From assembly GCA_037447655.1 (NCBI GenBank), contig JBBHKE010001073.1:1-64000 (forward strand): 64,000 bases of DNA. The letters are read 5' to 3'. Numbering within the stretch: the stretch's first letter is position 1; each line of letters opens with the position of its first letter. The stretch comes from Zygnema cylindricum (taxonomy: Eukaryota; Streptophyta; Zygnematophyceae; Zygnematales; Zygnemataceae). Shown here piece by piece: positions 1 to 64,000 of the stretch. Position numbers and translations under genes: made by a program. The notes under the pieces are model-generated. The model was not told the origin of the DNA. It worked only from the letters and a program-made list of their open reading frames with translations, and did no database searches.

Positions 1-870
1 AACAAATGGAAACTAATATCGCACGTGCCGTAATTTCAAAAAAAATCAAAGGGTTTCTAGCGACAAAGAAAAATACAAAATTCGCTATGTTTTGTCCGTT
101 TATGTCAAATACAATGACGTAAAGTACACAATTTGTTTTGTTTTGTCTGTTTTCGCCCGGTACAGATTTTTTTTAGGGAACAGTAATTAGGTCGAGACTT
201 TTTTGAAAAGTCATAAAACATAGTAAGAAACACTATTAATGGAAGCTGACGACGATCTGTTGTAAAGTACGAATTTAGGCGATACTAAATATTTGCGAAA
301 AAACACGACCCAAAACGACAAACGACATCGGAGCGCTTAAAGTCAAAAACGATGCCATTTTTTTAGCCACGATACGAGACATACAGTCACACTGGCTGGG
401 ATCCACAAGGATGCGTACCGCGAAACTTGGCTGGCCGTAGGATTTGGAACAAAACTTATAATCCAGAGCGAGACAGGTAGCAGCAGTACATGCATACGTG
501 TCATCATCATATAAGTTGAGTTTTGGACAAGGAATGAGTTGAGAATAAATTGAAATGGCTGCATATCATAAATGACAGGCAATAGACAAAAATTGTAAGC
601 CATACGTGTGAGAGAAAAGTGGTGCAGTCTTCACAAGTCACATAGATTACATTGAAACATTCAAGTATATATCAGATTAAGAGAAAAAAATCCGGTTTTG
701 TCTAGATGAGTTGGAATTACAAGTGTTCTAGATTCTTTGGTAGTCTACTTTGAGATTAAACTATAGCTTTTTGATAAAGGACCCTTTGTCTATAACCTTA
801 CAACTAGAGCATGAAATTATTTGCAGATTTTATTTCGTGTGGACTATTTGGTAGTTCGACTTTTCTCTCG
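1..870. other. AT-rich flank, no gene recognised
   Basis: I see no convincing coding region here. The only open frame of any size (343-603, minus) has no recognisable motif. The stretch is the left flank of the copia element that starts at 871. Confidence 0.5.
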
Positions 871-1443
871 TGTTACGATTCATTCAAAGAATCGTACGTG
901 CGCGGAATCTGTTCGATTTCGAGGAACTGTACTTTCTAGAATGTATCGAAAGTACTATGACATATGTTTCAATAAAATTTTGTATGATTCGTGAAATATA
1001 TTTGTCGTTTCGTTTTGCGTCTAGAATTGTCGTACGTCTAGTTTAATACGATTGTACTTTTAGATTTGTCTAGTACTTTCGTTTTGGATTGTCGTTTTGC
1101 AATGCTTGAGTCTTTAGTGAAATTTAGAGTGTTCTAGCTTAATCTGCGGACAAGTGGCAGATTTCTAGAGGTTTTTTGGCGACGCTCGCTTACACGTGCG
1201 CGCCATGGCTAGTGTGTTATTTAAAGGAAACCATGGACTTGTGTAAAATCAGTCAACGATCAATTAGAGGATTACATGGAGGAATAGAAAAGACAAAAGA
1301 GAAATTGTAATTTTGGTTTCTGTATAAATGTGAGAAATTTCTGAAATGTCTCTTCAATGTTGATTTAATGATTTATAATCTAAATGCTTCTACTGCTATA
1401 ATTGTTTGTTAAATGAGCTCTAAGTTTATTATTGATCCTTTTA
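871..1443 (+). repeat. 5' LTR of copia-1
   Basis: It begins TGTTACGATTCATTCAAAG and aligns along its length with 11184-11751 and 20350-20934. The right end is set from the CA end of the 3' LTR; in this copy the end has mutated to TA. No clean tRNA 3'-end primer-binding site follows it. Confidence 0.85.
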
Positions 1444-1450
1444 TTTAGTA

Positions 1451-2966
1451 TTGGAGCGGGTAGAGCTCCACTGCACTGTTTCGTTTGGTTATGGGGGGAA
1501 GAAACAAAAAGAAGTCCCCTTTTACTCTCTCCTCTTCTTCTACCCCTGTTTCAAACTTTTGGGTGTTTCAAACTTTAGGGGAAATTTGCTGACTCCCGAG
1601 GATTCTCCTAAAGAAGAAAGAGTTTTCAGTTTTATTGGAGCCGCATTTGAGTCATCATTCCCCACGGATTTGTTTGATCAAAATAGAAGTGTTGGTGGCT
1701 TGATGTCCGACAATCAAATGCGAGAGTATTAAGAGAATTTTATGCGTCGGATTGATGAGAAGTTCTCAGCCATGGATAGGAGGTTTGACGAGTTAGCTCA
1801 CATTGAGCCGGATCCCGATCCGGATGGAGGAGATTCCGATGATGATGATGATGAAAGGGCAAAGAGAGAGAAAGATAAGAACGGGAATCAAAAGCTAGAT
1901 GATGATTCCGAGTTAGAGGAGGATAGTCAAAGAGGAGTGGAAATGTTTCAAATGCCCGGAAAGACCGTGGTCTTCAATGGCTCGAATTACCCTCCATGGA
2001 AGAAGTATATTCGAGCTCTATTGATCTTGAGATGTCTTTGGAAAGTAGTAAATGGAGAAGAGAAAATGCCGGTCGAAGATGCGAAGGCTCGTCTTTTGCG
2101 GAAGCGAAAGAATCTTGCGGCCATCACTGGATTGATGCAAACGTGTTCGGTGTCCGTGCATGAACATTTCCTCACGCATAGCACAGCACACGGATGTTGG
2201 AAGGCGTTGGAATCCCAATTTGAGAGGGGAATCCAAAACAAAGGGCAATATATGTTCTCCGATTTCATGCAATTCAAAATGAAATACAACGAAATCTTTT
2301 GACGATGTCGTGAAGAGATTCAATATTATTGTGGAGCAACTTCTTAACAATGGGAGAGTGATCACGGAGGAGGACAAAGTAACCGGATTTTTGAATGCAT
2401 TACCGGATAAGTGGATCCACCTGAAGGAGATTTTACTTCTAAGGGAAAATAATACTTACGAATTTATTGTGAATTATTTAAAAATGGCGGAGAGTAATCG
2501 TGTCAGTTCCTCAAATGGATCTTTGGCCGCTAGATCCTAGAATGTGACCGCTCCCGAATTCGCATATTTGCATTATTTCCGCGGAATAAGGGGTGGAATA
2601 GGTGGAGGATCAAGAGGTCGTGGAAAATGGCACATTAGGAGCGGAAATCAAACACCTCGATCCGTCCAGAATGACAATCGCAACGTCTTGTGATTCCGTT
2701 ACAATCGGCCCGGTTATATTTCGGCCTCATGTCCGGAAAAGAGAAGAGATTGATTTAATTGCGGAAAACTAGGCCATATGAGTCAACAATGTTACTCTAA
2801 ATTTAATACCGGAGGAGGAAAAGGCGGTCGCAATTTTGGAGGCCGCGGACGCGAACGTGACGGTGGTCGTGGACGCTATGGTGGCCAAGGCGACAACCAT
2901 GGAAATTTCGTTGACTTGGGAAATTTTTAAGGAGGCGAAGGAGGACAAACATTCACTTGTCTCCAC
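1451..2966 (+). pseudogene. copia-1 gag remnant with two ruined zinc knuckles
   Basis: Gag capsid-type protein is readable in pieces: 1451-1732, 1742-2302 (with the typical VVFNGSNYPPWKKYIRALL) and 2310-2540 (TGFLNALPDKW). The first two share a frame apart from a TAA near 1730; a frameshift separates 2302 from 2310. Two CCHC knuckles follow at about 2690-2800. In both, the first cysteine codon position now reads TGA, and the first knuckle also has Tyr in place of its second Cys; the second still reads NCGKLGHMSQQC. A Gly/Arg-rich tail follows. This is a pseudogene. Confidence 0.8.
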
Positions 2967-2989
2967 CTCACTATTAATTCACTAACTGA

Positions 2990-4322
2990 CGTACGCGATG
3001 GCGCACGCGAAAAAGAGTGGATCATTGACACGGGGGCGTCTCACCACGTGTGTACATACGCTACATTCTTTGACGACATGTGTTCACTTACCGTACAGAA
3101 ACTAATTACGGTTGCAAGTGGACAAACTATTACGGTTGGTACCGTGGGAACCGTTCGTTTAAACCTACCCACGTGGGATCGTTTTGGAAATGAAACGATT
3201 TCGGAGGCGCGTCTATTGAACGTTCTTTATATTTCAAACGGTTCAATCAACTTATTAAGCGTACCTTAAATTCAACGTGCCGGTGGGAGCGTACCTCAAA
3301 TACTAATTACGGTTGCATGTGGACAAACTATTACGGTTGGTACCATGGGTACCGTTCATTTAAATCTACATACATGGGATCGTTTTGGAAATGAAACGAT
3401 TTCGGAGGCGCGTCTATTGAACGTCCTTTATATTTCAGACGGTTCAATAAACTTATTAAGCGTACCTCAAATTCAGCGTGCCGGTGAGAGCGTAGTCGCT
3501 ACAGGCAATTCAGCGAATCGCATATATCGCACAGACAGCAAATCAATTGGCGAAGGCGAAGTCACCAATTTGATACATAGTCGACTTTTATGGAGACGAC
3601 CAAAGAAGAATGCTCCTTCCACGGGCATTCTAAATCAAATTTCGGAATTATAAAGAGATTTAATGTTATGGCACCATCGGATGTGTCATACATCCAAAGA
3701 AAATTTGAGGAGAATGATAAAAACGACATGTGTGAGGGGATTAGATCTTGCTAGCAACAAAAAAGTAAATGGATACAATGGAAGTAGTCAAGGACGACAA
3801 ATTCGGAAACCACATCCAACGAAAGATGTGAAATCTCGGGATCAACATCCATTGGAGCTTGTCCATGTCGATCTATGTAGACAAATTCAGCCGGAGAGCC
3901 TTAGAGAAAATCAATATTATGGTCATCGTTGACGATTATTCGAGATTTTCGTGGATGTGATTATTGAAGAGGAAATCGGATGCTCTTGAAACTTGTATTG
4001 AGTGGCATGCATTTGCCGAGAGACAATGCGAACGAAAATTAAAAGCCATTCGTTCGGATAATGGAGGCGAATTTCTTTTTTTAATGAGGTATTGTAAGGA
4101 GAAAGGAATTACCTAACAATTCACTTCACCTTATTCTCCAAAATCGAATGGAGTAGCCGAAAGGAAGATCATAACCTTACAAGAAATGGTGAGGGCGATG
4201 GTGCATTCTGCCGGTCTAAGTATCTCATTAAGGGGAGATGCCATCCTCACGGCCAATTACATTTGTAATCAGAGACTTACTTCGGTTTCTGATGATAAAA
4301 CACCATTCGAACTACTTTATGG
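2990..4322 (+). pseudogene. copia-1 protease and N-terminal integrase remnant
   Basis: The aspartic protease active site reads EWIIDTGASHHVC near 3018. A stretch of the protease region is duplicated in tandem with a period of about 202 bp (copies from 3101 and 3303). Integrase begins near 3663 with MLWHHRMCHTSKENLRRM (the two His of the HHCC zinc site), but the CXXC half is degraded. The core continues around 3930-4180 in several frames (VDDYSRF-like, then SDNGGEF). Several stops and frameshifts break it. The reading frame is cut at 4323 by an inserted element and resumes at 7726. Confidence 0.8.
3101..3500 (+). repeat. Tandem duplication (~202 bp x2) inside copia-1 protease region
   Basis: The segment starting ACTAATTACGGTTGC at about 3101 recurs at about 3303, with both copies ending near LLSVP-coding sequence. 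The copies differ at several positions. The duplication is not visible in the second copia copy because that copy starts downstream. Confidence 0.8.
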
Positions 4323-4932
4323 TGTCGTGCATGAGATCACGCATTTCGGTATTATAGAACATACGAAAATGGGATAATGACATGGTATCCTTTATCCTTT
4401 AAAAGCAAAATTGCATTTTCCCCATGCCCCCCTCTGAAGAGGAAGCCATGTCGTCAAAGGAAGAATGCACTAGTGGTTCCAAAATTGGACCGACCGAAAA
4501 TTGAAATGTGAGAGGATGGGAAAAGATTTCCTCTGAAAAGTCTCCTTCGGTTCTATCTAGGGATGACCTAGAGGAAACTGAGGATAATAATGAGGTTGTG
4601 GTCAATACTGACCGAACAGACGGAGAGTCAGGGGCCGCAACCGAAACTGGTGCGTCCGTAGACTCGGAGAAACTAGAAAGATCTAACTGCGGTGGACGGA
4701 AAACTGTCCCGCCGCGGGTAGATCCGGATTGATAACGTAAGTTATCCCAATCCGTGGGCATAAACGAAGAGAAAACCCTCGATTACGACTAGGAAAAAAC
4801 GGAACGGCCTAATCGAGGTGCGTCAAATGGAAGGCCAAACCACACAAAACAAGCTAACACACGAAGTCTCTATCGAGACCCGGTGGTCAGATCTAGCAAG
4901 AAGGCGGAATACCAAAACCTCTACCCTGCAAA

Positions 4933-5022
4933 CAATGGGGCAAGGCCGAAGGGCCAGATCTATAAAAACAAACAAACAATGGGGCAAGGCCAAAGGGCCA
5001 GATCTATAAAAACAAACAGAGA
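4933..5022 (+). repeat. 45-bp tandem repeat, 2 copies
   Basis: CAATGGGGCAAGGCC...AGATCTATAAAAACAAACA is repeated at 4933 and 4978 with one or two differences. It is non-coding. Confidence 0.85.
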
Positions 5023-5377
5023 AACTATCCAGGCACCTTTCGGTGCAGATCTACAACGGCACAGACAGAAAATTGTCTAAACAGTGCCACCAACGACAAG
5101 ATCTATGAAAGAAAATCCAATCCAGATAGTCACATAAAAACCTCAAGGCCACTCACGGCCAGATAACGTGCAACGAAAGCAAGGAAAATGCAAATTTTCA
5201 AAAAGAAAGGTTCGTAATAGAGCCAATCCACACCGAACCCCTACACGGGTGTCCAAATTACAAAGGAACGCTCCTGCACCCGCAAGGCATCGTGATACTT
5301 ACAAACACCTTTAATACTCTGGTGAGTACTAAAAGTGAACCAGACTTGGTCGAGGCAAGTCGGATTTTGCAAGACTC

Positions 5378-5450
5378 CCTGGAATCGAACCCGCTCCGAT
5401 TCCGAATAATCGTGTCAAGAACCACCGCTAAACACCCAAGCAATTAGTAT
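5378..5450 (-). repeat. tRNA-like (SINE-type) head with A and B boxes
   Basis: On the minus strand a box-A-like TTTAGCGGTGGTT is followed about 40 nt later by box B GGTTCGATTCC inside a short T-arm-like stem. A full cloverleaf with a paired acceptor stem is not present, so this is not a tRNA gene. It fits the pol III promoter head of a tRNA-derived SINE. The 3' end of the supposed SINE is not defined. Confidence 0.4.
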
Positions 5451-5839
5451 CCTGCTAGGGTATGCGTATCAGCGCTATGCCACGCTATGCCCAACTATAA
5501 AACAATGATAATTTTAGGTTATAATTCGTGCAATTCTAACATATATGAATATATATATTTTTTTATTTTGCTAAGTGTTTTGAATGATTAAGGTTGGCAA
5601 GAGGAAAATAAAGAAAATATCAAATCCAACACAACCCAAACATCAACAAGATAGCAAATTAAGTTGCACCAAAGGAAAGAAATATGAGGAATATTGAGAA
5701 AAAATCAAAATAAAACACAAAATACGGTAAAATTGGGCAAAAGGTTTCCCAAACCCTAATACCACGCTGCAAAAATCAAAAATCTGCGATCAAAGAATGG
5801 TAATATGCTGACCTAGGGTTAAGAATTCCAAAAAATAAA

Positions 5840-5935
5840 CCCTAAATCCGCCCAAACCCTAAATCTGCGGCCAAAACCCTAAATCTGCAGCCAAACCCTA
5901 ATTCCGCAGATTAACCCTAAAAATCTGACACAAAA
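5840..5935 (+). repeat. AAACCCTAAA-type interstitial repeats
   Basis: Several units of the form AAACCCTAAATCTGCGGCC (about 20-22 bp) lie in a row. Each carries the plant telomere-box core AAACCCTAA, but the units are not pure telomere repeats. Confidence 0.6.
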
Positions 5936-7460
5936 TCAGACCTAAATCTGCAGACCAGAAATAGAGTGGAAGCAAGATAGAAGACAAGAATTGAAAGCAA
6001 GAAAGAAGAAAACAAAAAACCAAAACAAAATGTTTTTATTTTTTTTAAAACAAAATTTATAAATTAAATTATTTTTATAATATATTTTCCCAAAGCAAAA
6101 CTGAAAGCGAAAGCAAAAATAGAGAGAAAGTAGAATGAAGCTTGTAGTAAAATAAAGCTAGATCAAAAGGAAAAAAAACCAACTCAAATAAAAGGTGGAA
6201 GAAAATCTAGAAATGAAAAGATAGATTTTATATTGAAAATAATGTAATTTTTATATTTTTTTTCCTTTAGCTTTAATTTATCACACAAAACTGAGAGGTA
6301 AAACTGAAAATAAAAGGTAAATAGGCAGGAAAATAGAGAGACAAAAACAAGAATTAAAACTGAATATGAAAAGTAATATTTTTTTTATGAAATAAAATTT
6401 ATATTTTTAATAATTTATTTTTAAAAAAATAGACTTTTAGAAAATGTGATTTTAAAAAGTGTAGCTTTTGGACAAGAATGCTAAGCCAGGAGGTAGCCAC
6501 TAGGCTCTCTGGTCTTTATCACATTCCCTACAAGAGTTATCCCGTTACGACAGCAAAGCAAGAAATATTCCAACCGGAACAAGGGAAAATCCAAATCCGA
6601 TCAAAAATATACTCCTTTCAAGCCAACCGAAATACAAACAAGACAAAAACACACAACCAAACCGTCAAGCTGCCCGAGGAAGGCACAGCAAGGTACAGAT
6701 GTGCTCCCCCACGATCTCCAATTCCACAAATCCACCAAAAGACCAAGTTTGGAGGGAAACCTTCCGGACGTGGCCTTAGGCCGTGTGGATTAAAAACGTG
6801 GGCAGAAATAAAAGGGGAAATATTCTTAACCTATCTAGCGTCTACAGCTAGCTAGCAAGGAGAAGAAAGACACGTGGGCAATCGGTGAGAGAGAGAGCAA
6901 GAGAAAAGCTCCGCTGCCAAGAGAATTTTTTTGTCCAAAAGCTAAATTCTCTAAGTCTGAGTATTAGGCTAAGTAAGAGCTACGCTAGGCCTAAGCAAAA
7001 TTAGCCTACGTCTAGTCTACTTTACATGCATGAAACTACTAAAGATGTTGGCCAATAGGCGGCCAACATCGTCTGCCGTACGCCTAACAAAATCCACTGT
7101 CCGAGGGTAAAAACCCTCCCTAACTACATGTGCGCGCGAACCTACATGGGTTCGCGACTTAAATAAATAGATTCGAAAATAAATAGATAGTGTATCGAAG
7201 CGTCGCCTGGAAATCGCGATGCGCCTCCAAACGATACTCCGCGTACATATTTCGAAATCGCGTGCATACGCAGGAATTGAAGCATACCGCACGAAATGAA
7301 AGGTCTAGCACGAAATACTCGAAATCACGTCACGTCGCCCAACGATGTTTCGCATCCAACTTTGAAAATCGTGTACCTACGCACGAAATAAACATATCGC
7401 ACGAAATTAGTACTTTTCAAAGAAAAACTGAAAATATGAATCGAAATTAAATTGCACGTG

Positions 7461-7705
7461 CGAACGAAAATTATGCGCGCGTGCCAAAATCGTGCTTGCT
7501 TGCATAAAACCGCGCGTGCATGCATAAAACCGCGCGCGCGTGCCTTAAATTGCGCGTGCATACAAAATACCGCGCGTGCGTGCAGAGTATCGCGCGTGCG
7601 TGCAAAATACCGCACGTGCGTGAGAAATATCGTGCGTGCATGCAAAATACTGCGCAAAGTGCATTATATCGTGCGCGCACGCCGAATATCGCGCGTGCGG
7701 GCAAC
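7461..7705. repeat. 20-bp GC-rich minisatellite, ~12 copies
   Basis: The unit is TGCAAAATACCGCGCGTGCG with variants, at a strict 20-bp period. Because 20 is not a multiple of 3 and the unit lacks stops, several overlapping frames on both strands stay open; these are artefacts, not genes. The CGCGCGTGCGTGC parts alternate purine and pyrimidine. Confidence 0.9.
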
Positions 7706-7725
7706 CGACACGATGCGGCATGACA

Positions 7726-8555
7726 ATGGGCGAAAATCGGCTCTCGATCATCTTCGAATTTGGGTGTATGTGGATCAAGTGAAAAGGAAAGGGAAATTTG
7801 CAAATAGGAGTTGGCCCGGAATTTTTGTGGGCTATAGTAAAAAAGGAAATCTCTATCGTGTATTTGATCCGGTTCGTCGTATTGTGGAAGAATCGCGAAA
7901 TGTCAATTTTCATGAAGACTTAAAGTCGGTTATTGATAAACTGGCGAAATTGAAGAAGAATCTTGATTTTTATGAGGTAGACGATGTTGCCAATTTCCCG
8001 GAAGTTGAGGATTCGGATTCAGATGAGGAACCGAAATCCATTGTCAACATCAAGAAGGGGAAATCAAATGTTGAATTGCGTTCGGAGAAATTGGACATTG
8101 ACATTGATGTTCGGAGTAATGCAAGCCGAAATTCCAAAATGTCGACGAAAAGTCAGAAATCTTCAAACTCAAAATTGAGTTTTCCAAATGTGGACAAGGT
8201 TCTTAGACGGACTACTCGAGAGAATAGAGGAAAGAAACCAAATCGGCTTTCTTAAGACAAAATTGGTGGAGAGAATTCAAATTCCCATTTTTTTTGTCTC
8301 CGATGCGAAGGAGACGGATTTCCTTTTATAACAATTAATGTGCGAGAATTTGGTCGGCGATCTGCAATCATACGTGGAGACGAAAAACTCGTGTGATTCG
8401 GAAACGAAGTGGAAGTCGGCATGGGAGAAGGAGTATAAGTCAATTGTGGAAAATCAGACATTTGAAGAAGTGAAATTAGCGGAAGGAAAGAAAGCGATTC
8501 AAGCGAAATGGGTCTTCAAAACTAAAACTGGTGCATCAGGTGAAGTAGTAAAATA
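7726..8555 (+). pseudogene. copia-1 integrase C-terminus and RT N-terminus remnant
   Basis: After the insertion the integrase C-terminal region resumes (FVGYSKKGNLYRVFDP), followed by an acidic linker to about 8254. A stop and frame change follow, then the RT start (8338-8555), with WKSAWEKEYKSIVEN and KAIQAKWVFKTKTGASGE as in copia RT. The RT frame is cut at 8556 by a solo LTR and continues at 9840. Confidence 0.8.
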
Positions 8556-9834
8556 TGTTGTTTTTGAAATGTTAGTTTCGTGCGTACGACACGTTTTGTG
8601 CGCGCGCGACGTTTTGTGCGTAATTTATTAATTGAATTTAATGTGGTGGTACGAATGGATTTTCGGGTTGGGGGAGAAGTGAAATTAATTGAAGTTTGAC
8701 ATACGAATAATAATTTGAGTGACGCGAACCAACGCACGTAATTTCTGGAATGCGTTGGAGAAATGGACGGCGGATCGCGAAGCGATCCGACTTAAGATCT
8801 TCGAAGAGGTTGAAATGGTACGTTGCACGTACGAAACATAATGCGACGGTGTCATTTATGGAAAAGGACGCGACGGTACAAAGAATCTTATTTGACAGGT
8901 GTACATTAAATTTGGTAGGCGTAATTTATGGTGAAGTACGTAATTGCGGTACGGACAAATTTGGATGGTTTGACGTCGTTTTGTCAAGTGGACTTTGGGA
9001 CCACGTGGCGTGACATCGAGGGTGCCGAATAAAAGCTACGGACGGCGGACAAAGACCGCTGTAATTTTTCATGGAGTGGGGACGCGAAATCGCGTCAAAT
9101 CACAAGATGTACATTTTGAACGTCCCGGATTGTTTGACGAAATTCGAGGAGTTTCGTTGGGTGACTCAGCATACGATTTTGTGAGATTGTGTGTATTTGT
9201 AAATATTTGTAACAACAGTGGTTTGTCTTTTTTTATTAGTTAATAGTGTAGATTTACTTATTCTGACATACCTCGAGTTATTTGAGTATACTAACATTAA
9301 TAGAGGTAGCTGGTAGAATGCATACGGCTGGAATGCCTCCGTACATTTAGTAGTAAGCTCCTCTATATATTTATAGGACTTAGTCATTTTTGAACTGAGG
9401 AACTTTTTGGACCAAAAGCTGTTTATGGTTATTTTTGGTAAATTTATCTGAGGATTACTCTCAGATCTGTTGGCAGAATTATTTGAAATTCTGCATGTGT
9501 GTTCCTTATATTATTTTTAATATTTTCACAGATTTTCAGGCCTGTTATGTGCCTGGTCTGTGTTTTACTTCATTTCGAAGTTAGTCTGTTTTATCAAAGT
9601 TCTGGCAGACTGTTTTTCTGCAACTTTGACTAGATGATGTGATCACCCTGTTTATTATTTTTGTCTGAAAATTTGTGAGGTAATTATATAGTTTAGATAA
9701 TACCTGTTAGTGAAGTTTCAGCTTGCTTTGTTTATTCTGTTGAATTCTGTGTGCATCCAAAGTAGGCTGTTTTTGGGGTAGTCTGTGGTGCTTCCGAGGG
9801 TGAATCCATGGCTAGAAATGGCTATGGACAACAA
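8556..9834. mobile_element. Solo LTR (1279 bp) with AAATA target duplication
   Basis: The insert begins TGTTG and ends CAACA, an LTR-type inverted end, and is flanked by AAATA at 8551-8555 and 9835-9839. The same site in unit 2 (near 18981) is intact with one AAATA. No pol motif is present inside, so it is best read as a solo LTR left by LTR-LTR recombination, unrelated in sequence to the copia-1 LTR. Confidence 0.85.
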
Positions 9835-9839
9835 AATAT

Positions 9840-11172
9840 AAGGCGAGACTTGTATCCAAAGGATTTCAGCAAAGAGAGGGGGTAGATTACACGGAGACAT
9901 ATGCTCCCGTTGTGAATTTCGACTCTCTAAGAATGATTATGGCGATTGCCGCTGCAAAAAAGAAACATGTTCATCAAATGGATGTGGAGACTGCATTTTT
10001 GAATGGAGACTTAGAAGAAGAGGTCTATATGAAGGTGCCTGAATGAGTGACGTCACGGGAAGGCACTGTATGACGTCTTCGCAAATCGCTCATTGAAACA
10101 GGCGCCTCGCACTTGGTATCTGCGCCTACACAAAGTCCTTTTGGACTTTGGTTTCACACGTACGATTTCGGATTCTAGAGTGTACGTGAAAGGACAAGGA
10201 ATGGATCAAATTATATTTTCAGTGTACGTCGATGATTTATTGATGACGTCAGATAGTTTGGAACGTATATGCCAATTGAAAGCGTACCTGCGTTAACATT
10301 TCAAAGTGACAAATCTTGCCGAAGTAAAATATGTTTTGGGGATCGAAGTGATTTGTAATACGAACGGAGATATTAAGTTAATTCCGGCGCAATATTGTGA
10401 GGAGTTATTAGCGCGATTTTCTATACTGGACGCAAAACCAATTTCAACGCCTATGGACGCGAAAAGTCAATTGCGAAGGTTCGAGGAGGAAGCGACGGTA
10501 AACGTAGCATACCGCGAAGCGATTAGGAGTTTAATGTACCCAAGAGTTGGTACGCGGTCCGATATTTGGCGACCGTTTCAATTGTATGTCAATATAGTCA
10601 AGCGCCAAAGAGATCGCATTGGGAGGCCGTCAAACGTATATTTCGATACTTGGCGGGTACTATCAATATCGGTCTTGTATTCAAATCTAAAAGCGAATCA
10701 TTGGAGTGCGTCGGATATTGCGACCCTAATTGGGGCGGAGATTTCGATTCGGGAAAATCTACGTCCGAATACGCGTTCGTGTTTGGTGGGGCGGCGATCT
10801 TGTGGAGTTCGCGTCTCCAACCAACCGTGGCAATAAGTTCAACGGAGGCCGAGTATATGGCGGCTTACCACACAAGCAAGGCGTCAATATAGATAAGGCG
10901 GACATGGATTTCGATTGGATATTTAATAATTTTCACGGATAGGATGAGTTCAATGGCCCTTGTGGAAAATCCCGTATTTCATAAGGGCACTAAACATATA
11001 CGGATCTAATGGCATTTCGTACGAGATTTGGTAGCGGCTAAAGAAGTGGAATTTTTGTAAGTATCAACACTTGAGGAGGCTGCCGACATGCTTACTAAGG
11101 CGACGACGTTTGATGTACTTTTAAGAGGAAGACCTAAATTAGGGTTGTTGTGAGAGAGACGATTCTTCAATG
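9840..11172 (+). pseudogene. copia-1 RT and RNase H remnant
   Basis: The RT core continues after the solo LTR: MDVETAFLNGDLEEEVYMKVP-type sequence, then KQAPRTWYLRLHKVL, and the catalytic YVDDLLM near 10225. RNase H is readable from about 10306 to 10940 in two frames, with SSTEAEYMAAYHTSKAS. The stops and frame changes show the gene is dead. Confidence 0.85.
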
Positions 11173-11183
11173 AAAAGGGGGAA
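11173..11183 (+). other. Polypurine tract of copia-1
   Basis: AAAAGGGGGAA lies directly before the TG of the 3' LTR, the usual plus-strand primer site. Confidence 0.8.
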
Positions 11184-11751
11184 TGCTACGATTCATTGAA
11201 AGAATCGTACGCGGGAAGAATCGGTTCGATTTTGAAAAACTGTACTTTTTATAATGTATCGAAAGTTACTCTGGCGTACGTTTCAAAAGAGTTCAATATG
11301 TTTTGCGAAATGTATTTGTCGTGTCGTTTCGCGTCTAGAATTGTCGTACGTCTAATTTAGTACAATAGCATTTAAGATTTGTCTAGTAGTTTTGTTTTGA
11401 CTAGTCATTTTGCAATGTTTGAGTCCTTAGTGAAATTTAGAGTGTTCTAGCTTAATCTGCGGACAGGGTGGCAGATTTCTAGAGGTTTCTTGGCGGCGCA
11501 CGCTTACATGTGCAGCGCCAAGGCTAGTGTGTTATTCAAGGGAAACCATGGACTTGTGTAAAATCAATCAACGATCAATTGGAGGATTACATGGAGGAAT
11601 AGAAGAGATAAAAGAGAAATTGTAATTTCGGTTTTTGTATAAATGTGAGAAATTTATCTCTTCAATGTTGATTTAATGTTTTATAATCTGAATGCTTCTA
11701 CTGCTTTAATTGTTTGTTTAGTGAGCTCTAAGTTTATTATCGATCCTTTCA
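11184..11751 (+). repeat. 3' LTR of copia-1
   Basis: It begins TGCTACGATTCATTG and ends TTTCA. It is 568 bp, slightly shorter than the copy at 20350 because of a small deletion. Its right flank (TGTTGATCATTAATTG) is the same as that of the unit-2 LTR, which shows that both arose from one insertion by segmental duplication. Confidence 0.9.
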
Positions 11752-12009
11752 TGTTGATCATTAATTGATAATTCTACCTCCGTGATTTGTTAGAAGAACC
11801 TTTTCTTCTGATTGTTTGAAATAGACAATGTCAATGGCTGCAGAAGAAATCCTCTATCGACTTGAATAGGCGATCCATAATTTCACAATCTGCCGCCTGT
11901 CTATGCACTTAGTATTTTATACTTTTGATTATCTATTAACAGTAACAAATTATTAAAGCTACAAACGAGGGAAGAGTAGCCATCGGAAAATTACGTACAA
12001 GTAAAACGG

Positions 12010-13015
12010 AAAGGCAAATCCCTCATCTCTCCCCCCTCTCTAGTTCTCCCTCTCCATCTACCTCCCCCTCCCCTCCCTCCCCTTCCCTTCTCGCTCTCCC
12101 ACCCCCCCTCCCCATCTCCCTCTCCCTCCCCCTCCCTTTCTCCTCTCCTCCTCTCCCTCTCATCTCCTTTTTCTCTCCCTCTCCTCCCCTCTCCTTCCGC
12201 CCCCCCGCCTTTCCCGCCACTCCCTCTCCTCTCGTTCTCCTCTAATTCTCCTCCCCTCTCTCGTCCCTCTCCCGTCCCTCTCCCCCCCCCTCTCCCCTCC
12301 CTCTCCACTCCCTCTCCCCCTCTCCCCCTTCTCTCCTCCTCACTCTCCTATCCCTCCCCTTCAATCTCCCCTCCCAACCCCCCTCCCCATCCCCCTCCGC
12401 CACTCCCTTCCCCTACTTTTTCCCCCCTCCCTTTCCTTCCCCCCCCTATCCCTCTCCCTCTCCCCCACCTCCCTCTCCCCCACCTCCCCATCCCCCCTCC
12501 CTCCCGATCCTCCTCTCCCTTCCCCTTCCGCTTCCCCCCTTCCGCTTCCCCCCTTTCGCTTCCCCCCTCCCTCCCCCTCCCCATCCCCCTGCCTATCTCT
12601 CTCCCTCCCTCTCCCTCCCTCTCCCTCCCCCGCACCTCCGCATCCCCCCCTCCCTCTCCCTCCCCCTCCCCATCCCCATCCCCCTCTCTATCTCTCCCTC
12701 TCCCTCCCTCTACCTCCCTCCCCCCTTCCCTTTCCCTCTCCCTCCCTTTCCCCCACTGCCCCCCGCTCCTTGTTCCCCCTCCACCCCTACCACCCTCCGG
12801 CCCTTCCCCTCTAACTCCCCCCCACTCCACCTCTCCCCTCTCCCCTCTCCCCCTCTCCCCCTCTCCCTCTCCTTCTCCTCTCCCTCCCTAGAGGGGGAGG
12901 GGGAACGGAGAGAGAAGAGGGAGAGGGAGACAGAGAGGGAGAGGGAGAGGGAGACAGAGAGGGAGAGGGAGAGGGAGAGGGAGAAGAAGAGGGGGAGGGA
13001 GAGGGAAAGGGAGGA
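12010..13015. repeat. Polypyrimidine tract with purine tail
   Basis: From 12010 to about 12889 the plus strand is almost pure C/T (CTCCCTCTCC variants). It then flips to pure G/A until 13015, so the end can fold back on itself. Long open frames on both strands (such as 12348-12830) are composition artefacts. The paralogous tract at 21205-21615 is much shorter. Confidence 0.9.
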
Positions 13016-13412
13016 CTGATGTGCATTCGTATCCGCTCATCCCATTGCAATAATGGTAAATATAGCATAGATATCTGGATTAGTACTGATTTGTTGCAAC
13101 GTGTAATTTGGTAAGAAAAGATGCAACACACATCTCTAGTCTCCATAACAATTTTTTAATAGTCTAAGCTATATGTGTGTTACATGACAATCTGCAATAA
13201 GTTTCGTGTTATATCACAGTATTGCACATTCTTTCGTACTTTATCATAGGAATCTACATTCACAAATCAATGCTTTATGATAACATATGGTGTGATATAA
13301 ACAATGTGTGGTAGAAAAGCATTGTGGTGCACTTTTTAGCAAAATCTACATAAAAAACTTTTATTATTGACATTTAAGACAACGACTTTACAATACTACT
13401 AAGCATATAGGT

Positions 13413-13540
13413 GTATTATAATGGTTGGTTCTCTATGTAGTTCCTTTCTCATGGATTTCCTTTTTAGTCTATGCTTGTATTATAATGGTTGGTTCTCTAT
13501 GTAGTTCCTTTCTCATGGATTTCCTTTTTAGTCTATGCTT
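13413..13540 (+). repeat. 64-bp tandem duplication
   Basis: GTATTATAATGGTTGGTTCT... recurs at exactly 64 bp (13413 and 13477). The same pair is found in unit 2 at 22013 and 22077, so the duplication is older than the segmental duplication. Confidence 0.9.
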
Positions 13541-13809
13541 TTGTCTTGCACTTACAGTGCTCGATCTACTTTTCGGAAAGGGTTTGCATATCCAACCCCC
13601 CCCTATCTTGTACCACACTCACTTTAGGTTTTTAGAGGTACACAAGAAAAACAAAAAAATAATCATGACAAATTTCTTAAGTAGATAGAAACTTACAAAC
13701 AAATACAATTTCACCAGTTGGCCGGTTTGAGTGAAGAGTAGTCGTGTGCACGATAAACTTGTATTTAGAACAAAAAATAGAAAGAACGGTGAAGTAGAAG
13801 GCTGGTAGT

Positions 13810-14425
13810 GTCCCTTGAGTGAGCAAAGAGGGAGAGTGAAGAGAAAAAATGGGAAAGAGGGGGAGTGGGGAAGAGAGGGAGTGGGAAAGGGGGGAAAGGG
13901 GAAGATGGGGAACAGGAGGGGAAGAGGAGATGATGGAAGAGTGCGGAAAATGAGGGGGAATATGAGGGAAAAAGAATGGGAAATAAGAGAGGGGACAAGG
14001 AAAAGAAGGAAAGGAGGATATGAGAACAAAACAAAGAGGAGGAGGTATTTGGGGAAGGTGGGAAAAGAGAGATAGAGGGGTGACATGGAGGAAAATGGAG
14101 GTAAAGAAATAGGAGGAGAGCGAGAGAGGTGGGAGGAGAGTGGGGGATGGAGAAAAGGGAAAGGAGAGATGGGAAAGAGAGTGGGGGATGGAGAGAGGGG
14201 ACGAAGGGGAAGGAGAGAGGGGGAAGGCAAGGAGAAGAGCGGGAGAGGGAGGGGGAGGGGAAGGAAGAGGGCAAAGGGGAAGGGGAAGGGGAGGCGGAGG
14301 GCGAGGGGGAAGGGGAGGGGGTTGGGGGAGGAAGAGGGAGAGGGATAAGAAAGGGAGAGGGCGAGGGAGAGGCAAAGGGAAAGGGAGAGGCAAGAAGAGG
14401 GAGAGGCGAAAGGGGAGGTTTAGTT
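13810..14425. repeat. Polypurine (GGGAGAGGG) tract
   Basis: About 600 bp of almost pure G/A on the plus strand. The corresponding tract in unit 2 (22418-22868) is about 150 bp shorter at its GGGAGG-rich end. Long open frames here are artefacts. Confidence 0.9.
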
Positions 14426-16687
14426 GATGACTAGATTTTCGTCCATGAAAAAAAAAGCATACATCAATATTCTTAGCACCCACTGGAGTTTGTTCCTAAG
14501 GATACAACGCCACAATGTATCCAATGTAAAGAAAAAAGAAGGTTACAGATATAAAAGACTGAAAAAAATGTTATGAAAGGTTTTTTGTCAACATTTGGTA
14601 GGTTTACGCTAAATTTCAGTGAATCCTAGAGGCATTAAGAGAAGGTCTGGATCAGCTTTGAATACTATTTATTCTGTTTTAGGCTAGACTCGAACAATCT
14701 CACTAAAATTTTACACTTCTGTTATAAGTTTGGTCTTACAAATAATCCTGAATACAACCTCACATAATCTTTTATTTTTTTCAACTATTAAACTGAAAAC
14801 CTCTAAAAATCCAAATTCTGAATAACCATGAGGTAGGGTGTTTACCCGCTTTTATACTATTCTCATTCAAATAGGTTACTATATCTATTATTATTATTTA
14901 TTATTTATTTTATTTGCTAAGTCATTGTCCAACATTGAATCTGATTTAAGTTCTTTAGCATCAAAGTACATTGGAAATCTTTCAAAATCCGAGTGCCTGT
15001 TTTTCAGTTTTACAAATACAATACTTTGGCCACTGAATAACTTTCTTGCGCAATTCATTAAATATGGGCGAAGTCTATTTCGTTATTTTATGATGGAAAG
15101 TCCAAAGTCCATAACAAAATGTTTAGAGGGAAACATAATATAAGATAACATAACATAACACACAACATGTAACATTTAACAAGTTACATGTTTTTATAAC
15201 ATATATATGTTTTAGTGTTTTAGTGTTTTATTGTTTTTATGTTTTTCTCTATTAAGTGCTTTGATGATACAAAATCTTATGGTTCTAATAGTTCATTCAC
15301 TAATAAGACTATTAGTGTAAATAACCCTGATTCAGGAGCCGGTTTTTTTAATCCGGAGAGAGGTTTTGCCCTCTGAAGGGTTCAAAAAAAGTCAACCAGA
15401 TTATTTGGAAATTGGATTATAATAAATAGCACTAATTATACCCCATGCTAATAATTCCTTTACTACAATAACACAAATGTGAAATCTTGGCTAAGAATTT
15501 CTTTCAATAAATTAATAAATTAAATTGGCTAATAGATTAGAATTGCGTTTTTCACTCTTTTAAATTAAAGATGTAAACATATTTACCTTGTGAGGAGGCA
15601 TTTTAACCCTTTCTAGGGGCAGATTACCCTACATATCATAGTCTAATATTCCATTTTTTTTTATAAATCCGGATATATCTATGTTCGATTTTATCAAATA
15701 TAGTTTGTGGCCAAAATTAAGTTCAGAAAAATATTCTGACAACACTTTTTTAGAATTTGAATTCTAAAATAGGTAAAAGTTGACAGTTCAGCTGATGAGG
15801 ATTTGGAAACTGGATTTTTTCTGCTGATTCCTTATTTACAAAGAAACCAAAAAAAAACAATGACCTTTGACTTTCGAATTTACCCCTTTAGAATGGGGAT
15901 TTGACTTCCAAAAGGATGAATTGGCCAAAATTATTCTCCTAAAACAAGTTAAGAAACGGCCAAACCATGGTTTTTTGTCAACATTTGGTTATATTTGTTC
16001 CATTTTTATCTGATTTGAGGAGTTCATTTCATTTTTAAATTATGAAATTATAATATTATTTTTGAACCCTTTAATTATCATGGGAAATAGACTACACCCA
16101 AAGGACGGTAAAAAGTCAAACGATGTTTTTCGAGGAATGAAAGTATCCATAATTTTTTTACTTTTTCATTTTGTACATTATTTGACTCCCCAAACATCCC
16201 AATACAGAGATAAGTCCATCGCCAAACTCTAGAAAACCCTCAAAAAAAATTGGGTATTTTTGGGTGTAAACATAGATTACTTTGGACAGCAAACTGACTT
16301 TCCTGGGGTCTCAGGTTCTAAAAGACTCAGTAACTTCGATAATTGTTGAGCATACAAGTACAGAAAAAAAATACATACCTCCGGTTATGATTAAAGAAAT
16401 ATTCAAAGCATAAGTCATTTTGATCAGAATCTTTAAGAGAAATTAGCCGAGATAAGAGTGAATCCTACATACTGTATCAGAATTCTAAACTACATCTGCG
16501 TGACATAGTGCCACTACGATAGCGGCCTAGTCACAATTAATAGATGAATAAGTTCTTAAATTACTACCGTTATCATCATGGCCACATATGAAACTTAAAA
16601 TGCTGCAATCTTTTGATTTTCTCAGAGATTTGTTTTTTAAAGGAAAATATTTAGTTCTTGAGCGGGACATTTACCCAACATCTAAAA

Positions 16688-16765
16688 GGCAGCCCCCAGA
16701 CTTGAACTGGGACAAAGAAAAATTTCCTCACATCCAATGACCGCATTGCAATATTTTCAGGCACT
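16688..16765 (-). repeat. tRNA-like fragment with T-arm
   Basis: On the minus strand CCCAGTTCAAGTCTGGG forms a T-arm (5-bp stem, 7-nt loop TTCAAGT), followed by GGCTGCC and TTTT. The 5' acceptor strand that should pair with GGCTGCC is missing. It is therefore a tRNA-derived fragment or SINE head, not a working tRNA. The duplicate lies at 25138-25215. Confidence 0.45.
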
Positions 16766-17647
16766 CAATATCCCCCGAAAATACTACCAATTTTTTTAGT
16801 TTTTAAGGTCCCATTACCACATGAATCGCTTTTAGAATTAGTAACATTCATTCAGTGCCAATATCTTTTTGTCTTCTAGGCAAAAACAGAGTTCACAGTG
16901 ATTGTTATATCTTGTTACTAACCGTTCAAAAACGGCATTCAAATTGTGGAATTAACGCACTGCCATACCTTATAATACTAAATGATACTACTTACTTCAC
17001 TAAGTTCAGTACTTCGAGGTGTGTACCTTCCCAAAGGAAGTTGACTGCAACTGCAAAAACTCTCTGCCAAGCATATACGTACATATTTTTCCCATGATAT
17101 TTAACAATATCTTGTCTTCAAAACTATTTCGCTATGATAGTACTTGAAATAGACGATTGATGTACAATATACTAAGATTATATGAATGCGGACAACGCCT
17201 ATGATAAATCAGTAGATTTCAAGTACAGAGATATTCACCTAACCCACAATTTAGATCCAAGAGATAACTAGAACCAGTTTTGATGCTTTAGAGTTATCAA
17301 TTGGCTGTGACGATCCTACAATATACCTAATCATTAGGATATAAAGGAAAATCAAGGAAATATGAAACTAGTGTTACCTAACCTGTTGTGGTCCATCTTG
17401 CAAACTGACCATACCTCTTCACTCCATTTAATTATTTTGCCCAAATGTCCAAAAAGTGTTACTTTGTTCAGAGTGTCAATTCGCCGTGTGTAACGGTCTG
17501 TTCTCTATGTTTCCCTCTGCAAAACTAATATTTAACGATAATATCGGATTTCCATAAATCACTCGTTTTGAAAATTAGGCGGTACAACCCTCACGTAAGG
17601 ATAATATGCAGTAGAAGATTCTTCACTAAGATGATGATGACAGATTC

Positions 17648-20600
17648 ATGTGAAATCTCGGGCTCAACATCCATTGGAGCTTGTCCATGTCAATCTATGT
17701 AGACAAATTCAGTTGGAGAGCCTTAGAGAAAATTGATATATTATGGTCATCGTAGATGATTATTCGAGATTTTCGTGGGTGCGATTATTGAAGAGGAAAT
17801 TGGATGCTCTTGAAACTTTTATTGAGTGGCACGCATTTGCCAAGAGACAATGCGAACGGAAATTGAAAGCCATTCGTTCGGATAATGGAGGCGAATTTCT
17901 CGCATTTGAGAGGTATTGTAAGGAGAAAGGAATTACCCAACAATTCACTTCATCTTATTTTCTAGAATCGAATGGAGTAGCCGAAAGGAAGAACAGAACT
18001 TTACAAGAAATGGTGAGGGCAATGGTGCATTCCCCGCTCTAAGTATCTCATTATGGGGAGATGCCATCCTGAAGGCCAATTACATTTGTAATCAGAAACT
18101 TACTTCGGTTTCCGCTGATAAAACACCATTCGAATTACTTTATGGGCGAAAACTGGCTCTCCATCATCTTCGAATTTGGGGATGTCGTGCTACGGTGTAT
18201 GTGGATCAAGCGAAAACGAAAGGAAAATTTGCGGCGAGGAGTTGGCCCGAAATTTTTGTGCGCTATAGTACAAAAGGAAATCTCTATCGTGTATTTGATC
18301 CGGCTCGTCGTATTGTGGAAGAATCCCGAAATGTCAATTTTCATGAAAACTTAAAATTGGTTATTGATAAATTGGCGGAATTGAAGAAGAATCTTGATTT
18401 TTATGAGGTAGACGATGTTGCCAATTTCCCAGAAATTGAGGATTAGGATTCAGACGAGGAACCGGAATCCATTGTCAATATCAAAAAGGGGAAATCAAAT
18501 GTTGAATCGCGTTCGCAGAAATTGGACATTGACATAGATGTTCAGAGTAATGCAAGCCGAAATTCGAAAATGTCGACGGAAAGTCAAAGATCTTCAAGCT
18601 CAAAATTGAGTTTACCAAATGTGGACAAGCTTCTTAGACAGAGTACTCAAGAGAATAGAGGAAAGAAACCAAATCGGCTTTCTTATGACAAAATTGGCGG
18701 AGAGAATTCAAATTCCCATTATTGTGTCTCCGATGCGAAGGAGACGGAATTCCTTTGATAACAATTAATAAGCGAGAATTTGGCCGACGATTTGCAATCA
18801 TACGTGGAGGCAAAAAACTCGTGTGATTGGGAAACGAAGTGGAAGTCGGCATGGGAGAAGGAGTATAAGTCAATTGTGGAAAATCAGACATTTGAAGAAG
18901 TGAAATTAGCAGAAGGAAAGAAAGCGATTGAGGCGAAATGGGTCTTCAAAACTAAAATTGGTGCATCGGGTGAAGTAGTAAAATATAAGGCGAGAGTTAT
19001 ATGCAAAGGATTTCAGCAAAGAGAGGGGGTAGATTACACGGAGACATATATTCCCGTTGTGAAATTCGACTCTCTAAGAATGATTATGGAGATTGCCGCT
19101 GCAAAGAAGAAACACGTTCATCAAATGGATGTGGAGACCGCATTTTTTAATGAAGACTTAGAAGAAGAGGTCTATATGAAGGTGCTTGAATGAGTGACGT
19201 CACGGGAAGGCACGGTATGGCGTCTTCGCAAATCGCTCTACGGATTGAAGCAGGCGCCTCGCACTTGGTATCTGCGCCTACACAGTCTTTTTGGACTTTG
19301 GTTTCACCCGTACGATTTTGGATTCTGGAGTGTACGTGAAAGGAAAATGAATGGATCAAATTATAATTTCAGTGTACGTCGTTGATTTGTTGATGACGTC
19401 AAATAGTTTGGAACGTATATGCGAATTATATATAGAATAGTTTGAAAGCGTACCTGCGTCAACATTTCAAAGTGACAAATCTTGCCGAAGTAAAATATAT
19501 TTTGGGGATCGAAGTGATTCGTAATACGAACGGAGATATTAAGTTAAGTCCGGCGCAATATTGTGAGGAGGTATTAGCGCGATTTTCTATACTGGACGCA
19601 AAACCAATTTCGACGCATATGGACGCGAAAAGTCAATTGCGAAGGTTCGAGGAGGAAGCGACCGCAAACGTAGCATACCGCGAAGCGATTGGGAGTTTAA
19701 TGTACCTAAGTGTTGGTACGCGGTCCGATATTTGGCGGCCGTTTCAATTGTAAGTCAATATTGTCAAGCGCCAAAGAGATCGCATTGGGAGGCCGTCAAA
19801 CGTATATTTCGATACTTGGCGGGTACTATCAATATCGGTCTTGTATTCAAATCTAAAAGCGAATCATTGGAGTGCGTCGGATATTGCGACCCTAATTGGG
19901 GCGGAGATTTTGATTCGGGATAATCTACGTCCGAATACGCGTTCGTGTTTGGTGGGGCGGCGATCTTGTGGAGTTCGCGTCTCCAACCAACCGTGGCAAT
20001 AAGTTCAACGGAGGCCGAGTATATGGCGGCGTGCCACACAAGCAAGGCGTCAATATAGATAAGGCGAACATGGATTTCGATTGGATGTTTAAAAATTTTC
20101 ACGGATAGGATGAGTTCAATGGCCTTTGTGAAAAATCCCGTATTTCATAAGCGCACTAAACATATACGGATCTAATGGCATTTCGTACGAGATTTGGTAG
20201 CGGCTAAAGAAGTGGAATTTTTGTATGTATCAACACTTGAGGAGGCTGCCGACATGCTTACTAAGGCGACGACGTTTGATGTACTTTTAAGAGGAAGACC
20301 TAAATTAGGGTTGTTGTGAGAGAGACGATTCTTCAATGAAAAGGGGGAATGCTACGATTCATTGAAAGAATCGTACGCGGGAAGAATCGGTTCGATTTTG
20401 AAAAACTGTACTTTTTATAATGTATCGAAAGTTACTCTGGCGTACGTTTCAAAAGAGTTCAATATGTTTTGCGAAATGTATTTGTCGTGTCGTTTCGCGT
20501 CTAGAATTGTCGTACGTCTAATTTAGTACAATAGCATTTAAGATTTGTCTAGTAGTTTTGTTTTGACTAGTCATTTTGCAATGTTTGAGTCCTTAGTGAA

Positions 20601-20934
20601 ATTTAGAGTGTTCTAGCTTAATCTGCGGACAGGGTGGCAGATTTCTAGAGGTTTCTTGGCGGCGCACGCTTACATGTGCAGCGCCAAGGCTAGTGTGTTA
20701 TTCAAGGGAAACCATGGACTTGTGTAAAATCAATCAACGATCAATTGGAGGATTACATGGAGGAATAGAAGAGATAAAAGAGAAATTGTAATTTCAGTTT
20801 TTGTATAAATGTGAGAATTTTCGGATATGTCTCATCAATGTTGATTTAATGTTTTATAATCTGAATGCTTCTGCTGCTTTAATTGTTTGTTAAGTGAGCT
20901 CTAAGTTTATTATCGATCCTTTCATGTCGATCAT
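17648..20934 (+). mobile_element. 5'-truncated copy of copia-1 (copia-2)
   Basis: The integrase core (17743-18042) has VDDYSRF, SDNGGEF and ESNGVAERKNRT, carrying the D, D and E positions. The integrase C-terminus (18195-18446), linker (18522-18758), RT N-terminus (18780-19193, HQMDVETAFFNEDLEEEVYMK), rest of RT (19194-19420) and RNase H (19442-20060) follow, separated by stops or frame changes. The 3' LTR closes the element. There is no gag, protease or 5' LTR because the duplication started inside integrase. Confidence 0.9.
20350..20934 (+). repeat. 3' LTR of copia-2
   Basis: 585 bp, TG..CA ends, preceded by the same AAAAGGGGGAA polypurine tract. It is much closer to 11184-11751 than to the 5' LTR at 871, as expected for a segmental copy. 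Confidence 0.9.
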
Positions 20935-23900
20935 TAATTGATAATTCTACCTCCGTGATTTGTTAGGAGAACCTTTTCTTCTGATTGTTTGAAATAGACA
21001 ATTTAATTGGCTGCAGAAGCTGCAGAAGAAATCCTCTATTGACTTGAATAGGCGATCCATAATTTCACAATCTGCCGCCTGTCTAAGCACTTAGTTAGTA
21101 TTTTATACTTTTGATTATCTATTAACACTAACAAATTATTAAAGCTACAAACGAGGGAAGAGTAGCCATCAGAAAATTACGTACAAGTAAAACGGAAAGG
21201 CAAATCCCTCATCTCTCCCCCCTCTCTTCTTCTCCCTCTCCATCTACCTCCCCCTCTCTCTCCTCTTCCTTCCTCAAATGGCAGCATCCCTCCACTGATT
21301 CCATGATCGATCCCATCTATCCGCAACATTCTCGTGTCCTCGATCCGGCTTTGATCTCCAACTGATCCGATCCCATAGATCATCGTCGCTTTCTCTCTCC
21401 TTCCTGATCTGCCTTCCCCTTCCTCTCCTCACTCCTCTCTCCTCTCCTCTCCTCTTCCTCTTCTCTCCCCCTCCCTTTCTCTTCCCCCTCTCCCTAGAGG
21501 GGAGGAACCTGAGAGACAGAAGAGGGAGAGAGAAGGAGGGAGAGGAAGGGAGAGGAGAGAGGGAGAGGGAGACGGAGAGGGAGAAGAAGAGGGGGAGGGA
21601 GAGGGAAAGGGAGGACTGATGTGCATTCGTATCCGCTCATCCCATTGGAATATTGATAAATATAGCATAGATATCTGGATTAGTACTGATTTGTTGCAAC
21701 GTGTAATTTGGTAAGAAAAGATGCAACACACATCTCTAGTCTCCATAACAATTTTTTAATAGTCTAAGCTATATTTGTGTTACATGACAATCTGCAATAA
21801 GTTTCGTGTTATATCACAGTATTGCACATTCTTTCGTACTTCATCATAGGAATCTACATTCACAAATCAATGCTTTATGATAAGATATGGTGTGAAATAA
21901 ACAATGTGTGGTAGAAAAGCATTGTGGTGCACTTTTTAGCAAAATCTACATAAAAAACTTTTATTATTGACATTTAAGACAACGACTTTACAATACTACT
22001 AAGCATATAGGTGTATTATAATGGTTGGTTCTCTATGTAGTTCCTTTCTCATGGATTTCCTTTTTAGTCTATGCTTGTATTATAATGGTTGGTTCTCTAT
22101 GTAGTTCCTTTCTCATGGATTTCCTTTTTAGTCTATGCTTTTGTCTTGCACTTACAGTGCTCGATCTACTTTTCGGAAAGGGTTTGCATATCCAACCCCC
22201 CCCTATCTTGTACCACACTCACTTTAGGTTTTTAGAGGTACACAAGAAAAACAAAAATAATCATGACAAATTTCTTAAGTAGATAGAAACTTACAAACAA
22301 ATACAATTTCACCAGTTGGCCGGTTTGAGTGAAGAGTAGTCGTGTGCACGATAAACTTGTATTTAGAACAAAAAATAGAAAGAACGGTGAAGTAGAAGGC
22401 TGGTAGTGTCCCTTGAGTGAGCAAAGAGGGAGAGTGAAGAGAAAAAATGGGAAAGAGGGGGAGTGGGGAAGAGAGGGAGTGGGAAAGGGGGGAAAGGGGA
22501 AGATGGGGAACAGGAGGGGAAGAGGAGATGATGGAAGAGTGCGGAAAATGAGGGGGAATATGAGGGAAAAAGAATGGGAAATAAGAGAGGGGACAAGGAA
22601 AAGAAGGAAAGGAGGATATGAGAACAAAACAAAGAGGAGGAGGTATTTGGGGAAGGTGGGAAAAGAGAGATAGAGGGGTGACATGGAGGAAAATGGAGGT
22701 AAAGAAATAGGAGGAGAGCGAGAGAGGTGGGAGGAGAGTGGGGGATGGAGAAAAGGGAAAGGAGAGATGGGAAAGAGAGTGGGGGATGGAGAGAGGGGAC
22801 GAAGGGGAAGGAGAGAGGGGGAAGGCAAGGAGAAGAGCGGGAGAGGGAAGAAGAGGGGAAAGGCGGACTAGATTTTCGTCCATGAAAAAAAAAGCATACA
22901 TCAATATTCTTAGCACCCACTGGAGTTTATTCCTAAGGATACAACGCCACAATGTATCCAATGTAAAGAAAAAAGAAGGTTACATATATAAAAGACTGAA
23001 AAAAATGTTATGAAAGGTACACGTTTTTGTCAACATTTGGTAGGTTTACGCTAAATTTCAGTGAATCCTAGAGGCATTTAGAGAAGGTCAGGATCAGCTT
23101 TGAATACTATTTATTCTGTTTTAGGCTAGACTCAAACAATCTCACTAAAATTTTACACTTTTCTGTTATAAGTTTGGTCTTACAAATAATCCTGAATACA
23201 ACCTCAATCTTTTATTTTTTTCAACTATTAAACTGAAAACCTCTAAAAATCCGAATTCTGAATAACCATGAGGTAGGGTGTTTACCCGCTTTTATACCAT
23301 TCTCATTCAAATAGGTTACTATAGTCTATTATTATTATTTATTTTATTTGCTAAGTCATTGTCCAACATTGAATCTGATTTAAGTTCTTTAGCATCAAAG
23401 TACATTGGAAATCTTTCAAAATCCGAGTGCCTGTTTTTCAGTTTTACAAATACAATACTTTGGCCACTGAATAACTTTCTTGCGCAATTCATTAAATATG
23501 GGCGAAGTCTATTTCGTTATTTTATGATGGAAAGTCCAAAGTCCATAACAAAATGTTTAGAGGGAAACATAATATAAGATAACATAACATAACACACAAC
23601 ATGTAACATCTAACAAGTTACATGTTTTTATAACATATATATGTTTTTGTGTTTTTATGTTTTTATGTTTTTGTCTATTAAGTGCTTTGATGATACAAAA
23701 TCTAATGGTTCTGATAGTTCATCATCATTATCCTTGTCCACACTAATAAGACTATTAGTGTAAATAACCCTGATTCAGGAGCCGGTTTTTTTAACCCGGA
23801 GAGAGGTTTTGCCCTCTGAAGGGTTCAAAAAAAGTCAACCAGATTATTTGGAAATTGGATTATAATAAATAGCACTAATTATACTCCATGCTAATAATTC

Positions 23901-26089
23901 CTTTACTACAATAACTCAAATATGAAATTTTGGCTAAGAATTTCTTTCAATAAATTAATAAATTAAATTGGCTAATAGATTAGAATTGCGTTTTTCACTC
24001 TTTTAAATTAAAGATGTAAACATATTTACCTTGTGAGGAGGCATTTTAACCCTTTCTAGGGGCAGATTACCCTACATATCATAGTCTAATATTCCATTTT
24101 TTTTTATAAATCCGGATATATCTATGTTCGATTTTATCAAATATAGTTTGTGGCCAAAATTAAGTTCAGAAAAATATTCTGACAACACTTTTTTAGAATT
24201 TGAATTCTAAAATAGGTAAAAGTTGACAGTTCAGCTGATGAGGATTTGGAAACTGGATTTTTTCTGCTGATTCCTTATTTACAAAGAAACCAAAAAAAAA
24301 CAATGACCTTTGACTTTCGAATTTACCCCTTTAGAATGGGGATTTGACTTCCAAAAGGATGAATTGGCCAAAATTATTCTCCTAAAACAAGTTAAGAAAC
24401 GGCCAAACCATGGTTTTTTGTCAACATTTGGTTATATTTGTTCCATTTTTATCTGATTTGAGGAGTTCATTTCATTTTTAAATTATGAAATTATAATATT
24501 ATTTTTGAACCCTTTAATTATCATGGGAAATAGACTACACCCAAAGGACGGTAAAAAGTCAAACGATGTTTTTCGAGGAATGAAAGTATCCATAATTTTT
24601 TTACTTTTTCATTTTGTACATTATTTGACTCCCCAAACATCCCAATACAGAGATAAGTCCATCGCCTAACTCTAGAAAACCCTAAAAAAATTGGGTATTT
24701 TTGGGTGTAAACATAGATTACTTTGGACAGCAAACTGACTTTCCTGGGGTCTCAGGTTCTAAAAGACTACAGTAACTTCGATAATTGTGGAGCACACAAG
24801 TACAGAAAAAAAATATGTACCTCCGGTTATTATTAAAGGAATAGTCAAAGCATATGTCATTTTGATCAGAATCTTTTAGAGAAATTAGCCGAGATAAGAG
24901 TGAATCCTACATACTGTATGAGAATTCTAACCTACATCTGTGTGACATAGTGCCTCTACAATAGCGGCCTAGTAGTCACAATTAATAGATGGATAAGTTC
25001 TTAAATTACTACCATTATCATCATGGCCACATGTGAAAACTTAAAATACTGCAATCTTTTGATTTTCTCAGAAAGCATTTTTTTTTCTTTAAAGGGAAAT
25101 GTTTAGTTCTTGAGCGGGATATTTATCCAACATCTAAAAGGCAGCCCCCAGATTTGAACTGGGACAAAGAAAATTTTCCTCACATCCAATGACCGCATTG
25201 CAATATTTTCAGGCACTCAATATCCCCCGAAAAAATCACCAAGATTTTTAGTTTTTAAGGTCCCATTGCCACATGAGTCGCTTTTAGCATTAGTAACATT
25301 CATTCAGTGCCAATGTATTTTTGTCTTCTACTCAAAAATAGAATTCATAGTGATTGTTGTATCTTGTTACTAACAGTTCAAAAACGGCATTCAAATTGTA
25401 GAATTAACGCACTACCATACCTTATAATACTAAATGATACTACTTACTTCACTAAGTTCAGTACTTCGAGGTGTGTACCTTCCCAAAGGAAGTTGACTGC
25501 AACTGCAAAGACTCTCTGCCAATCATATACGTCCATATTTCTCTCATGATATTTAACAATATCTTGTCTTCAAAATTATTTCGCTATGAGAGTACTTGAA
25601 ATAGGCGATTGATTAACAATATATTAAGATTATGTGAATGCGGACAACGCCTATGATAAATCAGTAGATTTCAAGTACAGATAGATATTCACCTAACCCA
25701 CAATTCGGATCCAAGAGATAACTAGAACCAGTATTTATGCTTTAGAGTTATCAATTGGTTGTGACGATCCTAATATATACCTAATCATTAGGGTATAAAG
25801 GAAAATCAAGGAAATATTAAACTAGTTTAAACTAACCTCTTGTGTTCCAACTTGCAGTCTGACCATACCTCTTCACTCCAATAAACTATTTCGCCATATG
25901 TCCGAAGTGTTACTTTGTTCAGAGTGTCAATTCACCGTGTGTAACAGCCTGTTTTCTATGTTTCCCTCTGCAAAGCTAATATTTAACGATAAATTTCCAT
26001 AAATCACTCGTTTTGAAAATTAGGCAGTAGAACCCTCACGTCAGGATAATATGCAGTAGAAGATTCTTCACTAAGATGATGATGACAGA
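20935..26089. other. Gene-free flank, part of duplication unit 2
   Basis: Duplicate of 11752-17645. It contains shortened CT/GA tracts (21205-21615 and 22418-22868), the 64-bp duplication at 22013 and the tRNA-like fragment near 25140. About 150 bp at 21270-21420 (from TCAAATGGCAGCATCC) has no counterpart in unit 1. No gene is recognised. Confidence 0.6.
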
Positions 26090-27095
26090 GTCAGGAGATG
26101 ACTAGTTTGACATCGAAAAAATATTGTCAAATTTCCTGCACGTGTTATTTCTGTATGAAGAATCATTACAGAATGATCCTATTCGCGACAAGAATTCAAT
26201 GATGCTATCATTTCTAAACAAACGACAACTTTGGTATATATAGTAGGGTCAGTCACTGTAATATTGTTCTTCACGTACAACCAGAACCAGTTCATCACAT
26301 GATGAACAGATCTGTAGATAATCATGCAGTATTGCAACGGAGGAGAACCTCGAGAAATCTCTCTATATTCAGATCCACGCGGGCAGATATATACAAGCAG
26401 GAAATTTAGGTTTCTCTAGAGTACATTAGGGTTAACCCTAAAATCTCATCACTTCAGTAGAAAACCAGTTGTAGTTCTAAGTTTATAAATCTCGACAATG
26501 GTTCCCCTATCGATATTTAGGCTGTTGTACAAATAAATTCAAGTCATCTGTCATAACTTCATTGAGACAAAGTTCCGGTGATTAAGTTATTTGGAAATAA
26601 TGATATCCAAACGAAATTCCCTACTGAAATAAGGTAGGTTTCTGGAATTTACCACAACACAATTGGAGAGGACAAAGAGCGAGATTTTTCAGATTTTTTT
26701 TAAGGGAAAATTTTCACAAATACGATTATTCTATTTTTATTAACGTAAGGAATCAATCTCTAAAAAAGTTCAACATTCATGGGTCACTTATCACAGATAG
26801 TTTTCTCATCAGCAGTGAAAAATAACACAATAAAAATATCTTGTTCGGTCGATTGTAGTCTCATCCATGTACAGCACCAATCAATTATAACGCGGCTATA
26901 AAATATCCCATCACATCAACAACTTTCATTCATAATAAAAGTGGAAATAGATCCAAGAAGTTCTCCATTTATCTTAAATGTAATGCACATGGGAATATCT
27001 GTCTAAAAATACCCACACTAATGAAATACTTTCACTTACTGAAAAAGGACGATAAACAGAGTCAAAAAATCTAGTCGAACCTGTACACTTTTGCA
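26090..27095. other. No gene recognised; 3' side of THI4
   Basis: AT-rich DNA between the end of the segmental duplication and the outermost TPP aptamer. The distal 3' UTR and poly(A) sites of THI4 may reach into it, but I cannot place them. Confidence 0.5.
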
Positions 27096-27096
27096 C

Positions 27097-27205
27097 TGAC
27101 AACTTCCCTACGCAGGTATTATCCTGGTCAGGTAATGAGGGTATTGTCTCAGCTTTTCCTGATAAAGCAAATAAGCTATACCAGGAAAGGCACCCCTAGT
27201 GTCAA
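27097..27205 (-). promoter_or_regulatory. TPP riboswitch aptamer 3 downstream of THI4
   Basis: Read on the minus strand, the conserved TPP aptamer blocks occur in order: CTAGGGGTGCC, CTGAGA (pyrimidine-binding loop), TACCCTCATTACCTGA, GGATAATACC and GCGTAGGGAA. Flanking TTGAC and GTTGTCA give a P1 stem. The variable P3 arm is CTTTCCTGGTATAGC... folded on AGGAAAAG. It is the outermost of three and lies only about 37 nt from aptamer 2, with which it shares the CCCTCATTACCTGACCAGGATAAT block, so the two look like a recent tandem duplication. Confidence 0.93.
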
Positions 27206-27242
27206 CGCTAATCCGCTTTCCCCATCCCGGTTAGAATCTCTC

Positions 27243-27356
27243 ATAACACTTCCCTTCGCAGGCATTATCCTGGTCAGGTAATGAGGGTATTATCTCAGCC
27301 TATCCTGACAGTAGTGGCATTTACCACTAAGCCAGAACAAGCACCCCTAGTGCTAT
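27243..27356 (-). promoter_or_regulatory. TPP riboswitch aptamer 2 downstream of THI4
   Basis: Minus-strand blocks: ATAGCACTAGGGGTGC, GGCTGAGA, TACCCTCATTACCTGA, GGATAATGCC, GCGAAGGGAAGTGTTAT. P1 forms between ATAGCAC and GTGTTAT (one G-U). All residues known to contact TPP in this class (CUGAGA; ACCUGA..GGAUAAU; GCG.AGGGA) are present. It lies about 285 nt beyond aptamer 1 and just before aptamer 3. Confidence 0.93.
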
Positions 27357-27611
27357 AAGGACAACATATCTACAGCCTACTCTGAATCCATTTGAAAGCA
27401 AGGGTTCATATTGCACAAAGCAGAAGACCATCGAGAATTGAACAAATAAATAGGCCGGAAAACTAGTATCAAAACAAATAAAACATATTAATACCAGATA
27501 AAAATTAAATGTCAAAAACCAAGGCAAAAACTACACATTTCAGCAAGCAAAGGTAAGCATCAAATACCACCTTAACAGGCTGATACCAGAAACGAACCGC
27601 GTCCATCCAAC

Positions 27612-27831
27612 CTGGAGACAAAGCAACATAGCACAAAACTAGGCACACTCCCTACGCAGGAATTATCCTGATCAGGTTACAGGGTATAATCTCAGCCTGG
27701 CATACGCACAGCTCACAAAGAGCTGTGCTTGTGTAAACCAGGCACCCCTGGTGCCATAGGGTCAGAACAAATATCAAAAATCAGACATATTATTTCAAAT
27801 ACAAAATTGCCAAATCTGGGCACCCTTTTAC
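27612..27831 (-). promoter_or_regulatory. Candidate TPP-controlled 3'-UTR intron of THI4
   Basis: Donor CTCAG|GTAAAA (intron starts at 27831) and acceptor TTTGTCTCCAG| (intron ends at 27612) enclose aptamer 1, which ends 30 nt before the acceptor. The donor hexamer TCAGGT (27835-27830) is complementary to the conserved ACCTGA of the aptamer (27677-27672), so the free aptamer could mask the donor and TPP binding could release it. The splice sites are read by eye; no transcript was seen. Confidence 0.5.
27642..27755 (-). promoter_or_regulatory. TPP riboswitch aptamer 1 downstream of THI4
   Basis: Minus-strand blocks: GGCACCAGGGGTGCC, GGCTGAGA, TACCCTGTAACCTGATCAGG, ATAATTCC, GCGTAGGGAG, closing GTGCC. 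P1 is GGCAC/GTGCC, the same as in the THIC aptamer. P3 carries an extra perfect hairpin (GCACAGCTC/GAGCTGTGC). It starts about 200 nt after the THI4 stop codon and sits near the 3' end of a candidate 3'-UTR intron (27831-27612), the same layout as in THIC. Confidence 0.95.
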
Positions 27832-27953
27832 CTGAGATGTCTATCGTCTTTAATTGCTGGACCCTAATGAAACACCCAGCAAGGTAAGACTACCAGACAT
27901 TCAAGCAACAAAGCTATTCTAACTAACTTTTATCTACACTGATATCAGCATTT

Positions 27954-30394
<2,441 letters not shown>

Positions 30395-30889
30395 GTAAGC
30401 CTTTCTCACACTCATAATGAAGGTTTTTAATAGAGAATTGCTGTTACGTTTCTCACACCCATAATGAATGTTTTTAATAGAGAGTTGTTGTTACGGAAGC
30501 CATTAGGACTTGTTTGAATAAGAGCTGAAGGGTTGTTTCCTATCGTTGAATCAAACATACCATTGGTTTGTTGGATTTTCATCACTCTGGAAAGTTTTTT
30601 TTCTTTACATATTTCTATTTGGTAGTCTTGGATTCATAATGTATTGCAAGGTTGCTCCGAGTAATTAGGTGATGAGTACATAGAGTATGATTGTTGTGAA
30701 CTAGCTTTAAAAGCTTCTATAAACTCTACATTCTTGAACTGTCTAGTTTGACAATCCTGTTGATGTCTGTGGAGCTTTCTCACTTTCTTTAAACTGCTAG
30801 CCGCTGGATATCTACTGACTGATTACCTATAGCTCTTGTGACTTGATTTCTCACTGATTTCTCATATTATTCTTTATTGTGCTACGCAG
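30395..30889 (+). other. Putative 5'-UTR intron of THIC with 48-bp duplication
   Basis: Donor TCAT|GTAAGC at 30395 and acceptor GCTACGCAG at 30889 define a likely leader intron; the start codon is 39 nt past the acceptor. Inside, TTTCTCACACTCATAATGAA... is repeated in tandem (30402-30449 and 30450-30497). Confidence 0.55.
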
Positions 30890-30927
30890 ATTCATTGTAT
30901 CCATTGTGTTCTCGCTTGCCATCCAAT

Positions 30928-35830
<4,903 letters not shown>

Positions 35831-35852
35831 GTTAGAAATCAGAAATCATACG

Positions 35853-36158
35853 GTAAGAATTTCTCTCGTTCTTCTTCATTTTTGGTTTCTGTTGGTAATA
35901 AACCAAGGTGCTAGGGTAAAAATCGAGTGAACGTGGACATCACGTCAAGAAACAATACACTTGGTTATGAAAGAAAAAAAATTCTTTTAGTATTTTTGTG
36001 TCAGAGGCTAAATTAGATAAGTTTGTGTTTCTATGTTCATTTTTTTGTGCTTGTTTTTCTGGTTATAGATTTATGCTGTTATGTTTATTCCTGCTTCATT
36101 TTGTGGAGTCGTTTGTTTAATTGTGAAATTCTTACCTCCATTTTTGTTGCCATTGCAG
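35853..36158 (+). other. First 3'-UTR intron of THIC
   Basis: Donor ACG|GTAAGA lies 22 nt after the stop codon, and acceptor TTTTTGTTGCCATTGCAG ends at 36158. Plant THIC genes generally have such a constitutive intron just after the stop, before the riboswitch-controlled one. Confidence 0.7.
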
Positions 36159-36349
36159 ACACTATTGCGGCTCCTCAATATCCAATGGACATAAAAACAA
36201 CAGTTTCTTCTCTACAAGAACCATGGCCATTCTTCGGCCGTTTCATAGTTCTTAACCTTTGTAGACTGTAGCTACTTGTGAACTTCTGTAGTTCCCATCT
36301 CTTGTACTGATCTTTTTCGGTAATAATGGGTCAACTGTAGTCTAAATTG

Positions 36350-36693
36350 GTATTCTGGTCTTCGAAGTTATGTGCACTAAACCAGCTTGATACAAACACG
36401 ACGATACAAATGCGGATTTCTAGAGTCCTATTCAGGCTGTCGTGGTCTCTCTCTTGTCTTCTTCTACTTTCTTTTACTTTTTCCTCCTTTCTCTATCTCC
36501 TTTCTCCACCTTTCTCTTTTCTTGGTATTGTACTGACAAAGGTCGGCACCAGGGGTGCTTGTTGCATATCGGCGCTTAGCGTTGCATATGTGGCAGGCTG
36601 AGAGAGTCCCTTAGAACCTGACCAGGTTAATACCTGCGGAGGGAGAGTGCCACGTTTTGTACTTTTTTGGTGTCTGTGGTGTTTTGTTTGCAG
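36350..36693 (+). promoter_or_regulatory. Riboswitch-controlled 3'-UTR intron of THIC
   Basis: Donor TTG|GTATTC at 36350 and acceptor TTTTGTTTGCAG ending at 36693 enclose the TPP aptamer, which ends 42 nt before the acceptor. GGTATTCTGGTC at the donor (36349-36360) can pair with GACCAG and AATACC of the aptamer (36620-36634) over 12 bp with a 3-nt bulge. This is the arrangement known from plant THIC: without TPP the aptamer strand hides the donor; with TPP the donor is freed, the intron is spliced, the poly(A) site is lost and expression falls. GTAATA at 36320 is a weaker alternative donor. Confidence 0.75.
36545..36651 (+). promoter_or_regulatory. TPP riboswitch aptamer in THIC 3' UTR
   Basis: Blocks in order: GGCACCAGGGGTGC, GGCTGAGA, GTCCCTTAGAACCTGA, GGTTAATACC, GCGGAGGGAGA, with P1 formed by GGCAC (36545-36549) and GTGCC (36647-36651). 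P3 is extended by a TTGCATATCGGCGC/GCGTTGCATATG-type arm. All conserved TPP contacts are present. This is the standard position for land-plant THIC. Confidence 0.97.
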
Positions 36694-39494
36694 TACAGAA
36701 CCAATCGCCTGTCTCGGGGAAAAGAAACAGAATCTGACGGTTTCAGTTTCAGTTTGAGTTTCTCACAAGGGAAGGATTCCGGTTACGAAGTAGTCCTTAA
36801 CAAGATTGACAAGATCTGGATGACTGGAAGAATTCTGTACTATATGCCTATTTCTTTTCCTTCTCCCCCACACTAGGTTTTTTTGTTTAGGTTTTTTTGT
36901 TTCAAACACTCAAATCTAATAATGTAAGGGAATTAAAATTTGAATTTCTGGAAAGCAGTGAATTGGTTTGTGCTTGTTTGCCAATTGAGTTTTTTTTATT
37001 ATGTTCTGGTTAGTTTTTTTGTATACAGATTACGTGAATATGTGAGATGTATGTAAAGATGTGTATTTAGGCGAATAGTATTTTTTTATTTGACGCGGGA
37101 TGTGTTATTATAGGTGGATTGATGACATCGGGTTTTTTGATTTGGGAGTTCGTGCTTCAAGTTATTTTCTCTATTTGGTTGACAATATTGAATTTCTTGA
37201 TTTAGTTTTTAAGGTTTCAAGTTTGTTTTCCTGTTTGATTGACAATATTGGGTTTCGTGCTTACGACTTAGTTTGTTTATCTATTTTGTTGATTGCACTG
37301 TGAAATATTGTTAGCATAATTTTGCGGTTTAAAATAGTGTAATTAACTCTAATACAGCTCCAAATGGTGTGGATGTTTTTACATATGGTCCTATTTCGGA
37401 ATATGGGAAAAATTAGCGTCGACTTTGCCGAATATTGGCCATAGCTAAATATTCTTCTAATGAATACACTGACTGTGGTTTGAACATTAATGTTGTAGGG
37501 ATTTTAATGAATTCGTTAAAATCTTCAGAATTTTTTAGGATTTTCAGGGTTTGAACAGAAACAAGGCAAAAGAATACTTCTACCACTAAAGAAAAGGCAA
37601 TCACTTAGATGAATCATGTTTAAAATTATAATAACAAGTAGCTTAAAGACAAGATAGAGAATGAAATGCGTATTATTTCTCTTATAGTAGAACTACTAAT
37701 GTGGAACATTAACTTGATATCGAAAATTAACTCGAAAATGTAGGAAACAATTTCCTAGACTCTGAAAAATATTGAAAGTTCTATATAACCCTCTATTGCA
37801 GAATTTGTAATGCTGATAATTGCATATAGGTTCGGAAAATTATAAAGCATTTCATCATCACTTCCAACAATATTGAGTAATAAAATTTTCCTCATGTGTA
37901 GAAAATTGAAAGAAGCGGAAGGAAAGGAAGAAGAAGAAGCAGTTAAAATTTAAAACCCAGGATAAATTTAAAAGCACGATGGTAAACCATCTGAGTCCGG
38001 GGGTACAAAAGTGGTGGAATTAAGGTTAGTGATTTATAAGAATTGAAGTAATATTGATATATCCACTCTTTTTACTACTTTTTTCACTTTTGAATATATT
38101 ATAATATATATTATCAAAAATTCCATCAGAATTAAAATACATCAAAAGAGCAATATTTATTTTCAGCAAACATATAATATTATTTTTTCCCATTTTACAA
38201 TAGATATTTTTAACTGTAAAAAAAAAACTAAAAGAAACTAAATAGAGATATTGAATGTACGAAATCGTACGTAATCTACAAAAGAAGATAATACAGAACA
38301 CTTTACATCTAAAAAACTAGAAAAAGAAAAAAGAAAGGGAAAAAAAAAAAACTACTAAAGCAAATAAATTATGAAATCTGAAAAGTTTTCAGTTACAAAC
38401 TCATAGACAATTCTGAGATGTTCAAACAATAAAGACTAGAAAAAGAAAAAAGACGAAAAAATAAATAAATAGAGTAGAAGAAATATAATTTATGATACAA
38501 TCAGAAGTTGAAGTTGATATCTACTTCATTCTGCGATAATAACCTGCAAAAATAACATCAATATCAAATCTTCATAACAGTAGGTACAGAATTTTCAGCT
38601 ATTAATTCTAACAAGTAAAACTCTTAAAAATTGATCAGGAATATAAAGTTTTGGAGACGGAGACAAATAAATTTCCCTCTCCCTCTTCCTCTCCCTCTGT
38701 TCCAAATCATCTCAAAATTCATTAAATTTCGAATGAGTTTAAATTGCCTCCTCCGATACCATTTGCCATCCATATGAGGAAAGTTCTTTTCACCTGTTTG
38801 TAAAATTTTGAAAAAATTTTACTTGAAAATTTTGAAAATATTTTACTGTAAAATTTTGAAAAAATTTTACTCTAATTTTTTTTTACTCTTTCCAATCACA
38901 TACTCCTATTCCTGAGAAAATTATAACAATCGAAAGTTTTCACACATTTATATTTATAATTAATTCACAGTTATATTGTCTTCTTAATGTGATTTCTTCT
39001 TTCACAAAAGTAAATTCTCAACACCATCTTTAATATTATATACAAATGCATATTCTTGCGATTAGCGTTTTTTTATCTTATAAAAAGAAAATGGACATAT
39101 ATCATGTAAAGAAACACAAATTTTGAAGTTTATGACTTGTTTAATTCCTTAAAGAATATTATTTTCTAAAGAAAGAATGCTAGTTTATATTAGTTTTTTG
39201 TTTAAAAAAGGATGCTGAAATTTTCACTTGGTTTTTGTTTAAAAAAAGATATTAATATTTGCTTTTTTTTATTTTCTGTTTTAAAAAAGGATTATAAAAT
39301 TTGCTTTTATTTGATTCTTGTTGAAATAAAGATGTTAAAATTTATTTACATTTCTTTTTTAGCTCGAAATTCTCGAATGTCTTCGTCCACATTTGCTTTA
39401 ACTCGATTTCGAAATCCAGAATATGGCTCGAAACCAAAAACAATTTCCAAAACCTGCGGAAAACGACAAAAAAAAAAAAAAAAAAAAGAACAGA

Positions 39495-39525
<31 letters not shown>

Positions 39526-41807
39526 AAAGAAAACAAAAAAATACAATAAATAAATAAATAAAATTTAAAAATAAATAAATAAACAAAAAACAGATACCAT
39601 TTCAACAACTACAATTACTACCATTATTACTCCAATCATAGTCATTATTCCCATTCTTTCTATTATCACTACATCAAATATTATAAAATATTATTATTAT
39701 TTAAGAAAATGTTATTATTTAAGAAATATTATATAATATACATATAATATAATATTAAATGTTATTTTTAAGAAATATTATTTCTTTCCTATCTATTATT
39801 AAGGTACTCGATAGTAGACTTTTCTAGTTCCAATAGGGATAAATAAAGAATAACCTCAAACAAGACAAAAAAGGGATGAATATAACAAGTAGGACAAAAA
39901 GGGATAACATAATATAATCACTTCAAATAAGAAAAAAAAAACAAAAAGAGGGTACAATGGGAAATTACATCAAGTAAGACAAAAAAGGGTGCCATGAAAA
40001 GCTCCGGAAGAAGGTCATTTGATAATTCCGGAACCCGTTTCTGCATTTAAATAAAAGTTCATAAAAAAACATAGTGTTTAAAAACGAAAAGAAAGAGTGT
40101 TTACCAAAAGAAATAAGAAGAAAGAGCGAAAATAATCGGTTACGCTTTTAAATACAATAAGACAAAAGAAAAGTTCACATTCTTCTACCAACATTAAAAG
40201 TATGATTCATACAAATACCATATAAATAAACTAATACATAATAATAAGAAAGTAATATAATTTACACAAATTTAAACAATAGAGATTGAAAAAAATGAAA
40301 ACTTTTCGAGGTAAAGAAATTGTGTAAAGAATTTAAAAAATCGACATCAATAAATTTAAAAGGAAAAAACAAAATATCAAGAAAATATGCTTCAAAAAGA
40401 CAAAAAAATAACAAAAACTTTACCAAAAAAATACCAAAACTTTAACAAAATTGTGACAAAATGTCACCCTATAATCAATTCGAAATATAAAAAATAAACA
40501 CAAAATGCAAGAAAAGGTGAAATTAAGTCCATAAAAAAAAAATAACAAGAATAAAGTTCAAAATATTTCAAAGTTTAAGAAATTACTTACCTCAAAAATG
40601 ACATGACCGATAAGTTGTGAGAATCGTGAAATTAATTGAATTGCAACTCCAACCTTTAAAAAAAAAAAAAGGGGAGGGGAGAGAGGGAGTGGCAGGTACA
40701 AAGGGGGGAGGGGAGAGAGATAGGGGAAGGGGCAATAAAGTCAATTCAATTACAAAAACAATTGTGAATCAATTCGAAAAAAAAAAGTTACGTTCATCTT
40801 AAAACAGTATGACAGTCGATACTTTTCCTCAACTCTCAAATTTTAACCACAATTGTTAAAAATCTGAAAAAAGAGAAAAAGAGAAATAGGAAAAAAGAGA
40901 GAGAAGAGAAAAAAGTGAAAAGAGAGAAGACAAACAAGAGAGAAGAGGAAAAAGTGAGAAATGAGAAAAGAGAGAAAAGAGAAAAGAGAAAAAAGAGAGC
41001 AAAAAGTTTAATGGCAATAAAATTTCCTAAATTGACATAAGGAAATACACATTTATACATTTGTACAAAAAACCAAAATAAACAAACAATAACAAAAACA
41101 ATAACTTACATTAAATAAAATAAACAATCAAACACACAAAAACAAACAAAAAAAAAAGAGACCACCTTTCCTTGCCTGTCACGTCACGCACCAGCGTTAG
41201 AAACATCATTAAAATATATAATAGTAATATAAAAAAAAATATATAAAAGACAACAAAAAAAAACTATCTTACCAGCCATACCCAGTTACCCCCCAACGTT
41301 TGAAAAAGGGCTTCCGCGGAAATAAGACAAATATAAATGAAACACGTGGCAAGTACTCCTACTTTAAAATCCACTAAAATGTAAAATATGGCGTGAAAAA
41401 GAGCGACAAAAAAAGATACATTTATGAAAATATATTGCCGCCCGGGAAAATCCAAAGAAGAAAATGGAGTGGGAAAAAAAGGAGGAAAATAATCCAAAAG
41501 TAAGAGAGTTGAGAAAAAAAGAGGCCAAACAAAAAGAAAGTGAACTATTTTGTTTCGAATATCATTGTGACAGGAACCATAAAAACAATAATGCTTTTCA
41601 AGGTCAAAAAAAGCCATGGGTAGTTTTTCCTCCTCCTTTATATAAATTTTTTTTTTCTAAGATTCCGTTTTCTTTCTTCTTTTCTCTTTTCTTCCTCCTC
41701 TTTGTAACTCTTTTGTTTTTTTTTGTCTCTTGATTTTGTGAATATAGAGAGGAAAGAGAGGGAGGGAGAGAGAGGGCAAGAGAAAGGAGAGGCAGAGAGA
41801 AAGAGAG

Positions 41808-41897
<90 letters not shown>

Positions 41898-43014
41898 TTC
41901 TGGAGTAAGAAGCAAGAACTTAGTTCAAAACAGAAAAAGTTCGTATGGAGACTAGAAACTCAAGACCAAATGTGAAAAAAAAAGTGATTTAAAGTGAGAC
42001 AATGCGAGAGCAAATGACTTAAAATACGAAAAAAAAAACCTTTTCAAAGTTTTAACAGTCTCCTGTATTGGAATTCCTTCCCATTTCTACCTATTGAAGC
42101 CTATTTCTACATTGGCGTTTCTTGTGTTTTTTGTTTCTTGTTTCTTATTTCTTATTTCTTGTTGTTATTTATTGTTTATTAGTCATATTAAATTAAATCC
42201 TAAGTCTACATTGCGTCCAATTTCCTCACTCAAATATCTGTCCGTCAATGCGTTTCTTTTCTTTTCTTTTCCCTTCTCTTCTTTTAATTTCTTTAAATTT
42301 CTTTTCTTTTCTTTTCTACATACACCTTTTGTAGTGTAGAAAGATTCCCCTCAAGAATTTATACAATCTTTCCTTTTACGTAAGTTAGTCATACCTACAT
42401 TTGTCGACAATGTAAAGATTAATCTTCTAATGTAAGACAAAAGACCTTACGACATAACTATCTTTTGTCCTTTGTTTGTTTCTTCCCCTTGTCTATCATT
42501 TCCTTTTTGGTTCTTTCCTTAGGTTTCTTGTTTTTTGTCCGTTTTTGCCTCTTATGACCTTAACTGCTTTTAGGGTTTTGGCTCACAGCTTCGCCTTGCA
42601 TCAAAATAAGTTCCTATGGTCGAAGGAAAAAAAAAATATTAAAAACTGTTAAGTTTCAGGTTCAACATCGTCTACCTACGTTCGAAAACCTACGGGTCTA
42701 CGACTCTATATGAATAGTGACGTCACTAGTCTTGTTTTACTTGTCTCTGATGACGGCAATTGTGACACCACGAAAGGTGCAATGTAAGTATGTAACCCTC
42801 CTCGCGTGACAAGACAAGGATTGGAACGGCCGTTCGCGTCTCATGATTTCATTGGACGGCGCAGATTCGAATCTAGTTTGGAGCCGCGAACCTGTAATGA
42901 AGCGTGGCTGTTTTTAGGTCACGCGTAAGAAAATGACACCTGGCGACGGTGTCGATTGGCCCGCCTTACGCAGGCAGTTCATTTGAATTCACAACGACAA
43001 AACAGACAGTATGC
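36694..43014. other. Long AT-rich gene-free stretch
   Basis: This begins with the distal THIC 3' UTR and then becomes AT-rich DNA with homopolymer runs, such as an A-rich block at 39466-39540. Open frames are short and low-complexity. I found no domain, tRNA or LTR. ACTAATAA-type ends of the first MITE start at 43015. Confidence 0.6.
41740..41893. repeat. GA microsatellite
   Basis: A G/A-rich lead runs into about 80 bp of pure (GA)n ending at 41893. A second, imperfect G/A tract is at 40666-40735. Confidence 0.95.
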
Positions 43015-43016
43015 TA

Positions 43017-43133
43017 CACCGCCAATCGTTATTAGCGTTGTGTACACTAATTCCGTCCCGCTTTTTTTTCTTTTTATTCTCCATTAGTGTAGTTACACTA
43101 ATAATTTCTATACGCTAATAACGATTCAAGGTG
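43017..43133. mobile_element. Mini MITE (117 bp) with TA flanks
   Basis: Ends CACCGCCAATCGTTATTAGCG and CGCTAATAACGATTCAAGGTG form a terminal inverted repeat, flanked by TA (43015-43016 and 43134-43135). It is a shortened relative of family B. Confidence 0.7.
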
Positions 43134-43135
43134 TA

Positions 43136-43549
43136 GCGTAAAGACTGAAATTACAATAAAATATAAATAGTGTGGTGTATGGTCGATGTCAGACCGAACA
43201 TAAATGTACCTTTTCAAGTGAAAATTTACAAAAAATGAATTAAATCAGACGCGCACGCATAGGAACGTGCGCTCAAAAAAACGGGATTAGCCTGGCACGT
43301 AAACTAGTATAGCATGTACGGATACTCTAAATTCGCGATGGCGTACGATTTCTTATATTGTGTACGAATACATATATTAATGTATATATCGTACGGCTAA
43401 TATTCCATTTTTGCTGTTCCCAAATGAGCATTAACGCCGAAATTAGAATACACCTTTAAAAAAAAAAAAACAAATTCTTAATTAGCATCAATTACGGTAA
43501 ATTTTCTTCAACACTATTTAAACTTTGACACTAATAACGATTCGCGGTG
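43136..43549. mobile_element. Family A MITE, 5'-truncated
   Basis: It matches the 3' three quarters of the full copy at 63208-63747, from GCGTAAAG through the GTATGGTCGATGTCAGACCG hairpin to the end CACTAATAACGATTCGCGGTG, then TA. Confidence 0.75.
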
Positions 43550-43556
43550 TACTGTA

Positions 43557-44093
43557 CACCGCCAATCGTTATTAGCAATGTGTACACTAATTCCGTCCCA
43601 CTTTTTTTATTTTTTATTCTCCATTAGTGTAGTTCATTCTATTTTTTTCTTTATTCTATTTAGGGTTATTTTCAGTACGCTGTCTCTTAAATAGAGTTGT
43701 GTACGGTCAGTGTCATACCGTACATAAATGTACCTTTTTAAGTTAAAAATTACAATAAATTTGTTTTAGTAACCGCAGACGCATGAGAATGTGCGTTCTA
43801 AAAAGGAAAAATACCCAGGTTGAAAATCCCGTCCCCACATATTCGTCCGACAGCCGCGTTTCGACCGTCTGAATGTACAATTTGTGTACGATTTGTCAGG
43901 TTTTGTACGGAGACCTATATTAGTTTAAGCATGTTTGCGACCGACATTTTTTTTTTCAAAGATCCAAATTACCATAATCAAACAATTAGAATGTATGATT
44001 TTTTCCAAAATTTTCAAATTCTTAAATAGCGTACACCACTGTAATTATTATTATACGCTAATCAACCTCCCACGCTAATAACGATTGGCGGTG
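43557..44093. mobile_element. Family B MITE, complete (537 bp)
   Basis: Terminal inverted repeat CACCGCCAATCGTTATTAGC / GCTAATAACGATTGGCGGTG with TA on both sides (43555-43556 and 44094-44095). There is no coding capacity; the internal frame at 43820-44029 is not conserved. TA duplication and size fit a Tc1/mariner-type MITE. Confidence 0.8.
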
Positions 44094-44246
44094 TACAGTA
44101 CGTGTAATCAGAAAGTACAGTCCTTCATTAGGACAGTTACCGGGTTTTAACTAAACTGTAATAACTAATAGGTCACGTGGATCCGTTTAGCGCTATTTTA
44201 GGTGGATTGCCTCCCGCATCTGACGCTTTGTCAGTGAAGTACAGTA

Positions 44247-44466
44247 CACCGTGAATCGCTATTAGTGTTAATGTTGTTTTTGCCACTTAAAACATATTTT
44301 CTCCGTACACATTTGTCGGATTGTGGATCTAAGGGCTGCGATTGAAAGGTAAGATTCTCAGCTTCCGATTGCCAGTCTCAAATTGAAAATCCGACAATTG
44401 TGTACGGAGAAAAGATGTTTTAAGTGGCAAAAAACAACATTAACACTACTAACGATGCACGGTTGT
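44247..44466. mobile_element. Family C MITE (220 bp) with long inverted ends
   Basis: It begins CACCGTGAATCGCTATTAGTG and ends CACTACTAACGATGCACGGTTG. The inverted arms continue inward for about 75 bp through GCCACTTAAAACAT and the CTCCGTACACA box, so it is a near foldback. It is flanked by TA. A second copy is at 62135-62337. Confidence 0.8.
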
Positions 44467-44468
44467 AC

Positions 44469-44740
44469 ACCGCGCATCGTTATTAGTGTCAACGACACTA
44501 ATTTGGGTTCTTAAAATTTTGATTTTTTTCCAAAAATAGTATACGTGATTTTAATTTTACCTTGACGTTAATTGAGGTTCCGTACAAAGGAGCGTTAAGA
44601 GCGAAAATACAGCAATATAAAATTAGTGTGGAGTACGGATGATGTCAGACCGTAGAAATTTGTACCTTTTTACTTGAAAATATTAAAAAAAAATATAAAA
44701 TATACGCGCATGCATATGAACGTGCGCTAAAAAAATGGGT
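44469..44740. mobile_element. Family A MITE, 3'-truncated
   Basis: It begins CACCGCGCATCGTTATTAG, directly after the TA that ends the family C copy, and matches the first half of 63208-63747 up to the GTGCGCTAAAAAAA block. Confidence 0.75.
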
Positions 44741-46866
44741 TCACTCTCATCACCAAAAACCTCGTTCGCACACAATCTCCTATAATCGCCTGTTCTGCAG
44801 TGTGGACGTAAAATATGTTCGCATGTGCGAAGTCATGATCTTACTGTAAAAAAAGTGAACTGTTTTTATTTTACAAGTCCACATAAACCGTCTTAAAATT
44901 GCGTACTCTTGCTTCATGTGATTTTTTCCTATTCAGTTTATTTAAACACTATAACATGTATTTTGTCAAATTAGCGTCAATATGTACTCTATTTTGGTGC
45001 AACGAACGAATATAGCGTTCATGTTTATGCTAATATGGTATCTATATGTGATTTCACTCCCAATTAGAATTAATGTATAAGTTAATAAGGGGTCGAAGTG
45101 ACAATGGACCACAAATCAATAAAAATAAATAGAGTAAAAATACAACATTTGGCGTTGATGATATTTGGGACGGCTTAACGCCAAATGCGGATAATCGACA
45201 GAAAAATGGATCCCTTATAAAATGAATCTCATCCATCCATTTTTTTTTTGGTTTTTTTAGGGATCTGACGCTGCGCCCATTTTTTTTTTGGTTTTTTTAG
45301 GGATCTGATGCTGCGCCATCCTTTTGGCAAACGAACAGATCTCATTCGTTTCATGAAGAACATGCGAAAATACCGCCGCCAACTTCATTTTGTTTCCATG
45401 GATTCGAGGTCGCATGTGGAGGCTCCTTCTCCCTCTGCATATGGCGCGTCACAGCATTCACCTCTTCATTGCCTCCGCCCCTCTTTCACGTTCCCTTTTC
45501 ATGCGAACCTGCCTGTGCTGATCTCCCTCTTTTCTTTTTGAAAGTTTTTTAAAATGTGCTCCCTCTCATTTATGCCCTCTCACTCTACCTCTCTCTCTCC
45601 CTTTCAATCTATCTCCATTCCCTCCCCCCTCCCTCTCCCTCTCTCTTTCCCTCTCCCTTTTCTACTCTCTCACATTCCCTCTCCCTTTCGTTTTCCCTCT
45701 CCTTCTCACCCTCTCGATCTGCCGCACTATCTCCCTTCCCCTATTCCTCTCCCTCTCCCCATTCCCTCGATGTGTCGCTATCCCTCTCTCCCCCTTTCCC
45801 TCTCCCTTCCACCCTCTCTCTACCTCTCCCTCTCCCTTTCCCTCTCCCTCTCCTTCTCGCCCACTTCATCTGCCGCATTATCTCCCTCCCACTCTCCTTC
45901 TCCCTCTCCCCTCCTTCAATCTCCCTCTATCTCTTTTTCTCTCTTTTCCTCTCCCTTCCCCTCTCCCTCTCCCTCCCACCCTCTCAATCTGTCGCACTCT
46001 CATCCTTTACCTCATACTCTCCATCTCCCTCACCCTTTCAGGCTGCCACCTCTCCCACTCCCTCATCCTCTCCCTTTCACTCTCCATCCCCTGTTCAAAT
46101 TGCCGTACTCTCAAATCCTCAAACTCCCTTTTCCTCTCCCCTTTCCTTTTCTCTACACTCAAAATCATGTGGTTTCTCCTTCCCTTTCACCCTCTCCCAT
46201 TTACTCCCCTTTCTCCCTCTCCCATTTTCTCCCCCATTTAAATTACACATTAATGTCACTATTATTTTTAACTACATTGTTGAATTTTTTTCTTTGTTGT
46301 AGCCACGGGATTTCATTCAGTGAGTTGATTGTGATAGAGGAAAAATGCACGGATTGTGGGAATGTCATGGAGTTTTTTTACTCCATTTAATATTAGTACT
46401 TCCAAACACATTTTTACATGAGTTAGAGAAGGTTATTAGAATATCATTTGTTACAAAAGACAATTTTTAGGGGCGATGTACATTTCGTTCATGTAGACTA
46501 ATATTTTAGTTAAGTTTGAAAAATAGGTTGGTTATACATATTGTAGTTTTTTTACGGTGAACCTGTTTGTCATTCTAAGGCGAAAAGGATTGAATTTATT
46601 TTGAAGTGTATTATTGTAATATATTTATAATTGTAATTCATCTTGATGTTGTTGCCATGACATGGTGTTGTGATTTGAATTCTCCATGTTTTGTAAATGT
46701 TAAGCGATACACTTGATAAAGTGCGTGGGCATTGTTAACTTTTTTGGTTGTCACACAAATGATTAATCTTTCTCACTCTCTTTTTTTCTAGCTGTCACAC
46801 TATTTTCATTTTATTATTTATTTTATCTCAATCAATCTCCATTTTTTTTGTCTCTCTCTTCCTTAT
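44741..46866. other. Gene-free stretch with CT-rich tract
   Basis: No gene is seen. CCCATTTTTTTTTTGGTTTTT... is duplicated in tandem at about 45237-45320. The segment 45555-46230 is a C/T-rich tract whose overlapping open frames (45554-46390 and 45556-46302) read as Ser/Pro/Leu low-complexity and are artefacts. Confidence 0.6.
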
Positions 46867-47420
46867 GGTACTCAGCGACGAGACTGTCTCGTCGTAGAAT
46901 GGTATATTTTTCTATTCGGCAAGTCAACGACGAGAATTTCTCGGTGCTGAATAGCATGTATCATTTTTCACCATTCAGCACCGACACTGTGTCAAAACAT
47001 TGTCTTATGGTACTCAGCGACGAGACTGTCTCGTCGCTGAATGGTATATTATTCTGTCCGGCAAGTCAACGACGAGAATTTCTTGGTGCTCAATGACATG
47101 TATCATTTTCACCGTTCAGCACCGACACTGTGTCAAAACATGGTCTTATAGTACTCAGCGACGAGACTGTCTCGTCGCTGAATGGTATATTTTTCTATCC
47201 GGCAAGTTAACGACGAGAATTTCTCGGTGCTGAATGGCATGTATCATTTTTCACCATTCAGCACCGACACTGTGTCAAAACATGGTCTTATGGTACTCAG
47301 CGACGAGACTATCACGTCGGTGAATGAAATATTTTTCTATCCGGCAAGTCAATGACGAGAATTTCTCGGTGCTGAATGGCATGTTTCATTTTTCACCATT
47401 CAGCACCGATATTATGTCAA
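46867..47420. repeat. 142-bp tandem repeat, 4 copies, two hairpins per unit
   Basis: Copies start at 46867, 47009, 47150 and 47292. Each unit holds CAGCGACGAGAC-T-GTCTCGTCGCTG (perfect 12-bp arms in copies 2 and 3, 1-nt loop) and a second inverted pair CGGTGCTGAATGG / CCATTCAGCACCG. Isolated relatives follow at about 47655-47740. The motif belongs to the GCGACGAC..GTCGTCGC family seen around the transposase gene. Confidence 0.9.
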
Positions 47421-49856
47421 CTCAACACTATTCGTCCCTCTAGTCTTCGTTTTCTCCGACTTGTGTTTTTATGTTTCACACTTTCTTTTAACATGTTTAA
47501 AATCCAGCTTCAGGGTTCTCTCTTTTCCTATCTGTCTATATCCCATTCTTGCTTTATTTTTCTGTCCTTTTCTCTCACATGGTCTCTCTACTTCATATCA
47601 ATGTCTATCTTATCCTTGTTGTCTTTATGTCATACTATAATTTCTGCCATCCAAGGACGATGCTGTGTCGTCGCTGAATTGTATATTTCACATCCGGCCA
47701 ATGGGCGACCACAATGTGTTGTCGCTGAATGGGAGCACGATACTCCAAACATAGATACGAATTTACAACGTCACTACAAATACATTTCATCCACATTTTT
47801 GGCCATTCATGTATCATAAACCATATGGAAACAAAAAAAATGAAAGAGGGGTGTATTATATTCAATGTCAAAAAAAGAAATACAATGTATATTGCATATT
47901 GCAGTAAAAGAAAAGTAAATGTATTAACCTGTAAAAAAAAACTAAAAAAAAAAAAAAATCCACACTATAAGTAAAATGTTATGCTAACGGCCCATTATCC
48001 ATTATACCGCCACTCCTTATTAAACCACCTCTCTAAAAAGTGCCTTTTAGTCACTGTATTCCTCTAAGTCTTCGTCATGACTGGCTTCATCATCTTGAAT
48101 GTCAGCTTCTCGAAGGAGTTGGAGTAAATCTCGTGCAGGAGCCGAAAGAGGTGGCACCTCGTCGCCATCGAAATGATTTCGCCATTTCATTATTATGACT
48201 TGCAACTCTGGAGTAAGCATGCTCTCCTCCCATTTGCCATCCTTTAATGACAATCCACGTCGGATCATCGCCTTTCGTGCATATCCCGTGCCATTTTTGT
48301 CCTTTATTTTGTTCACCTCTCGTATCGAATCGCGTGCCAACTTTAAGAAAAAGGTTTTACCCGGTCCAACTAACTTACCAAACCATTTTTGGCCCCTAGG
48401 TAAGTACCACTTGTGGCTCTCTACCCCCTTCATCTTCCAATCTTCCCATTTTCTTGACCACAACTCTTTGATTTTAATAATTACAAATGAATCGGCAGGT
48501 TGCACTAAATGCGTTGCACACGGAGGGAAAAATTGGAGTGTTGTTCTCTTTGCGCGTAAAGCGGTGTTTAATTCCTCGGAAATATTGTGACCGCCACAAT
48601 TGTCCAAAAATATAACCTTTTCAAGCCCATCACGGTCTCGTTGGTATGACCTCGGTTCGGCGATCCATTGTGGGAAGACCGTCTTGTTGTTCCAACCTTT
48701 TGGCCTGGTACGGTAACAAACTCCTACAAAAGAGAGTGGGAAAAAATATTTAGTTAAAGAGGGAGGGAGAGGGCGAGAAGTGTATGTGGAGAAATCAATA
48801 TAAACAACATATCACAAAATATTTAATATTTTGGGTGTGGAGTACAAGGGAAAATCAGTTAGACAATAACGTCAAAATTTACAAGGAAAAAAACAAAAAT
48901 GGAAAGAAAAACACCTGGTATGTCATCGTGGATGCCCTTGATCGGGTAACTACGGAGCTTGTTGGCGAAGATTAACATACGAGATTTTTAATTCGGGAAA
49001 CCATCAAAGTCATCGACTCTCCACCTCTGGCAACATCCGCGTATTTGACCACCTCGTCCCTGCGAAAACCCAACGTCTTTTTGTTATCCATATTTACAAT
49101 CATGTGGGTCTCGTCCGTGTTTTCGACTAGATCCTCGTTGTAGCGACCTATAATCACAATAACACATAAAATTGTAAGGAAAACACAACACATAAAAGTA
49201 TGATGGTCGGGGCAACTACTTTCATTCGCTTATTTGCATTTATATCCATAGAAAACAAAATTTAAAATAATATATGTAACATATATTACATCATATGGCA
49301 ATGAGTTGTACAAATGTTCAAAAAACTTACGTGATAAAAATCCTCTTTTTAATTCGCCCATGTGATATGCTACTGTTTTTTCGATGTATTCCTCCTTCTC
49401 CGGGCTTAATTGTAACTTTCCTTTTTGAGCCCTCGTCACAATACTGTGTTTTTTGCAAAACTGTTGAGTCCATTGTTTTGTCATTTTCATTTTTATCTCC
49501 TTACCCTTATTGTCGATGAATAATGTCCTATTCTCCTCGTTCATACGTTTAATTATTTGAGCTCCCTTGGTCCCTACAATGATTTGCGACATTTTCATAC
49601 CCGCCTTCTTGAAGCGATAAAACTCCTCCACCAACTCCGAGTGCATTGTAGTGACCCATGGAAATTCCTTCCTCCCCCTACCCGGCAGTGCCTTTGTCAC
49701 CACCACACTACTTTTTCCAAATCCCGCAGACGACAAAGTATGTGTCGTCGCCCGTATGTCTCTTAATGTCGCAACCCGGCCCTTCCACCACCGACTTGCT
49801 TTTAGGTATTCTGTAACGAAAGGAAAAGAAAAAAAAACACAAAAAAAATAAAAAAA

Positions 49857-50270
49857 ACATGTCAGTCCTAATTCATATAAAAAAATTTATATATATCACA
49901 AAAAATTTGGTTCAACGACGACCTGCAGTCGTCACTAAATTCAGCGACCAATGTTGGTTGTCGCTAGTTCAAGTATTTGAAGCCATTTCAAGATTCAGCG
50001 ACGACAGATTGTCGTCGCAGATTCACCAAGGAGTTGAAGATGTCGCAATGTCAAACATACCACAAGTGAAATAAATAAAAAACATGTCAATCCTAATTCA
50101 TATAAAAAAATATATATTAATAATAAACATTTTGGTTCAACGACGACCTGTAGTTGCCGCTAAATTCAACGACCAATGTTGGTTGTCGCTGGTTCAAGTA
50201 TCTGGAGCCATTTCAAGATTCAGCGACGACATTAAACAAGTAAGTGAGTGGGTGAAACATGGGAAGTGAT
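49857..50270. repeat. 226-bp tandem duplication with GCGACGAC hairpins
   Basis: The unit starts ACATGTCAGTCCTAATTCAT at 49857 and recurs at 50083. Each contains ACGACGACCTGCAGTCGTC-like and CAGCGACCAATGTTGGTTGTCGCT inverted repeats; the first also has GCGACGACAGATTGTCGTCGC. It lies in the intron just before transposase exon 2. A weaker copy, GACGACACATACTTTGTCGTC, is inside exon 2 itself (about 49733-49753). Confidence 0.8.
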
Positions 50271-50303
50271 AGCGTGGAGTAAGAGTAAGTAAAAAAAACA
50301 TAC

Positions 50304-51366
50304 CAATTACCGTTTTTTTTTTCGACAATGCCCGTGTGAGCCTCATCAATTGCTCTCGATCCGCTCTTATTTGTTTTTGTTGAGCCGCTACTTGTTGAGT
50401 GAGTGCGGCGATTATTAAAGATAAATCCTCTCCTCTCGCTGGTGCCGGTGGCCTAAACGGTGTCGAAACCCTTTGTATTCCCCAAAGGCGAGAGCGTGGC
50501 ACTCTGACATTGCGACATTTTTGCAATATCGTCATACGAGCATCTCGGAGAGCAAGTACCTCGGGAGTTACTCGACAAAATTTTAGGATGTAGTATAGCT
50601 GCGGATCCCATGGATGATGATGACGTAGCAACTCCAAGACATTCACCCGAAAACCGTCCTCCCCACAAACAACCCACGTTAACCGGGGATCCGTCGGATC
50701 AAATTGCCTTATGTGGGCAAAGGTTGAGCCTCGGTCCTCAAGCAAGATAAACAACCATGTTGGATGTGCGGTGATATCGGGGGAGATGTCGAGGATTTGC
50801 GGAAAAGAATTCGCTTCCGGGTTTAGGGGCCGAGGTTCGCCATACCTCCAATGTTCCGGCCATTCGGCAACCGGAATATAATGTTCGGGTCGAGGCACGA
50901 AGATGTCTGTTTCCTCCCCTCCCGTGGGAGGAGGAAAATATCAATCGGGATGCTCAACCAGTTATGGAGGTTGAGGATGCGGAGGAGCCATTACAATGGC
51001 TCTCTACCTATTCGGCGTAGGAGGCGCGCAAAACACGTCGTCGTCATCATCAAATTCCTCCTCAGGTTGTTTTTCCTCACTATGCGAGGTTTGTTCGTCC
51101 TCGGTGGTGGGATCATCCTCATTTTTCCACACCACGATGTTGGTAGGTTCCAAAAATTTGGGTTCGGGCTTGTCTTTTGGCGGTTCTTCACCATCCTCGA
51201 TGCTCTCGTCGCTATCCGAAGACGAGGGGACGTATAATTCGTCATTGTCATCTATCACTTTACGCTTACCCTTTGCTATCTCCTTTTTCCTAGCAATATT
51301 TCTCCGTGCGTCAACCCCCCCACCTTTCTCGACGGTCCCCTCTCCCCCCACTCCTTCCTCCTCCAC
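50304..51366 (-). pseudogene. Unknown ORF, 3' exons, between transposase exons
   Basis: I do not recognise this protein. A first piece (51366-51006) is acidic (RRNIARKKEIAKGKRK, then EEFDDDDDVFCAPPTPNR) and ends at a donor, AATAG|GTAGAG. A second piece (about 50914-50304) contains HYIPVAEWPEHWRYGEPRP, PTWLFILLEDRGSTFAHIRQ and a C-terminal coiled-coil-like ALTQQVAAQQKQIRADREQL. It ends at ATTG|GTATGT in the same phase as transposase exon 1, so it could splice into exon 2 at 49810 as an alternative 5' end. It is either a second ORF of the same transposon or a separate element in the intron. Confidence 0.45.
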
Positions 51367-51501
51367 GGTCTCACAAAACCCTATTTTTTTTTTATTATCC
51401 TTCTTTTTGTACCTAATCTTCCCCTAACCTCACTCGACCCACCCTCTTCAACCGTCGCCTACTTTCCCTTTCTTTCCTCTCCCAATTCTGTCTTCCCCTC
51501 C

Positions 51502-52532
51502 TGAAACTCTGAGACCTCCATAGGACCTCAAATTAGCCAGCTCACACGAAGCCTCTAGGATAACCCTGACCCTTTTGTGTTTCAGCAAGAATAACTGCCA
51601 CCCTGGCAGATAAAAACTCTGACCACCTTCACCCCTGTGAAGGCAAGACTCCCCTGAGTCTATAGCAAAAAGAATCTCTGAATTTGCTCCCCTGAGCAGT
51701 AAGTTATGAAGAGTCAAAGTTGACCTTTTGTACAGGAGCTCTCCGGGAGAGATGGTCTAATCTATCAAAAGTTTCTAAGTCCTATCTCTCTCTAAAGCTC
51801 TATCTACTGAAGTACGGCACCAATCATAAGAGTGTATCGTACATAAAGGTACATGTGCCGATGTACTTTGTGTACGGCCATTGTACAACATGGCCAACAA
51901 GTCGACACATGTCATTTTTGGATTCGTTCCCGGAATCCCCAGAGATGCCGAAATCCAATGTGATTGTGCCACGTGGCAATTGATGTGACGTCGACCATAA
52001 ACCGCCGAAAACTCATTCCGCGATCTCGGCATGCTTCGTGGCCGTCCGATGAAGTCGGATTACAATCGTGGCCGTCATAAATACTTGGGCACTATTTGTT
52101 TCGCCTTCGAAACAAAGTGCGCGGTATCCGTTTCGGATGTTCCGTGGCCGTACATTACAAATGTATCTATGTCTAAATATTCCGTTGAATGAAAATAGGC
52201 TACGTGTTAACATCTGAATAATTACGAAACCCTATATGTCCAACCATGATGCCAGAATAACTGGCTAAGGCTACCGGCTATGTTGACGGACGGTAGGTAC
52301 TAGGTTCAAATCCAGGGTCCGTCAATTTCTATTTTGGTAAATCTACCAAAATCTACAACCCGTAACTCTATCTCTAATCAGCATAGCAGCCATGGCTCTA
52401 GCTCCCTCTTCAACCTTCAGTGACTACGACAAGTGTGGGAGCTGAAGAGAGAAGTTAGAGGCAAACTGCCTCGGCTTCTTTTCTGCATTTTGCAAAACCT
52501 AGAAAATACTTAAATAATCTTTTATTTCTACA
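51502..52532 (-). repeat. 3' LTR of copia-3
   Basis: TG..CA ends. On the plus strand it carries tRNA-like A and B boxes (TGGCTAAGGCTACC at 52262 and GGTTCAAATCC at 52303), antisense to the element. Confidence 0.92.
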
Positions 52533-52543
52533 CTCCCCTTATT
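52533..52543 (-). other. Polypurine tract of copia-3
   Basis: On the minus strand AATAAGGGGAG abuts the TG of the 3' LTR. Confidence 0.8.
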
Positions 52544-52545
52544 TT

Positions 52546-54662
52546 CTAGTCACTCTTTAATTTAAGACCACACTTCTCCCGGCAAAAAAATAGTTTAGGG
52601 GAAGGAACAGGTTTGGTCATCATATCAGCTACCATTTCACTATCTGGTTTATACTCCAAACTGATTACCTTGTTTTCTACTTTCTCCCTAACAAAGCTAA
52701 GCCTAATGTCTATGTGTTTGGCTTTAAAGTGATGTTTAGGATTGGCAGAAATAGCAATGGCAGCCTGATTATCACAAAACACTTTTTGGACACCACTCTT
52801 AAGATGACCAAGCTCACCAAGCAAAGACTTGACCCACATTAATTCTTTTACAGCAGAGCAAGAAGCCATGCACTCAGCCTCCATGGTGGACTGAGCAATG
52901 ACCTTTTGTTGCTTGATGCTCTAGCAGCAAGCCCCATCACCCACATACAATACATATCCAGATGTGCATCTCCTCATAGGAGCATCCCCATAGCTGGCAT
53001 CACTCCAAGTGGTGATGTCAGTATTGTTACCACCCAAATGCAACCATAGATTCTTAGTCCCTATGAGATATCTAAGGACTCTTTTAGCTGCCTCCCAATC
53101 TTTCTTAGTGGGAGCATTCAGACTCCTTCTTAGTACTCCTACAGCTGCGGCTATGTCCGGACGAGTACAATTCATAAAATATATTAGGGTGCCCACTACT
53201 TGTCTATAAGGGATGGTCTACATAAATATTTTCTCTTCCGGGCCTACCTCATCATCTAAGATTATAACTCCCTCTTCCTCACTCCCCTCACTTCCCTTCT
53301 TTAATTCCATAGGAGTGGTACAACTATTAGCCTTGTCCATTTGGAATTTTTCTAACATGTTTCCAATGGCCTCCTTTTGAGTTAATCTTATTATCTTTCT
53401 ATCTTTGTCTCTTTCTACCTGAATTCCCAAAATATACCTTGCTTCTCCCATACCCTTCATCTCAAATCTTCCTTTTAAATCATTTTTCAACTTATTTATT
53501 TTATCCATAGATTTACTTAAAACAAGCAAATCATCTACATAAATTGCAATACAAATAATTCTTTCCTCATCTTCAAACAAATAAATTGAGTGATCTGAGC
53601 TGATCCGAATATATCCCAAACCTGTAAGAAACTCATCGAGCTTCTTGTTCCATTGCCGGGGCGCCTGTTTCAGCCCATACAAAGATTTGATCAATCGGCA
53701 TACCTTGCTTTCCTCCCCTTGCTCCACAAATCCTTCGGGCTGTCGCATAAAAATTTCCTCTTCCAACTCTCCATGTAAGAAGGTCGTCTCGATGTCCATC
53801 TGATGCACTTCCATGTCTTTTGCTGCCGCCATACTGAGAAGTATTTGAACCGAAGGAAACCTGACGACCGGGGCAAAAGTCTCCTCGTAGTCAATTCCCT
53901 TTTTCTGGGTAAATCCCTTCGCCACTAAGCGAGCCTTGTAGCGCTCAATGGTGTTATCCGGGTTGAGTTTCAGCTTAAATACCCACCTACACCCAATTGG
54001 CTTCCTGTCAGGAGGACAATCCGCCAATTCCAATGTATCGGCAGCCATAATTGAGGCCATCTCCTCGTTAATGGCTGTCTTCCACTGGTTTCTTTCAGGA
54101 CAAGTCATTGCCTCATTATAAGTTTGAGGTTCATCGGGGTGAGACAGTTTGGTTACCTTATTGTTAACTTGTCTCTCTTGCAGTCTTTTGCTGCTTCTTC
54201 TTCCTCCCTCAAACTTGGTTGCCAGAATAGATTGTTCTCTTGGATTCTTCCGAACAGTTTCTACTTCTCCCCTATCCCTTGATTCCGGGTCGATTACCAC
54301 CACGTCTTCCGCTTCGGTTAGAGTTACTACTAGGGGTTCCACATTTGGGTCCTTCTCGATCTGATCCGTACCTGCAAGATCATCATCTTCTTATATCCTG
54401 GATAGTTAGGAAACTCAAAGTCATCAGAATTTTCTGACTCAAATTTGATTTTGATTGTCTTTGTATGCTTAAAAGGATCTATAGATTTTCCTTCATCCAT
54501 TACCACTAGATGCTTCACTAGGATAATATCCTCTCTTTTGAGATCGTAAACTCTATATCCTTTTACATCTTCATCATATCCTAGTAGATATCCTGGTTTT
54601 CCTTTTGGGTCTAACTTCCAGTTTGACCGATCTGTGTCTAAACTGAACACTTGACTACCCAA
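52546..54662 (-). pseudogene. copia-3 RT and RNase H region
   Basis: After the integrase tail (54662-54330, GSQVFSLDTDRSNWKLDPKG), a frame change near 54390 leads to RT at 54342-53218. This has WVFKLKLNPDNTIERYKARL, HQMDIETTFLHGELEEEIFM, KSLYGLKQAPRQWN and the catalytic YVDDLLVL. A TAG near 53218 separates it from RNase H (53196-52921, TWSDASYGDAPMRR), and another stop near 52921 precedes the last part (52884-52546, MEAECMASCSAVKELMWV, ADMMTKPV). The motifs are intact apart from these breaks, which suggests recent loss of function. Confidence 0.92.
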
Positions 54663-54686
54663 AACCTTTAAGTGTGAAACATCTGG

Positions 54687-56546
54687 TTATCGGCCTGTCC
54701 ATCTCTCATCGGGTGTTTGGCCTTTTACTGTTGAAGTAAGAACTCTATTTTTGAGATAATTTGCACAGTTCATTGCTTCAGCCCAAAACTTCTTTCCTAT
54801 CTTCTTATCAGACAACATACTCCTAGCACTATCACTCAGTGTTCTATTTAATCTTTCGGCTACACCATTCTGCTCAGGATTTTCAGGAACTGTCTTTTGG
54901 TGTTGCACTCCATCTTTTCTCAGAAAATCCTCAAACTGGTTAGAGGTATACTCTCCACCATTGTCACTCATTACTCTCTTGATTGAGGTTTCATGGAGTT
55001 TTTCACTCCATGCTTTATATTGTTTAAAACATTCCTGAGCCTCTGACTTATTTTTCAAAAAATACACCCTGGAATAGCGAGACCAATCATCAGTGATAGT
55101 CATCATAAATCTCTTCCCCCTGGGTGATGGCACTCTGGCCGGCCCCCATATATCTGTGTGAACTAAATCTAGAATCTTTTCTCCCTTATAGGTGGCAGTT
55201 TTTGGGAAGGGTAACGTGTGTGCTTTACCTTGAGCACATCCACTACAATCACTTAGATTCTCAACTTCACCGAACTGAATCCCTTCCACTACTCCCATCT
55301 TTTTCATCTCTCTTAATTTATCTAGATTCACATGCCCAAGCCTCTTATGCCACAACATTATATCATGAATACCAGCATAGTAAAGTTTCTTCTTTTCATT
55401 GCTTAAAATCAGCCTAAACATCCCTTGGCTACCTTTTTCAGCAGTGAAATAAACTTCCTTCTCAAAACTAGCAGTAAAGACTCCTTTCCTAGTGCTAGTA
55501 TCAAAACCCTTATCATCTAATACAGACGTAGAGATGAGGTTTTTGTTCAGCTCTGGAATAAACAACACATCGGAGAATGTAACTATAGATGTCTTTCCTT
55601 CTACTAACACTTTTAGATCTACCGATCCTACAAGAGTAGGAGTGACTATCCTCCCATCCCCGTACTCTATCTCTACGGTGGGAATCTTTCTTATCTTAGT
55701 GAGCAGGTGTTTATCTTTACACATGTGCATGGATGCACCTGAATCTACAATCCATCTTGTTTCACCTTTCAATCCACCGAAAGCACATTTCTGATTTCGT
55801 GGAATTTCGACCTCACTTTTCGCTTCCAACTCCTCATCCAATAGGAGTTCATCGTCCTCGTCCTCGGATTCCGCCTCATGTACCTGTGTCACAAGGGCCT
55901 TTTTCTTTCCTCTCGGGGGTCCACCAGTCTGCCCCTCCTTTAACCGCAGCTCGGTTAACTTAGTGCATTCAGCCATATAGTGCCCGGGTTTCTTACAAAA
56001 ATGGCACAATCCCTTGGGAGTCCTTGGTCCGAACTCCTCGGTCTGATTTTTCTGCACCTCCCCTCGATAATTTCCAACCTGTTTTCTGGAATCATTGTTT
56101 CTCCAATCAGTCCCGGCTGCCAAGGCTTGCCCACTCTTTCCTCCCCTTCGGATCTCAATTGTATTCTCCCGAACGAGAATCATCCCTACCACTGAATTCC
56201 AAATCCACCTTGAGTCCGCCAAGTCCTGCACACGGTTTACTATGTTCTCGAACTCCTCAGGTAACTTCATCAATAAACAGTTAACCTTTTCCTTTTCACT
56301 AAATACTTTTCCAGCACTTTCTAGTTCCATGAAAAGTGTAGCAAGCTCATTGCAAAAATCCAACATCTTCCCCCCTTTGTATACATACTCCTTAATTTTC
56401 TGATCAGCCAACTGTTGTTGCTGAATCGTACCACTTCGGTACATCTCTATGAGAGCCATCCAAAGATCGGATGCTCTCTTTACCTGCAAATGGGGAGATG
56501 CAAGCCCTTGAGTAAGATGGCCGAGGATGAAGTGCTTAGCTGCCAT
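54687..56546 (-). pseudogene. copia-3 gag C-terminus, protease and integrase
   Basis: A 619-residue open frame with, in order: the gag capsid end (MAAKHFILGHLTQGLASPHL), the zinc knuckle CHFCKKPGHYMAEC, the protease active site WIVDSGASMHMC, and integrase (WHKRLGHVNLDKL, CSGCAQGK for the HHCC zinc site; HTDIWGP, SDNGGEY and PEQNGVAERLNRT for D, D and E). It ends at a TAA after TPDERWTGR; the same frame continues past it as PDVSHLKVLGSQVF, so the stop is a mutation. Confidence 0.92.
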
Positions 56547-56878
56547 ATTGTTGAAGTCCCACGTATCGATATCATTCTCCTCGTTCCCGGAATAGGTGAC
56601 ATGAATGCCGAACCGGTTGCTATTGGTGTGATTATCTCCTTCTCCTTTCCTTTGTCCACCACCTCTCCTTCCTTTGTCTCCTCCGTTGAAGATGAATCTG
56701 CATCTCTAGTGAATCTGCCTCCTGTAAACCCTGTAGGTATCCCAAGACTGGATGGACGCCTCACCCGTCCCCTCACTATTCCCCAAAACCGTTTCTCACA
56801 TAGAGCTCCTGTCCTCATACTTTCCCAGTATATGAAGCCAACTCCATTGAATATGGGCACCCTAGATGGTGGGCCCAT
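56480..56878 (-). pseudogene. copia-3 gag N-terminus
   Basis: It reads MGPPSRVPIFNGVGFIYWES and FWGIVRGRV, the typical start of copia gag. The likely start ATG (56878-56876) lies inside the primer-binding site; an upstream in-frame Met at 56902 would lie in the LTR. The frame must shift near 56600 to enter the next open frame (WDFNNMAAKHF). Confidence 0.75.
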
Positions 56879-56882
56879 AACC
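56868..56882 (-). other. Half-tRNA(iMet) primer-binding site of copia-3
   Basis: The minus strand reads GGTTATGGGCCCACC directly after the LTR's terminal CA. The plus strand, GGTGGGCCCATAACC, equals the anticodon arm of plant initiator tRNA-Met with anticodon CAT. This matches primer sites used by elements primed with a cleaved initiator tRNA (as in Drosophila copia), not the common site for the tRNA 3' end. Confidence 0.85.
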
Positions 56883-57914
56883 TGAAACTCTGAGACCTCC
56901 ATAGGACCTCAAAGTAGGCAGCTCACACGAAGCCTCTAGGATAATCCTGACCCCTTTGTGTTTCAGCAAAAATAACTGCCACCCTGGCAGACAAAAACTC
57001 TGATCACCTTCACCCTTGTGAAGGCAAGACTCTCTTGAGTCTATAGCAAAAAGAATCTCTGAATTTGCTCCCCTTAGCAGTAAGTTATGAAGAGTCAAAG
57101 TTGACCTTTTGTACAGGAGCTCTCCGGGAGAGATGGTCTAATCTATCAAAAGTTTCTAAGTCCTATCTCTCTCTAAAGCTCTATCTACTGAAGTACGGCA
57201 CCAATCATAAGAGTGTATCGTACATAAAGGTACATGTGCCGATGTACTTTGTGTACGGCCATTGTACAACATGGCCAACAAGTCGACACATGTTATTTTT
57301 GGATTCGTTCCCGGAATCCCCAGAGATGTCGAAATCCAATGTGATTGTGCCACGTGGCAATTGATGTGACGTCGACCATAAACCGTCGAAAACTCATTCC
57401 GCGATCTTGGCATGCTTCGTGGCCCTCCGATGAAGTCAGATTACAATCGTGGCCGTCATAAATACTTGCGCACTATTTGTTTCGCCTTCGAAACAAAGTG
57501 CGCGGTATCCGTTTCGGATGTTCCGTGGCCGTACATTACAACTGTATCTATGTCTAAATATTCCGTTGAATGAAAATAGGCTACGTGTTAACATCTGAAT
57601 AATTGCGAAACCCTATATGTCCAACCATGATGCCAGAATAACTGGCTAAGGCTACCGGCTATGTTGACGGACGGTAGGTACTAGGTTCAAATCCAGGGTA
57701 CGTCAATTTCTATTTTGGTAAATCTACCAAAATCTACAACCCGTAACTCTATCTCTAATCAGCATAGGCAGCCATGGCTCTAGCTCCCTCTTCAACCTTC
57801 AGTGACTACGACAAGTGTGGGAGCTGAAGAGAGAAGTTAGAGGCAGACTGCCTCGGCTTCTTTTCTACATTTTGCAAAACCTAGAAAATACTAAAATAAC
57901 CTTTTATTTCTACA
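56883..57914 (-). repeat. 5' LTR of copia-3
   Basis: 1032 bp, TG..CA ends, collinear with 51502-52532. The same plus-strand tRNA-like boxes are present at about 57643 and 57684. Confidence 0.92.
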
Positions 57915-57919
57915 CCTCC

Positions 57920-59013
57920 CTCTCCTCACTCAACAACTTCTCTTCCCTAAAACCCCCACATTTTTCCTCCTCGACGCCCTCATCAAAAAGTATTATTTTT
58001 ATTTTTATTTTTTTACATTTTTTCTCTACCTTTTCCCATACCTCCCTTCCCTCACCCTCTTCTACCGTCGCCTCTATCTTTCCCCCGTCTACACCATTTA
58101 CCGTTTTTCCACCCTCCTTCTCTAATGGAATATTTTCTCCCATAATCATCTCACTTTCTTCCGCCTCCCCTCTTATCACATCTACCAATTCACCCCTTTC
58201 CTCCTTTCCCTCCTCCGGTAAAATCCCCTCCTATGCTACCTCATCCAAATATGTTTCTTCCTTTCCTCTCCCAACCGGTGTCAATCCTCCCACCTCTACC
58301 TCTTCTCTCACCTCCCTTTCATGCCCCCTTCCCTCCTCCGGTAAAATCCTCTTCTTTGCTACCTCATCCAAATTTGTCCCTTCCCTTCCTCCCCCAACCG
58401 GTGTCAATCCTTCCACCTCTACCTCTTCTCTCACCTCCATTTCATGCTCCCTCCCCTCCGGCGGCTCCCTTCCCTCCTCCGGTAAAATCCCCTCCTTTGC
58501 TACCTCATCCAAATTTGTCCCTTCCCTTCTTCCCCCAACCGATGTCTATCCTTCCACCTCTACCTCTTCTCTCACCTCCATTTTATGCTCCCTCCCCTCC
58601 GGCGGCTCCCTTCCCTCCTCTGGTAAAATCCCCTCCTTTGCAACCTCATCCAAATTTGTCCCTTCCCTTCCTCCCCCAATCGGTGTCAATCCTTCCACCT
58701 CTACCTCTTTTCTCACCTCCCTTTCATGATCCCTTCCCTCCTCCGGTAAAATCCCCTCCTTTGCTACCTCATCCAAATTTGTCCCTTCCCTTCCTCCCCC
58801 AACCGGTGTCAATCCTTCCACCTCTACCTCTTCTCTCACCTCCATTTCATGCTCCCTCCCCTCCGGCGGCTCCCTTCCCTCCTCCGGTAAAATCCCCTCC
58901 TTTGCTACCTCATCCAAATTTGTCCCTTCCCTTCCTCCCCCAACCGGTGTCAATCCTTCCACCTCTACCTCTTCTCTCACCTCCCTTTCATGCTCCCTCC
59001 CCTCCGGCGGCAC
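57920..59013 (-). pseudogene. Acidic repeat ORF (5' part), interrupted by copia-3
   Basis: The protein function is unknown. The minus strand encodes tandem repeats of 47 or 41 residues of the type EVREEVEVEGLTPVGGG, REGTNLDEVAKEGILPEEGRE (unit DNA 141 or 123 bp; unit positions 58277, 58400, 58541, 58682, 58805 and 58946). Both unit lengths are multiples of 3, which keeps the frame. Point stops occur in the unit at 58541 and near 58231. Downstream of the repeats is a Lys/Glu-rich part that runs into copia-3 and resumes past 51501 as far as about 51466. The plus strand is also open here, but the neighbouring exons are on the minus strand. Confidence 0.5.
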
Positions 59014-59439
59014 CCAACCGATTTGTAGCTAAGTGGCCGCCTCCCTTTCTCTCGCTAATTCCTCCGCGGTACCCCTTACTCCTATCACGGTTTCCGGGAC
59101 ATCTCTTTCCCTCTCTACCCCCCTCGGTGTTTGCCTTTCCCTTGTGTGGCTTCCTCTCCCCACTCCATCCCTTTGTACTATTGGCCGACGTCGTAGATTA
59201 CGCCGAGGTAATGGAGGGTAGCGTTGACGATACGGCAAGACACTACGCTGTCGCCTATACGTCTGGATGCTCCCCTCCATGTAAATTGGCCACACGTGAC
59301 AAAAAAATGAAGAAAAAGAGGCGGCTACACAAAAAGATGAGAGCACACAGGAGTTTGTCTTAAAAATGACAGGTCGTACGTAAAAATAACGCATGAGGTT
59401 TTAACGCATTATATGCGTTCGAAATATACTTACAGATTG

Positions 59440-59945
59440 TATTGTTCGCGACGGCACGAAGTCGTCGCTAATCTAATCAATTTGATCATTCCAATAGTGT
59501 GACGACAAAACGAAATTAGGAGATGTCGCGGTTCACTGCTTAGAAGATTCCAAGAGTGGCAACGACGTGCAAAATACACTTACAAACTACGTGGTCTGCG
59601 ACGAAAGAAAGTCGTCTTGTCTCTAATTTTTTTTGGATAATCCAACAGTGCGACGACGAAAATGAATCAAAAAATCACGCGGTTTAATGATTCCGCGATT
59701 CCAACAATGGGACAAAGACAAAGCCTCGTCGACCATACGAAAGTTCATACTTATTGTACTAACTAAAGACAAAAAAATAAAATATGCTCGGTATTGTAGT
59801 TTGTCACTTTTATCGTTGTCGCGACGACGAATTGTCGTCGCCAGTTCGATTTCTTCATCTACGCGTCGGCGCTTCAATGTGGCCGCCTGCTAACAATATT
59901 AGTATATAAACCACAAGCGACGACACGCTGTCGTCGGTGTTTCAC
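59440..59945. repeat. Cluster of GCGACGAC..GTCGTCGC hairpins
   Basis: Short inverted repeats: GCGACGGCACGAAGTCGTCGC (about 59448), GCGACGAAAGAAAGTCGTC (about 59598), GCGACGACGAATTGTCGTCGC (59821) and GCGACGACACGCTGTCGTCGG (about 59918). They face the similar clusters at 46867-47740 and 49857-50270. Confidence 0.75.
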
Positions 59946-60665
59946 GACGTTGCACGAGGATCTAACATAACAACATTAAGAAAATGTGGTGGGGGCGTGG
60001 AAAAAAAAATATAAATTCTAACGAACACATAAAGGTAGAGATAAACAAAATCCACATTATAAGCGAATACAATATTGAGACACACAATGTAAGCAGCCGT
60101 AAAAAGTCATATAAGGTAAGAATAAAAAGGTAATATTGCTTACTTGTATTATATTCGCCCGTAAAGTGTTCCGGAAACTTGTTGACGGTCCTCGATATAA
60201 GGCACTCCTTTCCGTTTGTATTACAATCCGCAATCATCCAATTTATTACACGAACGCGTGCAACCTTTGTCGACACGTGCTGGAGCTTGCGTCTCACCAC
60301 TGGGCTGATACCGTGGTCCACACGCGGTGAGTCTGGCGTTGAGTTCGGAGGTGAATTTGGGGGTGAGCCGAAATCGGACCCACCGCCTTCCATGAGGGTG
60401 TCATCATTTTGTGATCCCATCCTTTCACCTGCCTCTCCCTCCCCCTCTTTCAATCCACACTCCATCTCCTCCTCAACCGGAGGTGGTAAAAATACAGCGG
60501 GAGCTCTGGCTTTTGCCGCAAAAAAGGTGGTAATGGGCCACATATTTTCTTAAGATAGTCACGACAACTTGTCAAAGATAAATATGAAGCAAAAAAAGTA
60601 AAATGCAACAACAAAGGTAGATGCGAATGGAGGAAAAGAGTGCCATTGTTGGAGTTAACGATGAG

Positions 60666-60673
60666 TATATATA
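60666..60673 (-). promoter_or_regulatory. TATA box before transposase exon 1
   Basis: TATATATA on the minus strand, about 125 nt before the ATG at 60543. Distance and orientation suit a promoter for the transposase gene. Confidence 0.5.
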
Positions 60674-61370
60674 GGAGGGGAAGGGACCCTCTTGTGAAAA
60701 AAAAGAGGGAAAAGCTTGGTCAAAATTTGAACATTCAAAATTTTAAATCAAATATTTTGTTTGAAAGTCAAATATTTTGATTTTAAAAACGACACGGTGA
60801 TAGCGGGAAAGTTTTAAAATTTGCGTCAGTTTTCAACGTGAGAGTATGCACGTGGTTGACAATGGAAGTTTTTCATGAAAAAGGCGTGAGAAAACATGGC
60901 AGCTCATTGAATGTATGGATCTTTCTTGGAAAGACAGCGGGTCAGACAGGCGTGTTTTGATGCATCCTAAAAAAAACCATAATGTTTGCGTGGATAAAGA
61001 ATAGGACACGTGTAATATTTGGCGACCAATCAAGTGACATGAATTATTATTTGGTTGGTCAGTATATACTTTTTGGTTATTTTTAGTGTCATCATTTACT
61101 CTTATACGGAACAACGTTGATGTTAATACAGGTGAGACGTTTGAAAGACAAACGAGGTAACACCCTTATTACAATTAAGACACATATTAGCATACTTAAC
61201 TCTAATAAAACCACCCAAAAGGGACGTTATTAGAATACATGAGATACGGACGAACGGAACTACGGCCATACGTCCAAGTTACATGTAGAAACGGCGTGGC
61301 GTGTTAACCCTTTCCGTAAACGTCAAACCAAAAAAACTGAAATTAAACTTTACGTTACGCGGTATAGCGT
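60674..61370. other. No gene recognised
   Basis: Upstream flank of the transposase gene. Only short frames are present. The right end of the autonomous transposon should lie in this stretch, but I could not match a terminal repeat with the left side. Confidence 0.5.
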
Positions 61371-61374
61371 TGAC

Positions 61375-61638
61375 ACGTAACCGCCGTAAAATTGTCTGAT
61401 CGGTACGGATAGTCGATTTGGCGCCGTCGTACAATTTTTAAGATTGTGTACGGTTACATATATTAATGTGTAAAATCGTACGGATAATATTCCATTTTTG
61501 CTGTTTCCAATTTAGCTTTAACGCCGAAATTAAAACAAACCTTTTTTTTTTCTAATTTTCAAATTCTTAATTAGCGTCAATGACGGTATATTTAATTCCA
61601 CACTATTTAAACTTTGACACTAATAACGATGCGCGGTG
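61375..61638. mobile_element. Family A MITE, 3' half
   Basis: It matches the second half of 63208-63747 (GGCGCCGTCGTAC, ATTAATGTGTAAAATCGTACG, GCTTTAACGCCGAAATTA) and ends CACTAATAACGATGCGCGGTG followed by TA. Confidence 0.75.
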
Positions 61639-61639
61639 T

Positions 61640-62134
61640 AGTTGCCTAATTGGACAAAAAACCTAAACTAAAAAAAACTGTAAAAAAGATACGAGCAAAA
61701 CGCCAGTACAACAAACAGAACAAACAAAACAGTCACTTTGACAGATTTGACCAAAGGACTAAACCTTAACAAATATTCACGACAAAACCCTAACAAACCT
61801 AAAACACACGGACGGATCTCAAACTAACGGATCTGCAATTACCACGTTTGTTCAAAAAAGCCTCCTATTGGTGCAAAATTTAACGTTTTGTGCAAATAAT
61901 TCCAAGCGGCGAGACCATGCCGTTTCTCATGTCTAGCGTTGACTCGGAAGCGAAAACGTGCGGCAGGCTGGGGTCAACAAAATCCAATCCGCAAAATCCA
62001 AAAGTTGTTGCAAGCACTCCTGCCATTTGGCCATAGTGCGCAAACTAAATCTTCAGTTAATGTTTTTCGTACGGCCCTGCTCTTCCGTACCGGGCGCCTT
62101 TATTCACAGCCCAATGCCCGTACCTACATCGCTA
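61640..62134. other. No gene recognised
   Basis: Spacer between the family A and family C MITE copies. The frames at 61939-62230 are short and without known motifs. Confidence 0.5.
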
Positions 62135-62337
62135 CACCGTGAATCGCTATTAATGTTTTTTTTTTCGCCACTTAAAACATATTTTTTCCGTACACATATG
62201 TCGGGTTGTGGATCTGACGGATGCGATTGAATGGTAAGATTCTCAGCTTCCGATTGGCCGTCTCAAATTGAAAATCGCACAAGTGTGTACGGAGAAAAGA
62301 TGTTTTGAGTGGCGAAACAATTATTAACCCTAATAGC
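62135..62337. mobile_element. Family C MITE, second copy
   Basis: It begins CACCGTGAATCGCTATTAATG with inverted arms GCCACTTAAAACAT / ATGTTTTGAGTGGC. The distal end is shortened to ACCCTAATAGC. Flanking TA is present. Confidence 0.75.
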
Positions 62338-62339
62338 TA

Positions 62340-62769
62340 CACCGCCAATCGCTATTAGCGTAGAAGTTTCTTTAGCGTACATGAAAAATTACCGTGGTTT
62401 ACGCTAATTAAGAATTTGAAATTTTTGAAAAAAAACATACATTCTAATTGTTTAATAATTATAATTTGGATCTTTGAAAAAAATAAATGTCGGTCGCAAA
62501 CATGTTTACACTACACCGCCAATCGTTATTAGCGTTTTGTACGCTAATTCCGTCCCGCTTTTTTTTTATTTTATTCTCCATTAGTGTAGTTCATTCTATT
62601 TTTTTCTTTATTCTATTTGAGGTTATTTTCAGTACGTTGTCTCTTAAATAGAGTGGTGTACGGTCAGTGTCAGACCGTACTTAAATGTACCTTTTTAAGT
62701 TAAAAAGTACAATAAATTTGTTTTAGTAACCGCGGACGCATGAGAATGTGCGTTCTAAAAAAGAAAAAA
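62340..62769. mobile_element. Family B MITE fragments, one inverted, one direct
   Basis: 62340-62511 is the reverse complement of the 3' third of the full family B copy (to CGGTCGCAAACATG). 62514-62769 is the direct 5' half (CACCGCCAATCGTTATTAGCG to GTGCGTTCTAAAAAAG), ending where the palindrome begins. This indicates insertion of one copy next to or into another, followed by loss. Confidence 0.65.
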
Positions 62770-63779
62770 CCACATATAAATAAATTGGCTGCGCGCAGGT
62801 AGTTTCTCACTTCACGTGAGATCCACTGTGAGAGCACACACCGACATTTTGACTTAGCCGCAAAAATGGAATCTAATCGCGGACCGTTACACTGAACTTG
62901 GACACAAATTAAAGGACGACGTACAAGTGTACAACATGTATAAACTCGCACGAAACGAAATAAACTTCGTACAAAATAAAAAAGCGTACCCGCGTATAAC
63001 TATCGATGAAACTAAGGGTACGCTTTTTTATTTTGCACGAAGTTTATTTCGTTTCGTGCAAGTTTATACATGTTGTACACTTGTACGTCGTCCTTTAATT
63101 TGTGTCCAAGTTCAGTGTAACGGTCCGCGATTAGATTCCATTTTTGCGGCTAAGTCAAAATGTCGGTGTGTGCTCTCACAGTGGAGCTCACGTGAAGTGA
63201 GAAACTACACCGCGCATCGTTATTAGTGTCAACGACACTAATTTGGGTTCTTAAAATTTTGATTTTTTTCCTCAAATAGGATACATGATTTTAATTTTTC
63301 CTTGACGTTAATTAAGGTACTTTAAAAAATAGCGTAAAGGACGAATTACAATAATATATAAATAGTGTGGTGTACGGTCTATGCCAGACCGTACATAAAT
63401 GTACCTTTTCAAGTGAAAATTTTACAAAAAATGAGTTGAATCAGACGCGCACGCATAGGATCGTGCGCTAAAAAAAACGGGATTGTTCTGACACGTAAAT
63501 TAGTCTTACATGTACGGATATTTAAATTTCACGACGGCGTACGATTTTTAATATTTCGTACGGACACATATATTAATGTATATAATCGTACAACGAATAT
63601 TCCATTTTTGCTGTTCCCAAATTAGCATAAACGCCGAAATTAGAATACACCTTTTTAAAAAAAACAAAAAAATTCTTAATTAGCGTCAATGACGGTATAT
63701 TTACTTCAACACTATTTAAACTTTGACACTAATAACGATGCGCGGTGTACCTGCGCGCAGCCATTTTATTTATATGTGG
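62770..63779. repeat. Large palindrome (222-bp arms) carrying a MITE
   Basis: The left arm 62770-62991 and the right arm 63016-63207 plus 63750-63779 are near-perfect reverse complements with a 24-nt centre. The ends are CCACATATAAATAAA / TTTATTTATATGTGG. The right arm is interrupted by 63208-63747. It is probably a foldback element; the frames inside are mirror artefacts. Confidence 0.9.
63208..63747. mobile_element. Family A MITE, complete (540 bp), TA target proven
   Basis: Terminal inverted repeat of 25 bp (CACCGCGCATCGTTATTAG..) flanked by TA at 63206-63207 and 63748-63749. The opposite palindrome arm reads GCAGGTAGTTTC at 62795-62806, the uninterrupted site with a single TA. There is no coding capacity. 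An internal hairpin GTACGGTC..GACCGTAC lies near 63380. Confidence 0.9.
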
Positions 63780-64000
63780 CTGCCGCATTTTTGTTACAGT
63801 AAACCTGCGCCGGCCGTGTGAATTGTTTTTTTTTTATGACGGTCGACGTTCGCAAGCGCGACACTTTTTTAGCCGCCGCTACAATATTTCGCCAGTCAAA
63901 TTTGTTCGACGGGTTGACCGTCAAATCTGAACTTAAAAGTACGTCGCTTGTGCGAACTGTACTTCAAATGTACTTCAGAAGTACAATTTCTGACAACTAC
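63780..64000. other. No gene recognised
   Basis: Right edge of the window. A short repeated AAGTAC/GTACTT pattern is at the very end (about 63937-63984). Confidence 0.5.

Follow-up and report, generated by a model that had tools for sequence, protein, structure and literature searches.

The occurrence of three apparent TPP aptamers behind a single THI4 gene in the zygnematophycean alga Zygnema cylindricum raises the question of whether all three are genuine, how they arose, and how they might act on one transcript. To our knowledge, known eukaryotic riboswitches are nearly all single, and plants and algae usually carry one. We addressed this question in a window of 64,000 nucleotides (assembly GCA_037447655.1, contig JBBHKE010001073.1, positions 1 to 64,000), by which we mean the whole stretch of DNA analysed; its relevant features are collected in Table 1. 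THI4 and the neighbouring THIC in this window (contig C797) are referred to as THI4-A and THIC-A, and their paralogues on a second contig (C857) as THI4-B and THIC-B.

Table 1 Features of the THI4-THIC region, in window coordinates
Feature	Position	Strand	Details
Distal poly(A)-like motifs AATAAA and AATAAT	26725..26741	-	about 1.2 kb past the stop; hexamer scan
Candidate acceptor downstream of aptamer 3, TTTATCGTCCTTTTTCAG	27039..27040	-	6.6 bits, fourth of 81 AGs
TPP aptamer 3	27088..27207	-	RF00059 59.0 bits, E 9.7e-10; z -3.06
TPP aptamer 2	27234..27358	-	RF00059 65.7 bits, E 2.2e-11; z -4.23
Candidate acceptor downstream of aptamer 1, TTTGTCTCCAG	27612..27613	-	9.9 bits, first of 81 AGs in 26500-27953
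TPP aptamer 1	27631..27759	-	RF00059 62.9 bits, E 1.1e-10; z -4.85
Proximal poly(A)-like motifs TTTGTA and AATAAT	27789..27805	-	between donor and aptamer 1; hexamer scan
Candidate 5' splice site / anti-aptamer strand TCAG/GTAAAAGGGTGCCC	27818..27835	-	G of GT at 27831; 8.4 bits
Strong hairpin just past THI4 stop	27820..27925	-	-37.1 kcal/mol, z -4.29; stability matched by none of 200 shuffles
THI4 (THI1) coding region	27954..29378	-	exons 29378-28761, 28558-28259, 28121-27954; 361 aa, catalytic-type Cys226
Shared upstream region THI4/THIC	29379..30927	.	1549 bp; six exact 14-22 bp blocks kept in the C857 paralogue
THIC coding region	30928..35830	+	10 exons, 657 aa; homologues found
TPP aptamer, THIC 3' UTR	36541..36662	+	RF00059 63.2 bits

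Three aptamers on one THI4 gene

A cmscan of positions 22000-34000 against all Rfam families returned three minus-strand matches in the THI4 3' region at E up to 1, all of them to the TPP model RF00059. The preliminary description of this DNA had read three complete aptamers on the THI4 sense strand, each with its conserved blocks and a closing P1, and had proposed a search of the minus strand with this model as a check; the search bears the description out, as each match, aptamers 2 and 3 included, covers model positions 1-105 of 105 and scores above the gathering score of 54.3 bits. The matches begin 195, 596 and 747 nt past the stop codon for aptamers 1, 2 and 3, respectively. In the alignment of the six aptamers found in the genome, the blocks CTGAGA, ACCTGA, TAA and CCTGCG.AGGGA are unchanged throughout, and the minimum free energy (MFE) structure of every THI4-A aptamer has the canonical TPP shape with P1 closed. 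The identity of these elements and their number are firm, and all three presumably bind TPP.

None of 200 shuffles was as stable as the native sequence for any of the three. The other aptamers of the genome gave weaker z-scores (THIC-A -1.97, THI4-B 0.11, THIC-B -0.17), so that a TPP aptamer can evidently do without a fold that stands out from shuffles, yet those of THI4-A do stand out. The fold of aptamer 3 is less certain: its P1 has a one-base bulge, its MFE structure makes up about 1% of the ensemble, and its centroid has a shorter P1. Aptamers 2 and 3 nevertheless each form ten P1 pairs in their own MFE structures, with differing outer strands. In windows over the THI4-A 3' region, low z-scores fell on the three aptamers and on the hairpin after the stop codon and, less strongly, on a stretch near 27003 (-2.5).

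A lax scan of 25500-27960 gave no fourth TPP match at E up to 10, its other three matches being sub-threshold snoRNA families; a fourth aptamer inside the hairpin at 27820-27925 was rejected on the same scan. Across the whole window, the single TPP match beyond these three is that of the THIC 3' UTR. All three aptamers lie on the same strand in the same 3' region, and no other minus-strand gene was recognised downstream by eye. The idea that they are the leader of a downstream gene is unsupported, given that no such gene was seen by eye among the 53 open reading frames overlapping 15000-27900 (a stop-to-stop list with a minimum of 60 aa, which short exons could escape).

When spliced and translated, the THI4 reading frame is intact and includes Cys226, which sits in TQSCMDPN, a stretch identical in the PDB match 1RP0 (E 2.4e-162), which we take to be the Arabidopsis THI1 enzyme. 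The residue noted in the preliminary description is thereby confirmed. According to the accessible text of PMC3665906, yeast THI4 is known to act by suicide chemistry at this cysteine and the same is anticipated of plant THI1; the Zygnema enzyme may likewise be single-turnover.

THI4 and THIC are divergent and arranged head-to-head. The six blocks kept in their shared upstream region span 29572-30066 and include, in minus-strand reading, GCTGACTCAAAGTCGGTG (29855-29872) and TTTCCGGCTTACGTAGTCCGCA (29607-29628); a literature search found no paper on a THIC/THI1 bidirectional promoter. Going by names, with DNA left aside, the two genes of Mesotaenium have consecutive numbers (2531/2530) on one scaffold, ME000161, and those of Adiantum nelumboides have consecutive locus tags (L7F22_036110/036109); the Spirogloea matches fall on separate scaffolds, s17 and s285. 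The linkage may be old in streptophytes. Elsewhere in the window, open frames at 17737-20002 (+) resemble, by eye, a copia-type retrotransposon polyprotein, and 51495-57923 is a repeat with several copies on C857 at 67-87% identity, probably a transposable element.

Both phylogenies place the genes nearest to zygnematophycean algae, and not to bryophytes or ferns, with moderate support, the forks cited here falling below the tree programme's own mark for strong support. In the THI4 tree, Mesotaenium and three further sequences share a group (87/89) with the window gene and its paralogue, Spirogloea and Closterium join at only 47/31, and Sphagnum, Ceratodon, liverworts and ferns are placed elsewhere. 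The THIC gene groups with Mesotaenium and Closterium at 92/90; a group that includes Spirogloea, but also Chlorokybus and Selaginella, has 88/94. The database rows, 34 for THI4 and 30 for THIC, were chosen by hand from the 120 listed for each, and the THIC tree has no row named as a moss.

The paralogous gene pair and the origin of the aptamers

A search of the genome for THI4, in which 11 of 11 candidates were scored, gave six exon matches in two places, i.e., the locus in the window and a second one on C857. The two proteins are identical at 347 of 361 residues (96%), and the divergence of their genes (dS 0.43, dN 0.017) indicates old, constrained paralogues and not alleles. The entire THI4-THIC pair was duplicated, as C797:27897-36693 is collinear with C857:84258-92991 in eight blocks, and homology between THI4-A and THI4-B stops 57 bases past the THI4 stop codon. 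THI4-B has one aptamer (63.8 bits), with no second TPP match at E up to 10. A genome search with RF00059, in which 49 of 9388 candidates were scored, gave at least six matches, all at these two loci; given the fraction scored, further TPP aptamers may exist in the genome.

The single aptamer of THI4-B agrees with that of THIC-B at 101 of 105 positions, compared with 94 of 104 between the aptamers of THIC-A and THIC-B. A 220-bp tract spanning the aptamer is 91% identical between the THI4-B and THIC-B 3' UTRs (L007:4825-5032 and L008:3826-4045) and looks like a riboswitch module copied between adjoining genes. To judge from these identities, the THI4-B aptamer was apparently copied from THIC-B after the A/B split, by gene conversion or inverted duplication.

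Within the THI4-A array, the closest pair is formed by aptamers 2 and 3, with 61 bp at 92% identity, and aptamer 1 matches aptamer 2 over 56 bp at 86%. Over its aligned length, aptamer 1 is 69-71% identical to the THIC-type aptamers and 57-58% to aptamers 2 and 3. On these sequence grounds aptamers 2 and 3 are the product of a duplication, with aptamer 1 more distant, as the preliminary description had proposed. An assembly artefact is an unlikely source of the second and third aptamers: they are 92% identical over 61 bp, yet have different flanks and P3 arms. When the 41 base pairs of aptamer 2 were mapped onto aptamer 3 through a gapped alignment, 23 were unchanged, 2 had changed on one side and 3 on both, 10 were broken and 3 gapped. 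By inspection, the broken pairs fall mostly in P1, which is put out of register by the one-base bulge, and in the apical loop of P3, where lengths differ. Across the six aptamers, 5 of 26 consensus pairs have changed on both sides in at least one sequence, and the RNAalifold covariation term is only -0.03.

Candidate processing signals and modes of action

We scored splice-like sites with matrices built from 20 donors and 21 acceptors of the THI4 and THIC genes, which are in-sample and comprise few sites. The GT at 27831 is the top-scoring one of the THI4-A 3' UTR and falls within the range of the 20 known donors (5.3-11.6 bits); a GT at 27570 (7.6 bits), in the spacer that separates aptamer 1 from aptamer 2, comes second. 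The leading acceptor, at 27612, is weak compared with the 21 known ones (6.5-19.9 bits), with one lower and one tied, and a further acceptor-like site lies at 26999 (8.1 bits). A scan with a list of poly(A)-like hexamers gave positions 27805, 27794, 26741, 26730 and 26533 (five hexamers, 1.45 kb scanned), which places the three aptamers between a proximal and a distal poly(A)-like cluster, and the motifs at 27805 and 27794 fall inside the candidate intron 27831-27612.

In aptamers 2 and 3, the P2'/P4 strand ACCCT..TTACCTGA is complementary to the donor strand TCAGGTAAAAGGGT; the complementarity in aptamer 1 includes mismatches. For every one of the three aptamers, the donor strand ranks first among 172 upstream windows; among 511 18-base windows outside the aptamers, the five best-pairing all cover it, and the 18-mer centred on the donor ranks seventh. 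Pairing energies range from -16 to -20 kcal/mol, with about -17 kcal/mol for the donor-centred 18-mer and -20.3 for the best shifted window, as against -37 kcal/mol for the hairpin in which the donor lies. Shuffles of the donor flanks that keep CAGGT equalled the observed pairing in 2.15% of 2000 cases, and donor strength and pairing were jointly reached in 1 of 1000 dinucleotide shuffles of 27765-27953. One of the 20 known donors out-pairs 27831 with these aptamers (-18.7 vs -17.0 kcal/mol), since CAG/GT is complementary to the core ACCTG. As the THIC and THI4-B 3' UTRs have upstream windows that at best pair with their own aptamers equally well or better (-18 to -22 kcal/mol), pairing energy alone is not distinctive; we established no equivalent donor in these three 3' UTRs (THIC-A, THI4-B and THIC-B).

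When the 924-nt 3' UTR was folded at equilibrium, a thermodynamic TPP switch at the donor was not reproduced: the mean-unpaired value of the donor stayed within 0.13-0.15 whichever of the eight sets of aptamers was bound. The donor lies in the 3' arm of the hairpin at 27820-27925 and is held there in every aptamer state; this hairpin is as distinct from its shuffles as the aptamers are from theirs. With the donor hidden and one of the 20 known donors pairing better, the proposed switch would need co-transcriptional folding, proteins, or another donor.

The explanation towards which we lean is that a three-aptamer riboswitch in an extended 3' UTR lowers THI4 expression at high TPP through splicing in the 3' UTR and selection of the poly(A) site. 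When TPP is scarce, the transcript would end at the proximal poly(A)-like site upstream of aptamer 1 and be stable. At high TPP, bound aptamers would favour removal of an intron, for which 27831-27612 is the best candidate, which would take the proximal poly(A) site and aptamer 1 with it; the resulting transcript would extend to the distal site about 1.2 kb past the stop and be unstable. Aptamers 2 and 3, born by duplication, would then lie in the read-through part, where they might be back-ups acting on the same donor, freed only when all three are occupied, or a second stage with splice sites of their own. Such stacking might, as the preliminary description suggested, steepen or grade the response to TPP. 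TPP-driven processing of this kind is likely but unproven; we infer the splicing, transcript ends, stability and cooperation at THI4-A, and we retain this plant-type model for the order of its parts and not for the folding calculation.

Several other readings of the array deserve consideration. That only aptamer 1 works, served by a donor, poly(A) site and acceptor of its own, while aptamers 2 and 3 are duplication passengers in a relaxed downstream region, seems to us rather unlikely. The best-scoring acceptor does lie shortly past the P1 of aptamer 1, leaving aptamers 2 and 3 beyond it, the lowest score belongs to aptamer 3 with its bulged P1 and dispersed ensemble, and THI4-B manages with one aptamer; however, aptamers 2 and 3 have retained the invariant core and are much more stable than shuffles, and their ten P1 pairs each, retained despite changed letters, are what a drifting copy would be expected to lose.

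The preferred explanation of 3'-UTR processing would include, as a special case and not as an exclusive alternative, two switches in series: aptamer 1 would govern the intron 27831-27612 and aptamers 2 and 3 a second one (donor about 27570, acceptor 27039 or 26999), for a two-step shut-off that needs no direct cooperation. We consider this arrangement unlikely. The donor between aptamers 1 and 2 and the acceptor-like sites downstream of aptamer 3 are suitably placed, and bacterial tandem riboswitches of the TPP class use separate expression platforms, according to the accessible text of PMC2258182; against this, the pairing between that second donor and the aptamers is weak (-9.1 to -10.5 kcal/mol), and both acceptors score low relative to known ones. 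Equally speculative is a multi-input riboswitch in which one donor could be masked by any of three ligand-free aptamers and would open only when all bind TPP, and we regard it as improbable; if true, it would give a single-turnover enzyme a steep AND-type shut-off, evolved in one paralogue, with the other having retained or recovered one aptamer of the THIC type.

Doubtful above all is action after processing, whereby TPP-bound aptamers would stabilise or destabilise the long 3' UTR or block decay enzymes instead of acting via splicing: the donor predicted to be hidden in all states and the high stability of all three aptamers would suit it, but the plant TPP riboswitch that has been studied works through splicing and 3'-end choice (PMC10226581, accessible text), and the splice-like and poly(A)-like motifs are positioned as in the plant THIC scheme.

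Comparison with known TPP riboswitches

The array on THI4-A can be compared with several known systems, of which the plant THIC switch bears most directly on the processing model. Its mechanism has reportedly been the subject of studies by Wachter 2007, Bocobza 2007, and Li and Breaker 2013. In plant THIC the acceptor is located just after the aptamer, and on this general understanding the acceptor-like site past the Zygnema aptamer is a point of likeness. As described in the available portion of PMC10226581, an upstream donor pairs with the THIC aptamer and the poly(A) site lies within the intron; the Zygnema gene has aptamers of this class, likewise placed in the 3' UTR of a thiamine biosynthesis gene, with a candidate donor upstream that could pair with them and, inside the candidate intron, a poly(A)-like site. 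It differs in having three aptamers instead of one, on THI4, and in that the candidate donor lies within a strong local hairpin.

TPP riboswitches of THI1/THI4 are themselves known from early-branching land plants and chlorophyte algae, going by the accessible parts of PMC10226581, PMC3665906 and PMC4260697; these belong to the same gene and, in land plants, occupy the same 3'-UTR position, whereas the Zygnema gene carries three aptamers and belongs to a zygnematophycean host. Bacterial tandem TPP riboswitches likewise place several aptamers, two and rarely three, before one gene (PMC12452182, in the text available), although they are found in 5' leaders with terminator or translation control and the Zygnema array in a eukaryotic 3' UTR. 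The oomycete Saprolegnia offers the nearest eukaryotic count: in the accessible text of PMC5882874, its NMT1 gene carries two TPP aptamers with an unresolved mechanism. Like THI4-A, it is a eukaryotic gene with multiple TPP aptamers that plausibly arose through duplication; it differs in the gene, in the location in 5'-UTR introns, in the number of aptamers and in its distant lineage. The preliminary description's statement that eukaryotic riboswitches are nearly always single therefore stands as a general tendency, with this published exception.

Our search of open-licence papers, in the portions available, found no triple TPP aptamer array in a eukaryote, two in the one oomycete gene being the most. 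The aptamer class and riboswitches on THI4 and THIC were already known; what is new here is the presence of three TPP aptamers on one eukaryotic THI4 gene. With a three-aptamer gene and a one-aptamer paralogue in the same genome, Zygnema provides a natural experiment on how aptamer number relates to metabolic feedback.
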